The notes under the pieces are model-generated. The model saw nothing but the letters and a program-made list of their open reading frames with translations. It had not been told where the DNA came from and searched no databases. DNA of 64,000 nucleotides from Phycisphaerales bacterium (GTDB lineage Bacteria; Planctomycetota; Phycisphaerae; Phycisphaerales; SM1A02): positions 1 to 64,000 of the forward strand of contig JAKVBX010000017.1 of the NCBI GenBank assembly GCA_022446795.1, given 5' to 3'. Position 1 is the first letter of the stretch, and each line of letters opens with the position of its first letter. Both the position numbers and the translations under genes were made by a program. Shown in pieces: positions 1 through 64,000 of the stretch.

Positions 1-23
1 ACAGGGCTTCCTGGATGGTGGAA

Positions 24-85
24 GGGGGCGTAGGGGGGCGTGGGGGGCGTGGGGGGGCGTGGGGGTGTGGTGGGGATCTGGGGGG
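24..85 (+). repeat. G-tract repeat (GGGGG-CGT type)
   Basis: Seven runs of four to seven G are separated by CGT, TGT or short spacers, so the + strand could form a G-quadruplex. The tract lies just past the 3' end of the beta-helix gene that stops at 101, and its transcript strand is C-rich. A similar tract lies at 21615-21660. Bases 1-18 read on the minus strand encode TIQEAL, the conserved start motif of the beta-helix proteins here, so a neighbouring beta-helix gene or remnant may lie to the left. That last point is inference. Confidence 0.6.
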
Positions 86-100
86 CTGGTCACCGTCCAG

Positions 101-2407
101 CTAGGGGCAGGTGTCCCCGTATTGGCCAAGGAGGATCAGCACGTCATCGGTATCGACGAGACCGTCTCCATCGAAGTCTGCCGCTGGATTGGCCTGATCC
201 CAGGCTGAGATCACGAAGAGCAGATCGTTGACATCGACCAGGTCATCGCCGTTGACATCCCCCGGGCAGGTTGGGCAGGTCTCCAGCGCCTGGTTGCCCT
301 GGACGTCATTCCACGGGCCGCTGAACTGGGTGGGGGTGTTGCCGCAGACCAGTGAGTTGGTGAACGAGGCGTTGCTGCTGGAGAGGCCGGAGAATCCACC
401 GCCATCGATTGTTGCCGTGTTGCCCGAGATGAGGCAACCATGCACCTGGGGTGCGCACTGGCTGCCGGCATAGAGGCCACCGCCGAGATCGGCCTGGTTG
501 CCCGTGATGGAGCACCGGTCAATGATGGGACTGGAGGTGATGAGCAGGATGCCTGCGCCGGCGCCAGGTTCACCATTGGCGATGTTTCCGCTGATGGTGC
601 AGCCGGTGATGATGGCATCGGTACTGTCACATCGAATACCGGTACCCCGCAGTGCCTGGTTGTCGATCACCTGGCAGTTCTTGATGACCGGGTCGCCGCC
701 ATTGATGCAGTAGATGCCGGCGGCTGAACTGGTGCCGGTATTGCCCTGGATGACACATTCTGTGATGCGCGCATTGCTTGAATCGCAGTAGATGGCTGTT
801 CCGCGGGTGGCGACATTGTTGGTGAGGATGCAGTTCTCCACCGTCGAGAAGTCGAAGTCGGAGGCGTAGATGCCGGCCCCGTAGTCGTTCGCCGTGTTCT
901 GATCGAACAGGCAGTCTTCCAGGTAGGGGGAACCACCACTGCTTGAGAAGCCTGCGCCGGCTCTGGCGGAGTTTCCGCTGAAGGTGCAGTCCTCGATGAA
1001 GAGAAGGCCGCCATTGGAGTTGTGGAATCCGCCGCCAACATCACTGGCACTGTTGTTCGTAAAGGTGCAACCGGTCAGATCGATGTTGCTGCTGTTGTCT
1101 GTATGGAATCCACCGCCATCTTCTGCGGTGTTGCTGATGAAGCTGCAGCCAACGAATGTTCCCCCCGAGTCGGCCATGCTGAAGTTGCCACCACCCCTGG
1201 CAGCGGTGTTGGAGAGGAACTCACAGTTGATCATGACCGGATCGGAATCACTGTGATTGATCATGCCGCCGCCATCCAGCCCGGCCTGATTGGAGATGAT
1301 CCGGCAGCCGTCCAGCACGGGATCGGAGTTGTTCCAGTTGGCGATTGCGCCTCCTCCCCCAAAGCCATTGTCGTCAAGAGAAACATTCTCCTCGAAGGTG
1401 CAGCCATCGAGAGAAGGAGAGCTGTTCTGGTTGTACAGTCCGCCGCCGTACACGGCGATGTTGTTCTTGAAGAAACAGTCAGTGAAGATCGGGTTGGAGT
1501 CCCAGCTGCTGACACCGCCACCTCGTGGACTCATGTTGTCAAGAAACTGGCATTGAATGAACAAGGCGGGTCCTGTCGTATGGACACCACCACCACCACC
1601 GTCCAGATCGAGTGCGGTGTTCCGGGAGAAGACGCAGTTGTCCAATGTCGGGGTGGCAGAATCGATATACAGACCACCACCGTAGCCACTGGCGTTGTTG
1701 TTCGAGAACGTCAAGTTGGACAACAGCGGGCTGCTTGTTCCAAAGCATGATCCCCCGGCGCCTTGGCCATTGGCGAGGTTCCCGGTGATGAGGCAGTTGT
1801 CGACGGCCGGGCTGGAGTTCTCGAAGAGCGTCCCGGCGCCTCCATCGGCGATGTTGCCCGAGATGGTGCAGCCCGTGGTCGTGCCTTCGCTGGTCACGTA
1901 GTAGATGCCGGCGCCGTACTCGGCCTCGTTGTCGATGACGGTGCAGTTGGTGATCGTGAGGCTGCTGGAGGCGGAGGCGATTCCACCGCCAATGTTGGCC
2001 GAGTTGCCCTGGACGATGCAGCCGTTGATAGTGGCCTCGACCCCATAGCAGAAGAGGCCGCCGCCGTATGTGGGGGTGTCGCCACCGGTGATGATGAGAT
2101 CCGTGATCAGCGTGCTGGACGTCTCACCCGTGTTGATCACGAAGACAGGGCCAGCCTGCTGGGCATCAATGATGGTCTCGAGGGTGCCATTGCTGTTGCG
2201 CGTGCCCTGGATCGTGATGGCCCGGCCCCCTGGCGTGATTCCATGTTCCGTGAAGGTCCCCGCGTCAATGGCGATGATGTCACCATCGATGGACGCATCG
2301 ATTGCCGCCTGGATCGTGGGGTAATCACCCGGCACGCTGATCGTGGCGGCGGAGACGGCCAAGGGCACCAGGAGGCTGGCAAGGATTGTGGCAATACTGA
2401 TTCGCAT
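101..2407 (-). CDS. Secreted beta-helix protein with C-terminal dockerin pair
   Basis: The 768-residue protein has a signal peptide (residues 1 to about 20, ending VSAA). The motif DYPTIQAAID follows, typical of the first coil of right-handed parallel beta-helix (pectate-lyase-like) proteins. About 600 residues of repeats of the form NNTA-GGG-C-F follow. The C-terminus (about 712-768) holds two EF-hand-like loops, GDVNGDDLVDVNDLL and DFDGDGLVDTDDVL, a planctomycete type of dockerin repeat expected to bind calcium and serve attachment. No catalytic residues of a known lyase are evident, so an enzymatic role is unproven. It is probably an exported surface or adhesion protein. The ATG at 2407 directly begins a good signal peptide, though the Shine-Dalgarno is weak. 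Confidence 0.85.
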   Translation of the reverse strand: MRISIATILASLLVPLAVSAATISVPGDYPTIQAAIDASIDGDIIAIDAGTFTEHGITPGGRAITIQGTRNSNGTLETIIDAQQAGPVFVINTGETSSTLITDLIITGGDTPTYGGGLFCYGVEATINGCIVQGNSANIGGGIASASSSLTITNCTVIDNEAEYGAGIYYVTSEGTTTGCTISGNIADGGAGTLFENSSPAVDNCLITGNLANGQGAGGSCFGTSSPLLSNLTFSNNNASGYGGGLYIDSATPTLDNCVFSRNTALDLDGGGGGVHTTGPALFIQCQFLDNMSPRGGGVSSWDSNPIFTDCFFKNNIAVYGGGLYNQNSSPSLDGCTFEENVSLDDNGFGGGGAIANWNNSDPVLDGCRIISNQAGLDGGGMINHSDSDPVMINCEFLSNTAARGGGNFSMADSGGTFVGCSFISNTAEDGGGFHTDNSSNIDLTGCTFTNNSASDVGGGFHNSNGGLLFIEDCTFSGNSARAGAGFSSSGGSPYLEDCLFDQNTANDYGAGIYASDFDFSTVENCILTNNVATRGTAIYCDSSNARITECVIQGNTGTSSAAGIYCINGGDPVIKNCQVIDNQALRGTGIRCDSTDAIITGCTISGNIANGEPGAGAGILLITSSPIIDRCSITGNQADLGGGLYAGSQCAPQVHGCLISGNTATIDGGGFSGLSSSNASFTNSLVCGNTPTQFSGPWNDVQGNQALETCPTCPGDVNGDDLVDVNDLLFVISAWDQANPAADFDGDGLVDTDDVLILLGQYGDTCP

Positions 2408-2429
2408 GGGGGCTATCCAGAGTCCCCCT

Positions 2430-2457
2430 ATTGTGGCCTTGTCCTGGCCGGGATCAA
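2430..2457 (-). promoter_or_regulatory. Possible promoter of the beta-helix gene at 2407
   Basis: On the minus strand TTGATC (2457-2452) and CACAAT (2435-2430) are 16 bases apart, each matching four of six bases of the sigma-70 consensus. The start site would lie about 15-20 bases before the ATG, which is tight. Confidence 0.3.
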
Positions 2458-2590
2458 GTTCTGATCAGCTCAAGTCTCCGGCGAATACTGGAGTGAGAGC
2501 AGATTTTCCTGTGTGGCGGCCTTTCGTCGACATGCCGGCGAGGCAGTCGGCCTCCACCGCCTTCGGCCATGTGACTCGAAGCGCCAGCCG

Positions 2591-4078
2591 CTACGAGCAG
2601 GCGTTGCCGTAGACCTGCAGGAGGGACAGGAGATCATCGACATCGACCTCGCCGCTGCCATCCAGATCGCTCACGCATCCAGCCGAACAATCCGTGCCAT
2701 ACTCGGCCAGTAGCGCGAGGAGGTCGTCGACACCGATGGTCTCGTCGCCGTTCAGATCGCCAATGCACTGGCAGGCATCCGGGATGCCATCGAGGTTGGC
2801 ATCCAGCAAGGTGCCATCGGCCAGATCGCACTCGTCTGGAACCTGGTTCCCGTTGCAGTCACCACTGTTGCCTGAGGCGATGTCGAGATCATCGCAGAGA
2901 TCATTGTCGTTGCAGTCCAGGCCGATCGGATCGCCAGGTGGGAGATACGTGTTTATCGCAATCTCATTGAACTGAACGCCACCGCCCCAGTAATAGCCGG
3001 AGGCGACCTGGGTACCGGAAAGCCCCACGATCGGGCTGGTCAGGAACCCGGGGACCAGGTCCGGATCCGATGTTTCGATCTGGTCGATCTCATTCCACTG
3101 CGTACCGTCAAACTGGTACACGTGGACTGTCCCGGGGGCAAGTGAATCACCGAAGTTCACCCCGGCGGTCGCGACGATCATGTCGCCATCCACTCGGACC
3201 GCGAAGCCGAGATCGATGATGTTCGGATCAGCCGTGTCCAGTTGCTGTTCGATGGACCATGTGCCATCGCTGAGGCGGAAGACTGCGGCACCTTCCGTGC
3301 CGGCCGGTGAGCCGTCGTAGTAGCTGCCCACGACGGCAACATCTCCATCCAGGTCGACCGAGGTTCCCAGGGCCGTTACCAGGGGATGGGTCAGGTGCTG
3401 CTTGAGGGCCCAGCTTTCACCGTCGAACTGGTAGGCGTAGGCACCAGCATCCAGGGTGGCGACGAGCAGGTTGTCACCATCCACCGCCACATCGACACCG
3501 AAGAACAGGACGTCCTCGCTGGGCGACGACACGATGGCTTCCTGGGACCAGTCCCCGTTGCTGCTTCGCCGGTAGATGATGGCCTGGCCATCGCTCTGCA
3601 AGGTGTTGCCCAGGGCCGCGACGTCACCGGAGATGGATGCCGCCAGGCCATATCGGCCGCCGGAGTCATCATCGGACGACGCCTCGAGCGTCCAGTTGCC
3701 TCCATCGCGGTTGTAGATGACGAAGCCGCCGGGCGACATGTAGTCAGGGCGGACGATGGTGAAATCGCCGGAGATATCCGCTCGCTTGAAAGGTGCGTAG
3801 ATGAGATCGGAGGCATGCGGAGCCGGCCTGGTTGCTTCCAACTCCCAGGTTCCGTTCTGCCGGTGGTAATGCTGGGATACCCAGTTGTCGTCTTCGGTCA
3901 ACTCCAGGACAACGGCGATGTCACCGGAGATCGCCAGCTCGAAACCGCCTTCGGTCTCGACTGGTTGATAGTCGAACAGTTCGGAGGTGCTTGAGCACGG
4001 TACCGTGCCATTTTCGGCGACTGACATGCCGCTCGTGATGAGCGCGAGGACAACGGTCAAGCAGATCTTGGACATCAT
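2591..4078 (-). CDS. Secreted beta-propeller-like (FG-GAP-type) protein with dockerin pair
   Basis: This 495-residue protein begins at an ATG at 4078 (MMSKICLTVVLALI..., a clear signal peptide), preceded by GGGGAG. A longer reading frame to 4168 exists but has no signal peptide at its start. The body contains repeated units of about 50 residues of the type 'dSGDxxvvGxxxxdg...aavYrr..g.Ws.e', as in the FG-GAP/integrin-like propeller repeats of planctomycetes. A DCNDNDLCDDLD and DCNGNQVPDECD linker follows. The tail has two dockerin-like calcium loops (GDLNGDETIGVDDLL, DLDGSGEVDVDDLL). The role is probably structural or binding at the cell surface. The exact fold is inferred from the repeat pattern. 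Confidence 0.82.
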   Translation of the reverse strand: MMSKICLTVVLALITSGMSVAENGTVPCSSTSELFDYQPVETEGGFELAISGDIAVVLELTEDDNWVSQHYHRQNGTWELEATRPAPHASDLIYAPFKRADISGDFTIVRPDYMSPGGFVIYNRDGGNWTLEASSDDDSGGRYGLAASISGDVAALGNTLQSDGQAIIYRRSSNGDWSQEAIVSSPSEDVLFFGVDVAVDGDNLLVATLDAGAYAYQFDGESWALKQHLTHPLVTALGTSVDLDGDVAVVGSYYDGSPAGTEGAAVFRLSDGTWSIEQQLDTADPNIIDLGFAVRVDGDMIVATAGVNFGDSLAPGTVHVYQFDGTQWNEIDQIETSDPDLVPGFLTSPIVGLSGTQVASGYYWGGGVQFNEIAINTYLPPGDPIGLDCNDNDLCDDLDIASGNSGDCNGNQVPDECDLADGTLLDANLDGIPDACQCIGDLNGDETIGVDDLLALLAEYGTDCSAGCVSDLDGSGEVDVDDLLSLLQVYGNACS

Positions 4079-4124
4079 TTTCACTCCCCAGGAAAAGGCC
4101 GTTACTCGGCCTGTGCCACGACAA

Positions 4125-4153
4125 ATTAGACCGATTTCGCCAACGCAAGTCAA
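4125..4153 (-). promoter_or_regulatory. Sigma-70-like promoter of the propeller-protein gene
   Basis: On the minus strand TTGACT (4153-4148) and TCTAAT (4130-4125) are separated by exactly 17 bases. Both hexamers match the consensus at five of six positions. The transcript would start near 4118 and have a leader of about 40 bases carrying the GGGGAG ribosome site. It is the best promoter match I found in the window. Confidence 0.6.
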
Positions 4154-4256
4154 TGGCCGGGATCGCAATTCCGTGCGGCGGCACCCGTTCGAGGCCGACT
4201 GCTTTTCGATCCTCTTTTAAATTGCCTGGTGTCGGTGCGTATCTGGTTGCAGGTGT

Positions 4257-5162
4257 TCAGGCCATATGGTCCTGCCCACGCTGCCGGGCCAGGTCGACCT
4301 GGTGCTGGCGCTGGGCGAACCGGGCCTTCTGTTCGTCAGTCGTCTGGTCGTGACATCTCGGGCAACTCACACCTTCCTGGTAGTGCTCGGATTTCCGATC
4401 AGACGCCTGCAGCGGATATCGGCAGGCACGGCACAGGTCATAGTGTCCAACCTTGAGGCCATGGCCGACGGAGACACGCTCGTCAAAGACGAAGCACTGG
4501 CCTTTCCAGAGGCTCTCGTCCTCGGGGATGCGTTCCAGGTACTTGAGGATCCCACCCTCGAGGTGGTAGACCTCCTTCACGCCGGCCTGCTTGAGCAGGG
4601 CGGTTGACTTCTCGCAGCGGATGCCACCGGTGCAGAACATGGCCACGCGTGGTTGGGCATCGATGTCGAGATGTTCTTCAAGCCACTGGGGCAGTTGCCC
4701 GAAGCTCTGGAGGTCCGGGTTGATAGCCCGTTCGAAGGAGCCGATCTCAACTTCGTAGTCATTCCGGGTATCGATCACGATGACCTCGGGATCGCTGATC
4801 AGATCGTTCCAGTCCTCGGCCGTGACGTAGGTTCCGGCCAACTGGGTCGGATCGACGTCTGGTACGCCCATCGTCACGATTTCCTTCTTCAGCCGTACCC
4901 TCAACTTTCGGAAGGGCTGCTTGCCGGCAGACGATTCCTTCCATTGAAGGTCGGCGAGGCGAGGGTCTTCGCGCAGGAAGTCGAGCACCGCCATCACGCC
5001 TTCCCGGGGCCCGGCAATCGTGGAGTTGATTCCCTCGTTGGCCAGGAGGATGATCCCCTTGACATCATTGGAATCACAGCAGGACTCGATGGCGTCTCGA
5101 AGAGAGGCGTGATCATCAAGCCTGGTGAACTTGTAGAAGGTAATGACGAGCAGTTGGTTCAC
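4257..5162 (-). CDS. trhO: tRNA uridine-34 hydroxylase (rhodanese family, TrhO/YceA)
   Basis: The 301-residue protein matches the TrhO/YceA family throughout. It has an N-terminal acylphosphatase-like domain (about 5-95, with GIILLANEGINSTIAG) and a rhodanese domain (about 112-212) with the loop CTGGIRCEKS. C177 and C183 lie in this loop, and C183 is the expected active cysteine. A C-terminal zinc-type region has CRAC (244-247) and CPRC (267-270). The family hydroxylates U34 of certain tRNAs with O2 to give 5-hydroxyuridine. The start is GTG at 5162, chosen because the family's N-terminal strand begins there. The ribosome site is weak. It is downstream of, and opposite to, the promoter region of the next gene. 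Confidence 0.93.
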   Translation of the reverse strand: MNQLLVITFYKFTRLDDHASLRDAIESCCDSNDVKGIILLANEGINSTIAGPREGVMAVLDFLREDPRLADLQWKESSAGKQPFRKLRVRLKKEIVTMGVPDVDPTQLAGTYVTAEDWNDLISDPEVIVIDTRNDYEVEIGSFERAINPDLQSFGQLPQWLEEHLDIDAQPRVAMFCTGGIRCEKSTALLKQAGVKEVYHLEGGILKYLERIPEDESLWKGQCFVFDERVSVGHGLKVGHYDLCRACRYPLQASDRKSEHYQEGVSCPRCHDQTTDEQKARFAQRQHQVDLARQRGQDHMA

Positions 5163-5334
5163 GGTCAGTTGGCCTGGGCAGGGGGTGTCAGGATCCCGGT
5201 GGCCCGGGGGGCTTCCATGATGCCGAACACCGAGTTCGTGTCAATCTCGGGGGCGTGATCATCGCGGAACCCGGGCTCACGCCATCTCCCGGGCAGGCGG
5301 TGGATCCGTTTGGCCGTTCTGCTGGTGATATGGC

Positions 5335-5363
5335 TTGTGAGCGGGTGTCTCCGGAGCTATATA
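5335..5363 (+). promoter_or_regulatory. Likely promoter of the large beta-helix/LamG gene
   Basis: TTGTGA (5335-5340), a 17-base spacer and TATATA (5358-5363) fit a sigma-70 promoter. The expected start is near 5370, giving a leader of about 70 bases before the ATG at 5439. Confidence 0.5.
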
Positions 5364-5438
5364 TGGTTGGGCTGGCATTTGTTTTTGAAAACCCTTCCAG
5401 CGGTGCCCAGCCCGTCTTTTCTGAGGATAGAGAGTGCC

Positions 5439-8400
5439 ATGCTTTCCTGCCTGATCTGGTCAGTTCTCCTTTCATTCGGTGCCGCAGATGTCATCTGGGT
5501 TCCCGATGACCACGCATCGATCCAGGAAGCGATCGATGCGGCCAGCAATGGAGACACGGTCCGCGTCCGGGATGGGCACTACGTCGAGATCATCAACTTC
5601 AATGGGAAGACAATCACGGTCGAGAGCGAGAACGGTCCGGAGTCCACGACGATCGATGCGGGGGGGTCCAAGTTCGGCAGCCACAACTGCTGTGATGCCT
5701 CTCCATTCAATGGTGGCTGCACCAGCGAGGCCTGTGCCGCCGAGGTGTGCTACTACGAGCCGACCTGCTGTACGGAAGTCTGGCAACAGTTCTGCGCGGA
5801 TCTCGCCGAGGACCTCTGTGGCTGTGGCGGAGCGGTGGTGACCTTCAATACAGCCGAGGGCAACAACTCGATCCTGAGAGGGTTCACCATTCGCGGTGGC
5901 ACCGGAAGTACCGAGGTGTTCTGGAACAAGGGTGGTGGGATCTACTGTGGCGGCGCCTCGCCGACCATCGAGGGCAACATCATCACGGACAATCACGTGA
6001 CCACGGACGGCGGTGGCCTCTACTTCACGCAGTCCAGTGCCGTCCTGATCGGCAATACGATCAGTAACAACTCGGCGGACTGGTACAACGGGGGCGGCAT
6101 CTATGCCGTGGCGTCTTCGCTTGTCATGCAGAACAACACGATCACGGGCAACTACAGCATCAGTGGCAGTGGTGGCGCAATGCGGCTGGAGGAATGCATT
6201 GACATCAGCATGATCGGCAACACGATTGAGAACAACCAGGCCATGGGTGACGATGGTGGGGGCGTCTATGTCACCTGCAACAACTTCCAGTTCACTGGCA
6301 ATATCGTCCGCGGAAACTCCGGCAATGATGTCGGCGGCGGACTGTACATCGGCTGCCAGGTGGCCAGCATCACGAACAACATCATCGAGGGCAATACGAC
6401 GCGGGATGATGGTGGCGGATTCTGGCTCAACGCGGTTGATGCCACTGTCAGCTTCAACACCATTACCGGCAACTATGCCGGTGGGCCCAACTACGACACC
6501 CCGGGTGACATCGGTGGTGGCATGGATTGCACCATTACTGGAACCGGCATCATCAAGGCCAATACGATCTCGGGCAATCGCGCCTGGAACGATGGAGGCG
6601 GGGCTCGCCTCGTCGGGGGCGACCTGCTCCTGGACGGCAACATCTTCGACGACAACTCCACGCAGGGGAATGGTGGTGGGCTGTATTGTTCGCAGACCAG
6701 TCGCCTGGTCATCAAGGGGTGTCGCTTCCGCGGCAATGTCTCGGGCGACCTTGGCTATGGTGGCCAGGGCGGTGGCCTGCGGGTCGTGGCCGCGGAGGAT
6801 ACCTGGATCGTCGGCAACACCATCCAGGACAACATTTCACACGACAAGGGTGGCGGTCTCTACACGGGTGGCGGCGTGGTCGCCGGCAATCTCATGACGG
6901 GCAATCGTGCTCGGTGGCATGGTGGTGGTGCCTACGCCTCGGGTTCGACGCTCATGGTCAACAACACGATCATGGACAATGTCGCCGGTGATTCCGGTGG
7001 CGGGGCTCATGCCCAGGAAGGCGTGACGCACAACAGCATCATCCGCGGCAACAAGGCCCAGAAGGGCGCCCAGTACTGGACGAACAACCATGCTGCGGTG
7101 GTGACCCATTCCAACATCGAGGGTGGATATGACGGTGCCGGGAACATCGACCTGGAGCCCGCGTTTGCGGACGATCCCAGACACTTCCCGACGATTACAG
7201 GCGACTACCGAATGACTGCTTGTTCCAGCGGTGTCAACCTTGGTGATGACGGCGTTGTTCCGGCTGACGAAGCCGACCTGGATGGTGATGGCGACGTGAC
7301 GGAGCCGATGCCACTTGATCTGGCCGGTGCAATCCGTTTCGTTGGCGTGGTGGACATGGGCTGCCATGAGCAGATGGTGGTTGGTCCAGCGTGCCCGGCC
7401 GCGGAGGACTGCGACGGCAACGGTATTCGTGATGAACTGGATCTCCTGGACTGTGATGGAAGTGACTGGTGCCTGGACTGCAATGGAAACGGCCGCCTGG
7501 ATGCCTGCGACCTGGTGTCCGCGGCTGATTCGGCGACAACAGTCCAGGGCTACTGGCGGTTCGAGGAGGCCGGGGAAGAGGTACTCGATGATGGCCCCTA
7601 CGGCCTCGTCGGAGAGCCCAAGGAGGCCGAGTATTCAGGCGAGGTCGGTCCCGCCACCATCCTGGAGACCGGCGCACCGAACACGGGCGCCCTGTACCTG
7701 GGTGGTGTCGGCCGGGTGCTCATTGATGATGATTTCAATGTCACCACCTTCACCGCGAACGACCCACAGGCCTTCACCTTCGAGTGCTGGGTCCGTGTTG
7801 ATGAACTCGGGGGCAAGCAGGTACTGGTCCATCGCAAGGATCATCCGCATCCCGACTACTACACGAACTACACGATCTATGCCCAGGGTGGTGGCATCCA
7901 TCAGAACGTCGATGTCAATTTCGGCAAGACCAGCGGCATCAATGGTCGGGAACTGGTGATGTTCTTCGGCGGCAACGGAAACATCTGGACCGTTACATCC
8001 AATCTCCTGATCCAGGACAACCAGTGGCATCATGTCAGCGTGGCTCATGACGCCTGGTCACACTCGATCCGGTTCGGCCTGGATTCGGACTTCGAGACGT
8101 TGACGTACAACAAGAACATGGCTCATCACCCGGCCTTCATGGACCTCATGCTGGGTGGAAAGCGGAATGCCCAGGGCAGCATCAACCAACGGCTGAAGGG
8201 TGCCATCGACGAGGTCCGGATCTGCACGGGCATCCTGGCGCCCTCGCAACTTCTCAATACGCTTCCCGCGGGGACCACCGCCGACTGCAATGGCAATGGA
8301 CTTCCCGATGACTGCGACCTCGCCAGTGGCACCAGCGAAGATGCTGATGGCGACGGCTGGCCCGATGAGTGTGATGCCTGCCTGGGGGACCTGGATGGCG

Positions 8401-8537
8401 ATGGTGTTGTCGGCGTGGATGACCTGCTGGAGATGATTGCCCAGTGGGGAGGCGATGGCAGCGGCGATCTTGATGACAACAGCGTTGTCGATGTCAATGA
8501 CGTGCTATTGCTTCTCAACGAGTGGGGCAACTGTTGA
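5439..8537 (+). CDS. Large secreted beta-helix protein with Cys-rich insert, LamG domain and dockerin pair
   Basis: This 1032-residue protein starts at the ATG at 5439, which begins a signal peptide (MLSCLIWSVLLSFGAAD). An upstream in-frame start at 5310 would add 43 residues of unlikely sequence. Domains in order: the beta-helix entry DDHASIQEAIDAA; a cysteine-rich insert at about 83-131; about 25 beta-helix coils of the GGGxY-N-I-GN type to about residue 640; a DCDGNGIRDELD calcium linker; a LamG/concanavalin-like domain (about 700-940, starting GYWRFEEAGEEVLDDG); and a C-terminal dockerin pair (about 980-1032). A LamG domain suggests carbohydrate binding. The protein is probably an extracellular polysaccharide-binding or adhesion protein. 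No catalytic site was recognised. Confidence 0.85.
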   Translation: MLSCLIWSVLLSFGAADVIWVPDDHASIQEAIDAASNGDTVRVRDGHYVEIINFNGKTITVESENGPESTTIDAGGSKFGSHNCCDASPFNGGCTSEACAAEVCYYEPTCCTEVWQQFCADLAEDLCGCGGAVVTFNTAEGNNSILRGFTIRGGTGSTEVFWNKGGGIYCGGASPTIEGNIITDNHVTTDGGGLYFTQSSAVLIGNTISNNSADWYNGGGIYAVASSLVMQNNTITGNYSISGSGGAMRLEECIDISMIGNTIENNQAMGDDGGGVYVTCNNFQFTGNIVRGNSGNDVGGGLYIGCQVASITNNIIEGNTTRDDGGGFWLNAVDATVSFNTITGNYAGGPNYDTPGDIGGGMDCTITGTGIIKANTISGNRAWNDGGGARLVGGDLLLDGNIFDDNSTQGNGGGLYCSQTSRLVIKGCRFRGNVSGDLGYGGQGGGLRVVAAEDTWIVGNTIQDNISHDKGGGLYTGGGVVAGNLMTGNRARWHGGGAYASGSTLMVNNTIMDNVAGDSGGGAHAQEGVTHNSIIRGNKAQKGAQYWTNNHAAVVTHSNIEGGYDGAGNIDLEPAFADDPRHFPTITGDYRMTACSSGVNLGDDGVVPADEADLDGDGDVTEPMPLDLAGAIRFVGVVDMGCHEQMVVGPACPAAEDCDGNGIRDELDLLDCDGSDWCLDCNGNGRLDACDLVSAADSATTVQGYWRFEEAGEEVLDDGPYGLVGEPKEAEYSGEVGPATILETGAPNTGALYLGGVGRVLIDDDFNVTTFTANDPQAFTFECWVRVDELGGKQVLVHRKDHPHPDYYTNYTIYAQGGGIHQNVDVNFGKTSGINGRELVMFFGGNGNIWTVTSNLLIQDNQWHHVSVAHDAWSHSIRFGLDSDFETLTYNKNMAHHPAFMDLMLGGKRNAQGSINQRLKGAIDEVRICTGILAPSQLLNTLPAGTTADCNGNGLPDDCDLASGTSEDADGDGWPDECDACLGDLDGDGVVGVDDLLEMIAQWGGDGSGDLDDNSVVDVNDVLLLLNEWGNC

Positions 8538-8557
8538 TCGCCTGACCTGCTGGTGCG

Positions 8558-8920
8558 CTACTCGATCCAGGTTCCAGTCGTGGTGCGATCCGATGTCTCA
8601 GCGTCACCGGTGTTGATCAGCCCGGTGGGTTCGACCAGCATCACGGCGCATTCCTCGTCGGCCACCGGTCGGTGCTCGACCCCGCGTGGGACGACGATCA
8701 TCTCTCCCGTCTTCAATTCGACCGTTCGATCCCGGAACTCCATGGTGAAGGACCCATCGAGGACGAGGAACATCTCGTCTTCACCGGGGTGGGAATGCCA
8801 GTCGAAGGCACCAAGGAACTTGGCCAGTTTCACCTGCTGGCCATTGAGTTCAGCGATGATCCGTGGTGACCAGTGGTCGTGGAATCGTCCCAGGGCGTTC
8901 GTGATGTTGATGGCTTCCAT
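8558..8920 (-). CDS. Small cupin-domain protein
   Basis: The 120-residue protein is a single cupin barrel. The first cupin motif is visible as HSHPGEDEMFLVLDG and the second as GEMIVVPRGVEHRP, so the metal-binding His/Glu set is present. The family resembles the mannose-6-phosphate-isomerase-like cupins that often begin MEAINI. For this reason the ATG at 8920 is preferred over a GTG at 8944 that would add eight residues. The substrate is unknown. The gene converges on the beta-helix/LamG gene, leaving only 20 bases between the two stop codons. Confidence 0.85.
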   Translation of the reverse strand: MEAINITNALGRFHDHWSPRIIAELNGQQVKLAKFLGAFDWHSHPGEDEMFLVLDGSFTMEFRDRTVELKTGEMIVVPRGVEHRPVADEECAVMLVEPTGLINTGDAETSDRTTTGTWIE

Positions 8921-9003
8921 GCCACGACTGTACTGGAAGTGCACCGCTCACGCGGGACACCCGTGGTGTCGCGATGCTGCCAGGTCCGAGGACGTGTTGT
9001 CTG

Positions 9004-9666
9004 TCAACGACGTCGCGAGGATCCAACCAGTCCGACGATGGCCAGAAGGCTGATGGCCCCAGGGGCGGGAATCGTGGCCCAGCCCCAAGCGCCAATCTGT
9101 GTCCACGTGTTGCCGTCAGCATCCTTGCCTTGGAGGTTGACTTGTACCGACAGTTCCGTGCTGCCTTCTTGAAGCGTGAACTGTCCCAGGAAGACCCGGC
9201 CGCCGAGTTCTTCACCCTGCGGGTCCTCGGGCGTGACGAACCACGACCCATTGTCGGTCTGCAGTCCCAGGCCGGCTTCGAAATTGGTCCAGTCGATCCC
9301 GATGTCATTGAGGTTGTTCGAACCGAATGGATCACCGTTCTGGTAGAGGGCACCGATGCTCACGTAGGAATCCCATTGCAGGGCGGGAACGAAACTGAAG
9401 AAGGCGCTGTTGATGGCCTGCGAGGTGTTTCCACCAGCGGCATCCTGATAAAAACTACCGTCGGTCTCGATCGAGAGCTCGCCTTGAGCGTTGCCATAGA
9501 CCGCATCGATGCGGGCACCGGCGTCCAAGTTGGCATAGAGCCGTAAGGTGTGACCCTGCTCTCCGATGTGATACAACTCTGTCTCCAAGTTGATGTAAGG
9601 ACTGGCCACGGCCGTGGTGGCAATCATGGCGCAGCCTGCAAGCATCATGACAATTCGTGATCGCAT
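9004..9666 (-). CDS. Secreted PEP-CTERM-like protein (copy A of a tandem pair)
   Basis: This 220-residue protein has a signal peptide (residues 1 to about 22, ending AVASP). The C-terminal sorting tail has IPAPGAISLLAIVGLVG followed by SSRRR: a PAPG motif, a hydrophobic segment and an arginine cluster. Such tails are cut by an exosortase-type protease in PEP-CTERM systems; none is encoded in this window. The ATG at 9666 follows AGGAG by six bases, better than the GTG one codon upstream. It is a paralogue of the next gene (9718-10395), with a nearly identical 155-bp block. The body has no domain I recognise. Confidence 0.82.
   Translation of the reverse strand: MRSRIVMMLAGCAMIATTAVASPYINLETELYHIGEQGHTLRLYANLDAGARIDAVYGNAQGELSIETDGSFYQDAAGGNTSQAINSAFFSFVPALQWDSYVSIGALYQNGDPFGSNNLNDIGIDWTNFEAGLGLQTDNGSWFVTPEDPQGEELGGRVFLGQFTLQEGSTELSVQVNLQGKDADGNTWTQIGAWGWATIPAPGAISLLAIVGLVGSSRRR
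9221..9375. repeat. 155-bp block shared with 9944-10098 (copy A)
   Basis: This block in the middle of copy A of the PEP-CTERM-like pair matches 9944-10098 with only three differences seen by eye. The flanks diverge more. Confidence 0.8.
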
Positions 9667-9717
9667 CACTATCTCCTGTTGTCCGGGAACGATCTGATTC
9701 CCTGTTTCGAATTGAGG

Positions 9718-10395
9718 TCAACGACGTCGCGAGGATCCAACCAGTCCGACGATGGCCAGAAGGCCGATGGCCCCAGGGGCGGGAAAGCCATTGATTGGTG
9801 CACCGATCATTGTCCACGTGTTGCCGTCGGCGTCCTTGCCCTGGAGATTCAGCTGACCCGAGATGTCATCGGTGCTCTCGCCGGTCCCGCCGACAACGGT
9901 GAACTGGCCCAGGAAGACCCGGCCGTTGACTTCTTCGCCTTGTGGGTCCTCGGGCGTGACGAACCACGACCCATTGTCGGTCTGCAGTCCCAGGCCGGCT
10001 TCGAAACTGGTCCAGTCGATCCCGATGTCATTGAGATTGTTTGAACCGAATGGATCACCGTTCTGGTAGAGGGCACCGATGCTCACGTAGGAATCCCACT
10101 CGAGTTCGGGGACGAAGACGAAGAAGGCGCTGTTGATGGCCTGCGAGGTGTTGCCGCCAGCGGCGTTCTGGTAGAACGACTTGTCAAATCCGGGGGTGAT
10201 ACTCAACTCCCCGGTGGCATTGCCATAGACCGCATCGACGCGGGCACCGGCATCCAAGTAGGCATAGAGCCGATAGGTGGCGCCCAGATCACTGTAGTTG
10301 ACCATGTCCGTGAATACCCCCTGGAACGGACTGGCGAAAGCTGTTCCGGCAAGTACACCGCAGCCTGCAAGTGTCATGGCGATCTTCGAGATCAT
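9718..10395 (-). CDS. Secreted PEP-CTERM-like protein (copy B of a tandem pair)
   Basis: The 225-residue protein starts at the ATG at 10395 (MISKIAMTLAGCGVLAG, signal peptide), nine bases after a perfect AAAGGAG. It ends FPAPGAIGLLAIVGLVG and then SSRRR. Residues through the middle match copy A closely (NSAFF, YVSIGALYQNGDPFGSNNLNDIGIDW, the latter interrupted only by small changes). Copy A begins 51 bases after this stop, so the two are probably co-transcribed. A TATACT element on the minus strand (10463-10458) could be the -10 site, but I find no good -35. The function is unknown; it is probably a cell-surface or matrix protein. Confidence 0.83.
   Translation of the reverse strand: MISKIAMTLAGCGVLAGTAFASPFQGVFTDMVNYSDLGATYRLYAYLDAGARVDAVYGNATGELSITPGFDKSFYQNAAGGNTSQAINSAFFVFVPELEWDSYVSIGALYQNGDPFGSNNLNDIGIDWTSFEAGLGLQTDNGSWFVTPEDPQGEEVNGRVFLGQFTVVGGTGESTDDISGQLNLQGKDADGNTWTMIGAPINGFPAPGAIGLLAIVGLVGSSRRR
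9944..10098. repeat. 155-bp block shared with 9221-9375 (copy B)
   Basis: Partner of the block at 9221-9375, offset by exactly 723 bases. The near identity suggests recent duplication or gene conversion. Confidence 0.8.
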
Positions 10396-10619
10396 GATGT
10401 TGTCTCCTTTGCCCCAGGGGTGTCCGGCAGGCGCGACTGCCGAATCTGATGGCCTCGAGTATAAATCGGAAGTGCAGCCCAACCGGTGGTGAACACGGGT
10501 TATCCACCATGTGGGCACCCGACCAGGCAGGGCCATCCGCCAGGGCGGCGGAAAGCAGCCATGTCGCCACCAGGACCAACGGGTGGCCGGGTGGCTATCG
10601 GGATTCGATAACGCGGTGC

Positions 10620-13600
10620 CTACTCGGGGCAGGGCTGACCGTAGAACTCGATGAGTCGCAGGATGTCATTGACGTCGACGAGTCCACTGCCGTCGAGATC
10701 GCCGCCGAAGTCGTTGGTGCCCCAGACCTGGATCAGGCCCAGCACATCGTTGACATCCACGACATCGTCGAAGTTGACATCACCCGGGCAACGATCGCTC
10801 AGCAGGCAGATCTCACTCGGGTCATCGCCGCCGAGGTTGAGGAACCCGCTGTTCTCCAGTGGATCGCTTGTCCCGATCTGAGGTTGTGCTCCGCCTGCAG
10901 GCTGGTTATCGCAGACGGTTGCAAAGTTCAGCAAGATCACGCTGGTGTCCGGAATGGCGTTCTGCACAAAGCCGGCGCCGCCGCCCTGGCTGCCAATTCC
11001 GAAGTCCTGGGCCTCGTTGTCCTTGATGAACGTATCGCTGATCAGGGGTTCGCTGTCGGAGATGCAGCTGATTCCGCCACCCTTGCCGACGGAGATGTTT
11101 CCGCTCACGTTGCAGTTGAGAATGGTCGGGCTGCTGGCGTCGCAGGCGATGCCGCCGCCGCGGCTGGAAGCGTCAGTGGCCTGGTTGCTGATGAAGGACG
11201 AATCGAGAATGCTCGAAGTGCTGTCATTGAGGTAGAGGCCACCACCCCACGCGGTCGCCACGTTGCCCGTCACGTTGCAGTTGAGCATCGCAAGGTCACC
11301 AGCGACGCAGGCGATGCCGCCGCCGTCCCGGATCGTTGCGTTGGTCTGGTTGAATCCGAACGTGCAGTTGGTGGCGCTCGCGTTCGAGTTGTTCATGAAC
11401 AGGCCGCCGCCATTATTGACAGTGGCGTTGTTGTTCAGGAATTGGCTGTTGAACAGGACCACGGAACTTCCTTCAGCTCGAAGACCGCCACCGGCGGTAC
11501 CAAAGTTGGAATCGAACAGGCTTTCCTGGATGTAGGCCTGGCTGCCGTCGAGGCTCATCCCGCCGCCGGGTCGATCTGCGGAGTTGCCCAGGAACTGGCA
11601 TGAGGCCAGGCTGACGGCACTGGTGATGAGATTCATGCCGCCACCATTGCCGCCGGTGGCATTGTTTTCGACGATTGAGCACCCGTACAGGTCTGGTGCG
11701 GCGTTGAGGCTGTGGATGGCAGCGCCATTCACAGCGTTGTTCCCGACCAGGCTGCACTGGTTCAGTACGGCGAAGGCCTCTTCGCAATACAGTCCGCCGC
11801 CGTCTGCCGTGGCGTTGTTGTTGACGATGGTGCAGGTGGTCAGCGAGGGAGCGCTCTCGGTAATCGATGCGATGCCGGCGCCGAAGAGCGCGGTGTTGCG
11901 TTCGAACAGCGTCGATTCCGTGATCGATGGTTCGCTGCCCTGGGCGATCATCATGCCGCCGCCGCCGGCCGCGTCTGCGGAGTTTCCGTCAAAGGTGGTC
12001 GTCGTGATGACGGGGTCGGCATTCAGGCACAGGATGCCGCCGCCGGCACCAGCGGTGGCCTGGTTTCCACTGAAGATGCACTCGTTGATCGCCGGGTGGC
12101 TGTTGCCAAGCAGCATTCCACCGCCGCCGCTAGCGGCATCGGTCGCGACGTTGTCCGCGAAGACGCATCCCTCGTAGATGGTGATGCTGAACGTGCTGGA
12201 CACGCCGCCACCTTGTTCGGCCTGGTTGTTGGAGATGTCGCAGACGTCGAACCGCGGCGTCGAATTATCGACCAGGATGCCGCCGCCCAATGTTGCGGTG
12301 TTGTTGTCGATGGCGCAATTAGAAAACTCCGGGCTGCTCGACAGGCAGAACAGGCCGCCGCCCGCATCCGCGGCTTGATTGAGGATCATTGAGCAATTCT
12401 GCAGGAATGGGGATGCCCCCTCCGTGCAGGCCATGCCGCCCCCGGAACCATCCGACGAATTCAATTCAAACACGCAGTCCGTCAGGAGAGGGGAGGAGTT
12501 GAAGATCCAGATGCCGCCGCCCGTGTCCTCTGCGGTGTTGAGCTTGACGTTCACCCCGTTGAAGGTGGCGTTGTCGCTGGCCGTGAAGATGGCAGCACCG
12601 AGTGGGGCTGTATTGAGCGTGATGTCGCAGAGGTTGAAGGTGCCCTCGGCACCACGATCACAGCTGATGCCGCCACCCAGGACCGAGGCCTCGTTGAGCG
12701 TGATGTCGGTTCCGGTGGCCAACACGGAACTGGTGTTGGTGTTGTTGATGCCCGCGCCTCGCTCGGCGGTGTTCAGGCGGATGGTGCAGTTCGTAATGGT
12801 GGCTGCGGAACTGGCGTTGCAGTTGATGCCGCCGCCACTCCCAGTCGCCACGTTGTTCCAGATGCTGCAGTCGATGAAGCTGGGATTGGCGTTGTCACCG
12901 ACGATCTCGACGCCGCCGCCATCAGTGGCGATGTTGTTGGAGATGATGTTGTTGATGAAGTTTCCGCCGGCCTGGGTGATGTAGATTCCACCACCGGTTG
13001 CGGCGCTGTCATTGGCTGAGATGGTGCACTCGGTGACCGTGGGGAACCAGGGATCCAGTGGGGGACTGCCGTCGATCATCAGCCCGCCGCCTACCGTGAG
13101 CGATGAGTTGGCCGCGATGGTGGTGGCATTGATGTTTCCCTGTGCGCTGCGGACGACCATTCCGGCGCCCGAGCCTGTCGAGGTGAGATTGTTGGATACG
13201 GTGCAGCCCTGGACCGTGAAATCCTCGCACTCCCGGATATACAGCCCGCCGCCACTGCTCTGGAGGGACTCATTGTTGCTGACGGTGCAATCATCGAAGA
13301 TCGGGTTTGCCTGGGCGGAATAGACGCCGCCACCGGCTCGCCTGGAAGTGTTTCCTTCAATCGTGCAGGTGATGAACGTGGGCTGGCAGCCACTTTCGAG
13401 GGATACGGCACCGCCTGTGCCCGTCGAACCTGTGGCTTCATTGAAGTTGAACTGGCAGTTGGTGAACAGCGGGTTGCTGCCGGAACCACTGCACCAAACC
13501 GCGCCGCCGGTGAGCGTTGCGACACCAGTGAGGAAAGCACAATCCTGCACGGTCGGGCTGCTACCGCCCGAGATCCTCATGCACCCGCCCTTGTTGTTGA

Positions 13601-13928
13601 AGCAATTGCGAATCGTGAAGCCGTCGATGACGGTCAGGTTCGTCTCACCGGAGCTGCAGTTGATGCCCGCGACCTTGCCGAACCCGTCGATGAAGGTGAA
13701 TGAGGGGCCGTTGGTGCTACGCAGGGTGACTTCCTTGCCAAGCATGTCAACGACGTAGGGGCCGCCAGAGGTGTACGTTCCTGGCAACACGAGGATGTCA
13801 TCGCCATTTACGGCGGCATCCACGGCTTCCTGGATCGTCGGATAGTCCGTGGGCACCTCAATGATCGCAGCATCAAGGGAGCCGGCCAGGGCCAGCAGGG
13901 CAGCAAGTACATGGATACACGAACGCAT
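10620..13928 (-). CDS. Very long secreted beta-helix protein with dockerin pair
   Basis: This 1102-residue protein starts at the ATG at 13928 (MRSCIHVLAALLALAG, signal peptide), preceded by GGAGAG. The longer frame to 14048 has an unlikely arginine-rich start. After DYPTIQEAVDAAVNGDDI come about 35 coils of a right-handed beta-helix, with the recurring pattern NxATxGGGIxCxxSSPxIxNC. Many coils carry a cysteine at the same place, which may form a cysteine ladder inside the helix. The C-terminus (about 1045-1102) has two dockerin-like loops (GDVNFDDVVDVNDVL and DLDGSGLVDVNDIL). The likely role is adhesion or surface-layer structure. No enzyme signature is seen. Confidence 0.86.
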   Translation of the reverse strand: MRSCIHVLAALLALAGSLDAAIIEVPTDYPTIQEAVDAAVNGDDILVLPGTYTSGGPYVVDMLGKEVTLRSTNGPSFTFIDGFGKVAGINCSSGETNLTVIDGFTIRNCFNNKGGCMRISGGSSPTVQDCAFLTGVATLTGGAVWCSGSGSNPLFTNCQFNFNEATGSTGTGGAVSLESGCQPTFITCTIEGNTSRRAGGGVYSAQANPIFDDCTVSNNESLQSSGGGLYIRECEDFTVQGCTVSNNLTSTGSGAGMVVRSAQGNINATTIAANSSLTVGGGLMIDGSPPLDPWFPTVTECTISANDSAATGGGIYITQAGGNFINNIISNNIATDGGGVEIVGDNANPSFIDCSIWNNVATGSGGGINCNASSAATITNCTIRLNTAERGAGINNTNTSSVLATGTDITLNEASVLGGGISCDRGAEGTFNLCDITLNTAPLGAAIFTASDNATFNGVNVKLNTAEDTGGGIWIFNSSPLLTDCVFELNSSDGSGGGMACTEGASPFLQNCSMILNQAADAGGGLFCLSSSPEFSNCAIDNNTATLGGGILVDNSTPRFDVCDISNNQAEQGGGVSSTFSITIYEGCVFADNVATDAASGGGGMLLGNSHPAINECIFSGNQATAGAGGGILCLNADPVITTTTFDGNSADAAGGGGMMIAQGSEPSITESTLFERNTALFGAGIASITESAPSLTTCTIVNNNATADGGGLYCEEAFAVLNQCSLVGNNAVNGAAIHSLNAAPDLYGCSIVENNATGGNGGGMNLITSAVSLASCQFLGNSADRPGGGMSLDGSQAYIQESLFDSNFGTAGGGLRAEGSSVVLFNSQFLNNNATVNNGGGLFMNNSNASATNCTFGFNQTNATIRDGGGIACVAGDLAMLNCNVTGNVATAWGGGLYLNDSTSSILDSSFISNQATDASSRGGGIACDASSPTILNCNVSGNISVGKGGGISCISDSEPLISDTFIKDNEAQDFGIGSQGGGAGFVQNAIPDTSVILLNFATVCDNQPAGGAQPQIGTSDPLENSGFLNLGGDDPSEICLLSDRCPGDVNFDDVVDVNDVLGLIQVWGTNDFGGDLDGSGLVDVNDILRLIEFYGQPCPE

Positions 13929-14371
13929 GGCTGTCTCTCCGTAACATCTCTGGGAGCTCCGGCTTGTGGCCTTGAGCCCTTCCTCTAATCCAACTCCCGG
14001 TGTCTCTCCCCCGTGTCTCCGCGAGACGGAACTCCGTGGCGCGGGCAATATTGGCGGTGAGACCCCGAAAGTGCATCCTCGGTGACCCGGGGGGCCACGT
14101 CAATGCCGAGTTCTGATCCGATTGCCGCCAATGCCAGCCCCCGTGGCGGTGGTCATTTCAGCCTGAGTTGGTGCGTCCAGCCCTGGGGTGCAGTCCGGGC
14201 GGATGGGGCTGGTCCTGCCAGCCGGCCCGGGTCGAGCCTGGATCCGGTGGATATGCCCATTTCCAGCCCCTCGAGGGCCTTTTCGTGGTGGGAAGCGGGC
14301 ATCCGGGGGCCGTGGGCGGGGGGACCTTCGGGGGCCTGCTGCTGGGTATGGTGCCGGGGAAGGAGCTGTTG
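13929..14371. other. Divergent intergenic region
   Basis: These 443 bases separate the long beta-helix gene (minus) from the DUF1801 gene (plus). Small inverted repeats occur (for example GTCTC-CGC-GAGAC) but I see no convincing promoter, RNA gene or reading frame with coding character. Frames running through it lack a ribosome site. Confidence 0.5.
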
Positions 14372-14827
14372 ATGCCTACGACCCCCCAGACCGTGCCTGA
14401 GTATCTCAAGGTCCTTCCGGAGGACCGGCGGGCGGCCATGAAGAAGCTCCGCTCGACCATCAAGGCCAATCTGCCCAAGGGCTTCAAGGAGATGATGAAC
14501 TACGGCATGCCCAGTTGGGTGGTGCCGCACTCGCGGTACCCGGGTGGGTATCACTGCGACCCGAGCCTGCCGCTGCCCTTCCTGGCCATCGCGTCACAGA
14601 AGAGTCATGTCGGGGTCTATCACATGGGCTTGTACGCGGATGCCAAGCTGATGAAGTGGTTCCAGGGGGAGTACCCCAAGCACGTGAAGACCAAGCTCGA
14701 CATGGGCAAGAGCTGCATCCGCTTCAAGAAGGTCGAGGCGATTCCCTGCGACCTCATCGGCGAGTTGTGCGGCAGGATGACCCCGGACGAGTGGATCGCC
14801 CTCTATGAAAAGAACGTGAAGGCCTGA
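14372..14827 (+). CDS. DUF1801 (YdhG-like) domain protein
   Basis: The 151-residue protein starts at the ATG at 14372, seven bases after a perfect AAGGAG. Frames extending further upstream have no support. It matches the DUF1801/YdhG-like family: PTTPQTVPEYLKVLPEDRR at the start, MNYGMPSW in the first third, and the later pattern KLDMGKSCIRFKK with AIPCDLIGELC. The family is small, soluble and poorly characterised, with a fold related to frataxin-like proteins; the biochemical role is unknown. It stands alone and converges on the lectin array. Confidence 0.85.
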   Translation: MPTTPQTVPEYLKVLPEDRRAAMKKLRSTIKANLPKGFKEMMNYGMPSWVVPHSRYPGGYHCDPSLPLPFLAIASQKSHVGVYHMGLYADAKLMKWFQGEYPKHVKTKLDMGKSCIRFKKVEAIPCDLIGELCGRMTPDEWIALYEKNVKA

Positions 14828-14857
14828 CCCGAGCGTGGGCGGGCCAGGCCTCCATGG

Positions 14858-16960
14858 TCAGCCGCATTCGCCCCAGCCATCGATGGCCAGCAGCAGGTCG
14901 ACAATGTCGACCTCGCCACTGTCATCCAGGTCTGCGGGTGGGTAGTCGGAACCCCAGGCCCCGAGGATGATCAGGACATCAGTGATGTTGACGACACCGT
15001 CTCCAGTGACGTCTGCATCGCACTGGCAGACATCCGGGATGCCATTGTCGTCTTCGTCAGCCAGTGATCCATCGAGAATCTGTCCGTAGTCGACGATGCC
15101 GTCATCGTTGCAGTCGTCGGACCATTCGATGATCCATGCGACGGAACAACTTGCCTCGTCGACGCCATCATTCCACTGTCCCGGGCATCGGAGCAGGAGG
15201 AAGTTCTCCTCGCCTCCCGTGTTGCCCGGTTCGCCATTGTTCCAGTTCTCGTAGTCCCAGGGTTCGCCCGTCACCCAACGCCAGCCTCCCGATGGTTCCG
15301 AGTAGTCGGGGGAGGAAGTGTCCTGGTAACCGCCGATGAAGATCCCGGAGCTTCCGCAAGCGACGCAGGATCCGTTCTGGAAGAGCGTCCGGACGAACAC
15401 CTCCTCCGCCAACGAAGTGGTGGTCGCCAGATGTCCTCCTGCCATCAGTGCAAGTGATTGCATCTCCGTCCATGAAGAGGCGCTGCCGTACGCCCTCCAC
15501 TGGTACCAGTTCCCATTCCCGCCATCCTCGATCTTCCATTGCACCGGTGCGAGGCAGGTGGTGTCATCACAGCAGTCGGGCACGCCATTTTCATCAAGGT
15601 CATCAAATGTTCCATCGAGAATCTGGCCGTAGTCGACGACGCCGTCGCCGTTGCAGTCGGCGGACCACTCGATGATGTAGGAACTACCACCACCATTATC
15701 GGTGTCTTCGACGTTATCAAATGTCATGCTGACGCTTGCGTCGGGCGACCAGAAATGCAGGTGATCCTGCGATGCGTAATTGGGTTGCCCGGGGCCCCAG
15801 TAGTTCGTCTGGAGTGGCGTGCCCGTCAGCCAGTACCATCCGCCGGCAGGTTCATCATAATCGGGGGCACTGGGATCTTGGAATCCACCAATGTAGGGTC
15901 CATCGTTCTCGGTCGCGTTGTAGTACCAGAGGCCGGGATTCGAAGCGATCGTGTTGAATACCCAGGTGATCTCTTCATCCGTTTCCATTGAAGTCAGATC
16001 TCCTCCACGGGCAAGAGCGGTGCTCCTTGATTCTGCCCATGTTGTGGGCCCTGGTTTGATGGCTTGGTACCAATTCCCATTGCCACCGTCATCCGGGCTC
16101 CACTGGATCGGCGCGCAGACTGACTCGGGAACGCCGCATCCGCAGATGCCGGGTTCCGTCTTGTCGGGGTCATCGGGGCAGCCGTCCAGGCAGTCGAACG
16201 TGCCGTCCGTATCGGAATCAATGCAGCTGTCTTCGAAGCAGTTTCCGCCAAAGTCGTAGTACGTGTGCGAGCCATCGAAATCAGCGCCAGCATTGCTGCA
16301 CATGAGTGAGTTGCTCATGTTGATGATGCTCGACTCCCAGCAATTAAAGCCCTGGGAGTAGCTGTTTCGGATGGCACAGGCATCAACGGTGACCTCGGCC
16401 TTCCAGAGATAGATGTTTCCGCCACCATAGCCGGCTGCATTTTCGTAGATGTCGCAGTTCAGGATGGTGGCTCCAGCGTAGGTATCGGAGCTGCCATGGC
16501 ACACGATGCCGCCACCCCACCAATTCGCGTTATTCCACCGAATCACGCAGTTCTGGATCGTTGGCTCGGACATCCCGGTCGCCAAGCCTGCGCCGTAATA
16601 CTCGCGACCATTTTGCATCGTGAAGCCATCGATCACGGTGAGGCCTGGGCTGCCCGATCCGCAGTAAATGCATCCCCTTGCGTCTTCGCCATCGAGGATG
16701 GTCTGCGCTGCTCCATGGGAACTTCGAATGACCAGGTGCTTGGTACCGAGCAACACAATGTAAGAATTATCCGGGTCCGTGTTCGTGCTGGTATAGGTGC
16801 CCGGCCCGACGATGATCTCATCACCGTTGCTGGCAGCATCCACGGCCGACTGGATGTCGGAAAAGTTGCCCGAGCCATCCTGGGCAACGTAGATCGTGTC
16901 AGCGAAGGTTGTTCCCGTGATCAGCAGACTGGCCACGACAGTAGTGATGGTCTTGAACAT
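14858..16960 (-). CDS. Chimeric surface protein: beta-helix, two C-type-lectin domains, dockerin pair
   Basis: The 700-residue protein starts at the ATG at 16960 (MFKTITTVVASLLITG, signal peptide), preceded by GGGAG. Domains in order: a short beta-helix (about 22-250, entry SDIQSAVDAASNGDEI); a calcium-rich thrombospondin-type-3-like linker (about 255-290); a C-type-lectin-like domain (about 295-440, with GGDLTSMETDEE and IGGFQD); the linker DYGQILDG; a second lectin domain (about 475-610, with GGHLATTTSLAEE); and a dockerin pair (about 645-700). It is the last gene of three in tandem and shares their signal peptide and linkers. Compared with its two neighbours it has a beta-helix added in front, which suggests domain shuffling. 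Confidence 0.85.
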   Translation of the reverse strand: MFKTITTVVASLLITGTTFADTIYVAQDGSGNFSDIQSAVDAASNGDEIIVGPGTYTSTNTDPDNSYIVLLGTKHLVIRSSHGAAQTILDGEDARGCIYCGSGSPGLTVIDGFTMQNGREYYGAGLATGMSEPTIQNCVIRWNNANWWGGGIVCHGSSDTYAGATILNCDIYENAAGYGGGNIYLWKAEVTVDACAIRNSYSQGFNCWESSIINMSNSLMCSNAGADFDGSHTYYDFGGNCFEDSCIDSDTDGTFDCLDGCPDDPDKTEPGICGCGVPESVCAPIQWSPDDGGNGNWYQAIKPGPTTWAESRSTALARGGDLTSMETDEEITWVFNTIASNPGLWYYNATENDGPYIGGFQDPSAPDYDEPAGGWYWLTGTPLQTNYWGPGQPNYASQDHLHFWSPDASVSMTFDNVEDTDNGGGSSYIIEWSADCNGDGVVDYGQILDGTFDDLDENGVPDCCDDTTCLAPVQWKIEDGGNGNWYQWRAYGSASSWTEMQSLALMAGGHLATTTSLAEEVFVRTLFQNGSCVACGSSGIFIGGYQDTSSPDYSEPSGGWRWVTGEPWDYENWNNGEPGNTGGEENFLLLRCPGQWNDGVDEASCSVAWIIEWSDDCNDDGIVDYGQILDGSLADEDDNGIPDVCQCDADVTGDGVVNITDVLIILGAWGSDYPPADLDDSGEVDIVDLLLAIDGWGECG

Positions 16961-19187
16961 GGTGTTCTTTCTCCCTTGTCGGGTCGTTGCGGTCACGGGC
17001 AGAGGCCCCAGCGGTCGATCACCACCAGGATGTCGACAATGCCGACCTGGCCGTCACCATCGATGTCGCCTGGGCATGAAGTGGGGCAGTTGGCGTCGTC
17101 GCAGTTGATGCCGATACCGGCAAACGAGCCGTTGGCCGCGAAGCAGTAATCCGCTGTCGTGATGACACAGGTGCCCGCGAGGCAACAGGCACCAAAGTCG
17201 CCGAGCTCACAGCTGTCCGGAATGCCGTTTCCGTCGTCGTCGGCAAGTGAACCATCCAGGATCTGGCCGTAGTCGACGATGCCGTCGCCGTTGCAGTCGG
17301 CGGACCACTCGATGATGGATGAGATGACAACTGAACCTGTTTCTCCGTCCATTGAATGATCAACCCACCTCTTGCAGCAATAGTCCCAGAGACGAAGTGC
17401 CTGTGCCGATTCCACATTGCCATCCGGATTGCCGCCATTCCAGTTGGTGTAGCTCCAGGATTCTCCATCGAGCCAGAACCAGTCGCCATAGGCTTCACGA
17501 TATCCGCCAATCCAGGGCCCGCCGCAGAAGCAACCATTGACGTCGTAGACCCAGAAGTCAGGCTTGTCCGCAATGAAGTTGGTCACATAATCAGATTCTT
17601 CCTGACTGGTCAAAGAGGTCAATTGACCACCAAGGGCTACGGCCTGGTCCTGAGCTTCTTGATAGCTGATCTCATCATGCACAATGCCCTGATACCAATG
17701 CCCATTCCCGCCATCCTCGATCTTCCATTGGACCGCGGGGATGCAACTGTTGTCGTCACAACAGTCGGGTACGCCGTTTCCATTCTCATCACTCAGTGAG
17801 CCATCCAGGATCTGCCCGTGGTCGACGATGCCGTCATCGTTGCAGTCGGCGGAGAACTCGATGACGTAGTAGTCCATTGTTGCTCCAGGGCCAACATCAG
17901 CCCAACCACATCCATCGCTCTCGCTGGGATGGAAGTTGAGAACGGCATCCGGATCACTGTCGTTAGGATCATTGGCGGCCCAGTTCGTAAAACTCCATTC
18001 TTCGCCGGTGATCCAAGTCCAGTCGCCATTGACTTTCCGACCGCCCATCCAGGCTGGCTTGTTGGGGACCCCGTCGTTCGTGCATTCGACGAGGTTGTCC
18101 CGTACGAAGTCATCCTCGTCCGCCGAGGTGCAGGTGACAAGGTGTCCACCCTGGGCTTCTGCGGCCTGCTTCGCACTCTGCCAACTGATGCCATTGTCCT
18201 GTGTCGCCAGTCGATACCAGTGATTGTTGCCGCCACTGCCCGTCGGCCATTGAATGTCCTTTTCCCATTGTGCGCAGGCGATTCCGGACACGGCCAACGT
18301 GGCTACGACAGTAGTGATGGTCTTGAACATGGTGCTCTCTCTCCGAAGGGTGAAACGTCAAATCACGCGCAATTGCCCCAGCCGTCGAGGGCAATCAGCA
18401 GGTCGCCCACGTCGACAATCCCGCTGCCATCAATGTCCGCGGGTTGGTAGTTGCTGCCCCAGGTTCCGAGGATCATCAGAATGTCATCGACGTCAACCAC
18501 GCCATCGTTGGTGATATCCCCAACGCATGAGCAGATGTCCGGAATGCCGTTGCCATCGTCGTCGGCAAGTGAGCCATCGAGGATCTGCCCGTAGTCGACG
18601 ATTCCGTCATCGTTGCAGTCGGCGGACCACTCGATGAGATAGGACCTGAATGCTCCGTTGGAGTCGGTGGCGCTGACATCATTCCAGTTGATCTCGCCAT
18701 CGGACTCCCTGTTGTACATCAGGCGATCCTGACCACCACAGCAGTTATCAACAACAGCATTGAAGTAGCCCATCGGCTCTCCAGTGATCCACTCCCAGCC
18801 ACCATCAGGCTCGCTGTATTCAGGAGAGTCGAGGTTCTGAATGCCCCCGATGAATGGGCCATACTCAGCATTACTGCCGCCCCAGAGATCCTCGTCCTGG
18901 AGGAATGAGGCAATGATCCAGGCCTCTTCCTCCGGGGTCGTTGGCGTGGCAAGATGGCCGCCTCGTTCGCCGGCCGAATCGGAAGCTGTTTGCCAGTTTG
19001 TCTGCGAGTAGACGAGTTCGTACCAATGCCCGTTTCCGCCATCCTCGATCTTCCACTGAATGACATCTTCATTCGTGCTTTCACAGACATCCGGAATGCC
19101 GTTGCCATCGTCGTCGGCGAGTGAGCCATCGAGGATCTGCCCGTAGTCGACGATGCCGTCATCGTTGCAGTCGGCGGAGAACTCCAC
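15069..19187. repeat. Six copies of a 62-bp coding repeat across three lectin genes
   Basis: Copies lie at 15069-15130, 15612-15673, 17252-17313, 17801-17862, 18574-18635 and 19126-19187. All have the same orientation and length and differ at only a few bases. Read on the minus strand each encodes the linker SADCNDDGIVDYGQILDG or a close variant, which follows each lectin domain. The conservation at DNA level is higher than in the lectin domains between them. Confidence 0.85.
16993..18330 (-). CDS. Secreted protein with two C-type-lectin domains and dockerin-like tail
   Basis: The 445-residue protein starts with MFKTITTVVATLAVSGIACAQ (signal peptide). The first C-type-lectin-like domain (about 24-155) has GGHLVTCTSADEDDFV and WMGGRKVNGDWTWITG. 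The second (about 195-335) has GGQLTSLTSQEESD and IGGYREAYGDWFWLDG. Each is followed by the DYGQILDG calcium linker. A small four-cysteine segment (ACCLAGTCVITTADYC) comes before a single clear dockerin loop (GDIDGDGQVGIVDILV). C-type-lectin domains of this kind bind glycans or proteins, often with calcium. The gene lies 32 bases after its upstream neighbour and 32 bases before the next start, so the three probably form an operon. Confidence 0.86.
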   Translation of the reverse strand: MFKTITTVVATLAVSGIACAQWEKDIQWPTGSGGNNHWYRLATQDNGISWQSAKQAAEAQGGHLVTCTSADEDDFVRDNLVECTNDGVPNKPAWMGGRKVNGDWTWITGEEWSFTNWAANDPNDSDPDAVLNFHPSESDGCGWADVGPGATMDYYVIEFSADCNDDGIVDHGQILDGSLSDENGNGVPDCCDDNSCIPAVQWKIEDGGNGHWYQGIVHDEISYQEAQDQAVALGGQLTSLTSQEESDYVTNFIADKPDFWVYDVNGCFCGGPWIGGYREAYGDWFWLDGESWSYTNWNGGNPDGNVESAQALRLWDYCCKRWVDHSMDGETGSVVISSIIEWSADCNGDGIVDYGQILDGSLADDDGNGIPDSCELGDFGACCLAGTCVITTADYCFAANGSFAGIGINCDDANCPTSCPGDIDGDGQVGIVDILVVIDRWGLCP

Positions 19188-19643
19188 GAGCATCGCGGGG
19201 AACGCCTGGTCACAGAATCCAGTGGCGACGCAGGCCAAGGGTGAGCCGAAGAAGCCAGCGGCACAGTCCTGTCCGCCACCATCATCCGGTTCAGCGATGC
19301 ACCAGATATCCGAATCAATTGCTGAGCCATCAAGCCAACGCCAGCCTCCGGCCGGTTCGGAATAGTCATCCGCATCCGTGTCCTGGTAGAGGCCAATGGC
19401 GTATGTCTCACCAAAGGTACTCCGGCACCAACTACGCTCTTCAATCGTCGGTGCAGAGATCAGTTCGCCACCGAGCGACTCGGCCAGGGCCTGGCAGGCC
19501 GACCAGGACGGGCCGTCAGGCGTCGCCACCTTGGCATACCAGTGATCATTCCCGCCCTCGGCCTCTGTCCATTGGACAGCCTCCTGGGCGCAGGCGATTC
19601 CGGACAAGGCCAACGTGGCCACGACAGTTGTGTACTTGAGCAT
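18363..19643 (-). CDS. Secreted protein with two C-type-lectin domains and dockerin pair
   Basis: This 426-residue protein, first in the lectin trio, starts MLKYTTVVATLALSGIACAQ (signal peptide). Lectin-like domain 1 is at about 22-160 (GGELISAPTIEERSW, GGWRWLDGS) and domain 2 at about 195-340 (GGHLATPTTPEEEAW, GGWEWITGEP). Both end in a WSADCNDDGIVDYGQILDG-type linker. The dockerin pair (about 370-426) reads GDITNDGVVDVDDIL and DIDGSGIVDVGDLL. Signal peptide and architecture match its two neighbours, so the three arose by tandem duplication. Confidence 0.86.
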   Translation of the reverse strand: MLKYTTVVATLALSGIACAQEAVQWTEAEGGNDHWYAKVATPDGPSWSACQALAESLGGELISAPTIEERSWCRSTFGETYAIGLYQDTDADDYSEPAGGWRWLDGSAIDSDIWCIAEPDDGGGQDCAAGFFGSPLACVATGFCDQAFPAMLVEFSADCNDDGIVDYGQILDGSLADDDGNGIPDVCESTNEDVIQWKIEDGGNGHWYELVYSQTNWQTASDSAGERGGHLATPTTPEEEAWIIASFLQDEDLWGGSNAEYGPFIGGIQNLDSPEYSEPDGGWEWITGEPMGYFNAVVDNCCGGQDRLMYNRESDGEINWNDVSATDSNGAFRSYLIEWSADCNDDGIVDYGQILDGSLADDDGNGIPDICSCVGDITNDGVVDVDDILMILGTWGSNYQPADIDGSGIVDVGDLLIALDGWGNCA

Positions 19644-19804
19644 TGGATTTTCTCCCCGAACTCTCAGAAACCGTGCAGCGGGCCATTGTTGGGGATCGCC
19701 GCCTGATCGTCAATCCAACCAGGACTGGAACAGGGGGATTGCTTGCCCAAGTTCACACGAACGCCCCTGCGGCCCTGGAATCCGTGGTCCGTGGACAGTT
19801 CGCC

Positions 19805-20599
19805 TCAGCCAGCCCGCTTGGCTGCCGGCTTGGGACGCGTGAAGACGAGCTCGGTATCCGATGTGGACGACGGGTTCAGGCGATACCCCTCGACGTTGAA
19901 GCCGGTGAGGTCCGAGATCCGGCGCGGGCGGTGCTCCGACATCCAGCGAGCCATCAACCCACGGGCCCGCTTGGCGAAGAAGGAGATGAACTTCTCCTTG
20001 CCGCCGGACTTCTGCAGGAACTTCACGTTGATGATCTCGACACCCAGTGCATCGAGGTCCAGCGACTTGGCGTACTCGTCGCTGGCCAGGTTGATCAGTG
20101 CCGTCGCCTTGTTCGACTTCAAGTCCTTCTTGAGCGTCTTCGTGATGGCATCACCCCAGAACTCGTAGAGCGAGGCACCCGCATCAGTCTTGAGCCTGGT
20201 GCCCATCTCCAGCCGGTAGGGCTGGATCACGTCCATTGGCCGCAATAATCCATAGAGTCCGCTGAGAATGCGCACATGATCCTGGGCCCAGGCCAGCGAC
20301 CGCTTGTCGAGCGTCCAGGCTTCCATCCCCTGGTAGACATCACCACGGAAACAGATGGCCGCGGGGCCACGGGGGTTGGACGTGCGGCCAAAGGACTGCC
20401 AACGTTCCTGGTTGAGCGTGGCGAGCTTGTCGGAGATCGACATCAACGAACCGAGTTTCCTGGCGCTGTAGCCACGAAGCGTCTCGGCCAATTGCCTGGT
20501 ACTGGTTGTCAGCCGTGGTCGCGAGGCGTCAATCGGTGCGGCCGCCTGGTCCATGTCCATGGTCTTGGCGGGCGAGAGGATGGCGATCATGCTGCTCAT
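19805..20599 (-). CDS. yaaA: Peroxide-stress protein YaaA (DUF328)
   Basis: The 264-residue protein fits the YaaA family length (about 258). The family opening is visible as MIAILSPAKTMD, three residues after the chosen ATG at 20599; the ATG at 20590 is equally possible. Typical blocks follow: RGDVYQGMEAW, RILSGLYGLLRPMDVIQPYRLEMG, NLASDEYAKSL, and KFLQ with a lysine-rich FISFFAKRARG. In E. coli YaaA limits free iron and protects DNA during H2O2 stress. The next upstream gene stops 10 bases before this start, so the two may be co-transcribed. Confidence 0.93.
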   Translation of the reverse strand: MSSMIAILSPAKTMDMDQAAAPIDASRPRLTTSTRQLAETLRGYSARKLGSLMSISDKLATLNQERWQSFGRTSNPRGPAAICFRGDVYQGMEAWTLDKRSLAWAQDHVRILSGLYGLLRPMDVIQPYRLEMGTRLKTDAGASLYEFWGDAITKTLKKDLKSNKATALINLASDEYAKSLDLDALGVEIINVKFLQKSGGKEKFISFFAKRARGLMARWMSEHRPRRISDLTGFNVEGYRLNPSSTSDTELVFTRPKPAAKRAG

Positions 20600-20609
20600 G
20601 TGGTGCAGG

Positions 20610-21377
20610 TTAGCCCAGGGGCGGGGTCGATTGTTCCGGGGGCGTGGATCTGGCGATGGCGTTGTACCGCCACCAGACCGACCTGGCCTGGCCGGTGGCA
20701 ATCGCCCAGCCCGCCGAGCCATCCAGGAACCCGCCCTTGAAGATGTAGCCACGCAGGAAGGCCCAGGCGCCATGGGTGGCGGCCTTGAACACGTTGGACC
20801 GCTTGCCTTGTTCCTGCCCGATCCGCGTGGTCAGTTCGGTGTAATACCGGATCTTCTCGCGATGCTGCTCGCGGGTCCGGATGGTGTGATGCTGCAATGG
20901 CGTTCGAAGCAGCCCGGTCCGGCCCTCGACCACGATCCGCTCGTGAACGGCATCGTCCGTGAACCGCCCGCTGTCCCGTCGGAAGAGCCGAAGCACCCGA
21001 TCGCCGGACCAGTCACCGAAACGAACGCGGTGACCGCAGAACCAGTTGTCCCGGGGAACCTCGTAGCCCACGAACGAGGCATCCGCCATGGCCTTGCGGA
21101 CCTCTGCCTCCAGGCCCGGCTCGGCCCGCTCATCGCTGTCGATGGAAAAGACCCAGTCACCGGTCGCCAGGGACAGGGCGTGGTTCTTCTGCGGCCCGAA
21201 TCCCTTCCACTCGACCTCGTGGACGTGTGGCGTGAAGCGGGCGGCGATCTCGCGAGTGGCGTCAGTGCTGCCCGAGTCAACGACGATGATCTCATCCGCC
21301 CAATCGACGCTGCGAAGGCAGGCTTCGATCTGATCGGCTTCGTCGCGACAGATGATGATCACGCTGATGGTCGACAT
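20610..21377 (-). CDS. Family 2 glycosyltransferase (LPS-core WaaE-like)
   Basis: The protein is 255 residues from the ATG at 21377 (MSTISVIIICRDEADQIEACLRS). A longer frame to 22058 crosses the divergent promoter region and looks non-coding. It has the GT-A motifs DEIIVVDSGSTDAT and FSIDSDERAEPGL, the latter holding the DxD-type metal site. The ending YIFKGGFLDGSAGWAIA is typical of the WaaE/KdtX group of lipopolysaccharide-core glucosyltransferases. The likely role is addition of a sugar to lipopolysaccharide or another envelope glycan at the cytoplasmic face. The exact sugar cannot be told. Confidence 0.88.
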   Translation of the reverse strand: MSTISVIIICRDEADQIEACLRSVDWADEIIVVDSGSTDATREIAARFTPHVHEVEWKGFGPQKNHALSLATGDWVFSIDSDERAEPGLEAEVRKAMADASFVGYEVPRDNWFCGHRVRFGDWSGDRVLRLFRRDSGRFTDDAVHERIVVEGRTGLLRTPLQHHTIRTREQHREKIRYYTELTTRIGQEQGKRSNVFKAATHGAWAFLRGYIFKGGFLDGSAGWAIATGQARSVWWRYNAIARSTPPEQSTPPLG

Positions 21378-21759
21378 CTCGTGGAATGATACTTCAACGG
21401 ATGGACGAGTTTTCGAGGCCTGTTGGAACGAGGATGTTTGGCTGATATGGCGCACGCCAGACCTCGCGTGCATGGTAGGGTGCGGCTGACTCCAGGCATC
21501 AGCTTGACGTCGCATCACCACTTCTCGTCGCTGCACCGGATACGGCGTACTCGGGAGACCGGGGCAGTCGCTCGTGGCGAGGCACGGGGAACGTTGAGAT
21601 CGAGCAGGAGTCGTGGGGGCGTGGGGGGGCACATTGGGGGGTGTGGGGGCGTGCGGGGGGCACGCTTCCCCACCGTGCGGGGCGGCGTGTGTCACGAACC
21701 CCGTCCCGTGAGTGTTGCACATGCTGCACCAGCGGGACCACGAGAGAGGAGTCCCCCCA
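21378..21759. other. Divergent intergenic region with G-rich leader
   Basis: These 382 bases separate the glycosyltransferase (minus) from the subtilase (plus). They contain the G-tract repeat at 21615-21660 and a GTGC-GGGGG-GCAC inverted repeat next to it. I could not place a convincing -35/-10 pair for either gene. Confidence 0.5.
21615..21660 (+). repeat. G-tract repeat upstream of the subtilase gene
   Basis: Five G runs of five to seven bases separated by CGT, CACATT, TGT and CGTGC. It shares GGGGGCGTGGGGGGG with the tract at 24-85. Here it would lie on the non-template strand in the 5' region of the subtilase gene, about 100 bases before the ATG. Confidence 0.6.
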
Positions 21760-23697
21760 ATGCTTCGCCTTTCTGTACCCGGTGCCGTGCTGGCACTCGG
21801 CGCGTCCGTCGTTCTGGCTGGTCCGGCATCGCTGACCGATGCGCACCAGACGGCCAAACGGGCGCTCGAGATGAGCCCGACCCTGCGTTCATCTCCAACG
21901 ACGTTCCTCGTGAAATACGCCCCGGGCATCGAACCCGATCGACAGCGGACCATTGAAGCCGTACTGAGCCTTCGGAAGGTCCGCGCCTTCGATATCGTCC
22001 CCGGGCTGCACCAGGTCACGACCGATCTGCCGATCGCGGAGGCCATGGCCATCGCCAAGCTGCTGCCGGGCGTGGTCTATGCCGAGCCTGACTGGGTCGT
22101 TCATGCCGTCGCGTCTCCGAACGACAGCTATTACTACCTGCAGTATGCCCTCGACAATACGGGCCAGGCGGTCAATGGCAGTTCGGGTACCGCCGATGCG
22201 GACATGAACTGCGCCGAGGCGTGGGATATCGAGACCGGTGATGCGAACCTGGCGATCGCGGTGATCGACTCGGGCGTGCAGTGGGATCATCCCGATCTCG
22301 ATGGCAACATCTGGTCCAACCCGGGCGAGATTCCGAACAACGGCACGGATGACGATGGCAATGGATACGTCGATGACATCCGGGGCTGGGACTTCTACTC
22401 CGGTGACAACAATCCGGATGACACCGACGGGCACGGGACGCACGTGGCCGGGACCATTGCGGCCGAGTCAAACAACGGCCAGGGTGTGGCCGGGGTGATG
22501 TGGCAGGCGGACATCGTGCCGCTTCGTTTCCTCGGTCCCTATGGCGGCTACACCTCCGATGCGATTGCGGCGGTGCAGTACTGCACCAATACCGGCATCC
22601 GGCTCTCCAACAACAGCTGGGGTGGCGGTGGCTACTCGACGGCCCTGGCGGATGCCATCGTGGCGTCCCAGTCCATCGGCCACCTGTTCCTGGCGGCCGC
22701 GGGGAACAGTGGTGACAACACGGACTCGACACCGCACTATCCATCGGCATACGGCGCCGGCAACATCATCTCGGTCCTGGCCACGAACAACAGGGATCAA
22801 CTGGCATCGTTCGGCGCGGGGTCCGGCTACGACTCCAACTATGGCGCCACCACGGTCGACATCGGAGCGCCGGGCGTGGACATCGCCGCGACCTATCCGA
22901 CCGATTCCTATGCGTACCTGAGCGGCACGTCGATGGCGACGCCAAACGTGACCGGCGTGGTCGGGCTGATCATGTCGCAGAATCCCTCGTGGTCCTGGTC
23001 GGCCGTTCGGGATCGGCTGATGGACACCGCTCGACCCGTGGCCGGACTCTCGGGCCGTTGCGTCACGGGGGCCGTGGCCAATGCCGAGGCCGCCGTCGCC
23101 GGTGGCAGTCCCCCGGCCAACACGGCACCAACAGTCAGCATCTCCTCACCATCCAATGGCAGCGCCGTGACCGAGGGTGATTCCGTGACCTTCTCCGGTT
23201 CGGCCAGTGATGATGAGGATGGCAGTCTCTCCGGCGAGATCTCCTGGTCATCCAACCTGGATGGCAACCTGGGAACGGGCGCCAGCGTGCAGCGAAGTGA
23301 CCTCTCGGTCGGTACACATGTGATCACGGCCTCGGTGACCGACAGCGGGAACCTGTCCGACAGTACGTCGGTCTCACTCACGGTCGAGGAAGCGGACGAT
23401 CCGCCTCCTGCGGATCCACCCGGTCGTCCCGATCGTCCGGTATTGACCGATCTTGGCAATGGCGAGGTGCTGGTCGACTGGGTCGATCCGGACGGCCTGG
23501 CCGTGACCTTCCAGGTCCAGCGACGGATCAAGGTGAATGGGAGTTGGGGTCCCAAGGAGATCATCGCGAATGTCGACGGATCGGTGACCGAGATCACCGA
23601 TGCGCCCGGCCTGTACCGAGTCAAGTACCGCGTGCGTGGTGTGAATGCGGCGGGCAATTCCAGTTGGAGTCGGTGGAAAGCATTGCGACTTCGTTGA
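21760..23697 (+). CDS. Secreted subtilisin-like serine protease (S8) with C-terminal Ig/fibronectin-like domains
   Basis: The 645-residue protein starts at the ATG at 21760, with AGAGGAG nine bases upstream and a signal peptide (ending VVLAGPAS). A propeptide of the inhibitor I9 kind covers about 45-115. The S8 catalytic domain (about 125-450) shows the full triad: D170 in AVIDSGVQWDHP, H225 in DGHGTHVAGTIAA and S391 in SGTSMATPNVTG. The oxyanion asparagine N316 lies in AAAGNSGD. After it come a PKD/Ig-like domain (about 455-545) and a fibronectin-III-like domain (about 555-645). The protease is probably extracellular and scavenges protein. A strong hairpin lies 76 bases after the stop. Confidence 0.93.
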   Translation: MLRLSVPGAVLALGASVVLAGPASLTDAHQTAKRALEMSPTLRSSPTTFLVKYAPGIEPDRQRTIEAVLSLRKVRAFDIVPGLHQVTTDLPIAEAMAIAKLLPGVVYAEPDWVVHAVASPNDSYYYLQYALDNTGQAVNGSSGTADADMNCAEAWDIETGDANLAIAVIDSGVQWDHPDLDGNIWSNPGEIPNNGTDDDGNGYVDDIRGWDFYSGDNNPDDTDGHGTHVAGTIAAESNNGQGVAGVMWQADIVPLRFLGPYGGYTSDAIAAVQYCTNTGIRLSNNSWGGGGYSTALADAIVASQSIGHLFLAAAGNSGDNTDSTPHYPSAYGAGNIISVLATNNRDQLASFGAGSGYDSNYGATTVDIGAPGVDIAATYPTDSYAYLSGTSMATPNVTGVVGLIMSQNPSWSWSAVRDRLMDTARPVAGLSGRCVTGAVANAEAAVAGGSPPANTAPTVSISSPSNGSAVTEGDSVTFSGSASDDEDGSLSGEISWSSNLDGNLGTGASVQRSDLSVGTHVITASVTDSGNLSDSTSVSLTVEEADDPPPADPPGRPDRPVLTDLGNGEVLVDWVDPDGLAVTFQVQRRIKVNGSWGPKEIIANVDGSVTEITDAPGLYRVKYRVRGVNAAGNSSWSRWKALRLR

Positions 23698-23772
23698 ATT
23701 GATGAATGTGTCCCGTGTCGACGGGGATTGAACCTGTGACGAGTGCGGAGTCGCGAGGGCGGGGAACATGAC

Positions 23773-23804
23773 ACGACCCCGCAGGCGGTGGCCTGCGGGG
23801 TCGT
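23773..23804. terminator. Perfect 14-bp hairpin, probable terminator
   Basis: The arms 23773-23786 and 23791-23804 are exact inverse complements around a GGTG loop. The stem is very GC-rich and sits 76 bases after the subtilase stop. There is no clear T-run on either side, so it may act as a transcript-end stabiliser or a bidirectional terminator. Confidence 0.6.
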
Positions 23805-23910
23805 CTGTCCCTACCTTGGACGGGCAATCGGTTTGTCTCAGCCCGCTTGGAGACCGGCGTTGACGCCGTTGATCTCGCTGTCCGGAAAGCCCTCACAATC
23901 CGGACGAGCA

Positions 23911-23942
23911 GTTGCTGGCGAAGCCCTCGATTCGCCAGCAAC
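23911..23942. other. Perfect 12-bp inverted repeat
   Basis: The arms 23911-23922 (GTTGCTGGCGAA) and 23931-23942 are exact inverse complements, with the eight-base loop GCCCTCGA. It lies between convergent genes and lacks a T-run. It may end the transcript of the gene at 24173-25303 or be part of a structured RNA. Confidence 0.5.
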
Positions 23943-24172
23943 GCGGGGGCAAGCCGTTGCCGTACCTGGTCGGACAAGGAGGGGGTTCGAGTGGTTCGTG
24001 AGCGGTGTCCCTCAACAACCTGCTCGTTCGGTGAACCCCAACCCGATGGGCCAGGCATCCCCTCTATCCATGATGGGGGGCCATGTGTGTGGGTTATTCA
24101 GGATGTTGATGGAATCCGCCCTGGCGGACCCGTGGAGGCTGATTTCATCTGAAAGAAACCAGCGGTCCGGGC

Positions 24173-25303
24173 TCACGGGCCCGGGGGGTCGGTCGCTGGC
24201 CCAGGCGAGCTCGATGGGGGCGGCTCCGGGGGGGCGTCGTCCTTTGGTGAGCCTCCCGTTTCCACGGCCCGGGCCCGCTCCTGCTGGATCTCCCGCAACT
24301 GGGTCAGTCGTTCGACCACGGGGATCTGCGTGTTCTCCAGGTTGTCCCGCCCGTTCCAGAAGATCACCCGCTTGACGCCCAGGGAGGCCAGGTACTCCAG
24401 CCGGTCAGCCAGGCCGTTGAGATCAGCCGGCTTGAGCGCCAGCGAGGAGTGGCCGGGCGCGTTGTACACCGTGAGACTCATCAGCACGATGATGTCAACC
24501 GGGCGGCCACAGGCCTTGACGATCTGCAGGGAATGCGACATGGCCTGGCGGGTCGCTCGCTTCATCTGCTTGTAGCCCGGGTCCTTCGGGCCGAAGCGCT
24601 CGTAGACCTCCGGCGAGATGGCGTTCACGTTCTCGAGCATGCCCATCTTCGCGGCCAGGATCTCGGCTCGCACCCGGGACTTCTCAATGTCGCGTTCACG
24701 ACCCATCGAGTCCGGTGATCCCATGCTGAAGACCGTCAGCGTGGCATTGGGAAAGGCGTCGCGAATCACGGAGTAGCGACGGGCGAACGCATTGACGATG
24801 TTGGTGAACTCCGGCGTGATCTGATCATGATCGGGGCCACCGAGATATCTCCAGAAGTCACGTGGCTGCACGGGAGATTCAATGTCGATGATGATGGTTC
24901 GAGTGGTCTTGCGGGAGAGCTGCGGGTGGATCTCCAGGTACCGCTCAAGCGATGACTCCATCTTGGAGCGAGGCATCTCGATGAACAGCTTCATGCTCTC
25001 ATCGTGAAGGGCCATCCGCTCTTCTCGAGACAGTCGATGGTCAGTGACGGCACCAACCGCGTATTCAGACATGCACCAGGCATCGTTGAGCACACCGATT
25101 CGGGCCAGGTTGCCGGTGGCATACTGGTCCTGGAGCGCCAACGAGATCATGGGCCACTCGGGAACGGTGCCATCCGGTGTTGCGGTGGCCGGTGGCTTGG
25201 CCTCGGCGGGTTTCTCATCGCCCAGGCCGGGGGCGGCCAGCAGCAGCAGGACGGCAGCGAGGCCGTAGAGCGCCTCACGACGGAAGTGGATTCGGGTAGC
25301 CAT
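24173..25303 (-). CDS. Exported protein of unknown function
   Basis: The 376-residue protein starts at the ATG at 25303, seven bases after GGAGGAG. The N-terminus (residues 10 to about 30) is a signal peptide or membrane anchor. The centre (about 120-330) has the pattern TRTIIIDIESP, FRRYSVIRDAFPNATLTVFSMGSPD, and RVIFWNGRDNL, which suggests an alpha/beta barrel of the glycoside-hydrolase-like type. I cannot name a family. The last 30 residues are rich in proline and serine. The start lies inside the 3' end of the O-antigen-ligase-like gene (29-base overlap), so the two are translationally coupled and probably act together in the envelope. Confidence 0.75.
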   Translation of the reverse strand: MATRIHFRREALYGLAAVLLLLAAPGLGDEKPAEAKPPATATPDGTVPEWPMISLALQDQYATGNLARIGVLNDAWCMSEYAVGAVTDHRLSREERMALHDESMKLFIEMPRSKMESSLERYLEIHPQLSRKTTRTIIIDIESPVQPRDFWRYLGGPDHDQITPEFTNIVNAFARRYSVIRDAFPNATLTVFSMGSPDSMGRERDIEKSRVRAEILAAKMGMLENVNAISPEVYERFGPKDPGYKQMKRATRQAMSHSLQIVKACGRPVDIIVLMSLTVYNAPGHSSLALKPADLNGLADRLEYLASLGVKRVIFWNGRDNLENTQIPVVERLTQLREIQQERARAVETGGSPKDDAPPEPPPSSSPGPATDPPGP

Positions 25304-26639
25304 CCATGTTCTCCTCCGTTTCCTGTTCATACTCCTGGTGGGTCTCTTCTTCCAGCCGCTCCAGGTAGTCCGCTTCCAGGTGGGGGATGTCCTTCTGCAT
25401 GGAGAGGAACAACACCGTCAGTACCACGCAGAAGAAGGACCACGTGTATGTCGGGTGGAAGATGACCTGGTTGGCCATGCCCTGCAGATACATCGCGACG
25501 AGGGTCGAGGCCAACGCGTGAATCAGGAACCGCTGATTCGGCGTGGCAAAGACATACCGGGTCCTCCAGACGCGCCACATGGCACGGATGCCCGAGAGGA
25601 TCACGATGAACATCGGAAGAAAGTACGGCCAACCGCCCAGGTAGAGCATCTCGAAGAACATGTTGTGGGGGTGGTCGCCGACGGAGATGGCGATGTGGGA
25701 GTTCAAGCCTGACGTGCCGAAGAGCCCCAGCGGCCGTTGCAGGGACAGCATGAAGTACTGCCACCAGATATCCAGTCGGCCACTGGAGTCAATCGATCCC
25801 AGGCGTTCGACCGCGTAGTCACTGAGTCCCAGGAAGAAGGGAAGCACCAGGGCTCCCGCGACAATTCCGGTCAGGACCAGGCCCGGTCGCTTCAGGAGCG
25901 GGAAGCTCATCAGGCCCAGGGCGGCCGCCATGGCGAACACCACCTGGCGGCTGCCGGTCACCATGGCCATGCCGATATCCGCCAGGAGCAGCCCGATCAG
26001 GACGGCGCGGATCGAGACCGAGGCCGTTGTCATGATCGTATAGAGAAGGATCGGCGCGGCCATCAGGAACGCGACACCGATGAGGTTCGGATGCGCACCC
26101 CAGGGTGTGAATCGACCGATGTTGCCGAACAGCTCACCTGGGTTCAGGATCACGGCCGCGATCGGGATGGCCAGGGCGATCACGGTACCGACCGTCAGCG
26201 CCTTCATCAGGGCCTCGACATCCTCGATGGTGCTCAGCGTGGAGACCGTCGCCAGGGCGGCCAGGGTGAGCATGATCCACTGGAACTGGATCACCAGGAC
26301 ATCAGTCCGTTCTTCTACCCCCAGCAGGCACATGAGCAGGTAGGTACCGAACAGTGGATACAGCCAGGCCAGGCCCGGGATCGGTCTCTTGGGTACGGGT
26401 CTCATGACCGCGGCCAGGGCGATGAGCAGGAAGAGGAGGCCGGAGGTGATCTTGGTGAAGGCCTGGGCCGGACCCAGGTCGGGGCAGCGAGCAATGACGA
26501 GCCAGGCCGGCATGATGATGAACGTGGCGTAGAACCGCGTGTCCGCGGGCAGGATCAGGTAGAGCATCATCATCGCGAAGCCAGCCCCGCCGATGATCGG
26601 CAGGGGAACGACTTCGAGATAGAGGGTGAGTTTGTCCAT
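25275..26639 (-). CDS. O-antigen ligase-like polytopic membrane protein
   Basis: The 454-residue protein starts at the ATG at 26639 (MDKLTLYLEVVPLPIIGGAG). About 11-12 hydrophobic segments are visible. In the C-terminal third the large loop ends with GTSGLNSHIAISVGDHPHNMFFEMLYLGGW. The H-x-HN element and the loop position fit the Wzy/WaaL (O-antigen ligase/polymerase) superfamily. The enzyme would join or polymerise lipid-linked glycans on the periplasmic side. The tail is acidic (EEETHQEYEQETEEN). Whether it is a ligase or polymerase cannot be decided from sequence. Confidence 0.82.
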   Translation of the reverse strand: MDKLTLYLEVVPLPIIGGAGFAMMMLYLILPADTRFYATFIIMPAWLVIARCPDLGPAQAFTKITSGLLFLLIALAAVMRPVPKRPIPGLAWLYPLFGTYLLMCLLGVEERTDVLVIQFQWIMLTLAALATVSTLSTIEDVEALMKALTVGTVIALAIPIAAVILNPGELFGNIGRFTPWGAHPNLIGVAFLMAAPILLYTIMTTASVSIRAVLIGLLLADIGMAMVTGSRQVVFAMAAALGLMSFPLLKRPGLVLTGIVAGALVLPFFLGLSDYAVERLGSIDSSGRLDIWWQYFMLSLQRPLGLFGTSGLNSHIAISVGDHPHNMFFEMLYLGGWPYFLPMFIVILSGIRAMWRVWRTRYVFATPNQRFLIHALASTLVAMYLQGMANQVIFHPTYTWSFFCVVLTVLFLSMQKDIPHLEADYLERLEEETHQEYEQETEENMDGYPNPLPS

Positions 26640-26718
26640 GGCAGCGGGCCCCGGGGCGGGCCGTGATGGCAATCGGTCGCCGAACAAGTCAGATCGGGTC
26701 GTCGCGGTCCCGGGTATC

Positions 26719-26740
26719 AAAAACCCCGGTCCTGAACCGG
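26719..26740 (-). terminator. Intrinsic terminator after the GAF-phosphatase gene
   Basis: On the minus strand CCGGT-TCAGG-ACCGG is followed by GG and TTTTT. It lies about 50 bases after the stop at 26791 and would end the six-gene signalling cassette. Confidence 0.6.
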
Positions 26741-26790
26741 ATCACCTCGTGAGGATACCCCGTGGAATCGGTCGGATCCCGGATTCCTGC

Positions 26791-28062
26791 TCAGGACGTG
26801 GGAAGGCGGTGAATCAGGACGGCGGTGCGATCGTCATCGGCAGGCTGGTACGCCGTGTACTCGACCACCCGGTCACGGATGACCTGGAGAATCTCGACCG
26901 ACGATCGGTCCCGGTGCTCCCGGAGGAGATCGATGATGCGATCCGTGCCGAACATCTCGCGATCCGGGCCAGCGGCTTCCGCAAAGCCGTCGCTGGCGAC
27001 GAAGAACAAGTCGCCCGGCTCCATCTTGAACGGGATCGGATCGCCCAGTGGCAGGTCCGCCATGATGCCCAGGGGTGGCGCGTCGGCCGCCAGAACGTCA
27101 ACCTGATCGTCGGCGTGCAGGTGGATGAGTGGTCCCTGGCCCGCGGCAATCGATGACAGCGTGTGCGTCATGGTGTCCAGGACACCGAACCAGGCCGTTA
27201 CGAATCGGGACGGTGGCGTATCAGCCGCCAGTTGTCGATTGAGATGGTCCACCAGCGGCTTGGGATCTGCGCCCAGCAGTAGCGCCATGCGGAGCATGGA
27301 TCGCACCTGGGTGACCGAGATTGCCGGTCCAATGCCATGCCCGGTGGCGTCGCCCACCAGGAACACGGCGCCGGTTCCCGTGGCAACGGCGTCCCACGTA
27401 TCCCCACCGGTATCCTCCGCTGGCTCGCTGTAGCCGGCACAGTCATAGCCGGCGATGGGTGGGCAGGCCGACGGGAAGGTGGATTGCTGAATCTCGCGGG
27501 CGAGGCGGAGGTCACGCTGGACCTTCTCCAGTTCGACCCGGTGTTCGATGAGTCGCGAACGACGCATGGCTACGGCGCACTGTGCCGCCAGTGCGGCGGC
27601 GATGGCTTCGTCCTGCAGATCGAACACGCCGTCCTTCTTGTTGAGCACCTGGGCGACCCCGACCAGGTCTCCTTCGCTGGAACACATCGGAACCGTCAGA
27701 AGCGATCGGGTTCGGTACCCGGTCTTCTTGTCGATCTCCGGGTTGAAGCGGTCATCCGAGTAGGCGTCGGGGATGTTGATCATCTCACGGGTCTGCGCCA
27801 CGCTTCCGGCCAGGCCAGTGCCGACCGGGAACCGGATGCCGGAGAAGGATTCATCCAGTCCACCGTCGGGACCGTGAGCCAGTACTGCGACCAGTTCGCC
27901 AGCGGCGGCGTCATGCTCGAAAACGGTGGCCCGCTCGGCTTTCAGAACATCACGCAGGCAGTTCACGACACCCACCTGTACGGATCGCGTGTCGGCTGTC
28001 GAGCCCAGTTGCTGGCTGACCTCCAGGATGCGGTACAGGATTTCTTGTGGGATATGGGTCAT
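26791..28062 (-). CDS. GAF-domain SpoIIE/RsbU-type protein phosphatase
   Basis: The 423-residue protein starts at the ATG at 28062. The longer frame to 28419 overlaps the cyclase gene and is not supported. An N-terminal GAF domain (about 15-170) has GIRFPVGTGLAG and RSLLTVPMC. A linking helix (about 172-195, DLRLAREIQQSTFP) and a PP2C-SpoIIE catalytic domain (about 200-420) follow. Metal-binding aspartates are D238 in GDATGHG, D358 in SDGFAEA and D410 in DDDRT. The family usually dephosphorylates anti-sigma-factor antagonists in partner-switching pathways. It lies 46 bases after the cyclase gene, so it is probably the cytoplasmic output of the same signalling operon. No kinase or antagonist partner is encoded nearby. 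Confidence 0.88.
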   Translation of the reverse strand: MTHIPQEILYRILEVSQQLGSTADTRSVQVGVVNCLRDVLKAERATVFEHDAAAGELVAVLAHGPDGGLDESFSGIRFPVGTGLAGSVAQTREMINIPDAYSDDRFNPEIDKKTGYRTRSLLTVPMCSSEGDLVGVAQVLNKKDGVFDLQDEAIAAALAAQCAVAMRRSRLIEHRVELEKVQRDLRLAREIQQSTFPSACPPIAGYDCAGYSEPAEDTGGDTWDAVATGTGAVFLVGDATGHGIGPAISVTQVRSMLRMALLLGADPKPLVDHLNRQLAADTPPSRFVTAWFGVLDTMTHTLSSIAAGQGPLIHLHADDQVDVLAADAPPLGIMADLPLGDPIPFKMEPGDLFFVASDGFAEAAGPDREMFGTDRIIDLLREHRDRSSVEILQVIRDRVVEYTAYQPADDDRTAVLIHRLPTS

Positions 28063-28108
28063 GGCCGAGCGGCATGGTACGTCCAGGCCACGACGGACGC
28101 GCCGGATC

Positions 28109-30829
28109 TCACTTCTCAACGAGTTGGAGCGGGCCACCGAAGCCCTCGGCGGGCCCCTCGACCATGTCTGCCCAGCGGGCGACGAACCCCTCCTGGCCCG
28201 GGATCGCTCGCAGGCTCGCCAGGGCCTTGGCCGCGGCGGCCTGGTTTCCGTCGGCGACGGCGTCGGACAGGGCGGCGGACAGGTCGATCGCCTCCTGTGG
28301 GAAGTCCGCGTTGACGATCTCCCACGCCCGGACCGGGGTCTGGCGGCCGACCACCTGGATGGCGCCGATGAACCGGCATCGCACCGGCGCATCGCCGAGG
28401 CACTCGTGTGTCCGGTCATTCACGAGGATGCCGGATCCGAACTGCTTGTTCGCCGATTCCAGCCGAGCGGCCAGGTTCGCGGTGTCGCCGATGACCGTGT
28501 AGTCGTTGAGATCCGGCGGCGCGCCGCAATCGCCCACGACGGCCATCCCGGTCGCGATGCCCACCCGCAGGCCGATGGGCGGGTGATCACCGGAGGTCAG
28601 TTCGTTGAGTTGCCTGACGGTGTCCTGACAGGCCAGTGCGGCGGCGCAGGCCAGGTGGGCCTGTGCCGGTTCCTCGCGGAAGGCGGACCAGAAGGCCATG
28701 ACCCCGTCACCGAGAAACTTGTTGACGTAGGCGCCGTGTTCGACCATCTGCGAGGTGAGCGCGGAGAGGTACGTGTTCAGGATCCGTACGATCTGCTCGG
28801 AACCCAGCGATTCACTCAGTTGCGTGAAGCCGGCCAGGTCAGTGAACAGGATCGACATCTCGCGTGACACACCGGTCATCGAGACGGCGTCGGGATCAGC
28901 AATCAACGCATCCACCAGTTGGTCGGAGACCCGGGCGCGGAACTGGCGGGTGATCCGCCGCTTGTCCCGCTGTGCCATGGCCGCCTGCACACCTGTACCG
29001 CTGATCCAGGCCGCCAGTCCCGACAGCACCGGGGCGGCGATCGGAAGGATGAGATTGGCCATGGACAAGGCGAGCACGCCGGCGACACCGACGTACAGCA
29101 CGACGGCCAGCAGCGATGTGGCGGTGGCCCACCATGGTCCCAGCGTGGCAACCAGGATGGCGACCAGCAGGCCCAGCGCGATGATCACGATCGGGCTGAG
29201 CCAGGCGTCCGCCACGTGAAGTCCGCGGTTCTGGAGCACCATGTCGGCCAGCGTGGCATGCACCAGGACACCCGGTGTCCGGGGGCCCGCGACCGTGGCG
29301 ATGAAGTCCGCGGCGGCACCGGTGGAGGTCCACCCGATGAAGACCAGGGCATCATTCACCTGCGACGCCAGCGCGGCTTCGCCCCGCTCCAGTCGCTGGA
29401 CGTCTTCCTCGATCGCGATGGTGATCTGCCGCCATTGCTGCATGGCCGAGAGCAGTCGGAGCGTTTCCTCATCCTCGCCTTCGGCGAACTGGTCCGGCTC
29501 GGCGTCGATGGGGACACCCTCAAGGTTGAAACTCACCTCGTCTGCGATCACCGACTGGATATCGGCGTCGAGCCAGTCGGGCGCCGTGGCGTTCGGGTCC
29601 TGCTGGATGACACGGACCAGGTCCCGGCTGATCTCACGGAGATCGTCCTGGAGCTTCCTCAGCGTGCGTCGGGCGCGTCCGATCTCGACGATCTCGCTGA
29701 CGGCGAGATGCCCGCGGTACTCCGGGTCGTCAACGGTTCGACGGTGCAGATCCCGCCACCGCCACCCGGCTTCACTGCGTGGCCAGTTCAGCCAGATGAG
29801 GTTGTCCTGCAGGGGAAGATCCGACTCGCCGATGCTGATCGTGTCGTCGGAGATGATCACCGTATCGGGCGCCTGGTCCAGGTAGTGCGCCACGGCGGCA
29901 AGGCCCAGTGACAGTACGCGTCCACCGCGGACTGGTTGCGCCGGGTAGATGGACCGGACGGCACCGTCGGGTCCACGGTGGGTGATGTTCACGTAACCCA
30001 TGCCACCGGAATCTTCCAGGAACGTCGACAGCGGCATTCGATCGGCGGTCGAACCGGGGATCGTCTCATTGCGCGAGGCCAGGAACCGATCCGCGTTGGC
30101 CAGGCCGTCGTGCTGCAGCCAGGCCGCTTCCAGCAGCGGCCGTTCCGGGTAGGTCGCACCGTGCAGGTGCCGGGCGGGAACGAGGCGGCGTTCCAGTTCA
30201 TCCAGGCTCGTGGGGGCCTCGGGTCCCGAGAGGAACTGGAGGATCGCGCGACGTTTCACCAGGAGGTGGTTCGCAACGAACGCGGCCTGGTCCGATTCCG
30301 TCAGCGTGGCCTCGGCCGGGGGGCGCTCCGGTGTGGCAGTGATGTCGCTCGTGAGGGCTCCGACCAGTCGATCAAGGGCCGCAGGTTTGCCGCCGGCATC
30401 ATCCCATCGCAGTTCCAGTTCATCATCTGCCAGCACCGCAGCCAGGACCGTTCGTCCGTCGATGGACTCGGCCAGCACGGAGTCCTCGTCGCGAGGGGCC
30501 TTCTGGATCGGATCCCAGGTCGGGTCCTGGGGATTCGAGAACTCGATATCCAACGCAATGGTCCTGGCCCCGGCTCGGCGCAGTTCATTGACCGCATCGG
30601 CCAGAACCGAGCGTGGCCACGGCCATCGACCGAGTCGGTCGATGGAACCGTCGTCAATGTCCACGAGCACGATGGTGTCGCTGTAGGGCTGTGTGTCGCG
30701 CGGCAGCAGACGCTGCTGCGTGTCCATCAGTCGTTGGTTGACGGCGTCAAACGTCCCCGCGAGGTCCAGCAGCAGAACGACCAGGACGGCCAGCAGCGAG
30801 GCGGCGAGAACGGGAGCGTGGCGAGGCAC
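28109..30829 (-). CDS. CHASE2-domain class III adenylate cyclase
   Basis: This 906-residue membrane protein has an N-terminal membrane helix (about 6-26), a long extracytoplasmic CHASE2-type region (about 30-530, with IVLVDIDDGSIDRLGRWPWPR), three membrane helices (about 545-612) and a class III cyclase domain (about 655-845). Metal aspartates are D664 (LFTDLAGF) and D708 (FLGDGVM). The purine-recognition pair is K704 and T778, and the transition-state residues N785 and R789 (NLAARL) are present, so it should be active and make cAMP. The start is a GTG at 30829, needed for the first membrane helix; its ribosome site is weak. CHASE2 senses signals outside the cytoplasm. FecR-domain genes lie just upstream, a pairing also seen in other phyla. 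Confidence 0.9.
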   Translation of the reverse strand: MPRHAPVLAASLLAVLVVLLLDLAGTFDAVNQRLMDTQQRLLPRDTQPYSDTIVLVDIDDGSIDRLGRWPWPRSVLADAVNELRRAGARTIALDIEFSNPQDPTWDPIQKAPRDEDSVLAESIDGRTVLAAVLADDELELRWDDAGGKPAALDRLVGALTSDITATPERPPAEATLTESDQAAFVANHLLVKRRAILQFLSGPEAPTSLDELERRLVPARHLHGATYPERPLLEAAWLQHDGLANADRFLASRNETIPGSTADRMPLSTFLEDSGGMGYVNITHRGPDGAVRSIYPAQPVRGGRVLSLGLAAVAHYLDQAPDTVIISDDTISIGESDLPLQDNLIWLNWPRSEAGWRWRDLHRRTVDDPEYRGHLAVSEIVEIGRARRTLRKLQDDLREISRDLVRVIQQDPNATAPDWLDADIQSVIADEVSFNLEGVPIDAEPDQFAEGEDEETLRLLSAMQQWRQITIAIEEDVQRLERGEAALASQVNDALVFIGWTSTGAAADFIATVAGPRTPGVLVHATLADMVLQNRGLHVADAWLSPIVIIALGLLVAILVATLGPWWATATSLLAVVLYVGVAGVLALSMANLILPIAAPVLSGLAAWISGTGVQAAMAQRDKRRITRQFRARVSDQLVDALIADPDAVSMTGVSREMSILFTDLAGFTQLSESLGSEQIVRILNTYLSALTSQMVEHGAYVNKFLGDGVMAFWSAFREEPAQAHLACAAALACQDTVRQLNELTSGDHPPIGLRVGIATGMAVVGDCGAPPDLNDYTVIGDTANLAARLESANKQFGSGILVNDRTHECLGDAPVRCRFIGAIQVVGRQTPVRAWEIVNADFPQEAIDLSAALSDAVADGNQAAAAKALASLRAIPGQEGFVARWADMVEGPAEGFGGPLQLVEK

Positions 30830-30896
30830 GGTTGGAGTGTACGGATCCGGTCGTGGTCATGCACGAACGCGACCCGGGAGCCGGCGTGATGACGGC

Positions 30897-32564
30897 TCAG
30901 GGCACGGGAGGGACCACGACACCCTTCGGCAGGAACTGGCTCAGGGCCGCGTTGCCGTACGTCGTGAATTGACCGAATGGTTGCCCCGTCACGTCCTGGT
31001 ACAGGGTCTGCTGGACGGCAGCGGCAAACTGGGCTCGGACGAAGGGCGTTTGCCCCTGGAAGGGCTGCAACTTGGCAAAGGCGTCAACGGACTGCAGCAT
31101 CACGTCCAGGTCATGGTCCCTGGGGCCCGGGCCGGTGCCATTGAGCCAATCGGTGTATCGCAAGGCCCCGTAGTGATAGATGCGGGCATACATGTCGCCG
31201 ACCGTCTGGATGGGCTGGCCGGGACCGACCCCGTCCGGGATCTCCAGGGGCGGGTTGACGCGGACGCCCAGTGGGTTGTCGGTGCCACCGGCGAGCTCGT
31301 AGATCCTCGGCTCAAAGACCGCCGGGATCTGGTGTCGATCGTGGAGTCCGGTGCCGTTTACGGTATCGACGAATCCCACCGGAATGGGCTGCAGGTTCTC
31401 GAACTGCGGGAATCGCTCACCCAGGTCCTCGGGAACGAGATCCAGGTAGATCGCAGCAGCCAGCATGCCACGGTCCGTGGGTGAGACGACCTCGCGGAAG
31501 TATGACTGGAAGCCATCGAGATCAATGATGTCGATCGGCGGCGGATCCACCGGCGGATCATCCGCGGGTGGTGGTGGTGGCGGCGGTGGTGGTGGCGGAG
31601 GCGCATCCGGTGGCGGCTCACTCGGCGGGGGTGGCGGCGGGTTCTCCAACGCCTCGAGTTCCAGCCGGACGCGTTCGTCGAAATCGGCGAAATCACGTCG
31701 CTCACGCGTGCCCTGTTCAGCCGCCAGGACCAGTCGCGTGGTTTCCCGCAGGCCACCGTCGACACCGCGAGGTGCAGATCCACCCTTGCTGTTGCTCTTG
31801 GCGTCCATCTGGTGTGACTTGTTGAGCGACTTGCGACCCGACGTCCGGCTCACGGCCTTGTGCGTCGGGTTCTTGGCGCGATTGGATGTCGAGCCACGGC
31901 CCGAGACGCTCCACGTCTTCTTGTTTCCGTAGTACCGCATCTCGATGGCGTTGATCGAATTCAGTCGAGCGCCATGGACACTCGTCCCGGCGAAGCCGTC
32001 ATACCCGACACCCATGCCGGTCCCGCGGACGGACAAGGCGCCGCTGGGCGTGACGACGGAGAAGTCGTTGGTCAGGCCGACTCGATCCACCTTGAAGTCG
32101 GCCCGGCCGCGATTGACCTGCACGACCGTGCTCAGGGTGTCACCGTTCTGCGCCAGGTGTGGAACCAGTACGCGTGAATTGGAATCGACCAGGATCGTTG
32201 CATTGGGACCGCAGCGAAGGGCGAGGTGTGATCGCAGTCCGGTCCGGATCATGGCGCCCGGAATCAGTCGATCATCGATGGAGGCCTTCTGCCACTTGGC
32301 TTTCTCGTCGGTACGCCACTGGCACCGACCGCGGACCTCCATGATCACGGCCTCGAGAACCCTCGTCGTCCCTTCGGCGAGTGCTTCCACCGGGCCCGTG
32401 GCGGTTGCGACGGACAGGGCGGCCAGGTGCAGCTGTGCAGCATCAACCTGGTTCAGCGGTGGCAGGTCACCCTTGGCCGGCTCGACGTCCTGCGCCAGGG
32501 CAGCCGTGGCGAAGGTCGTGATGAGCAGGGCGGCGAAGGCCGTGAAGAGTCTTTTCTGGGGCAT
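30897..32564 (-). CDS. Exported FecR-domain protein with proline-rich segment
   Basis: The 555-residue protein has a signal peptide (residues 1-25, AALAQ). The FecR-type domain (about 65-215) has MEVRGRCQWRTDEKAKW, GAMIRTGLRSHLALRCG, VQVNRGRADFKVDRVGLTN and SALSVRGTGM-like sequence. It is not preceded by an anti-sigma (DUF4880) region or membrane helix, so it is not a classical FecR anti-sigma protein. A proline tract (about 310-345) leads to a C-terminal domain of about 200 residues starting LDGFQSYF, shared with the paralogue upstream. The likely role is periplasmic or extracellular ligand sensing for the CHASE2 cyclase that follows 67 bases later. Confidence 0.82.
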   Translation of the reverse strand: MPQKRLFTAFAALLITTFATAALAQDVEPAKGDLPPLNQVDAAQLHLAALSVATATGPVEALAEGTTRVLEAVIMEVRGRCQWRTDEKAKWQKASIDDRLIPGAMIRTGLRSHLALRCGPNATILVDSNSRVLVPHLAQNGDTLSTVVQVNRGRADFKVDRVGLTNDFSVVTPSGALSVRGTGMGVGYDGFAGTSVHGARLNSINAIEMRYYGNKKTWSVSGRGSTSNRAKNPTHKAVSRTSGRKSLNKSHQMDAKSNSKGGSAPRGVDGGLRETTRLVLAAEQGTRERRDFADFDERVRLELEALENPPPPPPSEPPPDAPPPPPPPPPPPPADDPPVDPPPIDIIDLDGFQSYFREVVSPTDRGMLAAAIYLDLVPEDLGERFPQFENLQPIPVGFVDTVNGTGLHDRHQIPAVFEPRIYELAGGTDNPLGVRVNPPLEIPDGVGPGQPIQTVGDMYARIYHYGALRYTDWLNGTGPGPRDHDLDVMLQSVDAFAKLQPFQGQTPFVRAQFAAAVQQTLYQDVTGQPFGQFTTYGNAALSQFLPKGVVVPPVP

Positions 32565-32748
32565 GATTGGATGGTCCCGCGGGGCGTTCCTCCCTCAAGT
32601 GTACGAGAGGGGAGGCGTCCCGTTCGGTCCAAAGTATGGACCGGGAATCCGGGGCCGTCCATCATTTCAGCATTCCTGCCCGGGCCGGGGGCCATTGACA
32701 GGCCATACGACCAGTCGAGGTGGATCTTCCAACCGGGAATCGCGGTCA

Positions 32749-34464
32749 TTATTGGCCGAAGTTGAACCCGCTGACACCTGACGGATAGACGTGGGAGTAG
32801 TCCACGAGCAGCTGATTGCCGTAGAAGGTGAAGCCCGCTCCGGACGTGCCGGCGGTCTGGTACAGGGCCGCATCGAGGGCGTTGGTGAAGATCTGGCGAG
32901 GTGTCACGAGATCCGTTCCAAACACGGCGGGGTTGGCCACGAGGTAGTCCTCGTAGATCTGGGTGATGTGTGCCATGTCAGCCTGCGTGGGGGCGGCACC
33001 GCCAAATTCGGCGGGCTTGTACCACTGTGAATTCTCCAGGCCGTAGTTGATGATCCCGAAGTACATGGGGTGCATCGCACTCGTGGCATCGGGCAGATCG
33101 TTGAACGCGGTCAGGGGGACGTCCGGGCGAGCACCCGAGAGCGTTCCGTACTGGCTGTACAGGGCCGGTTCCAGGAAATGCGGGACGCGTCGGCGATACA
33201 GGTCGGTACCAAGGACGTTGATCTGTGCGGCGATCAACTGCGGCTGGCCCTTGGCCGTCAGACCCAGTTGCTGGTCTGCATTGACGAGGTCCAGGACCAG
33301 TGCCGCGGCGAGGAAGCCCTGGTCACTTGGACTGGCCATGGCCTGGAAGTAGCTGCGGTATCCGTCGAGCTCCAGGGTGTCCTGGGGCGGTACGTTGTCG
33401 TTGTTGTCCGCGTTGTCCTGCTCTTCCTCGATGATCTCCTCGATGATCTCGGCGACTTCTTCACCGATGATGCCGGCTTCAGCGGCCGCCTGGGCCTCGA
33501 GCAGCGAGGCATAGAGCAGGGCTTCCTGGTTCAAGAGGATGCCTGCGAGCACTTCTTCCTCGATCTTCGACAGGGCGCTGTCAGCCCGGAGCTGCTGCTC
33601 CTGGGCCAGCACGATTCGCGTCGTATCCGACGTGGTGTCCGTTGCGCTCATCGCCTGGTCGGCAGCGGAGTCAAACGAGTCCGCTTCCTCGGCCTCGTAG
33701 GCCTGGAGCGAGGGGGCCGGCCGCGTCTCAAGGGCGGCGCCCGTGGCGGGATTCGGCACGGCCTGGGTGGAGACGGCGCCGCCGGACATCAGCCAGGCGT
33801 AGCCCTCCCGGGCGAAGTACTTCATCTCGATGGCGTTCATTCGATTGTGTCGCGCGCCGACGACGCTGGTCCCGGTGAACCCGTCGTACTGGACACCCAT
33901 GCCGGTTCCCTTCACCGCGAGCGAACCCGACGGCGTCAGGACGGAGAAGTCATTCGTCAGGCCGACCCGGTCGACCTGGATGTCGGCCCGTCCACGGTTG
34001 ACGGTGACGATGGTGCGGAGCACCTGTCCGTCCTGCATCAACTGGGGCAGTTGGGCGCGGGTATTGCTGTCCACGAGTACGGTCGAGTTGAGACCGACTC
34101 GAAGCGTGAGCATGGAATTGAGGCCGGTGCGAATCAGGGCACCGGGTCGGAGTGAGTCGTTGACCGTGGCGTTCTTCCAGGTGGCCTTCTCGTCCGGTCG
34201 CCACTGGCAGCGGCCCTTGACCTGCATCACGATCGCGCCCAGGTCCCGGGTCTGTCCCTCGGGCAGGGCCTTGGCGTTGTCCTTGAAGGCACCCTTGAAG
34301 CGGGCCAGCCGCTGCTGGATCTCGGCCACTCGCGTGGTGGCTTCCGGATCGATCGGCTGCTGCGGATCCGACACGGGAACCGGTGCATCCTGTGCCGAAG
34401 CCGCGACCGCGGCCAGCAGGATGCTGGTGAGGATGAGCATTGGATTTCGCATTCCTCGAGTCAT
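32749..34464 (-). CDS. Exported FecR-domain protein (paralogue) with acidic linker
   Basis: The 571-residue protein starts at the ATG at 34464 after GGGAGGT and has a signal peptide (ILLAAVAASAQ). The FecR-type domain (about 70-230) repeats the blocks of its downstream paralogue: MQVKGRCQWRPDEKATW, GALIRTGLNSMLTLRVG, VTVNRGRADIQVDRVGLTN and SLAVKGTGMGVQYDGF. In place of a proline tract it has a glutamate/asparagine-rich linker (EEVAEIIEEIIEEEQ). The C-terminal domain begins LELDGYRSYF as in the paralogue. The pair arose by duplication. The different linkers suggest different partners or spacing in the envelope. Confidence 0.82.
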   Translation of the reverse strand: MTRGMRNPMLILTSILLAAVAASAQDAPVPVSDPQQPIDPEATTRVAEIQQRLARFKGAFKDNAKALPEGQTRDLGAIVMQVKGRCQWRPDEKATWKNATVNDSLRPGALIRTGLNSMLTLRVGLNSTVLVDSNTRAQLPQLMQDGQVLRTIVTVNRGRADIQVDRVGLTNDFSVLTPSGSLAVKGTGMGVQYDGFTGTSVVGARHNRMNAIEMKYFAREGYAWLMSGGAVSTQAVPNPATGAALETRPAPSLQAYEAEEADSFDSAADQAMSATDTTSDTTRIVLAQEQQLRADSALSKIEEEVLAGILLNQEALLYASLLEAQAAAEAGIIGEEVAEIIEEIIEEEQDNADNNDNVPPQDTLELDGYRSYFQAMASPSDQGFLAAALVLDLVNADQQLGLTAKGQPQLIAAQINVLGTDLYRRRVPHFLEPALYSQYGTLSGARPDVPLTAFNDLPDATSAMHPMYFGIINYGLENSQWYKPAEFGGAAPTQADMAHITQIYEDYLVANPAVFGTDLVTPRQIFTNALDAALYQTAGTSGAGFTFYGNQLLVDYSHVYPSGVSGFNFGQ

Positions 34465-34496
34465 CGGGACCTCCCGCCGAAGACGGGCTGGTGGGC

Positions 34497-35225
34497 CTAT
34501 GGGGACGTCCCGGAGCCCTCCGAAGGAGATGATCCGGGCGTCTCAGTACCGGGAGACGCTTCGTCGCCCGGGGATTGCTCCGGCCCACCTACGGAATTGC
34601 CATTCATCGGTGTGAGGGTTTCCGAGATTCTCTTGGCCTCGGCCTCCCTTTTCAGCTCTTTTTGCCGTTCCTGGAGCTTCTTGCGGGCCTCAACGGCTAC
34701 GTCGAAACGCTGCCGATCCTCGATATTGTCCACGTAAGCGGTGAATTCGAGCCCCGAGAGGGCCTCGTTCTCGGTGACCGCCGGCAGAATCCGCATGAAG
34801 GTCAATTCCCGACTGCAGTAGCGGGGAGAGTCCCCGAAGAGCCGCATCGTGAGCCCACCGTCGATCTCCAGGATCCGGCAGCCGGCGACGGCCATCCAGC
34901 CCACCTTGGCAGAGGCGTCGGCGGCGGGCATCCCGCCCCAGGATCCTTCGAACCAGCCCTTCTCCACCGCGGCCTCGTAGCGGCATTCATAGGTCTCGCA
35001 GTCGTCCGAGCCGTCCGCCAGCAGCAGGAGGCCATGAAGAGCGTCATTGTTGGTGACGACGGACTGCTTCGAGAGGGCATCCCAGAATTCAAAGTCCTGG
35101 TCTCCACCGGGGAACTGAACGGCGGCGGAGTTCTCGATCGTGGTGCGTTCGAAGAGATTGCATCCGGGCAGGACCAGGCCGGCGACGAGTGCCGTGATGA
35201 TCAGTGTTGATCGGCTAGAAGGCAT
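34497..35225 (-). CDS. Lipoprotein of unknown function
   Basis: The 242-residue protein starts at the ATG at 35225, preceded by GGGGAT. It has a lipoprotein signal with the lipobox LVLPGC, so the mature protein is anchored at its cysteine (about residue 23). The body contains QFPGGDQDFEFWDALSKQSVVTNNDALHGLLLLADG, four further cysteines in DDCETYECRYE and RYCSREL, and a lysine/glutamate-rich helix (EARKKLQERQKELKREAEAKR) likely to form a coiled coil. The tail is low-complexity. The start overlaps the barrel gene by 11 bases, so the two are coupled. I do not recognise a family. Confidence 0.8.
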   Translation of the reverse strand: MPSSRSTLIITALVAGLVLPGCNLFERTTIENSAAVQFPGGDQDFEFWDALSKQSVVTNNDALHGLLLLADGSDDCETYECRYEAAVEKGWFEGSWGGMPAADASAKVGWMAVAGCRILEIDGGLTMRLFGDSPRYCSRELTFMRILPAVTENEALSGLEFTAYVDNIEDRQRFDVAVEARKKLQERQKELKREAEAKRISETLTPMNGNSVGGPEQSPGDEASPGTETPGSSPSEGSGTSP

Positions 35226-36708
35226 AACTGATCCCCGCGTAGACGAAGTGGCGTTCCTTGTCGAAGGGTGCGGCGATGCCATTGCCCGGGAAGAAGATTC
35301 CGTACCGGATGTTGGCACTGACGTCGCTGGTGATCCGCCAGTCCAGGCGGAGGTCCATCTCGAAACCGATCCAGTGACTGTCACCGGAGAGACCACTGGT
35401 GGGGCTCGCGAGGTCCATCTTGTTGTAGAAGAAGAAGTCTGCGCCGACCCGCAGGGCGTCAGGCCGCTTCACCTCGATGGGGATCGCCGTGCTGGCCCCC
35501 AGTCGGAACAGGGCGAGGTTCGCCAGGTCCGGGGCGTAGGCCAGGCCCGTGTAGATGTACCCGAGGCTGTTGAAGGCGCGGTCGGTGGACCCGGTGCGGT
35601 TGCCTCCGTAGGTACCGGAGGTCGTGAGTCGATCGGGGTCGCCCGTGCCAAAGGCGCCGGTGAAGCTGAAGTTGGTCAGGTTCGAGTCACGCAGGGCGTA
35701 GATGATGTTCAGCACGCCGGCCCAGGCATCGATGGAGTCCTTGGTCTGCGGCACCGCGGTCGCCGGCAGGACAAACGGGCTGCTCAGCGTGGAACCGCCT
35801 TCCTTTACGATCTCCAGCGAGTAGGTCAGCTGCGGGCCGACGGAGCCCGTGGCACCGAACGAGAAGTACTGCGAGTTGTAGTCGAAGTTGACGGGGCCGA
35901 AGATCGAGCTGAGTTCCTCGTCCTCGGGATTGTGATCCCGTTGGATGAAGTACGACACGAAGGGCTTGAACTCGGTGGCGATCTCGTAGTCAACGCGGGC
36001 CGCGTAGAGGTGCCGATTGGTGTAGCCGTCGTAGTTGGGCCGCGAGATGTCGAAGTCGTACATCCCGCTGCGAGCCGTCCGCCCGATGAGCCCGACGAAC
36101 TCAAGTCGTTCCCAGTCGGCCGACAGGCGGAGGGCGTACGCATCATTGCTGAAGACGGCGCCGGTGTTCCAGTTCAGGAACATGCGGCCGACCCGGGCGT
36201 TGATGTTGTACGGCAGTCGCTGGCCGGTCTCGGCCAGGTGCGCGGCCCGGAGATCGAACTCGTACCAGTACCGGTTCCCGATGGGATACAGCAACTGGCT
36301 GTTGTCGCCATCGAAGGCATCACCATTGGGATAGTCGTTGTACAGGAATCGGAGGTTGCCGAAGAAGTTGTGCCCACCGTCGAGGTTCGCCGACAGGTAG
36401 AGGTTGGCCTCGTACTGCAGCAGCGTCCGGGTATCGCCGAAGGCATCGTCGATACCGGCGACTCCGAATCGAAGCGAGGCTCCGTAATCGAAGGTCAGGC
36501 GCTCACCGACGGTCTGGCCGCGGGAGGTTCGCAGCCGGAGGTCGATGTCCTGTCGAGACAGTGCGTCCTCGAGGCGAGTGAGGACCTCGAGTGAATTCCC
36601 CGGGACACCGCCCTGGCCATGGACAACCGCGGCTGGAACCAGCGCGGCCATGATGGCCAGGAGGACCAGGAGAGATCGATGTTGCATGGCTGAACCCGGT
36701 GCGGGCAT
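35215..36708 (-). CDS. Outer-membrane beta-barrel protein (alginate-export-like)
   Basis: The protein is 497 residues from the ATG at 36708, which has GGAG nine bases upstream; an ATG at 36687 gives a slightly shorter signal peptide. After the signal peptide (ending VVHGQ) the sequence is made of alternating amphipathic strands rich in Tyr, Phe, Asp and Asn (for example LTFDYGASLRFGV, HFVYAGISYAF). It ends in phenylalanine, the usual last residue of outer-membrane barrels. Length and pattern resemble the alginate-export (AlgE-like) barrels, but this is a pattern judgement. It is the first gene of the six-gene cassette. Confidence 0.75.
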   Translation of the reverse strand: MPAPGSAMQHRSLLVLLAIMAALVPAAVVHGQGGVPGNSLEVLTRLEDALSRQDIDLRLRTSRGQTVGERLTFDYGASLRFGVAGIDDAFGDTRTLLQYEANLYLSANLDGGHNFFGNLRFLYNDYPNGDAFDGDNSQLLYPIGNRYWYEFDLRAAHLAETGQRLPYNINARVGRMFLNWNTGAVFSNDAYALRLSADWERLEFVGLIGRTARSGMYDFDISRPNYDGYTNRHLYAARVDYEIATEFKPFVSYFIQRDHNPEDEELSSIFGPVNFDYNSQYFSFGATGSVGPQLTYSLEIVKEGGSTLSSPFVLPATAVPQTKDSIDAWAGVLNIIYALRDSNLTNFSFTGAFGTGDPDRLTTSGTYGGNRTGSTDRAFNSLGYIYTGLAYAPDLANLALFRLGASTAIPIEVKRPDALRVGADFFFYNKMDLASPTSGLSGDSHWIGFEMDLRLDWRITSDVSANIRYGIFFPGNGIAAPFDKERHFVYAGISYAF

Positions 36709-36852
36709 GCCTGGATCTCCGGAAGGCCAGTGTCGAGCGTGCACTGGCGAGTTGGCTGCCGCGAATTCTACCCGGCCCCCCCGGGGGGTGCATTCCGGAC
36801 GCTCGCGGAATCACGGCGGAACATGTGGCACGGAAGCCAAGAGTGTGCGAGC

Positions 36853-37623
36853 ATGACAAGCATGAGAGTTATCGTCACTGGGACGGGTGATGCCTTCAGT
36901 ACGGAGCGATTTGGTTCCAGCGCACTCATCCAGACCCCCGAGGGGTTCACGGCCATCGACTGCCCGGCCTCACCGCTGGGGATGTATCGACGGGCCTCCG
37001 AGGTCTCCGGGATCGCGATCGACCCGGGGTGTATCCATGACCTGATCATGACGCATCTGCATGCCGATCACGCCGGTGGCCTGGAGACGATGGCCTTCTA
37101 TCGCCGCTACAAGGCTCCGGACAGCCCCAAGCCCCGGCTGTGGGCCGCCCCAGGCGTGATGGCCCGAATGTGGGAGCGACTCGCGCCCTCCATGGACGGT
37201 CGGGGCCTGGGCGAGACCCCGGCGTCATCGCTGGAGGATTTCTTCGAGCCTGGTGAACTGGCCCTTGATGGTGACACTCGAGTGGGGCCGCTCACGGTTC
37301 GCGTGCGATGGACGATCCATGCGGTCCCCACGGTCGGCCTGCTCATCAGCGACGGTGAGTCGACGCTGGGCTGGTCCAGTGACACGGAATTCCACGTGGA
37401 GCATGCCGACTGGTTGGCCGAAGCGGACCTGATCGTTCACGAGTGCGGCGAGTCGGTCAAGCACGCCACGTGGGAGCAGTTGTCCACGCTGCCGGAGGAT
37501 CTCCAGCGGCGGACGCGGCTCCTCCATGTTCCCGACGACGTCGATCTGCCGGATGGCTCCATGAAGCGCCTGCATGATGGCGAGGTGCTGGAGGTCCAGA
37601 GCCGGATCAGTGAGTCGATCTGA
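36853..37623 (+). CDS. MBL-fold metallo-hydrolase
   Basis: The 256-residue protein starts at the ATG at 36853 (or 36862); both have weak ribosome sites. The metal-binding motif HLHADHAGG is intact, with the later ligands likely in SSDTEFH and IVHECG. The beginning RVIVTGTGDAFSTERFGSSALIQ resembles the RNase Z-like/ribonuclease-Z-related branch of MBL hydrolases. The substrate is not known; cyclic or phosphorylated small molecules are as likely as RNA. It is divergent from the barrel gene (starts 144 bases apart) and precedes the monooxygenase by 28 bases, so they may form a pair. Confidence 0.85.
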   Translation: MTSMRVIVTGTGDAFSTERFGSSALIQTPEGFTAIDCPASPLGMYRRASEVSGIAIDPGCIHDLIMTHLHADHAGGLETMAFYRRYKAPDSPKPRLWAAPGVMARMWERLAPSMDGRGLGETPASSLEDFFEPGELALDGDTRVGPLTVRVRWTIHAVPTVGLLISDGESTLGWSSDTEFHVEHADWLAEADLIVHECGESVKHATWEQLSTLPEDLQRRTRLLHVPDDVDLPDGSMKRLHDGEVLEVQSRISESI

Positions 37624-37651
37624 TCGTCTGCTGAGTGCGGAGGCGCTGCTG

Positions 37652-39229
37652 ATGGAATTGGATGTCCTGGTTGTTGGTGCTGGTCCGGTCGGGCTGATGG
37701 CCGCGGGTGAACTGGCGTCACGAGGAGTCGCGGTTCGAATCATCGATGTCCTGCCGGAGCGGTCACGTTTCGTCAAGGCACTCGGTGTCACGCCACGGAC
37801 CCTGGAGATCTTCGATCACATCGGTGTGCTGGGCTCGGCACTCGATCGGGGTCTCGTGTCATCCGTGATGAACACCGTGGTCAATGGCGAGTTGGTGTCG
37901 AGTGGTGAGACCAGCGGGGACCAGTGGCCGTATGACTTTCTCTACCTGGCGCAGCCGGAAACCGAGTCGATCCTGGAGCGTCGACTGAACCAGTTCGGTG
38001 TCTCGATCGAACGAGAGTGTCGACTCGTTGAACTGGTGGACCATGGTGATGAGGTGGAGGCGATCGTGGAGCGGTCCGGTGGGGACACGCAGCACCTGCG
38101 TCCTCGCTGGCTGGTGGGCTGTGATGGCGCCCACAGCACGGTCCGCAAGCAACTGGGCCTCTCCTTCGATGGCGGCAAGTACGAGATCACCTTCCTGGTG
38201 GCGGATGTCGAACTGGATTGGGATCGACCGCACGACGAAGCGTGGAAGATCGTCCAGTTGGAGAACGGCGAACTTCAGAACATGCTGGCGATCATCCCGA
38301 TCCCCGGTAACGAGCGACGGTTCCGGGTCTCGACGGCCATCGGCGTCGGCGGGCCCGACGAGCCCCTGGCGTTTCCGGAACACCCGGAACTCGACTTCGT
38401 CCAGGAGGCCGTCGCGCCCATGTTGCCGGGCACGGGGATCAGTGAATTACGGTGGTCATCGACGTATGGCATCAGTCATCGCCTGGTGCCGACCTACCGG
38501 ACCGGTCGAGTGCTGCTGGCGGGAGACGCGGCGCATATCCATCCGCCCATCGGTGGCCTCGGTATGAACACCGGTCTGCAGGATGCCTTCAATCTCGGCT
38601 GGAAACTGTCCATGGTGACCCGGGGCCTCGCTGGCGAACGGTTGATCAGTTCCTATGACCAAGAGCGACACGCGGTCGGGGAACGGGTTGTTCGCGAGAC
38701 CGCCCGCCGCATGGAAAACGCCATGGAACAGAAGGAAGAGGATGAGCAGGCCGAGATCGATGCGGGGACCCAGTTGGATGTGACGTACCGGGGCGGATCG
38801 ATCGTGGCGGATGTGGCAGGTGACGCGGCGGTGCAGCCGGGGGATCGACTGCCCTGGTGCGACGGACTGGTTCGAAACGGTGTGCGACGTGGATGGACCC
38901 TGGTCGATGTGCTTCGCGGTGGAGACTTCCACGTGCTGGCCTGGTCGGGTCGTGATCCCGGGGCGGTTGCGGATCTTCAGCACATCATGGAGACCGTCCG
39001 CGGTCGACTCGGAGATCGGGTCGGACTGACCGTGATCAACCCGGTCGACGACGTGGCCGACCAGGATGAGTCCGTGCCCGTGATGATCGATGCGTGTGGA
39101 ACTGTCGCCGAGGCGCTTGGCGACGATGCGGTCGTCCTGCTGGTGCGTCCGGATGGACACGTGTCATGGATGGGCCCGTGGACCGGTGCGACGTCTGTCG
39201 CCGCTCACGTGGACGAGTTGCTGGCCTGA
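37652..39229 (+). CDS. FAD-dependent aromatic-ring hydroxylase (PheA/TfdB family)
   Basis: The 525-residue protein starts at the ATG at 37652, with GGAGG nine bases upstream. The N-terminal Rossmann fold has VVGAGPVGLMAAGELA. The mid-domain has the DG motif (GCDGAHSTVRKQLG) and the second FAD motif has GDAAHIHPPIGGLGMNTGLQDAFNLGWKL. The C-terminal thioredoxin-like domain (about 400-525) is typical of this family. These are class A flavin monooxygenases that hydroxylate phenolic or polyketide-like aromatics with NAD(P)H and O2. The substrate is not evident. The 3' end overlaps the convergent acyltransferase gene by 25 bases. Confidence 0.9.
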   Translation: MELDVLVVGAGPVGLMAAGELASRGVAVRIIDVLPERSRFVKALGVTPRTLEIFDHIGVLGSALDRGLVSSVMNTVVNGELVSSGETSGDQWPYDFLYLAQPETESILERRLNQFGVSIERECRLVELVDHGDEVEAIVERSGGDTQHLRPRWLVGCDGAHSTVRKQLGLSFDGGKYEITFLVADVELDWDRPHDEAWKIVQLENGELQNMLAIIPIPGNERRFRVSTAIGVGGPDEPLAFPEHPELDFVQEAVAPMLPGTGISELRWSSTYGISHRLVPTYRTGRVLLAGDAAHIHPPIGGLGMNTGLQDAFNLGWKLSMVTRGLAGERLISSYDQERHAVGERVVRETARRMENAMEQKEEDEQAEIDAGTQLDVTYRGGSIVADVAGDAAVQPGDRLPWCDGLVRNGVRRGWTLVDVLRGGDFHVLAWSGRDPGAVADLQHIMETVRGRLGDRVGLTVINPVDDVADQDESVPVMIDACGTVAEALGDDAVVLLVRPDGHVSWMGPWTGATSVAAHVDELLA

Positions 39230-40443
39230 CGACTGGTCTTGCTGCTTGTCTTCTTTTCCCATGGTGTGAGCCGGCGGCCCAACTGGGTGCACGTGCGTTC
39301 CACCAGGAACCAGGTGAGACTGCCCAGCCCGATCGAGACGAGGATGACCAGGATGAAGTAGAGGGTCGGCGGGAACTGCTTCATCCACTGCATGACCCCG
39401 GTGGCTTCACCGGCGTACATCACGAGGGTGTGCAGCAGGTAGACCGAGTAGCTGATCGTGCCGAGCCACAGCAGCGGGCGGGGGCCCCAGGATCGGCCGC
39501 GGAAGGAAAGCGTGAGAATGACGAAGAGCCATACCGCGATCCAGTAGGTCGCCAGGCGGTTCCAGCCCTCGCTGCCGGTGAGGACCTCGCCGGGTGGGTT
39601 GTAGCCCAGCAGGGTGATCACGGGAATCAGCAGGAGCAGCGCAGCGAATCCGATCTTGGACAGCTGAAGGCACTGGCGATCACCGGAGATGATCCAGCCC
39701 TGCCAGAGCGTTGCCCAGAACATGATGGACAGCGACAGCCCGGGCGCGAGTGGCAGCCGGCGATCCAGTGTCCAGGCGCCGATGGCCACGCCCACCGTGA
39801 GCAGCAGCACGCCGATCGAGGCGGCCAGTCGCCACGCCGGTTGCTGCATGAGCCCCAGGGCAAACATGATGGCACAGCACACGTAGAACAGGACCTCGAC
39901 CTCGAGCGTCCAGTACACGCCCAGGACGTTGGGAACACCGAACCACTCCTGGGCCAGCGAGGCGTTGGCGAGGAACTGCCCCCAGTGTGTCGCGGGGTCC
40001 AGTGGGATCCAGCCCAGGAAGGCCAGGCCCAGGGCCATCAGCAGGGACGTCCAGTAGATGGGGTACACCCTCAGGAATCGGCGTACGGCAAAGGTCGCCA
40101 GCGGTCGTTTCATCCGCTGGGAGATGCTGAAGTGAATGACGAAGCCGCTCAGGGCGAAGAACATGATCACACCGACCCGGCCGAAGTCGATCCACCGGCG
40201 GAAGCACTCGGCCACCCACCGTTCCAGGTGGTAGTGCCCCCAGTTGAGCTGTGGGGCGACCTCGGCGGAGACGGCCTTCCAGTCCGGCGACCAATGGGGG
40301 AAGAAGACGTACTCGGCCAGGTGGGCGTAGACCACGGCGATCGCTGCGACGCCACGGAACACGTCCAGGTGGAGCAGTCGAGCGTGTCCCGGAGGGGGTG
40401 AGGCCACGGTAAGGAGATCCGGCTGTGGATGGGGACGGGGCAT
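39205..40443 (-). CDS. Acyltransferase family 3 (OafA/YrhL-like) membrane protein
   Basis: The 412-residue protein starts at the ATG at 40443, after GGCGG; frames extending further overlap gcvP. It has about ten membrane segments. The family hallmarks are the opening HLDVFRGVAAIAVVYAHL, the FALSGFVIHFSI segment, the R-F-RVYPIYW block and the ending SLTWFLVERTC. These enzymes transfer acetyl or other acyl groups to extracytoplasmic glycans such as O-antigen. The gene is divergent from gcvP and tail-to-tail with the monooxygenase. Confidence 0.88.
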   Translation of the reverse strand: MPRPHPQPDLLTVASPPPGHARLLHLDVFRGVAAIAVVYAHLAEYVFFPHWSPDWKAVSAEVAPQLNWGHYHLERWVAECFRRWIDFGRVGVIMFFALSGFVIHFSISQRMKRPLATFAVRRFLRVYPIYWTSLLMALGLAFLGWIPLDPATHWGQFLANASLAQEWFGVPNVLGVYWTLEVEVLFYVCCAIMFALGLMQQPAWRLAASIGVLLLTVGVAIGAWTLDRRLPLAPGLSLSIMFWATLWQGWIISGDRQCLQLSKIGFAALLLLIPVITLLGYNPPGEVLTGSEGWNRLATYWIAVWLFVILTLSFRGRSWGPRPLLWLGTISYSVYLLHTLVMYAGEATGVMQWMKQFPPTLYFILVILVSIGLGSLTWFLVERTCTQLGRRLTPWEKKTSSKTSRQASNSST

Positions 40444-40471
40444 TGCCGCCAGCGGCGCGGAGCAATATAGT
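40443..40471 (+). promoter_or_regulatory. Likely gcvP promoter
   Basis: TTGCCG (40443-40448), a 17-base spacer and TATAGT (40466-40471, five of six). A start near 40478 gives a leader of about 85 bases that contains the hairpins GGAGCCG/CGGCTCC (40475-40515) and CCGGAG/CTCCGG (40535-40551). Confidence 0.5.
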
Positions 40472-40563
40472 TCAGGAGCCGCGGAGAAACCCGCTTTTCG
40501 TGACCCATCGGCTCCAATCGACTTCTTCAGAAGGCCGGAGCACCCCTCCGGATTGACGCCTCC

Positions 40564-43509
40564 ATGAAACCCACCCTCGCGTCGCCGAATGCGGCGACGC
40601 CGTCTCCAGACCAGGCCCTGTCGATCACCATGCTTGATTCCAGTCCCCAGTTCGCCAATCGCCACATCGGCCCTGATGCTGCTGACATCGATGAGATGCT
40701 CGGCGTCATCGGGACCACCTCGCTGGACGACCTCATGTCCGAGGCCTTGCCGTCCCTGATCCGGACGGAGATGCCCCTGGGCGTGGGCGCTGCCCGGAGC
40801 GAGCACGACCTGCTGGAGTCCCTGGCGGCGGTGGCGGATCGCAACCAGGTTCGCCGTACCGGAATCGGGATGGGCTATTTCGACACGATGGTTCCGGCCG
40901 TCATCCAGCGGAACGTGCTGGAGAACCCGTCGTGGTACACGCAGTACACCCCGTACCAGTCAGAGATTTCCCAAGGCCGACTCGAGGCGTTGCTCAACTT
41001 CCAGACGATGATCAGCGACCTCACCGGGTTGCCCGTGGCCAATGCTTCGCTGCTTGATGAAGCCACGGCAGCGGCCGAAGCGATGATCATGTGTCGCAAC
41101 CTCGGGCGGAAGGACGATCGCGTCTTCCTGGTCTCGGATCGATGCCATCCGCAGACGTTGGCCGTGCTTCGTGGCCGGGCCGCGCCCCTGGGCATCGAAC
41201 TTCGGATCGAGTCGATCGAGGACTCGGCCGAGGCTGACTTGTCCGGTGTCTTCGGTGTGCTGCTGCAGTACCCGGACACCGACGGGCGCCTGCACGACTG
41301 GCGTGGCCTGATCGAGCAGGTGCATGCCGCCGGGGCGCACGTCGTCATGGCGACGGACCCCCTGGCCCTGGCGGTCATCACGCCACCCGGTGAACTCGGG
41401 GCGGACATCGCCATCGGTTCCGCGCAGCGATTCGGTGTCCCGATGGGATACGGCGGACCGCATGCGGCCTTCATCTCGACGAAGGAATCATTTGTCCGCA
41501 AGATGCCTGGACGCATCATCGGCCTGTCTCGCGATCGCAGCGGTCGTCCGGCACTCCGGATGGCGATCCAGACCAGGGAACAGCACATCAAGCGAGATCG
41601 GGCGACGAGCAACATCTGCACGGCCCAGGTCCTGCTGGCGATCATGGCCTCGATGTACGCGGTCTACCACGGTCCCCAGGGCATCCAGCGCATCTCCACG
41701 CGCGTCGCCCTGATGGCCCGGGGCTTCGCCTCGGCCCTTCGGCGATGTGGTCGGGAAGTCGCCGCGGTGCCGTTCTTCGATACGGTTCGAGTCGACGTGG
41801 CCCCCGAGGAAATCGAGGGCATCCTGGGTCATGCCATCGCCCGCGGGTTCAACCTCCGCCGCCATGAAGATGGTCATGCCATCGGCGTGAGCTTCGATGA
41901 GACGACCACCGAGGCGGACGTTCACCTCATTCTCGAGGCCTTCAATCGTGGCGAACCGGTAGCGGGCAGCCTGGATGCCGTCGGTGACGCCAATGAGCTC
42001 TACCCGGAGTTCCTTCGACGGACCTCCAGCTACCTGGAACATCCGGTCTTCAATTCGCATCACTCGGAAACCGAGATGCTGCGGTACATCACGAGCCTCC
42101 AGGAGCGTGATCTCTCGCTGGCCAATTCCATGATCCCGCTGGGATCATGCACGATGAAGCTGAACGCCACGGCCGAGATGCTCCCGGTGACCTGGCCGGG
42201 CTTCAGTCGGTTGCATCCATTCGCGCCGCTGGACCAGGCCGAGGGCTACCTGGAACTCTTCCGCCAGTTGGAATCCTGGCTGTGTGACATCACGGGCTTC
42301 AGCGCGGTCTCCCTGCAACCCAACGCGGGGTCGCAGGGTGAGTTCGCCGGCTTGATGGTCATTCGCGCCTGGCATGAGCATCGTGGCGACACCAATCGGG
42401 ACATCTGCCTGATCCCCACCTCCGCGCACGGCACCAACCCGGCCAGCGCCATCGCCGCGGGTTTCCGAGTCGTTGCGGTCAAGACCAGTGATGCGGACAT
42501 CTGCCTGGATGACCTGCGGGCGAAGATCGCCGAGCACGGCGATCGGATCGGGGCCGTCATGGTCACCTACCCGTCCACGCACGGTGTCTTCGAGGACAGC
42601 ATCCGCGAGATCGCGAACCTCGTGCACGAGGCCGGTGGCCAGGTGTACCTCGACGGGGCCAACATGAACGCCATGGTCGGCCTGTGCCGACCGGCGGAAC
42701 TGGGCGCCGACGTGTGCCACCTCAACCTGCACAAGACATTCTGCATTCCCCACGGCGGCGGCGGACCGGGCATGGGACCCATCGGCGTGGCGGCTCACCT
42801 GGGACCGTTCCTGCCGGGGCATCCCGTGGTGCGTCCGGAGACCGCCGGTGAGGAGGCCATCGAGGCCATCTCCGCGGCCCCCTGGGGCAGCCCGAGCATC
42901 CTGCCGATCTCGTGGATGTACATCGCGCTGATGGGCAACGAGGGCCTGCGACATGCCAGCGAGGTCGCCATCCTGAATGCCAACTACATGGCGTCCCGTC
43001 TCAAGGATCACTACGACATCCTCTACCTGAACGCCAACGGGCGATGCGCTCATGAGTTCATCCTCGACTGCCGACCGTTCTCGGCCTGCGGTGTCCGGAT
43101 CGATGACGTGGCCAAGCGGCTCATGGACTATGGCTTCCATTCGCCGACGATGTCGTGGCCAGTCGCGGGCACGCTCATGGTCGAGCCCACCGAGAGCGAA
43201 TCACGCGAGGAACTGGATCGATTCTGTGATGCGATGATCGGTATCCGCGAGGAGATCCGGGCCATCGAGAAGGGCGAAGCGGACAAGGAGAACAATGTTC
43301 TTCACAATGCGCCGCACTCGCTGGCCACCGTGACGGCTGACGAATGGCCGCATCCGTACAGTCGTGAGCAGGCGGCGTATCCCGCGGCCTGGCTGCGGGA
43401 CCGGAAGTTCTGGCCGCCGGTTGACCGCGTGGACAATCCCTTCGGTGATCGGAATCTCGTCTGCACCTGTCCGTCGGTGGAGTCACTGGAGCGGGCGGCG
43501 GACGCCTGA
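40564..43509 (+). CDS. gcvP: Glycine dehydrogenase (decarboxylating), single-chain P protein
   Basis: The 981-residue protein covers the full single-chain P-protein length. The N-terminal half begins FANRHIGPDAADIDEML and has GMGYFDTMVPAVIQRN. The C-terminal half has IPLGSCTMKLNATAEM and the PLP site LNLHKTFCIPHGGGGPGMGP, with K724 as the Schiff-base lysine. It decarboxylates glycine and passes the aminomethyl group to the lipoyl H protein. The genes for H, T and L proteins are not in the window. A second possible start is the ATG at 40630 (MLDSSPQFANRH), which would remove 22 unconserved residues. The stop codon abuts the stop of the convergent serA-like gene. Confidence 0.96.
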   Translation: MKPTLASPNAATPSPDQALSITMLDSSPQFANRHIGPDAADIDEMLGVIGTTSLDDLMSEALPSLIRTEMPLGVGAARSEHDLLESLAAVADRNQVRRTGIGMGYFDTMVPAVIQRNVLENPSWYTQYTPYQSEISQGRLEALLNFQTMISDLTGLPVANASLLDEATAAAEAMIMCRNLGRKDDRVFLVSDRCHPQTLAVLRGRAAPLGIELRIESIEDSAEADLSGVFGVLLQYPDTDGRLHDWRGLIEQVHAAGAHVVMATDPLALAVITPPGELGADIAIGSAQRFGVPMGYGGPHAAFISTKESFVRKMPGRIIGLSRDRSGRPALRMAIQTREQHIKRDRATSNICTAQVLLAIMASMYAVYHGPQGIQRISTRVALMARGFASALRRCGREVAAVPFFDTVRVDVAPEEIEGILGHAIARGFNLRRHEDGHAIGVSFDETTTEADVHLILEAFNRGEPVAGSLDAVGDANELYPEFLRRTSSYLEHPVFNSHHSETEMLRYITSLQERDLSLANSMIPLGSCTMKLNATAEMLPVTWPGFSRLHPFAPLDQAEGYLELFRQLESWLCDITGFSAVSLQPNAGSQGEFAGLMVIRAWHEHRGDTNRDICLIPTSAHGTNPASAIAAGFRVVAVKTSDADICLDDLRAKIAEHGDRIGAVMVTYPSTHGVFEDSIREIANLVHEAGGQVYLDGANMNAMVGLCRPAELGADVCHLNLHKTFCIPHGGGGPGMGPIGVAAHLGPFLPGHPVVRPETAGEEAIEAISAAPWGSPSILPISWMYIALMGNEGLRHASEVAILNANYMASRLKDHYDILYLNANGRCAHEFILDCRPFSACGVRIDDVAKRLMDYGFHSPTMSWPVAGTLMVEPTESESREELDRFCDAMIGIREEIRAIEKGEADKENNVLHNAPHSLATVTADEWPHPYSREQAAYPAAWLRDRKFWPPVDRVDNPFGDRNLVCTCPSVESLERAADA

Positions 43510-44721
43510 TCAGGCCAGCAGTCGAAGTCGAATCGTCTCCTCCATGGCGTCGAAACGCTGGAGGACGGTGTCGTCATCGAGATGGTCGACGTCGAGGATC
43601 ACGTAGCTCAACTCGCCGGTGCTCTGCAGGTATTCGGCGTGGATGTTCACGCCGCCCTCGGCGAGGATCGTGTGCATCTTGCTGAGCACGCCTGGGACGT
43701 TGTGGTGAAAGTGGAGGATCCGGTCCTGTCCCTCGCGGCGATGGGGCAATTCCACTTCCGGGATATTGACGGCGGAGGTCGTCGTGCCGCGTTCCTGGAA
43801 CGCGACGAGTTTCATGGCGACCTCGCGGGCGATGGCGATCTGGGCTTCCTCGGTGCTGCCGCCGATGTGCGGCGTGAGGATCACGCCCGGGAGACCCGAT
43901 ACGGCGCACTGGAACGAGTCCGCACTGGATCGCGGTTCACTCGGGTACACGTCGATTGCGGCGCCACGGATGCGGCCGGACTTGACGGCATCGGCCAGGG
44001 CCTCCAGGTCGACGACCGAGCCTCGCGAATTGTTGATCAGGACCGCGCCGTCCTTCATTCGCTTCAAGGCGCCGGAGGCGATGAGATTGTGGGTGTCCGT
44101 GGTCTCGGGAACATGCAGCGTGACGACATCCGAGGCGGCCAGCAGTTCCTTGAGTGAATTGACGGCCTGGGCATTGCCCATCGGCATCTTCGGAACGATG
44201 TCGTGGTAGATGACCCGCATCCCCAGGGCCTCGGCCAGGACGGAGACCTGCGATCCGATATGGCCGTAGCCCACGATGCCCAGCGTTCGACCGCGGACCT
44301 CGTGGCTGTTGACCGCCGACTTGTCCCACCGGCCCTGGTGCATGGCCGAGTTCTTGTCGAAGAGACCTCGATGGAGACCGATGATCTCCGCGATGGTCAT
44401 CTCGGCGACGCTCCGGGTGTTGCAGAATGGCGAGTTGAAGACCGCGATGCCACGCCGGGCGGCAGCATCGAGATCGACCTGGTTGGTGCCGATGCAGAAA
44501 CAGGCGATCGCTTCCAGGCTGTCGGCTCGATCGATCACGGAGGCCGTCATCTGGGTCCGTGATCGGATGCCGATCATGGAGGTGGTGCCCAACGCGTCCA
44601 AGAGGGCAGCGTCCTCCAGCGTGCCGGCCTCGCGACGGATCTTGATTCCGGCGGTGCGGAGCGCGGGCTCGGATTCCTCGTGGATGTTCTCGAGCAGGAG
44701 AATGTCACGTCGGGTGCTGGC
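43510..44721 (-). CDS. serA: D-3-phosphoglycerate dehydrogenase
   Basis: The 403-residue protein starts at a GTG at 44721, which has AAGGA eight bases upstream. An ATG at 44766 would overlap the upstream gene and lacks a ribosome site. The substrate domain (IGIRSRTQMT) is followed by the NAD-binding motif GIVGYGHIGSQ and the DVVTLHVPETTDTHNLI block. The catalytic H in LTPHIGGSTEEAQ and the R in NNSRGSVVD are present. The C-terminal ACT domain has NVPGVLSKMHTILAEGGVNIHAEYLQ. Length and layout fit the E. coli SerA type, which makes 3-phosphohydroxypyruvate for serine synthesis and is feedback-inhibited by serine through the ACT domain. Its tail-to-tail partner, gcvP, uses glycine, one step from serine. 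Confidence 0.93.
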   Translation of the reverse strand, partial: ASTRRDILLLENIHEESEPALRTAGIKIRREAGTLEDAALLDALGTTSMIGIRSRTQMTASVIDRADSLEAIACFCIGTNQVDLDAAARRGIAVFNSPFCNTRSVAEMTIAEIIGLHRGLFDKNSAMHQGRWDKSAVNSHEVRGRTLGIVGYGHIGSQVSVLAEALGMRVIYHDIVPKMPMGNAQAVNSLKELLAASDVVTLHVPETTDTHNLIASGALKRMKDGAVLINNSRGSVVDLEALADAVKSGRIRGAAIDVYPSEPRSSADSFQCAVSGLPGVILTPHIGGSTEEAQIAIAREVAMKLVAFQERGTTTSAVNIPEVELPHRREGQDRILHFHHNVPGVLSKMHTILAEGGVNIHAEYLQSTGELSYVILDVDHLDDDTVLQRFDAMEETIRLRLLA

Positions 44722-44749
44722 CACGGTTCGTCCTTCCGATTGAGCCTGG

Positions 44750-46708
44750 TCAGGGGGCCAGGGCATCGAGTGCCGAATTGGTATCGGCTACCAGCGGCGC
44801 CACGTCCAATCCCGCCCCGACTGCTCGCCGCATCCAGAGATCGGGGGTCAGGCGGCCGATCGAGCAGATCCGCACGGTCTCCGCCGCCAGGTCGCGATCA
44901 CGCAGGCAACTGCGGATCTGGTGACTCTGGACGTGGCCGATGGCATAGTCCGCCAGGTAGAGCGGGTGGGCCACCATGTGCTGATAGGCCGCGAGGATAT
45001 GGGTGGAATCGGGTCCGAAGAACGACTCGTAGTACTCGGCCCAGATCCCCGAGGCGATCTCCAGGACGGCATCGCGGAAGGCTGGGGCATCCGCATCCGG
45101 GTTGGCATAGAGCCATCGCCAGGCGCGGATGTCGACCAGTGACGGGCCGGCGATCTGGCACGAGGCCAGCATGCACTGGATGCTGTCCACGTGGAAGGGA
45201 TCAGGGGCTTCCGCGTCAGCTTTGATGTCGAGGGCCTGGTGCGCCAAGGACTGGTAGAGGAAGGCGAAGGCCTCGGTGCACGCGGTATTGGGCACCCCAC
45301 GCAGCGCTGGTCGTGGGACGAAGTGCGTCGACACGACCTGCTCGAGATTGTGACCCAACTCGTGCATGGCGGTGTCAAAGCCGGCCCAGCCCAGTTCGTT
45401 CTCCAGGCTGCTGGTCCGCAGCCATGCGGAATACTCGGGGACGCCCGGCCGCATGGCATGACCCGAACCGCGGGCGATCTCGACCCGGACGTTGGTGCCC
45501 AGGAAGTCAGCCTGTTCATCCGGGTAGCCCAGTTCGCGCAGCAGCGTCGGCAGTCCAGCTTCAAAGGCCTTGTGATCCGCGTACCGACCACGGACCAACG
45601 CGTTCATCTCGTCCGGTGGACGAGAGTCGAAGAGGTCTTCGTAGTAGATGTCGTGCGGCTCCAGCGGACGGCCGAGCCGTGATTGCATCAACTCGGCGAG
45701 GCGAGCACGGACGGGGGAGGCCAGCAACGCTTCCAGGAGGTGCTCGACTTCCGTCTCGGGGATCTCACGCTGCTGTTCGAACTTGCGGGCCAGCGCGGTG
45801 GGAAACTCGGGGCTGTGCTCATCAACACGTTGTGCGAGGTGGAACAGTTCCAGCCATCGCTCGTATCGCTCGGTCCCCACGAGGTCGCCGGGAGACTGGC
45901 CATCGATCGTGTTGGCGGCAGGATCCCAGTCGCCGGAGGCGTCCTGGGTCATGATCGCCCGGGGAATGGTGCCGTCGATCTGGCGGCCCATGACCTGCAA
46001 CAAGGCCCGCTGTCCGGGCAGGCCGTCAGGATCGCCATACAGCGACTTGATCGCTTCACGGATCAGCCAGTGGGCCAGCAGCTTTCGATCGGATTCGAAC
46101 CAGCGGCGACCATTGGCATCAACCAGCGTCCCGACGGGGACATGGAACTCAGCCACCCACTTGTTGGCGCGGTGTCCGACCTCGCGGGCGTGATCAGCAA
46201 TGTCCTTGGGAATCCGAGGGCCGAAGGCTTTGGCCACGCGAACGGAAGCCCAGCGAGCGGCATCCCAGTCTTCGCCGTCCTTCAGCATGGTGTCCAGGGT
46301 CGGGCGGTCGAAGTTCAACAGTGCCATGAAGGCCAGCTTCTGGGCGAAGTACTGCTCCGACAGATCCGGCGCGGGATCAAAGGTGGCCAGGATGTCGTCC
46401 GTGCCGGGCATGTCGTCGCCACGAAGATCGGTCCAGCGACGAAGGTCGCGACGGATCTCGTGAAGGTGACCCGTGGTCGTGCACAGCGCGGTCTCCAGGC
46501 GATCCAGCAGCCGGTCCAGGTCATCCGGGTTCTTGATGAAGTGCTCCCGGCAGAAGGCGGCCAGGGCTTGCGCGTCGCCGTCCGCCGCGGTCCAGAAGCG
46601 AGCGACGCGAGCGACGCCGGCCTCGGCACGTGCACGACAATCATCGCCGTGATGCTGCAGGATGGATTCGATGGCGGTCTGTTGTTCCGATGCGATGGTC
46701 GTAATCAT
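44750..46708 (-). CDS. HExxH zinc metallopeptidase (M3-like gluzincin)
   Basis: The 652-residue soluble protein starts at the ATG at 46708; longer frames look non-coding. The zinc site is H449-E450-L-G-H453 (DTAMHELGHNLEQVVS), with a likely third ligand E479 in ACTEAFAFLYQ, thirty residues on. This spacing fits gluzincins such as the M3 oligopeptidases, and the alpha-helical content fits too, but the N-terminal two thirds are not familiar. No signal peptide is seen, so a cytoplasmic oligopeptidase role is likely. The small membrane-protein gene ends 64 bases upstream. Confidence 0.78.
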   Translation of the reverse strand: MITTIASEQQTAIESILQHHGDDCRARAEAGVARVARFWTAADGDAQALAAFCREHFIKNPDDLDRLLDRLETALCTTTGHLHEIRRDLRRWTDLRGDDMPGTDDILATFDPAPDLSEQYFAQKLAFMALLNFDRPTLDTMLKDGEDWDAARWASVRVAKAFGPRIPKDIADHAREVGHRANKWVAEFHVPVGTLVDANGRRWFESDRKLLAHWLIREAIKSLYGDPDGLPGQRALLQVMGRQIDGTIPRAIMTQDASGDWDPAANTIDGQSPGDLVGTERYERWLELFHLAQRVDEHSPEFPTALARKFEQQREIPETEVEHLLEALLASPVRARLAELMQSRLGRPLEPHDIYYEDLFDSRPPDEMNALVRGRYADHKAFEAGLPTLLRELGYPDEQADFLGTNVRVEIARGSGHAMRPGVPEYSAWLRTSSLENELGWAGFDTAMHELGHNLEQVVSTHFVPRPALRGVPNTACTEAFAFLYQSLAHQALDIKADAEAPDPFHVDSIQCMLASCQIAGPSLVDIRAWRWLYANPDADAPAFRDAVLEIASGIWAEYYESFFGPDSTHILAAYQHMVAHPLYLADYAIGHVQSHQIRSCLRDRDLAAETVRICSIGRLTPDLWMRRAVGAGLDVAPLVADTNSALDALAP

Positions 46709-46772
46709 GCGTGGTGTGGTCCCGTTCGCCAGACAAGTGGAAAGGGCACATGATACGGCTGTCGTCCCCGGG

Positions 46773-47036
46773 CTATGGCCCCTCGGGCTCCTCGCCCTCG
46801 GTGGGCGGGATCTCGATCCCCAGGAAGCGGGCCAGGGACGTATCCGCGACCGCGAGCATGCCACGGGCCACGATGCTCAGGGCCAATGTCCCCAGGCCCA
46901 CGAAGACCAGTGCAAGGGCCAGCGGGGGAAAGGTGAACATCGACAGCAGGGCCACGACCCCCTCCAGGATCAACACACCCAGGAGCAGGAAGGGAAAATT
47001 CACCCGCAGGCCATGTACCAGTCGCCACAACCACAT
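46773..47036 (-). CDS. Small membrane protein of unknown function
   Basis: The 87-residue protein has two hydrophobic segments (about 14-35 and 37-62), a basic start (MWLWRLVHGLRVN) and an acidic tail (IPPTEGEEPEGP). It lies in the same direction as the metallopeptidase gene, 64 bases upstream, so the two may be co-transcribed. I recognise no family. Composition is that of a real membrane protein, but the short length leaves doubt. Confidence 0.6.
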   Translation of the reverse strand: MWLWRLVHGLRVNFPFLLLGVLILEGVVALLSMFTFPPLALALVFVGLGTLALSIVARGMLAVADTSLARFLGIEIPPTEGEEPEGP

Positions 47037-47124
47037 GTCCCAAGTCTATGCCCTTTGGCGATGGCGCCGTCCGGAATCGCATAGGCTTTGCCCAACACCA
47101 CCAGGCGACGGAAGGATGATCGGC

Positions 47125-47592
47125 ATGGATATGGATCAGGCAAGCGGACGCGGCAAGTGGCTCCCGGTGCTCCTCCTCGCGGTCATGGTGTTGAGTGTGT
47201 CATGCGGTCCGGACGGTCGAAAGTCCCGGCGGCGTTCCTCCGGACCCGTGCCGAGGATCATCGTGGAGCAGGACAGCAACGGGTCGCAGATCGACCTCGT
47301 GCCGGGCCAGGAGATGGTGATCCAACTGGTCCGCAACTTCCGGGACAACATGGTCTGGGTGCTGGTGGAGGACCTGGACGAGTCCGTTCTCGAGCCTATC
47401 GGGCAGCGGACCGCTGACCCACGTGCGTCCCGTGGCGAACGCTACACCCGAGGCGTCGAGGAGATGCGTTTCAAGGCGATCTCCGGTGGTGAGGTGATCC
47501 TGGACCTGGCCTACATTCCGGTTGGCGGAACGCTGGGACAGGCGACGAATCGCTTCTTCCTGCGGGTGGTTGTCGATCGATTCCAGCGGTGA
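47125..47592 (+). CDS. Lipoprotein with chagasin-like (I42) fold pattern
   Basis: The 155-residue protein starts at the ATG at 47125 (AAGGA nine bases upstream; the ATGs at 47116 and 47131 are alternatives). The lipobox MVLSVSC shows membrane anchoring. The mature part resembles the I42/chagasin-type cysteine-protease inhibitors: a first strand with GQEMVIQL, an N-x-W loop (RDNMVWVLV), then the GVEEMRFKAISGGEVILDLAY block that matches the family's G-x-E-x-F-x-F-x-A-x-x-x-G-x-x-x-L-x-F-x-Y pattern. The typical NPTTGY loop is not preserved, so inhibition is uncertain. Confidence 0.6.
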   Translation: MDMDQASGRGKWLPVLLLAVMVLSVSCGPDGRKSRRRSSGPVPRIIVEQDSNGSQIDLVPGQEMVIQLVRNFRDNMVWVLVEDLDESVLEPIGQRTADPRASRGERYTRGVEEMRFKAISGGEVILDLAYIPVGGTLGQATNRFFLRVVVDRFQR

Positions 47593-47601
47593 TGCGGGGT
47601 G

Positions 47602-48507
47602 CTACGGCACCAGGACCCAGTCCCGTTTCCAGGCACCGTTGGCCCAACGTCGCATGTCTGCCAGTTGCGATGGCCGCTCCAGGGCCGTGCTGCCGTCGAC
47701 CATCGCGGTGACCGCCTTGCCATTGTGGCGGGCCGAGACGAAACCGTGGTCCGCGGGGTCATCGGTCATCAGGTCTACTGGTGAGCCTTCCGGCGTGGCT
47801 GCCCACTGGAACCCACTGGTGGGGTGGCAGGGGCTCTGGATGCGATGGAAACCTTCGACGATTCCGCCGAGCCAGCTACCGCCGCCGCCTTGCATGCTCC
47901 CGAAGCGGGCGGAGGCGAAGATCATCAACTGTGACGGCTTCTTGATGTCCGAGAGCCGCTGTGCCCAGGGACATTCCTTCAGGTCGCCATACTCGTACAG
48001 GGCATAGAGGTTGTTGGAGACGTCTTCTCCGAGGCCTCCAACCCATTCGCCGTTGAGTCCATAGGCCGGGTGAAGCGTCGTTGCATATTGGTGGTCCGGA
48101 ACGTCGACGATCTCACGCCGAACGGTATCCAGCGCCGTGGGGAAGAAGACCTCCTTGGCATTCTCCACGTAGGCAGCGAGCCGCCAGAACCAACGCTTGC
48201 GAGGCTCTCCCCCCAGGATGAAATCGCCGTTGAAGTCATACAGGGGCTCGGCTTCCGGGTCGGAATCGGGGTAATACCCCATGAGCAGTTCACCATCGCG
48301 GTCAGTGGCATAGTCCCGCCACGCGGCGGCGGTGGCCCGGGCTCCCGAGAGTTCGTCGACCGCTCGGCCCTGGGCTTCGATGCTCCCCAGCACCGGGATG
48401 GCCAAGGCAACAATGAGGCCCAGGATGGCAATGACCACCATCAGCTCGATGAGGCTGAAACCTCGCCTGGAGGCCAGGAAGACGGGTTGGAGGTGGATTC
48501 GGGACAT
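47602..48507 (-). CDS. Type II secretion/pilus pseudopilin with H-X9-DG motif
   Basis: The 301-residue protein has a prepilin leader (RRG at residues 14-16) followed by FSLIELMVVIAILGLIVALAIPVLG. A prepilin peptidase would cut at G-F and methylate the new N-terminus. The C-terminus has the planctomycete H-X9-DG element: the H of RHNGKAVTAMVDGST is followed nine residues later by DG. The rest (about 60-270) is a large globular domain with YPDSDPEAEPLYDFNGDF. No other pilus or secretion gene is near, so it probably feeds into machinery encoded elsewhere. It is divergent from the dockerin/PEP-CTERM module. Confidence 0.88.
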   Translation of the reverse strand: MSRIHLQPVFLASRRGFSLIELMVVIAILGLIVALAIPVLGSIEAQGRAVDELSGARATAAAWRDYATDRDGELLMGYYPDSDPEAEPLYDFNGDFILGGEPRKRWFWRLAAYVENAKEVFFPTALDTVRREIVDVPDHQYATTLHPAYGLNGEWVGGLGEDVSNNLYALYEYGDLKECPWAQRLSDIKKPSQLMIFASARFGSMQGGGGSWLGGIVEGFHRIQSPCHPTSGFQWAATPEGSPVDLMTDDPADHGFVSARHNGKAVTAMVDGSTALERPSQLADMRRWANGAWKRDWVLVP

Positions 48508-48623
48508 CAGGAGCAGGTCAGTTTGGTGATGGTAAGCAGGATTTCGTTGAAACTCAATCGCAATTGGCCCTGTATACGGGGTATCTCAGTATCCTTCCAG
48601 TCTTGGTCTCTAGGGGAGTTGGC

Positions 48624-49640
48624 ATGAGTTTGCTCGGTCATTTCGTGTTCCTGGCCGTGGTTACCGCGCAGGCGGTGGCTGGGGGAACCTATGTAAGTGT
48701 CTACTCCCAACCCGACTATGACCGCTGGAACTATCCGTACAACGGGACACCGGGTACTCGGCCGGTGGCATCCACGTTTTCGGCGTACGGCTCGGAGTAT
48801 GACTTTGACGATCGCGACGGCCAGGCACTGCTTGGTTACGTGACGGCGGATATTCCGCAGGGGCTTCCGGCGTCCGCGTACCGGGTCGTGTCGCTGAGCG
48901 TCGACATTGCCCTCGCCAGCGATGACATCGTCTATGACCCGACAGTTGATGACCGTGCGACCCATGAGGCTGATGGGCCGGCAGATCCGGATCCTGGTCG
49001 TGCCGTGTGCCTGTCGGGAGTGGGCTTTCGAGGCGGCTACGATCCCACGACCTACGGGGAGACGGCACCGCATCCCTTTGGTGCCACTCGCGGCATACGC
49101 TACGCGTATGCCCTGGGCTACTCGGCCACTGGTGAGCCCCTCGACATTTCCAACAACCTCACCGATGGATTCGACCCCACGTTCTTTGGCGTTGGGCAGG
49201 TTGATGGCATTCAGCCAGGCGAGTTGATCCCCGAGTTGGGTCGCGTCCGGTTTGACGTGAATGTGGACGACCCTGACATTGCCTGCTACCTCGCGGAGTC
49301 ACTGGCGTTTGGAACGGTTGACTTCATGATCACGTCGCTGCATCCGGCTGCTGAGCCTGGATCAGGTGGGGAAGTCAACTATCCCAACTGGATGATGAAG
49401 GATCACTCGCTGGTCGAGGTCGGCGTCGTCGAGGCGGCCCGGATGTGGATTGAAGTGGAAGTCATCGAGCCGTCCGGTGTCCCGGCCGATGCCACTGGTG
49501 ACGGTGCGGTCAACGTGGACGATCTGCTGGCGGTACTGGGGGATTACGGGGTCTGCCCGTGTTGTCCGACGGATTTCGACGGCAGCGGGACCGTAGATGT
49601 GGATGAAGTTCTGTTTGTCATTGGCAACTGGACGGGCTGA
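48624..49640 (+). CDS. Secreted dockerin-tailed protein (module copy 1, first gene)
   Basis: The 338-residue protein starts at the ATG at 48624, six bases after AGGGGAG, with a signal peptide (MSLLGHFVFLAVVTAQAVAGG). The body (about 22-280) has no family I know: SVYSQPDYDRWNYPYNGTPG, DIPQGLPASAYRVVSLSVDI, PHPFGATRG and DVNVDDPDIACYLAESLAFG are the blocks shared with its paralogue at 50673-51677. The C-terminal region has GVPADATGDGAVNVDDLLAVLGDYG, a CPCCPTD cysteine cluster and a second calcium loop FDGSGTVDVDEVLF. A PEP-CTERM-like gene follows 89 bases later. Confidence 0.82.
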   Translation: MSLLGHFVFLAVVTAQAVAGGTYVSVYSQPDYDRWNYPYNGTPGTRPVASTFSAYGSEYDFDDRDGQALLGYVTADIPQGLPASAYRVVSLSVDIALASDDIVYDPTVDDRATHEADGPADPDPGRAVCLSGVGFRGGYDPTTYGETAPHPFGATRGIRYAYALGYSATGEPLDISNNLTDGFDPTFFGVGQVDGIQPGELIPELGRVRFDVNVDDPDIACYLAESLAFGTVDFMITSLHPAAEPGSGGEVNYPNWMMKDHSLVEVGVVEAARMWIEVEVIEPSGVPADATGDGAVNVDDLLAVLGDYGVCPCCPTDFDGSGTVDVDEVLFVIGNWTG

Positions 49641-49729
49641 GAGTGGTTGAGATCTGATCACCTCGGACCCGACTTACTTTGAGATACCGGTTCCCTTGGG
49701 GGGTGGTCCGGGAGAAGGAGATGTGAGAG

Positions 49730-50401
49730 ATGAATTGTGCAAAATGCGTTCTTGGTACGTTCGCAGCAGCCATGCTCAGCAGCACGGCGATGGCGGGCTT
49801 CGTGGTGGAGGACATTCCCGCGTGGCGTGGTGCTGCCGATACGGCCTACTACAACTGGGAGACCTTCACGAGTGCCGACAGCACTCAGCCGAACTTTCCC
49901 AATAACGAGGCGTTTCCGAGTGGTTCTGCCTTGTTGTTCAACTTTGGATCCGACGCCATCATTACCGGCGCCGGCAATATCTATGGTTACGGTGGCGCCT
50001 TGAACATCCATACCTACGGGTACGCGGATTCCGACATCCAGGAGGCGGTCTTCAACTTCGCCACGATGGGTACCGAGATCAACTACGACGGCGCGATGAT
50101 CGCCTGGACTGGCGCCAATGGCGAGCAGGGACTCATCAGCAACCTGACGGAGTCGATCAACTACTACGAGGAAGTCGACTTTGGCCAGGGGCCCGGCTCC
50201 ATCGTCAATGTCAGCTGGAGCATCGATCTCTCCAGTGTCGATGCCGATGTCCGTGAGATCGGCATGATCTGGCAATCGGATACCGTGAACATCAGTCTCA
50301 ATACCGTTTCCATGGATCTGCGATTCGGAGATATTCCAGCACCTGGTGCCCTGGCACTGTTGGGTATCGCCGGCTTGGCTGGACGTCGTCGGCGACGCTG
50401 A
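49730..50401 (+). CDS. PEP-CTERM-like surface protein (module copy 1, second gene)
   Basis: The 223-residue protein starts at the ATG at 49730, nine bases after AAGGAG. A signal peptide (ending STAMAG) leads to GFVVEDIPAWRG, shared with the paralogue at 51763-52416, then an all-beta body with IITGAGNIYGYGGALNIHTYGY. It ends IPAPGALALLGIAGLAG followed by RRRRR, a PEP-CTERM-like sorting tail. In such systems an exosortase cuts the tail and the protein is exported to the surface or matrix. It is probably co-transcribed with the dockerin gene before it and is followed by a strong terminator. Confidence 0.83.
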   Translation: MNCAKCVLGTFAAAMLSSTAMAGFVVEDIPAWRGAADTAYYNWETFTSADSTQPNFPNNEAFPSGSALLFNFGSDAIITGAGNIYGYGGALNIHTYGYADSDIQEAVFNFATMGTEINYDGAMIAWTGANGEQGLISNLTESINYYEEVDFGQGPGSIVNVSWSIDLSSVDADVREIGMIWQSDTVNISLNTVSMDLRFGDIPAPGALALLGIAGLAGRRRRR

Positions 50402-50450
50402 GCCTGACCGAGACCGACGACCGCGTCGGTCAATCCATGCCATTGCTTCA

Positions 50451-50486
50451 CCGCCGCGAGGACTCGTCCTCGCGGCGGTTTCATTT
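50451..50486 (+). terminator. Intrinsic terminator after module copy 1
   Basis: CCGCCGCGAGGAC (50451-50463) pairs perfectly with 50466-50478 around a TC loop, giving a 13-bp stem followed by TTTCATTT. It lies 50 bases after the PEP-CTERM-like gene. Confidence 0.85.
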
Positions 50487-50584
50487 GGCCTGCTCGGATG
50501 CCCGCCAGGCGTCGTCCCGGGCGGAACCAGGGGCCATCGTCCGGCCTGAACCCAGTCCCATGGCCGGTCTCCTCCAGCAGATTC

Positions 50585-50603
50585 ATTGAGAATCTCTCTC
50601 AAT
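50585..50603. promoter_or_regulatory. Upstream 19-bp palindrome (possible operator)
   Basis: ATTGAGAATCTCTCTCAAT pairs at seven of nine positions. It shares TTGAGAAT and TCTCAA half-sites with the palindrome 15 bases downstream at 50619-50641. Confidence 0.5.
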
Positions 50604-50618
50604 ATCCCCAAAAGCGCG

Positions 50619-50647
50619 TTGAGAATGAGTCGCAATCTCAATAGGAT
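50619..50647 (+). promoter_or_regulatory. Promoter overlapped by a 23-bp palindrome (operator) of module copy 2
   Basis: TTGAGA (50619-50624), 17 bases, TAGGAT (50642-50647) make a plausible promoter 26 bases before the ATG at 50673. The 23-bp palindrome 50619-50641 (TTGAGA...TCTCAA, nine of eleven pairs) fills the -35 and spacer. This layout would let a bound dimer block RNA polymerase. The TGAGAAT half-site resembles Fur-family operators, which is only a suggestion. The 19-base motif GTTGA-N7-TCGCAAT that contains it (50618-50636) recurs at 48546-48564 before copy 1. Confidence 0.5.
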
Positions 50648-50672
50648 GCGGAGCTCTGGAGGAGCCCTGCTC

Positions 50673-51677
50673 ATGCGTTTGTCCCTGCTATTGGGAATCC
50701 TGGCGACCACCGCGGTGTCGAGTACGGCCTCGGCCGAGATCTACTCAGCCGTCTATGGGCAGCCGGATTTTGACCGCTGGATGTACCCCTACAACGCGAC
50801 GCCGGGGGATCGCATCGTGGGGCCCACGTTCACGGGGTACCTCTCCGGGGATATCGAAGATCGATACGGGCAGACGATGCTGGGCTGGGTCACCATTGAC
50901 ATTCCGCCGGATCTGCCGCCGTCGTCCTATCGCGTGGTGTCCATGTCCGTGGATGTCACCATCGCCAATGCGGACGTCTACCTGGACAACACGGCTGATG
51001 ATCGGGCGAGCCATGAGCCCGGCGGCATCGACGAGGACCCCGGGCGGCCATTTCACCTTTCCGGAGCAGGGTTCCGGAATGACTATGACGCGAACAGCTT
51101 CGGCGAGGACGGTCCGCATCCGTTTGGCGCCGGGCTTGGTGGTCGCAATGCCTATGCGCTGGGATTCGACGAGGACGGAAATCCCATCGACATTTCGAAC
51201 AACCTGACGGAGCAGTTTGATCCGAAGCTCTTTGCCATCGGCGACAGTGATGACGCCGAGCCTGGCGAGTTCCTGCCCGAGTTGTCAACGGTCAACTTCG
51301 TTGTCGACGTCGATGATCCCGACATCGCGTGCTACCTGGCACAAGGTCTTTCGTTCGGCACCCTGGACGTGATGCTGAGCTCGTTCCATTCCGGCAGCCA
51401 GGATGGGAGTGGCTCGTATCCGAACTGGATGTTGAAGGAGCATTCGCTCGTTGATATCGGCGTGGCCTCGGCCGCAACGTTGACCCTTGAGGTCGAGGTC
51501 ATCGAGCCATCAGGTGTTCCCGCGGATGCCACCGGTGACGGTGCGGTGAACGTGGATGATCTGCTGGCAGTGCTTGGAGACTACGGTCGCTGTCCCTGCT
51601 GCCCGACGGATTTCGATGAGAGCGGGACCGTGGACGTCGATGAAGTGTTGTTTGTTATCGCCAATTGGACAGGCTGA
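50673..51677 (+). CDS. Secreted dockerin-tailed protein (module copy 2, first gene)
   Basis: The 334-residue protein starts at the ATG at 50673, eight bases after GGAGGAG, with a signal peptide (MRLSLLLGILATTAVSSTASAE). It is a close paralogue of the product of 48624-49640. It has SAVYGQPDFDRWMYPYNATPG, DIPPDLPPSSYRVVSMSVDV, PHPFGAGLGGRNAYALGF and DVDDPDIACYLAQGLSFG. The dockerin pair and CPCCPTD cluster are also conserved. The function is unknown. The predicted promoter and operator lie just upstream. Confidence 0.82.
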   Translation: MRLSLLLGILATTAVSSTASAEIYSAVYGQPDFDRWMYPYNATPGDRIVGPTFTGYLSGDIEDRYGQTMLGWVTIDIPPDLPPSSYRVVSMSVDVTIANADVYLDNTADDRASHEPGGIDEDPGRPFHLSGAGFRNDYDANSFGEDGPHPFGAGLGGRNAYALGFDEDGNPIDISNNLTEQFDPKLFAIGDSDDAEPGEFLPELSTVNFVVDVDDPDIACYLAQGLSFGTLDVMLSSFHSGSQDGSGSYPNWMLKEHSLVDIGVASAATLTLEVEVIEPSGVPADATGDGAVNVDDLLAVLGDYGRCPCCPTDFDESGTVDVDEVLFVIANWTG

Positions 51678-51762
51678 GGATCATTGATGCCCAATGATGC
51701 TGGGCCTGTGTGTTTTTAGAGACCGGTCCTTCGGGGAGGTTCCGGGAGAAGGAGAGATGTCA

Positions 51763-52416
51763 ATGAAATCTGTATCGGTACTTGTCGGCGGCTTCCTGGT
51801 CGCCTTTACAGCCTCGGTTGCGACCGCAGGCTTCGTGGTGGAGGACGCCCCTGAATGGCGGGGCGACGCCAATACCATGTATGGAAGTTGGGAGTCCTTC
51901 ACGTCCCCCAACTATGCGCCCAACTTTGCCCAGGGTGGCAATATCGGTGCCTTCGGTACGATCCACAACATGTCTGGAACGGGCATTATCACTGGCAGTG
52001 GGAACATCTACGATCCCGCCGGCGCCCTCAAGATGCATCACTACGTGCAGAATGCCACCAATGACATCACGGATGCCGTCTTCAACGTGGCCACCATGGG
52101 CACGGGACTGGACTGGAATTCCCTGATGTTCACCTGGTCGGGTGCTGATGGCTCTTCCGGCATGTTGGATGCCTCGGACTACAGCATCAACTTCGAGAAC
52201 GAGATTCCGGGATTCGGCACCACCTACAACATCAGCTGGTCGTTCGACCTGTCTGCCATCGATGCCGTGGTCACGGACGTGGCGTTCATCTTCAACGCTA
52301 TTGGGCCGCACATGAGTTACGACGCCGGGACCATGGATATCCGCATGGTTCCAGCACCTGGTGCCCTGGCACTGCTGGGCCTGGCTGGCCTGGCTGGCCG
52401 TCGGCGTCGTCGCTGA
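51763..52416 (+). CDS. PEP-CTERM-like surface protein (module copy 2, second gene)
   Basis: The 217-residue protein starts at the ATG at 51763, eight bases after AAGGAG; an ATG at 51757 is too close to that site. The signal peptide ends VATAG, and GFVVEDAPEWRG follows as in the paralogue. The body has GSGNIYDPAGALKMHHYVQNA and SWSFDLSAIDAVVTDVAFIF. The tail is VPAPGALALLGLAGLAG and five arginines. A clear terminator follows. It would be exported and anchored, and may act with the dockerin-tailed protein made from the same message. Confidence 0.83.
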   Translation: MKSVSVLVGGFLVAFTASVATAGFVVEDAPEWRGDANTMYGSWESFTSPNYAPNFAQGGNIGAFGTIHNMSGTGIITGSGNIYDPAGALKMHHYVQNATNDITDAVFNVATMGTGLDWNSLMFTWSGADGSSGMLDASDYSINFENEIPGFGTTYNISWSFDLSAIDAVVTDVAFIFNAIGPHMSYDAGTMDIRMVPAPGALALLGLAGLAGRRRRR

Positions 52417-52467
52417 ATACAGCAATGACGTCGTAGCGTCGCCATGGGCGCATGCATGCAGCTGCCT

Positions 52468-52512
52468 CAGCGTCGCGAGGATCAATCTTGACCTCGCGGC
52501 GCTGTCTTTTTT
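52468..52512 (+). terminator. Intrinsic terminator after module copy 2
   Basis: A 13-bp stem (52468-52480 with 52492-52504, one G-T pair) and an 11-base loop are followed by TCTTTTTT. It lies about 50 bases after the stop, at the same relative place as the terminator after copy 1. Confidence 0.88.
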
Positions 52513-52531
52513 GCCTGAGCAGTGTTGGCGA

Positions 52532-53656
52532 TCACGCCATGACGGCGATGAGCGTCGCAACGGTGGCCACCAGGAGCCCGCAGATCACGCCAGCGGCCAG
52601 GCTGGCCCGGGGGTGTCGTCGGACGAAGTCGCGGACATCCTCCAGGAGAGGAGCCGTGACGGATTCCTCCGGGGCCTCCTCCAGTTGTCGCAGGTCCGCG
52701 AGCATGGCGTCGGCTGATCCGTACCGGGTGTCCGGGTCATGGGCATGAGCTCGGCCGATGATATGCCGGAGTTGACTGGTGATTCGGTCGTCCCGGTCCA
52801 GGTCATCACGGAACAACCACTCCATCATGCCACCAAGGGCGAAGATATCGATGCGCACATCCAGGCGAGACCAGGGCGTGTCGACCAACTCCGGGGCCCG
52901 ACAGGAAAGGCCGTCTGGCGGTGGCACGACGTGCGTCCTTAGCAGCCGGGGCAGTCCCATGGCCCAGATCATCGGCCGGCCCACGTCGTCGACCAGGACG
53001 CGGCCCGGGTGAAGATCACCGTCGAGGATGCCACGACCATGTCCGAAGGCGGTGGCCTCGACCAGCCGGACAGCGAGCTTGACCCGGGAGGTCACCGTCG
53101 GTGTTCGCTCGGCGATCCAGGTCGACAGGTCCTGGTGATCCGTCGCGGTGGTCACGACAAAGGCTCTTGGTCCGGTTCCAAGGATGGCGGTTCCCATTTC
53201 CAGGAGGCTCAGGAGCCCGGGGTGTTCCAACCGGGTGATCGTCTCCGCTTCGACACGAATCCGGCGAACGTCATTGTTGTCCAGCTCCGGCCCGAGCACT
53301 TCCAGGACGACACGCTCACGTGAGCCTTCCGCCTCGGCCAGGAATCGATCGCCGCTGGGCGTCTCCAGGCGTTCCAGCAGCCGGAAGTTCCCAAGCAGGT
53401 CGCCCGCGCCGGGAGCGGCGATTCCACCCTCCTCCGGCTCGCCGGCGGTCAGGGTGTGAGATGGGTCCGTGGAGGAGAGCGCCTGCTCCGTCGAGCCGTA
53501 CTGTTCCAGCAGCAGATCGACCTCTCGTCGCAGGTCCAGGTCCTCGCCACAGGAATCCTCCAGGAAGGACTCCCGGTCATCGACGGGGAGATCGAGCGCT
53601 TCACTGAAGATGCGGTCGGCTTGTTGCTGGGTGTCCTGCTTCACGATCATGTCCAT
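52532..53656 (-). CDS. Membrane-anchored pseudokinase (Ser/Thr kinase-like)
   Basis: The 374-residue protein opens with the planctomycete kinase N-terminal region (DRIFSEALDLPVDDRESFLEDSCGEDLDLRREVDLLLEQY). A kinase-like fold (about 90-325) follows, then one membrane helix at the end (about 350-372). Catalytic residues are lost: the VAIK lysine is E119 (VVLEVL), the HRDLKPxN loop is DGDLHPGR (212-219), so only D214 remains, and DFG is AMG (232-234). Structural motifs are kept, namely APE (254-256) and D270. It should not phosphorylate in the usual way and is more likely a scaffold or sensor. The start at 53656 has a weak ribosome site. Confidence 0.8.
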   Translation of the reverse strand: MDMIVKQDTQQQADRIFSEALDLPVDDRESFLEDSCGEDLDLRREVDLLLEQYGSTEQALSSTDPSHTLTAGEPEEGGIAAPGAGDLLGNFRLLERLETPSGDRFLAEAEGSRERVVLEVLGPELDNNDVRRIRVEAETITRLEHPGLLSLLEMGTAILGTGPRAFVVTTATDHQDLSTWIAERTPTVTSRVKLAVRLVEATAFGHGRGILDGDLHPGRVLVDDVGRPMIWAMGLPRLLRTHVVPPPDGLSCRAPELVDTPWSRLDVRIDIFALGGMMEWLFRDDLDRDDRITSQLRHIIGRAHAHDPDTRYGSADAMLADLRQLEEAPEESVTAPLLEDVRDFVRRHPRASLAAGVICGLLVATVATLIAVMA

Positions 53657-53780
53657 CTGAACTCAACGGGCTTGGGCCATCACGGCCTGGAGGCGCCAAC
53701 ACGACTAGGGTACCACGCGGGGACGGGGCGCCTCTCCAGCAGTGGAGCGGAGCCGGTCGCCACCGTTGGTTTTCAGTGCC

Positions 53781-54725
53781 TTACCGCGTTCTCAGGTAGA
53801 TGGAAGACGGGAAGTGCCCCTCCGGATGGGCGAATGGCTTCACGTGGTCCTCGTGCAGTCCGTTGTTGGCTGGTTGCGGCGTGAACTCGGGGAAGACCTG
53901 CTTGAGCATGTCGGGGCGTTCGTAGAACAGGTGACTCAGGCAGAACACGATGCCGACATGGTCGTTCTGGGTGAGGTACGCGCGCAGCAGGGAGGTCTCC
54001 GACCAGTGGAGCATCGTCTTCAAGACGCTCCGGCCGTAGTCGTAGGGAAGCGTGATGTCATGGACGTGGATGTACACGCCCGGCTTGATCCGAGGCAGGA
54101 CTTCCAGAAAGAGGTGGTTCACGTCACTTCCCGGCTTGACCGTATGCGAGGAATCGATGAACAGCAGGTCACCCTCTTCCAGTTCTTCGAAGGTGGCGGT
54201 ATCGACCGTCTGGACCTTCTGCGGAATCAGGCGGATGTCCTTGGAATCGCGCAGCCAACTGGAGGGGAAGGGCTCGACACAGGTCATCTCCGCAGCCGGT
54301 CCGCCATCCTTCTCGTTCAGGGCCAGGGCCGTCAACATGCAGTGCGTCGAGACGCCGCTGCCGACTTCGATGATCCGCCTGGGCTTGACGCTTCGCACGA
54401 CACCGTGGATCGCCTGGGCCTCGATGTACCCGTATCCCGGGCCATACTGGTTGGCGACTCCGTGCAGGAAGGCGGTGTTGCCCCGGTACTCGCTTTCGAA
54501 GGGGGCGACCATGTCCTGGAGGTTCCGGGCCTGCTCATCAAGGTCGACGTGGATACCCGGGAGGTCCGAGGCGTATCGCCACTCGTCCTGGGTGCGACGG
54601 AGATCATCGATGTCCGGCTGTGACGAGTAGAAGTGCCGGGGCGTGATGTGAATGCCCAGTTTGCTGCCGAAACGCGACAGGCGAAACAGGCCACGCTTCA
54701 TGGCGGTTTTGGCTGACCTCTTCAT
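53781..54725 (-). CDS. Class I SAM-dependent methyltransferase
   Basis: The 314-residue protein starts at the ATG at 54725 (MKRSAKTAMKRGL). The SAM-binding motif I is RIIEVGSGVSTHCMLTAL. Later blocks are MTCVEPFPSSWLRDS, GDLLFIDSSHTVKPGSDVNHLFLEVLPRI and YIHVHDITLPYDYG, typical of the Methyltransf_24 class that acts on sugars or other small hydroxyl compounds. The substrate cannot be told. It is preceded by the YceI gene 89 bases upstream in the same direction. Confidence 0.85.
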   Translation of the reverse strand: MKRSAKTAMKRGLFRLSRFGSKLGIHITPRHFYSSQPDIDDLRRTQDEWRYASDLPGIHVDLDEQARNLQDMVAPFESEYRGNTAFLHGVANQYGPGYGYIEAQAIHGVVRSVKPRRIIEVGSGVSTHCMLTALALNEKDGGPAAEMTCVEPFPSSWLRDSKDIRLIPQKVQTVDTATFEELEEGDLLFIDSSHTVKPGSDVNHLFLEVLPRIKPGVYIHVHDITLPYDYGRSVLKTMLHWSETSLLRAYLTQNDHVGIVFCLSHLFYERPDMLKQVFPEFTPQPANNGLHEDHVKPFAHPEGHFPSSIYLRTR

Positions 54726-54814
54726 GTGATCTCGGTCTCCTGTCAGGTTCGTGAGCAACTCGGGCCGCGGCGCCGGAGCGGAGCGTATCAGCAATCGAGC
54801 AGGGCGTCCCGGGG

Positions 54815-55456
54815 CTACTGGCGGATCGTCTCCAGGGCGACGATGACCCGGACGTCATCACCGAGTGAGCCTTTCTCGACGCCATAGGTCATCCCATGCG
54901 CACTTCGCTTGATGGCGAACTCCGCTTCGAAGCCTGCACGCATGCCTCGACGCGTGTCGGCTACCCCGATCCGTTCCAACTTGACCACGATGGGCTTCGT
55001 CTGTCCCAGCAGCGTGAGGTCGCCCTTCATGACCCAACGGTTCTCGCCGTCGGGCGTGCAGCCGGTGCTCTTGAACGTCATGTTCGGAAACTCAGGTTCA
55101 TTGAAGAAGTCCGGGCTGCGGAGGTGGGCGTTGAGGTTGTCATTGCCCGAGTCGACACTGGCAATCGGGATCGTGATGTCGAACTCCGGGCAGGCCTCGC
55201 CGGTGTGATCCCAGGTGATTTTCCCGCTGGGTTCATTGAACCGTCCCCAGAACGCGCCGGCGCCCATGTGGGTAATGCGGAACAGGGCCATGCTGTGAAC
55301 CGGGTCGACGGTCCAGGTGGAGGGGCCGTCGGCGGGCGCGGGAGTCGGGCTGTCATCCTGTCGATTCAAGCCGCCAGCGACAAGGGCCATGGCGACGAGG
55401 GCAGCAGGAACCAGGAGGGCGGCCAGTTTCTTCGAGTGGAATGTGTGACGCATCAT
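54815..55456 (-). CDS. YceI-family lipid-binding periplasmic protein
   Basis: The 213-residue protein has an N-terminal membrane anchor or signal (about 10-30) and then the YceI domain (about 45-213). The domain has STWTVDPVHSMALFRITHMGAGAFWGRF, SVDSGNDNLNAHLRSPDFFN, FPNMTFKS and GDLTLLGQTKPIVVKLER. YceI proteins are lipocalin-like barrels that bind polyisoprenoids or other long lipids. The start codon overlaps the stop of the tricorn-like gene in an ATGA arrangement, so translation is coupled. Confidence 0.9.
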   Translation of the reverse strand: MMRHTFHSKKLAALLVPAALVAMALVAGGLNRQDDSPTPAPADGPSTWTVDPVHSMALFRITHMGAGAFWGRFNEPSGKITWDHTGEACPEFDITIPIASVDSGNDNLNAHLRSPDFFNEPEFPNMTFKSTGCTPDGENRWVMKGDLTLLGQTKPIVVKLERIGVADTRRGMRAGFEAEFAIKRSAHGMTYGVEKGSLGDDVRVIVALETIRQ

Positions 55457-58400
55457 CGATCCTCTTGTGGAATGCCCATGCCGCGGCGATCCGGTGAGGC
55501 CGGGCGGCGTGGTTTGGTGGGGGGGGTCTGTTCAAGGGCAGCGAGCATCTCCTCGATCGCTCGCTGGAGTTGCGGGTCCGTGCCCGCCATCATGATCTCG
55601 GGGTGCGCGACGACCTCGATGTCCGGGTCGACACCATGTCCTTCCACACCCCAGGTGCCATCGGTTTCGTAGAAGCCAAAGGTCGGAACGGCGACGCGGC
55701 CGCCATCCACCAGTCTCGGGTTGCCGGAAATGCCGACCAGTCCACCCCAGGTGCGCTCGCCGATGATCGGTCCCAGTTCCGCTCGACGGAACAGCCAGGG
55801 GAACATGTCACCACCGGAGCCGGCCAGGCCGTTGATGAGCATGCACTTGGGGCCCTGGTGTGATGGATCAGGGGTCTTCCAGTCGCGACCATCTCGCACG
55901 GCCCAGTAGTTGCTCACGGGCCGATCGAGAAGTTCGATGAACCGCCATGGAATCTGTCCGCCGCCATTGAATCGCTCATCAATGATGAGCGCGTCACGGC
56001 CGGCTTGCCCGAAGAACTGTCGGAACAGTTCGTTCTGGCCGTTCACGCCGGTATCTGGAACATAGACGTACCCGACTCGTCCATCGGTGGCCTCCTCCAC
56101 GATCAGGCGATTGGCTTCCACCCAGGCGCGGTATCGCAGGTACGCATCGTCGTACGCCGGCTCGACGACCACGTCCCGAGCCCGATCGTCCCAGGTGGGA
56201 AACGCGCTGACCGTCAGCGTCGTGGGTTGGCCCGCGGTGCCCATCAAGGCGGCGTAGGGGTCGAGGTCGACATCGACGGTGTTCCCGTTGACCGCCAGAA
56301 GGTAGTCACCCTCGTGAACGTCGATCCCGGGTTCACCCAGGGGGCCACGGGCATCGGTATCCCATGGCGCACCGTGGTGAATGGTGGCCAGGCGGTAGTG
56401 TCCGTCAGCGATCTCGAAGTCCACACCAAGCACGCCCACGGGTTCGTACTTCTCCTCTTCGCCGTCTCCACCCCAGCGGTAGGCGTGTCCCACGTTCAAT
56501 TCCGCGATCATCTCGCCGATGACGTAGTTGACATCCTCGCGGGTGGCGCAGTCAGCGAGCATGGGTCGGTACTGCTCCCGGATGGCGATCCAGTCGACGC
56601 CATGCATGTTCTCAAGATAGAAATAGTCGCGGAAGATCCGCCAGACATCGTCGAACATCTGGTTCCACTCCTCGCGGGGATCGATGACCACGACCATGCC
56701 CTCGGTGGGAACGGGGGCGGGGTCGGTTCCTTCCGCGAGGGAGGCCGTCGACAGTGTCCAGTCAGACATCAGCAGCATCGTGTCGCCATCGGGCGAGAGG
56801 CTGAAGCCGTCAGCGGCGAACAGGGGTTCCGGTTCGGCGTCCCGATCATGTGTATCGATCGCATGAATCATGCCTTCGTTGTCGTTCATGAAGAGGAGAC
56901 GACCGTCGCCAGCGATCGCCAGTTGCGAGTACTCGCCCGGCATGACCGGGAGCGGCATGACCCGCGATTCGAAGTCCTTCACATCGATCTCGATCGTCGC
57001 CGGGAGGCGTTCCAATTCGATGATGGTCCCATCGACTTCGCTGGTGAGCATGTCCTCGGCCAGGGCGAGGGTGAGATTTTCCTCATCCCATGCAATCGTG
57101 AGTTCCCCGGTGTCTTCATCCAGGACGGCGGTGACGTCTCGACCGGTGTCACCCTCCCCGGTGAACCAGGATCCGACGAGCGCACCGTCGTCATTCCGTT
57201 GCAGTTCCAGGCTGGCGTCCTGCTCGACCTCGTCGGTCATGATGACGCCGAACCAGTCGCCGGCAATCGGATCACCGTCGTCCTCGTCGAGTTCTTCCTC
57301 GTCCCAGCGTTCCTCGTCTACTTCCGGGATCCAGGGTGACTCCACGTCGTTTCGCAGTGGAGCCATGAACAGGCCCTGTGCGTCGATGTAGGCGAAGGTG
57401 TCGTCGATGCTCGAGTACACCGGGCTGAAGGTGCGGTTGCTTGAGAAGTACAGGAAGTCCCCGTCGCGGTCGAAGACGGGATCATTGTCATTGAACATGC
57501 CACTGGTGAGGCGATGAGGTGTTCCGGTCTCGGTGTCATACACCCAGATCGAGCCGTGAAGGGTGTCATCCTCGTGGCGGCGATAGGTCAGCCACCGTCC
57601 GTCATGGGACCAGGCCACGCCACCGGATTCAGCGATGGGATCCTGGTAGATCGGTGTCGTGCCCTGGTCGATCTCATGGAGAAAGACCGTGCCGGTCTTG
57701 TCCGAGAACACGAAGCGGTCGGACCCGGGGCTCCACGCCAGTGATCGCTTGAAGGGACCGCCAGCGGTCGTGATCTGCCGGGCCGGCTCGCGGCCATCCG
57801 ACTGTTGAAGCCACAACTCGTACTCACCGGAGCGGTCGGTGAAAAAAGCGATCCATCGACCGTCCGGGCTCCATGACGGATCACGTTCCGCGGCGTCGTT
57901 GCTCTGCGTGAGGTTGCGTGGCGCACCGTTTTCCGCGGGGAGTGACCAGACATCACCGCGGGCTTCCACGGCGATGCGTCGGCCACTCGGAGACAGGGAG
58001 GCGGCCCCGAGGTCACCGGAGACATCGACTCTCCGCGGTCGGATCGTCGGGCGGTCTCCCGGGATTTCGACGTCGACCACGTCAACGCCGCCGGTCGCCA
58101 GGTCCAGGAGACGAAGACCGGATCCCGTCTGCATGATGATCTCACCCCGACCATCCGGGCCCGGGCCCATGGCGGGCCAGTGCACGTCGACGTCGGTGAA
58201 GGTCGTCACCTGTGATCGTTCATCCGTCGCGGGATCCAACTGCCAGATGTTCATCCGATGAGCGGGTCCGGCATCACTGACGTAGTACAAGGTGTCCCCA
58301 TGCCACATCGGGTGTGAGTCCGTCCCCTCCCAATCGGTGATCTGCCGAGCAGCGCCCGTCTGCAGGTCGACCAGCCACAGGTCGGTCGCCATGCCGCCGC

Positions 58401-58953
58401 GGTATCGTTTCCATGTCCGGCCATCCCGCGACCAGGGGGTGTAGGCCAACCATCGTCCGTCAGGACTCACGCTGGCCCGGGCGCCGTACGGCACGGGGAT
58501 CGGCGTGGGGAGTCCGCCCTCGGCGGATGTCGTGAAGAGTCGTGGCAGGCGGGCCGTGCCCTGGTAGTCCCAGGCGCTGAAGATCAGTTCTCCATCGGGG
58601 GCCCAGTCCAGGAGGATTTCCGACTCCGGGTGGTACGTGACCCGCTGGGGGAGTCCGCCGGTAGCGGGCAGGACGTACAGGTCGGTATTGCCGTCGTAGT
58701 TGCCCGTGAAGGCGATCTGGGTCCCATCCGGGCTGAACCGGGGCATGGTCTCGGTGCCAGCGGGGCTGGAAAGGGGTTGAGCAAGACCGCCTCCGCGTGG
58801 AACCGTCCAAAGATCATTGGCGTATGAAAAGACAACGCGATCCCCAGAGACATCCGGGTATCGCAGCATTGTTCCGTGGGGGCGGGTCTGTGCCAAAGCC
58901 ACGGAAGCAGTGGCTGCGGTGGCTACCAGGGGCAGGATTATCCGGAAGGTCAT
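55453..58953 (-). CDS. Tricorn-like protease (S41 family)
   Basis: This 1166-residue exported protein has a signal peptide (ending VALAQ). Two beta-propeller regions (about 25-390 and 390-760) carry TolB/tricorn-type repeats such as PRFSPDGTQIAFTGNYDG and DPSWSPDGRWIAFFTDRSG, with an acidic insert (about 545-570). A C1 region follows with H784 in NMHGVDW, then a PDZ domain (about 860-935) and the S41 catalytic core (about 985-1130) with S1046 in NGLAGSGGDMF. H784 and S1046 match the tricorn catalytic pair. The protein should degrade peptides in the periplasm. Its length fits bacterial tricorn homologues. Confidence 0.9.
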   Translation of the reverse strand: MTFRIILPLVATAATASVALAQTRPHGTMLRYPDVSGDRVVFSYANDLWTVPRGGGLAQPLSSPAGTETMPRFSPDGTQIAFTGNYDGNTDLYVLPATGGLPQRVTYHPESEILLDWAPDGELIFSAWDYQGTARLPRLFTTSAEGGLPTPIPVPYGARASVSPDGRWLAYTPWSRDGRTWKRYRGGMATDLWLVDLQTGAARQITDWEGTDSHPMWHGDTLYYVSDAGPAHRMNIWQLDPATDERSQVTTFTDVDVHWPAMGPGPDGRGEIIMQTGSGLRLLDLATGGVDVVDVEIPGDRPTIRPRRVDVSGDLGAASLSPSGRRIAVEARGDVWSLPAENGAPRNLTQSNDAAERDPSWSPDGRWIAFFTDRSGEYELWLQQSDGREPARQITTAGGPFKRSLAWSPGSDRFVFSDKTGTVFLHEIDQGTTPIYQDPIAESGGVAWSHDGRWLTYRRHEDDTLHGSIWVYDTETGTPHRLTSGMFNDNDPVFDRDGDFLYFSSNRTFSPVYSSIDDTFAYIDAQGLFMAPLRNDVESPWIPEVDEERWDEEELDEDDGDPIAGDWFGVIMTDEVEQDASLELQRNDDGALVGSWFTGEGDTGRDVTAVLDEDTGELTIAWDEENLTLALAEDMLTSEVDGTIIELERLPATIEIDVKDFESRVMPLPVMPGEYSQLAIAGDGRLLFMNDNEGMIHAIDTHDRDAEPEPLFAADGFSLSPDGDTMLLMSDWTLSTASLAEGTDPAPVPTEGMVVVIDPREEWNQMFDDVWRIFRDYFYLENMHGVDWIAIREQYRPMLADCATREDVNYVIGEMIAELNVGHAYRWGGDGEEEKYEPVGVLGVDFEIADGHYRLATIHHGAPWDTDARGPLGEPGIDVHEGDYLLAVNGNTVDVDLDPYAALMGTAGQPTTLTVSAFPTWDDRARDVVVEPAYDDAYLRYRAWVEANRLIVEEATDGRVGYVYVPDTGVNGQNELFRQFFGQAGRDALIIDERFNGGGQIPWRFIELLDRPVSNYWAVRDGRDWKTPDPSHQGPKCMLINGLAGSGGDMFPWLFRRAELGPIIGERTWGGLVGISGNPRLVDGGRVAVPTFGFYETDGTWGVEGHGVDPDIEVVAHPEIMMAGTDPQLQRAIEEMLAALEQTPPTKPRRPASPDRRGMGIPQEDR

Positions 58954-59250
58954 ATGGGACTCTCTTCTCGTTCAGGCAGTTCTTCAACAACCCTCGTTTC
59001 CGGGGCGTTGTCGTGGTTTTTGGCCGAACAGGGAGTGTACGCGGGGGGTATGAACAACGTGGAGCCCGCCGTTGGCGGGCCGGTTGTGCCATCTGGCGGG
59101 ATTGAATGCCCATTCAGGCGATTGTCCCGGGACTTTGCCGCCAAGTTTCCAATCGAGTGCCCACCTTTGATGTCGGGAGTGGCATAATTTCCGCTCTCCC
59201 CAGAACTCCCCAACCCCTGAATCTCGTTTTCAACTCCCCAAGACTCGACA

Positions 59251-60321
59251 ATGAAACGACTGACCACCATGTTCGCCGTGGCGATTGCGCTTGCGGCCAG
59301 CCCGTCTTGGGCCCGTGAAATCCGGGTTCCGGAGGCGACGCAGAGCATCCAGGTCGCAGTGGACCAGGCGGTTCCAGGCGACGTGATCAGTGTCGGTCCG
59401 GGATGGTGGAATGAAGCGATCGATCTGAAGGGCAAGGCCATCACGCTGAAGTCGAGGGCCGGGGCCAAGACCACGATCCTGGATGGAACCGGCTTGAGCA
59501 ACAGCGTTCTCCGCTGCGTCACGGCCGAGACGGAGAAGACCATCATCGATGGCTTCACCATCACCCATGGGAGCGGTCATGAGGATCTCTACGGCAGTTC
59601 CTCTGCCGTTGGTGGCGGCCTGCTCATCCTGGGGGCCAGCCCGACGATCCGGAACTGTGTCTTCCAGAAGAACGACGTCAACTACAACGGCGGCGCGGTC
59701 TACCTGGCCCGCGGGGCTGCTGGTCGATTCGATTCATGCACGTTCCTGGACAACGCCGCCGAGAAGGGTGGCGGGGTCTACAGCGTCCAGAGCAAGCCGG
59801 TCTTCACCAAGTGCCGGTTCAAGACGAACGACGGGCGATACAGCGGCGGCGCGATGTACAACGCCGATGGCAGCCTCTCGGTGTTCGAAGGTTGTCACTT
59901 CGAACGCAACCGTGCCGGCTACTACGGTGGTGGCATCTACGAGTATGCCGGAACCAGCACCTTGAAGGGCTGCATCTTTGATCGCAACCGGGCGACCTAC
60001 AAGGGTGGCGGGGTCTACAACGGATACCGCGGCAAGAGCGCCGTGACGAATTGCAAGTTCCTCACGATCTACGACGACGTGTCCGGTGGCGACGCACCAA
60101 CTTCGACGGCCATCGCGCCCAACGGTGCCTGCCTCCTGGATGACGGCGCGTGCCTCTTCGTCTCCCGGCAGTCCTGCGAGGATGCCTCCGGGGCATACCA
60201 GGGTGACGGCAAGACCTGTGCCGACGTCGCCTCGAAGACGGCGGCTCGGTCCAGTGATCTCAACAGTGATGGCCGCGTCGATGACCGTGACGCGATGATG
60301 CTGCTGCTGCTCTGGCGTTAG
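59251..60321 (+). CDS. Secreted beta-helix protein with a single dockerin-like loop
   Basis: The 356-residue protein has a signal peptide (ASPSWA) and the family entry ATQSIQVAVDQAVPGDVISV. About eight beta-helix coils follow (GGAVYLARGAAGRFDSCTF and similar). A lysine/serine-rich stretch leads to one calcium loop, DLNSDGRVDDRDAMMLLL; the second loop usual in this family is missing. A CATAAT element at 59183-59188 could be the -10 site, with no clear -35. The stop overlaps the stop of the convergent eboF gene. Confidence 0.83.
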   Translation: MKRLTTMFAVAIALAASPSWAREIRVPEATQSIQVAVDQAVPGDVISVGPGWWNEAIDLKGKAITLKSRAGAKTTILDGTGLSNSVLRCVTAETEKTIIDGFTITHGSGHEDLYGSSSAVGGGLLILGASPTIRNCVFQKNDVNYNGGAVYLARGAAGRFDSCTFLDNAAEKGGGVYSVQSKPVFTKCRFKTNDGRYSGGAMYNADGSLSVFEGCHFERNRAGYYGGGIYEYAGTSTLKGCIFDRNRATYKGGGVYNGYRGKSAVTNCKFLTIYDDVSGGDAPTSTAIAPNGACLLDDGACLFVSRQSCEDASGAYQGDGKTCADVASKTAARSSDLNSDGRVDDRDAMMLLLLWR

Positions 60322-61706
60322 CCGGTCGATCCAAAGAGCGAGTCAAGAACGAGGTCCCGCACTGCGGTGCAGGCGGTCCGCTCGGGCAGGTCCTTCGTGA
60401 CGCCCGGCAGGATGATGGTGCCGTCACCGCCGGCGGAGACTCGGCCGTGGGAGCCACCGATGCGACTGGTGTCCAGGGAGATGGCATCGAAGACCGTTCG
60501 TTGCCCCAGTTTCTTGGCCAGCAGCTTTGCCGCCAGTCGCGGCTTGCTGCCTGCCCAGCCCGGTGCCAGGAACAACTCGCGAGGGTCGTACCCGGGCTTG
60601 CGGTGAATATCCACGGTTCGCGCGAAGTCCGGTGCGCAAGAGTCATCAAGCCAGTAATCCCAGGTGAACCAGCGATCGTGTTCTGACAACAGGACGAGAT
60701 CGCCGCTGCGGGGATGGTCAAGGCCCGCCTGGCGGATGCCCTCCAGGTCCATGACCTCTGCAACACCATCGCAGTCAGCCAGCAGCCTCGTGACCTCGCC
60801 CATGGCGGCGGGATCCTGGACATAGACGTGTCCGACCTGGTGATCCGCGACAACGAAAGCCGTGCTGGAACCGGGATCGAGCAGTTCCAGACCACACTCC
60901 TCGCGGACCTGGAGCATGCCCGCCTCGCGCAGCACTCGATTGGGCGCGACGGCATCCCGGACGGGGACGATGCCATACTCGCTGACGATGATGACCTGGC
61001 GACCATCACGTTGAAGATGTTCAATGAGCGAGCCGGCGGTCTCGTCGATCTCCGCCAACGCGTGGTCGGCTCTCGAGTCCGCGGGGCCGTACCGCTGGAG
61101 GTCGTAGTCCAGGTGAGGCAGGTAGATCATCTGGAGATCGGGTTGGAACCGATCGTGCACGATGCGTGCGGCATCCGCAATCCACTTCGTCGACACGATG
61201 TTGGCCGTGGGCCCCCAGAAGTTGAACAGGGGAAAGCGGCCCAGCGAGGATTGCAGTTCATCCCGAAGTGCAGGAGGTGTGGTCCAGATGTCCGGGATCT
61301 TGCGTCCATCGACGGGATACATGGGTCGTGGCGTGATCGTGACATCCGTGGACGCGTGCATCGCGTACCACCAGAAGCAGTTGGCCGCGGTGAACCCGGG
61401 ATGGCGCCGGCGGGCGGTCTCCCAGACCTTCTCGGCCTGAACCAGGTGGTTGGACTGTTTCCAGAATCGAATCTCGGCCTGGTCACGTTCGTACCAGCCG
61501 TTGCCGACGATCCCGTGCTCGGCAGGTTGCACACCGGTCACCATGCTCGCCTGAACGCTGCAGGTGACCGCGGGCAGGACCGGGGCCAGTGGTCGCACCG
61601 TTCCCGACCTGGCCAGCGACTGGAGCCGCGGCATCCGTTCATCCAGCATCGACGGCGTCAGGCCGACGATGTTGACCAGGGCGACGGGTTGAATGGAGTC
61701 AGCCAT
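60318..61706 (-). CDS. eboF: Ebo-cluster nucleotide pyrophosphatase/phosphodiesterase
   Basis: The 462-residue protein belongs to the alkaline-phosphatase superfamily, type I phosphodiesterase branch. It has NIVGLTPSMLDERMPRL at the start, the nucleophile T48 in LPAVTCSVQASMVTG, and the metal-ligand segments LPHLDYDLQRYG, IIVSEYGIVPV and GGSHGRVS. No signal peptide is seen. In ebo (EDB) operons of other bacteria this enzyme accompanies a TatD-like hydrolase, a TIM-barrel protein and a UbiA-type prenyltransferase; the cluster is linked to moving metabolite precursors to the periplasm. The start is one base after the eboC stop, so the genes are coupled. Confidence 0.85.
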   Translation of the reverse strand: MADSIQPVALVNIVGLTPSMLDERMPRLQSLARSGTVRPLAPVLPAVTCSVQASMVTGVQPAEHGIVGNGWYERDQAEIRFWKQSNHLVQAEKVWETARRRHPGFTAANCFWWYAMHASTDVTITPRPMYPVDGRKIPDIWTTPPALRDELQSSLGRFPLFNFWGPTANIVSTKWIADAARIVHDRFQPDLQMIYLPHLDYDLQRYGPADSRADHALAEIDETAGSLIEHLQRDGRQVIIVSEYGIVPVRDAVAPNRVLREAGMLQVREECGLELLDPGSSTAFVVADHQVGHVYVQDPAAMGEVTRLLADCDGVAEVMDLEGIRQAGLDHPRSGDLVLLSEHDRWFTWDYWLDDSCAPDFARTVDIHRKPGYDPRELFLAPGWAGSKPRLAAKLLAKKLGQRTVFDAISLDTSRIGGSHGRVSAGGDGTIILPGVTKDLPERTACTAVRDLVLDSLFGSTG

Positions 61707-61707
61707 G

Positions 61708-62553
61708 TCAGGTTCCCGGGAGCGGTCGGTGCACGATCGTCACCACTGCGAAGCAGCATACGGCGATCATGGTCAGCAACGGGGCATCAAGCAGGCCCAG
61801 GATCAACGCATCCAGCAGGGAGATACCGGCGATGCTGGCCAGCACGGCGGGGATCACGCCGCCGGGGCGATAGAGGCGGGTGGCGATCCACAGCAACTGG
61901 AGCACCAGCAGGCCCCCGGCCAGGACGACCAGGGGCAGGTTGGTCACGCCGATGGCCAGTGGAATCACGGCAGCCACGACAAGCAGCACCACGGGCCAGC
62001 GCATCGGCGTGCCCCGCGCTTCCCGGCGAGCCAGCAACGTGATTCCCGTGGTCCAGGTTCCCAGGGCGAGCATGCCCACGAACAGCGGCAGGCTGGGTGG
62101 CGCCTCCGTGGCGACCAGGGCCGCGACCAGGTAGACGAGGGCTCGACAGAGCGACATGCCCAGGAGTGCGACCGGCCAGGCCCGGTGCGCCATGTCATAG
62201 ACGACCACCATGGCGGCCAGTACTGCGGTTGCGGTGAACACGGCGGGGCCCAGCAGGATGGTGACTCCCGTGGCGGCCGTGAGCAGGACCACGCCGACGA
62301 CCCCGGCCACACCGCGGTGCACATCGCCCCGCGGGATCGGGCGATCGGGTCGATGCTGCCGGTCCCAGGGGGCATCGACGACATCATTGAGCACCATGCC
62401 CGCGAGGTAGATCACGCAGACGACACCGGCGATGAACGCCAGTGAACCGATGTCATCGGGTTGGCCGCCGATGGCCCATCCCACCAGCACGTTGGAGAGG
62501 CAGGTGGGCACGTTCGACACGCGCAGGAGGTCCAGCCAGGCACGGATCTTCAT
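61708..62553 (-). CDS. eboC: Ebo-cluster UbiA-like prenyltransferase
   Basis: The 281-residue protein starts at the ATG at 62553, eight bases after GGAG, in an ATGA overlap with eboE. It has eight or nine membrane segments. The first aspartate-rich motif is intact (NDVVDAPWDRQHRPDRPI) and the opening RAWLDLLRVSNVPTCLSNVLVGW is typical. The second Asp-rich motif of UbiA is not evident. In ebo clusters this protein would prenylate an unknown metabolite or act as a membrane carrier. Confidence 0.86.
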   Translation of the reverse strand: MKIRAWLDLLRVSNVPTCLSNVLVGWAIGGQPDDIGSLAFIAGVVCVIYLAGMVLNDVVDAPWDRQHRPDRPIPRGDVHRGVAGVVGVVLLTAATGVTILLGPAVFTATAVLAAMVVVYDMAHRAWPVALLGMSLCRALVYLVAALVATEAPPSLPLFVGMLALGTWTTGITLLARREARGTPMRWPVVLLVVAAVIPLAIGVTNLPLVVLAGGLLVLQLLWIATRLYRPGGVIPAVLASIAGISLLDALILGLLDAPLLTMIAVCCFAVVTIVHRPLPGT

Positions 62554-63698
62554 ACGGCCCGCTCCAGGTGCTGCCGGACCCACGCGAGTTCCGCGGCGAT
62601 TCCCGTTGCCAGGTCATCCATGTTGAACCGGGAGGGCAGGGCCCCCCAGGCATAGGTCTCGACTTCCCAGTCCGTGATGGTGTCCCGACCGGCCAGCAGT
62701 TCGATGGCCGCAAGCAGGTCTGCCTGCGTTGTCGACAGGTGGCCGAGCCGATCCAGGTGCACCGGAACATGGAAGTGCACCCGCCAGCAGTCGGGCGCCG
62801 CCAGGTTCCCGGAGGACAGCGCCTCGGGCAGGTCCTCGTGGAACACCTGGCCGTCGGCCGTCCGCACGCTGGTCTGGTGCAGCCATCGTGGCTCTGCGAA
62901 TTCACGCAGGTCCGCCAGGACCTCGCCCTCGAGTGGTCCATCGGCCTGGACGGCGGAGGACAACTGGACCTTGCCGATGTCGATGCCCGCACCGTCATAG
63001 GTCGCGATGACGTCGGCCTGGGTTTCGAACATGACCGCGGCGTGGCAGACGTCGTGGCACACGCGAACATGACGGCGGATCATCTCTTCCTCGCCGCCCG
63101 CCAACAGGTGGTTCTCGAAGAAGGACACGACGTCGGTGGAACGCTGCAGCAGGCAGCCAGGCTCGGGCTCCAGGTCGAGGTGAATGCAGGTTCCCGTCTT
63201 CGATTCCAGTTGTGACAGCCAGGTGGCGGCGTCACGGAGATGCGCTGCTGCGGTATCAACCTGTTCCGCTGTGATGTCACCCCATGCCACCGGAAGCGTC
63301 GAGATACCGGCAGCGTGACCGGTTGGCACCAGTTCCGAGAGCAGTCCAGCGAGTTGCAGCGTGTACACCAGGCGATCCGACTGGCTCCAGTTCGGGGCGT
63401 ACACCGCTCGCTTCACGATTGGACCGTGAAAATCTCCGAAGGGAAATCCGTTGAGGGTGAAGACCTCGACGCCGATCGCCTGGAACGCATCCGACAGGAC
63501 GGTCGTGCCGAGCGGCCTGGCTTCGTCCAGGGCGTCCCGTGACAACCAGAGTCCGATCGGCAGGGGACCTGGATCACCCAGTTGGTCACGGATGGCGGGG
63601 GCCCATCGACGCAGGTTGTCGAGCATGGCCTGGAGCGTCGCGCCGGCGTGCACGTTGGTGCAGTACCCGACCCGTCGAGGCATCCCGGCGTCAGGCAT
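62550..63698 (-). CDS. eboE: Ebo-cluster TIM-barrel protein EboE
   Basis: The 382-residue protein has the EboE hallmarks: the opening [17 protein letters not shown], then [19 protein letters not shown]-like sequence, [41 protein letters not shown] and [11 protein letters not shown]. The fold is expected to be a sugar-isomerase/xylose-isomerase-like TIM barrel; HLDLEPEPG and CHDVCH would hold a metal site. The start overlaps the eboB stop by eight bases. A second ATG at 63683 is possible. Confidence 0.88.
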
Positions 63699-64000
63699 CG
63701 GTGACGCGGAACCGTGGTGAGCGGGACAGGAAGGTCATGGGATTGTCCCAGGTGACCGTGCGGATCATGTCGTCGTCGTGACCACGCCGCCGCATCTCGA
63801 CTCGCGCCTTGGGGACCGCCAGCGGATCGCTGGGTCCCCAGTCGCCGGCGGAGTTCATCCAGAGTCGCTCGGTCCCGTAGGCCTCCAGGATGTCGACCGC
63901 TCGCTGGGGCGTGCACTTGGTCTCCGGGTACAGCGTCATGCCGGCCCAGAACCCGCGATCCAGGACCGCGGACACGGTGTGTTCCTCGACGTGGTCGATC
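63691..64000 (-). CDS. eboB: Ebo-cluster TatD-like hydrolase, C-terminal part (cut by window end)
   Basis: Only the last 102 codons are in the window; the frame stays open to base 64000. The visible part reads [25 protein letters not shown], quoted here in shortened form as [15 protein letters not shown] and [13 protein letters not shown], then [21 protein letters not shown]. This matches the EboB/TatD-like amidohydrolase group. The conserved D of AGDWGPSD is a likely metal ligand. The remaining ebo genes (eboA, eboD) may lie beyond the edge. Confidence 0.85.

Follow-up and report, generated by a model that had tools for sequence, protein, structure and literature searches.

FecR-domain proteins and CHASE2 adenylate cyclases have already been found side by side in Campylobacterota, where FecR, CHASE2-cyclase, phosphodiesterase and TPR genes are clustered and CRP-like proteins occur in 86% of species (PMC9239204). 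In Sinorhizobium, an outer-membrane barrel, NsrA, is required for the input of the CHASE2 cyclases CyaK/CyaD1/CyaD2, and the output is the CRP-family regulator Clr (PMC7529298, PMC13001267). A different use of FecR is seen in FecI-FecR-FecA surface signalling, where an ECF sigma factor and a TonB receptor are encoded alongside. OmpM SLH-porins join an SLH fold and an outer-membrane barrel in one polypeptide and are described as tether and uptake channel (PMC10628300).

Here we analysed a 64,000-nucleotide window of a Phycisphaerales genome containing a cassette that varies this known FecR/CHASE2-cyclase theme. It shares the CHASE2 adenylate cyclase and the FecR-domain protein with the Campylobacterota cluster, whose cAMP phosphodiesterase has a predicted counterpart here. 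Unlike that cluster, the locus combines these with an AlgE-like barrel and an SLH-like lipoprotein, and this lineage adds a GAF-PP2C phosphatase; a TPR protein was not found by Pfam among the cassette proteins or their immediate neighbours. The same search of these proteins detected neither an ECF sigma factor nor a TonB receptor, in contrast to the FecI-FecR-FecA arrangement. In contrast to most Campylobacterota, no CRP-type receptor (PF00027) was found in the host genome or in five other genomes of its genus. The barrel can be likened to NsrA by its putative role, and no need for a FecR, a lipoprotein or a phosphatase is described for the Sinorhizobium system. The open-licence literature on planctomycete FecR/cyclase, CHASE2/PP2C/GAF and SLH proteins held no description of the cassette. 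We consider it probable that the locus encodes a conserved envelope-to-cytoplasm cAMP signalling cassette, with the GAF-PP2C protein as predicted reader and a phosphodiesterase as predicted eraser.

Gene content of the locus

As shown in Table 1, six open reading frames on the minus strand occupy positions 26791-36708 with gaps of -11, 32, 184, 67 and 46 nt, exactly in the order and spacing of the original prediction. The identities it proposed (barrel, lipobox lipoprotein, two FecR proteins, CHASE2 cyclase and GAF-SpoIIE phosphatase) agreed with the Pfam results and the VLPGC lipobox, and the FecR/CHASE2-cyclase co-occurrence it mentioned is published for Campylobacterota. Two things escaped it: the Apyc1-like phosphodiesterase gene conserved in divergent orientation, and the SLH-like character of the lipoprotein. 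A terminator had been noted after the last gene, and a hairpin does lie at 26741-26725, just past the stop codon; its position alone is suggestive, because the density of terminator-like sites in the region (7 versus 5.0 ± 2.6 in shuffled sequence) is near chance. A sigma-70 promoter scan of the region gave 1 weak site versus 1.7 expected. A polytopic membrane protein resembling a polymer ligase is encoded downstream in the window and is also present in the genus.

Table 1 Features of the cassette and its surroundings
Feature	Position	Strand	Basis and remarks
AlgE-type 18-strand outer-membrane barrel with N-terminal helix	35215..36708	-	PF13372, AlphaFold2, fold match; start 36708 or 36687
Lipoprotein, predicted SLH-type fold	34497..35225	-	Lipobox, AlphaFold2; start overlaps barrel stop by 11 nt
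Exported FecR-domain protein 1	32749..34464	-	PF04773; signal sequence visible at the N-terminus
Exported FecR-domain protein 2, tandem paralogue	30897..32564	-	PF04773, paralogy
CHASE2-class IIIb adenylate cyclase	28109..30829	-	PF05226, PF00211; GTG start
GAF-SpoIIE (PP2C) phosphatase, candidate cAMP reader	26791..28062	-	PF01590, PF07228, CyaB2 match, phylogenetic profile
Divergent MBL-fold hydrolase, probable class II cyclic-nucleotide phosphodiesterase (Apyc1/YhfI-like)	36853..37623	+	PDB matches, PF23023 sub-cutoff, HLHADH; start codon inferred
Terminator-like hairpin 3' of phosphatase	26725..26741	-	Position just past phosphatase stop

Conservation of gene order

Gene order was compared at 109 distinct loci from several Planctomycetota families. 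The barrel lay upstream of the lipoprotein in 104/107 loci, FecR lay downstream of the lipoprotein in 100/107, and a co-directional cyclase was found in 62/74. This order held even where the proteins share just 26-40% identity, and it spans several families of the host's order as well as other families of the phylum. The results showed that barrel, lipoprotein, FecR and CHASE2 cyclase form a deeply conserved unit, and for these four genes the predicted conservation in distant genomes was strongly borne out. Planctomycetales bacterium ZRK34, a relative with a complete genome, seems to carry the cassette twice.

The prediction did not extend as well to the other two genes. The two FecR proteins (PF04773 at 26.2 and 29.9 bits, cutoff 24) are paralogues with 49% identity in the N-terminal and 34% in the C-terminal part, and most other genera have a single FecR at the locus; duplication at the level of the genus mostly accounts for the second FecR. 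The phosphatase gene was codirectional with the cassette in only 6 loci, being usually convergent and often unlinked. An operon of six fixed genes was rejected for these two reasons.

The barrel and lipoprotein as a proposed outer-membrane module

The barrel matched Pfam Alginate_exp (PF13372) at 36.4 bits (cutoff 25.2), and its AlphaFold2 model (pLDDT 81) matched the fold of AlgE at Z 29 and the OmpM1 barrel at Z 18.5. One reading of this likeness, which we regard as quite unlikely, is that the barrel exports polysaccharide like AlgE and that the cyclase regulates the export. AlgE and alginate export are indeed its nearest fold and Pfam family, at 14% identity to AlgE, and a polymer-ligase-like membrane protein is encoded downstream both here and in the genus, but cassette loci show no recurrent alginate genes, and polysaccharide export by this barrel is only putative. 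When the flanking genes were clustered, with many clusters being antisense shadow ORFs, no gene for polysaccharide biosynthesis stood out as recurrent; the protein that recurred most clearly resembles citrate synthase by inspection.

The lipoprotein carries a VLPGC lipobox, with Cys22 invariant among homologues, and had no match in a Pfam search. Its AlphaFold2 model (pLDDT 86) matched SpaA-SLH at Z 11.4 (rmsd 3.2, 127 residues), and 13 SLH chains ranked top, with the next non-S-layer row at Z 4.5. The best Foldseek E value was only 0.023, and the Pfam SLH signature was absent from all 45 homologues scanned, so that the predicted SLH type is an assignment from fold only.

Most barrel homologues end in a C-terminal YxF signature, and it is at this site that the two genes overlap. 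The overlap was 11 nt in 61/81 distinct loci measured, a count in which start-codon choice favours a -11 overlap where one exists. Codon bias gave a test independent of that choice: the Tyr of the site was TAT in 74/85 sequences versus 27% TAT elsewhere in the same genes (P=4e-29, overstated because relatives are non-independent). The models picture an AlgE-like barrel and an SLH-like lipoprotein resembling a split SLH-porin. Compared with OmpM (PMC10628300), the two parts here are encoded by separate overlapping genes, the barrel is larger and AlgE-like, and the pair is coupled to a cyclase. Together, the barrel and its translationally coupled lipoprotein would form an outer-membrane module that probably touches the cell wall.

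This resemblance also suits an account in which the pair serves mainly as a structural porin or tether, equivalent to an OmpM split in two, and FecR and the cyclase follow its condition or tune its expression while no external ligand is sensed. The SLH-like fold, the OmpM1 barrel among the matches, the translational coupling and the tether and channel roles described for OmpM are all consistent with it. However, many relatives lack the cassette (FecR match in 43/101; lipoprotein in 42/392 genomes across the phylum), unlike a general tether, and we consider this account unlikely. It overlaps with the envelope-signalling reading we prefer and differs mostly in what is sensed.

The CHASE2 adenylate cyclase

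The cyclase matched CHASE2 (PF05226) at 123 bits and Guanylate_cyc (PF00211) at 73 bits, and combines the CHASE2 domain and membrane segments with a cyclase domain bearing two metal Asp, Lys/Thr, Asn and Arg. Scored by alignment columns, all six class IIIb catalytic residues (D664, K704, D708, T778, N785 and R789) were present and invariant in 70-71 aligned sequences, as the claim of a complete catalytic set required. A genome-wide search turned up no other class III cyclase. From its residues, the enzyme is expected to produce cAMP. The periplasmic FecR would relay the state of the outer-membrane module to the CHASE2 domain of this inner-membrane cyclase, as suggested by the conserved linkage of their genes and by the FecR/CHASE2 pairing known elsewhere.

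The GAF-SpoIIE phosphatase as candidate cAMP reader

The phosphatase matched GAF (PF01590) at 63 bits and SpoIIE (PF07228) at 131 bits; its GAF part is encoded at 27535-28062 on the minus strand. The nearest relatives of its GAF by sequence are the cAMP-binding GAFs of CyaB2 and mammalian PDEs (PMC4411481), with CyaB2 (1ykd, 6e-30), PDE2A and PDE5 as top PDB matches, and it has their NKFDE motif (NKKDGVFDLQDE). Different from those proteins, the GAF is here joined to a PP2C phosphatase, and its cNMP binding is predicted from sequence similarity. The N[K/R]..F..DE motif was found in 37/49 phosphatase orthologues, thus not universally, versus 1/29 other GAFs (30 less the window's own phosphatase, with one or two frames doubtful). 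An unrelated GAF of the genome did not match CyaB2. CyaB2-like similarity was also seen in the GAF of a kinase of the genome, more weakly in a third GAF, and in the HD-GYP-type protein 4mcw of the PDB; being common to other GAFs, it is no proof of cAMP binding by the phosphatase.

A phosphatase orthologue was present in 45/50 relatives with a class III cyclase versus 0/51 without (P=2e-23, overstated likewise), and by genus in 31/35 versus 0/40. The co-occurrence persists even where the genes are unlinked, indicating that the phosphatase is a real partner of the cassette, a tie shown by the phylogenetic profile and not by a shared operon; this upholds its predicted place in the system though not as a fixed neighbour. 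Nineteen genomes had cyclase and phosphatase and lacked PF00027; 3 had the cyclase and lacked both. Since the host genome is without a CRP-type receptor, the phosphatase is, among the CRP-type and GAF proteins searched, the leading candidate for sole or main cAMP reader, and cAMP is probably read by the GAF-PP2C protein.

Another reader is conceivable: a universal-stress-type protein, a distant cNMP-binding domain, or an RR-GAF-Ser/Thr kinase whose gene neighbours a STAS gene; the phosphatase would then just share the lineage history of the cyclase. The kinase GAF matches CyaB2 at 1e-26, the kinase gene is followed by the STAS gene, matches to this kinase GAF also occur in two genomes with cyclase and without phosphatase orthologue, and a mycobacterial universal stress protein binds cAMP (PMC11107214). 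Nevertheless, the kinase GAF lacks the NKFDE motif, and phosphatase and cyclase co-track across 35 genera, unlinked cases included; we find such a reader improbable.

With the phosphatase as reader, its GAF would bind cAMP and thereby control dephosphorylation, the likeliest substrate being a STAS-type protein. The original prediction continued the route into a sigma-factor pathway, and this end found no anchor: STAS and HATPase proteins are encoded in the genome, and none is tied specifically to the cassette phosphatase. We tentatively propose, with somewhat less than even confidence, that planctomycetes lacking CRP wire cAMP straight to dephosphorylation: the GAF-SpoIIE phosphatase would be a receptor for cAMP, its input would come from an envelope sensor made up of the split SLH-porin, FecR and CHASE2, and the output would be partner-switching, not CRP. 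The phosphatase profile in CRP-less genomes suggests that bacteria have cAMP receptors of a class other than CRP, and that cAMP is linked directly to phosphatase switching.

The divergent probable phosphodiesterase

The MBL-fold protein had its best PDB matches in Apyc1 (7u2r, 4e-16, and 7u2s), with a weaker match to 6kns, and scored 46.5 bits against PF23023, just short of the curated cutoff of 50. It shares the HxHxDH metal site, found in 43/43 phosphodiesterase-like sequences, with the class II phosphodiesterases Apyc1 and YhfI (PMC9117128). It differs from them in being chromosomal, beside a cyclase cassette and under the Pfam cutoff, with a putative cyclic-nucleotide substrate.

The likeness to Apyc1, and the match of the cyclase to PADLOC PycC models, would also suit a Pycsar-like anti-phage system together with an anti-Pycsar enzyme. 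We hold this to be very improbable: the similarity to PycC does not extend beyond the cyclase domain, PADLOC finds no cNMP-gated toxic effector among the other cassette proteins, and the CHASE2, FecR and barrel parts with their strongly conserved order are a misfit. In the signalling reading that we favour, the MBL-fold protein would instead clear the cAMP signal, as predicted from homology and linkage.

Few inputs are known for CHASE2, a widespread sensor domain, and the fixed four-gene unit from barrel to cyclase with its likely phosphodiesterase offers a concrete, testable input path. No phosphodiesterase-like gene was found adjoining the barrel in families f4-f6; at the 85 loci with enough upstream sequence, it was divergent beside the barrel in 39. 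Among family members, the phosphodiesterase was present in 26/28 with a cyclase versus 6/33 without. In two genomes, it directly adjoins the phosphatase, away from the cassette.

Conserved gene order of the cassette

The original prediction described six minus-strand genes with gaps of -11, 32, 184, 67 and 46 bases, and an ORF check reproduced both exactly. Its domain calls were upheld by Pfam, which assigned Alginate_exp to the barrel, FecR to two proteins that are paralogues of each other, CHASE2 and class III cyclase domains, and GAF and SpoIIE; no match was found for the lipoprotein in the Pfam scan. It had also held that conserved order in distant genomes would support a system, and such order was found for barrel, lipoprotein, FecR and CHASE2 cyclase, including outside the order Phycisphaerales.

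With FecR1 as bait, 43 of 101 genomes gave a match, the set being 100 relatives plus the genome that the window comes from. These genomes are related to one another, many of them being metagenome bins, and any absence reported depends on how complete they are. Nearly all fetched loci, other families of the order included, had the arrangement barrel, lipoprotein, FecR and CHASE2 cyclase, with protein identities down to 26-40%. A lipoprotein profile search yielded 42 positives among 392 genomes of the phylum, and most positives outside the order were flanked by barrel and FecR, often by the cyclase too. Further loci came from named genome records, almost all titled Phycisphaerales, other Planctomycetota or uncultured bacterium, and those titled after other groups are probably metagenome bins with wrong labels. 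Two such records (loci L128 and L167), titled Chitinophaga pinensis and Vicinamibacteraceae, hold the planctomycete cassette. Overall, 109 distinct loci were collected, with the barrel upstream of the lipoprotein in 104/107, FecR downstream of it in 100/107, and a co-directional cyclase in 62 of the 74 with long enough sequence. Because the baits differ between locus sets, these neighbours were not selected for.

FecR proteins of some relatives (L058, L063, L064) reach 1500-2000 aa, and the two scanned (L058 and L064) showed no Pfam domain apart from FecR. Two genes downstream of the cassette encode a membrane protein that resembles a polymer ligase and a secreted protein of unknown family; this pair is kept across the genus and had no match in the Pfam scan.

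Table. Coordinates of the cassette and other features
Feature	Location	Positions	Strand
Barrel	window	35215..36708	-
Lipoprotein	window	34497..35225	-
FecR1	window	32749..34464	-
FecR2	window	30897..32564	-
CHASE2-class IIIb cyclase	window	28109..30829	-
GAF-SpoIIE (PP2C) phosphatase	window	26791..28062	-
MBL-fold gene	window	36853..37623	+
Polymer-ligase-like and secreted proteins	window	24173-26720	-
Response regulator-GAF-Ser/Thr kinase	own genome, contig C7	L212:5156-7072	-
STAS gene following the kinase	own genome, contig C7	L212:4700-5083	-
HATPase_c_2, STAS and MlaE permease genes	own genome, contig C77	L213:4181-5999	+
MBL-fold and PF00027 genes	relative G072	C44:223905-225200	
MBL-fold and PF00027 genes	relative G041	C222:15260-20577	

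Overlap and predicted folds of the barrel and lipoprotein

The lipoprotein start lies over the barrel stop, with an 11-nt overlap, in 61 of 81 distinct loci measured. The overlap runs through the barrel C-terminal YxF (TAT, then a G-initial codon, then Phe and stop), and the Tyr at this site was TAT in 74/85, whereas TAT makes up 27% of the remaining Tyr codons of these genes (P=4e-29, the sequences being related and not independent). This bias suggests that translational coupling of barrel and lipoprotein is under selection, as expected of fixed-ratio partners.

Structure comparison placed the AlphaFold2 model of the barrel nearest to AlgE (Z 29), with a further resemblance to the OmpM1 SLH-porin barrel. 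The lipoprotein core was modelled as a three-repeat SLH domain fold (Z 11.4 versus SpaA-SLH); the top 13 rows of the structure comparison were all SLH, and the next non-S-layer row was 4.5. Foldseek alone was weak (E 0.023), and no lipoprotein homologue matched the Pfam SLH model. By this fold argument, which is not proof, the lipoprotein would be SLH-like and a candidate wall binder. SLH and barrel are fused in OmpM, whereas the cassette has them as two coupled genes.

A divergent MBL-fold gene

An MBL-fold protein, which the original prediction did not include, is encoded divergently from the barrel. Apyc1 structures were its best solved relatives (4e-16), and 6kns, a putative metal-dependent hydrolase, matched less well; Apyc1 and YhfI are cyclic-nucleotide phosphodiesterases (PMC9117128). 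Of the 85 loci whose sequence extends far enough upstream, 39 have the gene divergent beside the barrel; among family members, 26/28 of those with the cyclase had it, versus 6/33 of those without. In two other genomes it directly adjoins the phosphatase, away from the cassette. Two further relatives have it adjoining or near a PF00027 cNMP-binding gene.

The phosphatase co-occurs with the cyclase

The cassette cyclase is the only class III cyclase in its own genome (96% complete), and a PF00027 protein was absent from this genome and from the five others of the genus. Phosphatase orthologues, taken as near-full-length matches scoring about 300 bits or higher, with three matches that are split or partial also counted, were found in 45/50 genomes with a class III cyclase versus 0/51 without, and by genus in 31/35 versus 0/40. 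Since many phosphatase copies are unlinked to the cassette, this co-occurrence is not just neighbourhood.

Comparison with known systems

In Campylobacterota, a CHASE2 cyclase, FecR protein and phosphodiesterase cluster with a TPR protein (PMC9239204), the first two, and a probable phosphodiesterase, being common to the planctomycete cassette. The rhizobial outer-membrane barrel NsrA is known to feed CHASE2 cyclases (PMC7529298, PMC13001267), and barrel and CHASE2 cyclase occur in both systems. As these are already described, the cassette is a variant of a known theme, and all of its own functional steps are inferred. New are the coupled barrel and SLH-like lipoprotein, and the GAF-PP2C output candidate in CRP-less genomes.

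A candidate cAMP reader

In a PDB search, the phosphatase GAF was closest to CyaB2, PDE2A and PDE5, followed by PDE10A and PDE6; an HD-GYP-type protein (4mcw) has a similar GAF as well. The phosphatase GAF has the NKFDE motif, which PMC4411481 describes for GAFs that bind cNMP, and N[K/R]..F..DE was found in 37/49 phosphatase orthologues versus 1/29 other GAFs. The CyaB2 controls were mixed: an unrelated GAF of the same genome did not match, a kinase GAF did, and a third GAF did so weakly. Given these matches, the motif and the controls, the phosphatase GAF is a likely, unproven cAMP binder. The kinase whose GAF matched CyaB2 is a response regulator-GAF-Ser/Thr kinase encoded on contig C7, with a STAS gene next. 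The NKFDE motif is missing from its GAF, and this kinase is a possible opponent of the cassette phosphatase. On contig C77, HATPase_c_2 and STAS genes adjoin an MlaE permease gene.

What the first reader, a model, noticed from the sequence alone, without database searches (positions are those of the whole stretch)
48624..52416. Tandem duplication of a two-gene module: dockerin-tailed protein plus PEP-CTERM-like protein
The pair 48624-49640/49730-50401 recurs as 50673-51677/51763-52416 with the same order, similar gaps (89 and 85 bases) and a terminator at the same distance after each. The two proteins carry different anchoring signals (dockerin loops versus sorting tail) but are made from one message, which suggests they work as partners at the surface. 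Their bodies match no family I know.
Basis: partly seen in the sequence, partly recalled or inferred. Interest (0 to 1): 0.7.

Follow-up and report, generated by a model that had tools for sequence, protein, structure and literature searches.

The report
Iron-regulated pilin-linked surface protein cluster
Two copies of a secreted-protein gene pair in a marine planctomycete sit behind Fur-type iron-response DNA boxes and next to a pilin gene, which suggests a surface system made when iron is scarce in a bacterium where no TonB-type iron receptor was found.

Summary
In detail: A1-B1-A2-B2, same order, gaps of 89 and 85 b, a strong terminator about 50 b after each pair. (1) The constant partner of the dockerin protein (A) is not B but a prepilin gene just upstream (47602-48507, minus), which adjoins A in 47 of 51 related loci. 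B adjoins A in about ten loci and lies elsewhere in ten other genomes. (2) The cluster is very probably Fur-controlled. A 17-bp Fur-type palindrome occurs four times in the 3.5-Mb genome: before A1, before A2, before a heme-type ABC operon with fused heme oxygenase, and before a cytochrome-complex operon. In relatives it also precedes fur, imelysin and PepSY genes, and 24 of 34 A promoters. Stand-alone B genes can sit beside heme oxygenase or an IsdE-like operon. (3) A is predicted as a CBM96/DNRLRE-like sandwich plus dockerin; B as a generic jelly roll. (4) It is not one clean pair duplication: A1/A2 split within the genus, B1/B2 earlier. Best reading: an iron-starvation surface module, prepilin plus A as core, B a frequent accessory, probably for iron or heme capture where no TonB receptor barrel was found. 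Ligand and A-B contact are untested.

The parts
47602..48507 (-). Prepilin-like protein (type IV pilin / pseudopilin N-terminus, large unassigned C-terminal body), head to head with A1; the conserved partner of A
   Evidence: PF07963 N_methyl E 2e-7, TIGR02532 E 6.5e-8 over cut-off; adjacent to A in 28/31 and 19/20 loci
48547..48563 (.). Fur-type 7-1-7 box TTGAAACTCAATCGCAA in the prepilin-A1 intergenic region
   Evidence: one of four <=1-mismatch sites in the 3.54-Mb genome; same position in relatives
48624..49640 (+). A1: secreted CBM96/DNRLRE-like beta-sandwich plus C-terminal dockerin
   Evidence: pLDDT 91.5; 8wab Z 13.1; 7vbo Z 12.4
49467..49637 (+). dockerin-like domain of A1
   Evidence: 2y3n_B Z 9.1, 1.8 A over 56 residues; PF00404 in 14/34 relatives
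49730..50401 (+). B1: secreted jelly-roll-like protein with PEP-CTERM-like tail
   Evidence: (pLDDT 90)
50336..50398 (+). PEP-CTERM/MYXO-CTERM-like tail of B1 (PAPGALALLGIAGLAGRRRRR)
   Evidence: TIGR02595 13.6 bits against cut-off 16; PF07589 16.7 against 20.7
50450..50479 (+). terminator after B1
   Evidence: z -5.2
50585..50603 (.). second Fur-type palindrome upstream of A2 (ATTGAGAATCTCTCTCAAT)
50619..50635 (.). Fur-type box upstream of A2 (TTGAGAATGAGTCGCAA), overlapping a sigma-70-like -35 (TTGAGA-17-TAGGAT)
50673..51677 (+). A2: paralogue of A1, same architecture
   Evidence: 58% body identity to A1; own orthologues in G001, G003, G004
51763..52416 (+). B2: paralogue of B1, same architecture
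   Evidence: 45% body identity to B1; B2 lineage shared with G012
52468..52504 (+). terminator after B2
   Evidence: (z -5.2), followed by a T-rich run

Best explanation
The locus is a Fur-controlled (iron-starvation) cell-surface module. Its ancient core is a prepilin gene and gene A, a secreted acidic CBM96-like beta-sandwich carrying a dockerin, expressed from a shared, usually divergent promoter region that carries a Fur-type 7-1-7 box. B, a jelly-roll protein with a PEP-CTERM-like tail, belongs to the same iron/heme regulon and in this lineage has been placed behind A on the same transcript; the A-B unit is present twice. Likely working: when iron is short, Fur releases the promoters. The prepilin is assembled into a pilus or pseudopilus, A is exported and held at the surface through its dockerin, and B is anchored by its sorting tail. 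Together they capture an iron source (heme, hemoprotein or iron-laden polymer) that is passed to the IsdE-like ABC importer and heme oxygenase encoded elsewhere in the same regulon. Shown by computation: gene order, boxes, regulon members, prepilin linkage, predicted folds. Inferred: that Fur binds the boxes, that the pilin and A work together physically, and that iron or heme is the ligand.
For: Box at only four places in 3.54 Mb with zero in the reversed control: A1, A2, an IsdE-like/FecCD/FecE-heme-oxygenase operon, an ACIII/TatD operon. In relatives the same box precedes fur itself, imelysin with an iron-type binding protein, PepSY_TM, and the IsdE-like operon. 24 of 34 A promoters carry it within 2 mismatches. 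Prepilin next to A in 47/51 loci, including distant families. Heme oxygenase next to A (L080, L086, L087, L089) and to B (L092, L097); IsdE-like SBP, FecCD and FecE behind B in G007. Stand-alone B genes carry their own box in G007, G011 and others. B found only with A in family f1. Three Fur-family proteins and no TonB-receptor barrel hit in this genome. T2SSE/T2SSF genes near the prepilin-A unit in some genera.
Against: No expression or binding data. The box pattern was first drawn from A promoters, so the A count is partly circular (the iron-gene, fur and reversed-control results are not). 10 of 34 A promoters, and most A genes of distant families (f8, f19, f22), lack the box. A and B have no conserved His/Cys/Met heme-ligand signature; a Tyr is invariant in A. 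No cohesin hit for the dockerin. Completeness is 96%, so absences are provisional. A pilus role rests on gene order alone. The L217 iron-type binding protein is called so from context: its best NCBIfam match is a phosphonate-type SBP below cut-off.
Confidence: 0.6

Rival explanations
1. Iron-responsive adhesin: under iron starvation the cell makes a pilin and the CBM96-like A protein to attach to algal polysaccharide or particles; B is a coat protein. Iron is the cue, not the ligand.
For: A's best structural neighbours bind chondroitin sulfate and alginate (PMC9971899). Planctomycete pili-like fibres bind dextran (PMC5394234). Prepilin linkage. Distant families keep prepilin-A without the box.
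Against: A bodies are very acidic (pI about 4.05), unlike the lysine-rich groove described for CBM96; heme oxygenase and IsdE-like genes are repeated neighbours.
Confidence: 0.25
2. One reading: A and B are obligate surface partners in one complex, and the module arose by one tandem duplication of the pair.
For: Probably one transcript, same order twice, adjacency in about ten loci including a separately placed second pair in G012.
Against: A usually lacks B and B is apart from A in ten genomes. The gene trees conflict: window-genus B proteins as one clade rejected (AU 1e-70), A following the B history rejected (AU 5e-4 and 7e-6).
Confidence: 0.1
3. The box belongs to another Fur-family regulator (zinc, manganese or peroxide) and the module answers to that signal.
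For: Three Fur-family proteins in the genome; the box departs from E. coli GATAATGATAATCATTATC by G/C at symmetric places.
Against: Box targets are heme-type ABC, heme oxygenase, imelysin, PepSY and cytochrome genes, an iron/heme set.
Confidence: 0.1
4. Ordinary structural surface proteins of planctomycetes with no iron role; neighbours by chance.
For: Dockerin-tailed and PEP-CTERM-tailed proteins are plentiful in this genome.
Against: Box rarity and placement, conserved prepilin linkage across the class, repeated heme-gene linkage.
Confidence: 0.05

Closest known systems
Isd heme-acquisition system of Gram-positive bacteria (sortase-anchored NEAT proteins, IsdE/IsdF importer, heme oxygenase)
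   Same: Fur-type control; surface-sorted beta-sandwich proteins; IsdE-like SBP, FecCD-type permease, ABC ATPase and heme oxygenase in the same regulon
   Different: No NEAT domain hit in A or B; Gram-negative envelope; PEP-CTERM-like tail and dockerin instead of sortase motif; prepilin partner; heme binding not shown; the IsdE matches are below the equivalog cut-off
CBM96 / DNRLRE domain (alginate-binding TM6-N4, PDB 7VBO; PMC9971899)
   Same: beta-sandwich of the A body, Z 12.4, 3.3 A over 166 residues
   Different: no sequence-family hit, large insertions, acidic body (pI 4.05)
Type I dockerin of cellulosomes and the proposed planctomycete 'planctosome' (PMC6461901)
   Same: C-terminal double EF-loop domain, structural match to 2y3n
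   Different: no Pfam cohesin hit in this genome; non-enzymatic body; iron control
Pili-like fibres of planctomycete crateriform structures (PMC5394234)
   Same: prepilin gene coupled to a secreted binding-type protein
   Different: link is only a hypothesis; the passages read assign no genes to those fibres, and the species studied are other planctomycetes
PEP-CTERM/exosortase surface proteins
   Same: B tail PAPGALALLGxAGLAGRRRRR
   Different: scores just below the family cut-offs; exosortase not tested here

Membership tests
Fur regulon (Fur-box-controlled iron genes) | 7-1-7 inverted repeat resembling the Fur box in the promoter | tested here: met
   consensus gcaATTGAGACT[C/G]AGTCTCAATtgc in 24/34 A promoters; canonical sequence from PMC7762939; departs from it at symmetric positions
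Fur regulon (Fur-box-controlled iron genes) | same box upstream of fur and known iron genes | tested here: met
   fur, imelysin, PepSY, IsdE-like/FecCD/heme oxygenase
Fur regulon (Fur-box-controlled iron genes) | iron-dependent expression or Fur binding | not testable with these tools
   needs culture or EMSA
CBM96 / DNRLRE domain (A body) | sequence-profile match | tested here: not met
   no Pfam or NCBIfam body hit at E<=1 for A1/A2, none in 34 relatives in Pfam at E<=0.01
CBM96 / DNRLRE domain (A body) | fold | tested here: met
   7vbo Z 12.4, 3.3 A over 166; 8wab Z 13.1, 4.4 A over 171
CBM96 / DNRLRE domain (A body) | basic alginate-binding groove | tested here: inconclusive
   41 D/E against 13 K/R, pI 4.05; residues not superposed
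Type I dockerin (A tail) | Pfam Dockerin_1 profile | tested here: inconclusive
   absent for A1/A2, present in 14/34 family members
Type I dockerin (A tail) | dockerin fold | tested here: met
   2y3n_B Z 9.1, 1.8 A, 56 residues
Type I dockerin (A tail) | cognate cohesin in the genome | tested here: not met
   no PF00963 hit in 3.54 Mb at 96% completeness; a diverged cohesin could be missed
PEP-CTERM (B tail) | profile over the curated cut-off | tested here: not met
   TIGR02595 13.6/15.1 against 16; PF07589 16.7/16.6 against 20.7
PEP-CTERM (B tail) | exosortase in the genome | not tested
NEAT hemophore (Isd) | NEAT domain sequence | tested here: not met
   no NEAT hit at E<=1 in Pfam or NCBIfam for A1, A2, B1, B2
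NEAT hemophore (Isd) | heme binding | not testable with these tools
   needs purified protein
Type IV prepilin-like protein (47602-48507) | prepilin N-terminal cleavage/methylation motif | tested here: met
   PF07963 30.6 bits against 21.2; TIGR02532 32.1 against 16.3
Single tandem duplication of the A-B pair | A and B paralogue trees show the same split | tested here: not met
   groups were named after the trees were seen, and gene conversion could explain it

The most novel reading that the evidence does not exclude
A Gram-negative iron/heme capture route without TonB-dependent receptors: a Fur-induced pilus or pseudopilus with a dockerin-tailed CBM96-like capture protein, plus a sorting-tail-anchored jelly-roll protein, feeds an Isd-like importer with heme oxygenase across the planctomycete periplasm.
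Probability: 0.25. Interest if true: 0.85.

Novelty: new variant of a known kind. Interest (0 to 1): 0.6.

Why it matters
How planctomycetes bring large molecules and iron across their outer membrane is open: pili-like fibres bind polymers, and the uptake system is described as still to be characterised (PMC5394234). This locus gives named, testable genes (a prepilin, a capture-type protein, an anchored accessory) under a recognisable iron switch, in a genome where no TonB receptor barrel was found. It also yields a usable Fur-box consensus for Phycisphaerae and links two uncharacterised protein families to iron/heme metabolism.

Tried and rejected
Upstream scans of loci whose match was on the minus strand were first done on the wrong strand and redone; the first deep B alignment had wrong-strand rows and was replaced. 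The genome-contig search with the A3 alignment failed for lack of a conserved stretch; with A1 alone it named two relatives. Foldseek/VIA for B gave only background-level jelly-roll matches (best Z 8.3, many tied), so no family is claimed for B. I considered that B might be the missing cohesin for A's dockerin: no cohesin profile hit for B, no cohesin among its listed structural matches, and A keeps its dockerin where B is absent, so I do not favour it, but a complex prediction was not possible. Paper searches for the exact box sequence and for planctomycete Fur regulons found nothing relevant. A conserved element in the A-B gap was looked for and not seen.
Full report
OBSERVATION. The four genes are as described: A1 48624-49640, B1 49730-50401, A2 50673-51677, B2 51763-52416; gaps 89 and 85 b; strong terminators at 50450-50479 and 52468-52504. 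A bodies are 58% and B bodies 45% identical, so the repetition is real, and old.

WHO IS PAIRED WITH WHOM. I searched A and B in 60 relatives and in 298 genomes of the class. A occurs in 60 of 298 class genomes, in most members of two families and in several distant ones; B in 19. In the window's family B occurs only where A does (20 of 35 A+ genomes, 0 of 12 A-; Fisher p 3e-4, not corrected for phylogeny or completeness). B adjoins A in the window, four others of its genus (G001, G002, G003, G005; in G004 contig ends hide the link), G009, G012 (twice), G027 and G180. In G006, G007, G011, G018, G022, G030, G198, G265, G268 and G286 B lies elsewhere. In G322, of another family, the order is B-prepilin-A, an apparently independent joining. 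A's constant neighbour is a prepilin gene: 28 of 31 loci among relatives and 19 of 20 further loci, most of them from other families, mostly head to head, in distant families A followed by prepilin. In the window this is 47602-48507 minus (PF07963, TIGR02532). In three genera T2SSE/T2SSF-type genes stand near it.

THE SWITCH. Reading the prepilin-A intergenic regions side by side showed a recurring palindrome; its symmetrised consensus is gcaATTGAGACT[C/G]AGTCTCAATtgc, a 7-1-7 repeat like the Fur box (canonical GATAATGATAATCATTATC, PMC7762939). The 17-b core within one mismatch occurs four times in the 3.54-Mb genome and its reversed control never: upstream of A1, upstream of A2, at the start of an operon with an IsdE-like binding protein, FecCD permease and an ABC ATPase fused to heme oxygenase, and between an alternative-complex-III subunit and TatD plus a BtuF-like gene (these last names are my reading of the sequences). 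In relatives the box also lies before fur itself, an imelysin with a solute-binding protein, a PepSY_TM gene and the IsdE-like operon. The core occurs in 57 of 61 relatives, with few reversed-control hits. 18 of 34 A promoters have it within one and 24 within two mismatches. The pattern was drawn from A promoters, so that count is partly circular; the iron-gene, fur and control results are not. Box 50619-50635 overlaps a -35-like hexamer, as a repressor site would, though the scan finds no more such hexamers than shuffles do. In A-B pairs there is no box between A and B; some stand-alone B genes have their own. Stand-alone B is followed by IsdE-like/FecCD/FecE genes in G007 and adjoins heme oxygenase in G011 and G018; A adjoins heme oxygenase in four genomes. 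So both families are tied to iron/heme by two kinds of evidence, promoter boxes and neighbours.

THE PROTEINS. A (model pLDDT 91.5) is a beta-sandwich closest to a chondroitin-sulfate-binding module (8wab, Z 13.1) and the alginate-binding CBM96 domain (7vbo, Z 12.4), then a dockerin (2y3n, 1.8 A over 56 residues). No sequence family covers the body. Bodies are very acidic, pI 4.05-4.5, unlike the lysine-rich alginate groove described for CBM96 (PMC9971899). B (pLDDT 90) is a jelly roll with only background-level matches and a near-cut-off PEP-CTERM tail. The genome shows no cohesin and no TonB-receptor barrel, and three Fur-family proteins; it is 96% complete.

HISTORY. A1 and A2 split inside the window's genus, each with orthologues in some species; G001 keeps only a remnant of A1, and G004 has A1 and A2 without B1 between them. 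B1 and B2 split earlier: B1 groups with G009 and G180, B2 with G012. Forcing B of the genus together, or A onto the B history, is rejected (AU 1e-70; 5e-4 and 7e-6), with the caution that the groups were named after seeing the trees. G012 shows the reverse mix: its B copies are 92% and its A copies 56% identical. Old duplication with loss and gene conversion fits; one recent pair duplication does not.

MECHANISM. Most likely an iron-starvation surface module: prepilin plus A as core, B as accessory, feeding the IsdE-like importer and heme oxygenase. My estimates: Fur control likely (about 0.9), prepilin-A functional coupling probable (about 0.8), iron or heme capture plausible (about 0.5). Planctomycete fibres that bind polymers (PMC5394234) make a pilus-borne capture protein reasonable, but this is inference. 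The main rival is an iron-cued adhesin.

NAMED RELATIVES. The nearest named genomes are Phycisphaerales MAGs (cluster2_bin.81 and UBA3158).

Noticed in passing
L103:4652-6220 (G000 C18): ABC ATPase fused to heme oxygenase in one 522-aa protein, in a Fur-box operon with an IsdE-like binding protein; in G003 the two are separate genes.
   Followed up: partly
L108:8934-8950 (G000 C1:516933): Fur-type box between the first gene of an alternative-complex-III-like operon (cytochrome subunit) and tatD/btuF-like genes, kept in G001, G003 and G004.
   Followed up: partly
window:52532-53656 (-): Protein-kinase-like gene with a C-terminal membrane anchor, conserved directly downstream of the module in many near relatives; weak kinase score (PF00069 24.9 bits against 31.7), may be a pseudokinase.
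   Followed up: no
L065:6797-7291 (G001): Truncated remnant of an A1-type gene still preceded by a Fur-like box.
   Followed up: partly
L066:4499-6287 (G012): A second A-B pair away from the prepilin, with its own perfect Fur-type box; its B is 92% identical to the other B although the A copies are 56% identical.
   Followed up: partly
window:51689-51712: Small hairpin followed by a T-rich stretch in the A2-B2 gap, possibly an attenuator; not seen in the A1-B1 gap.
   Followed up: no
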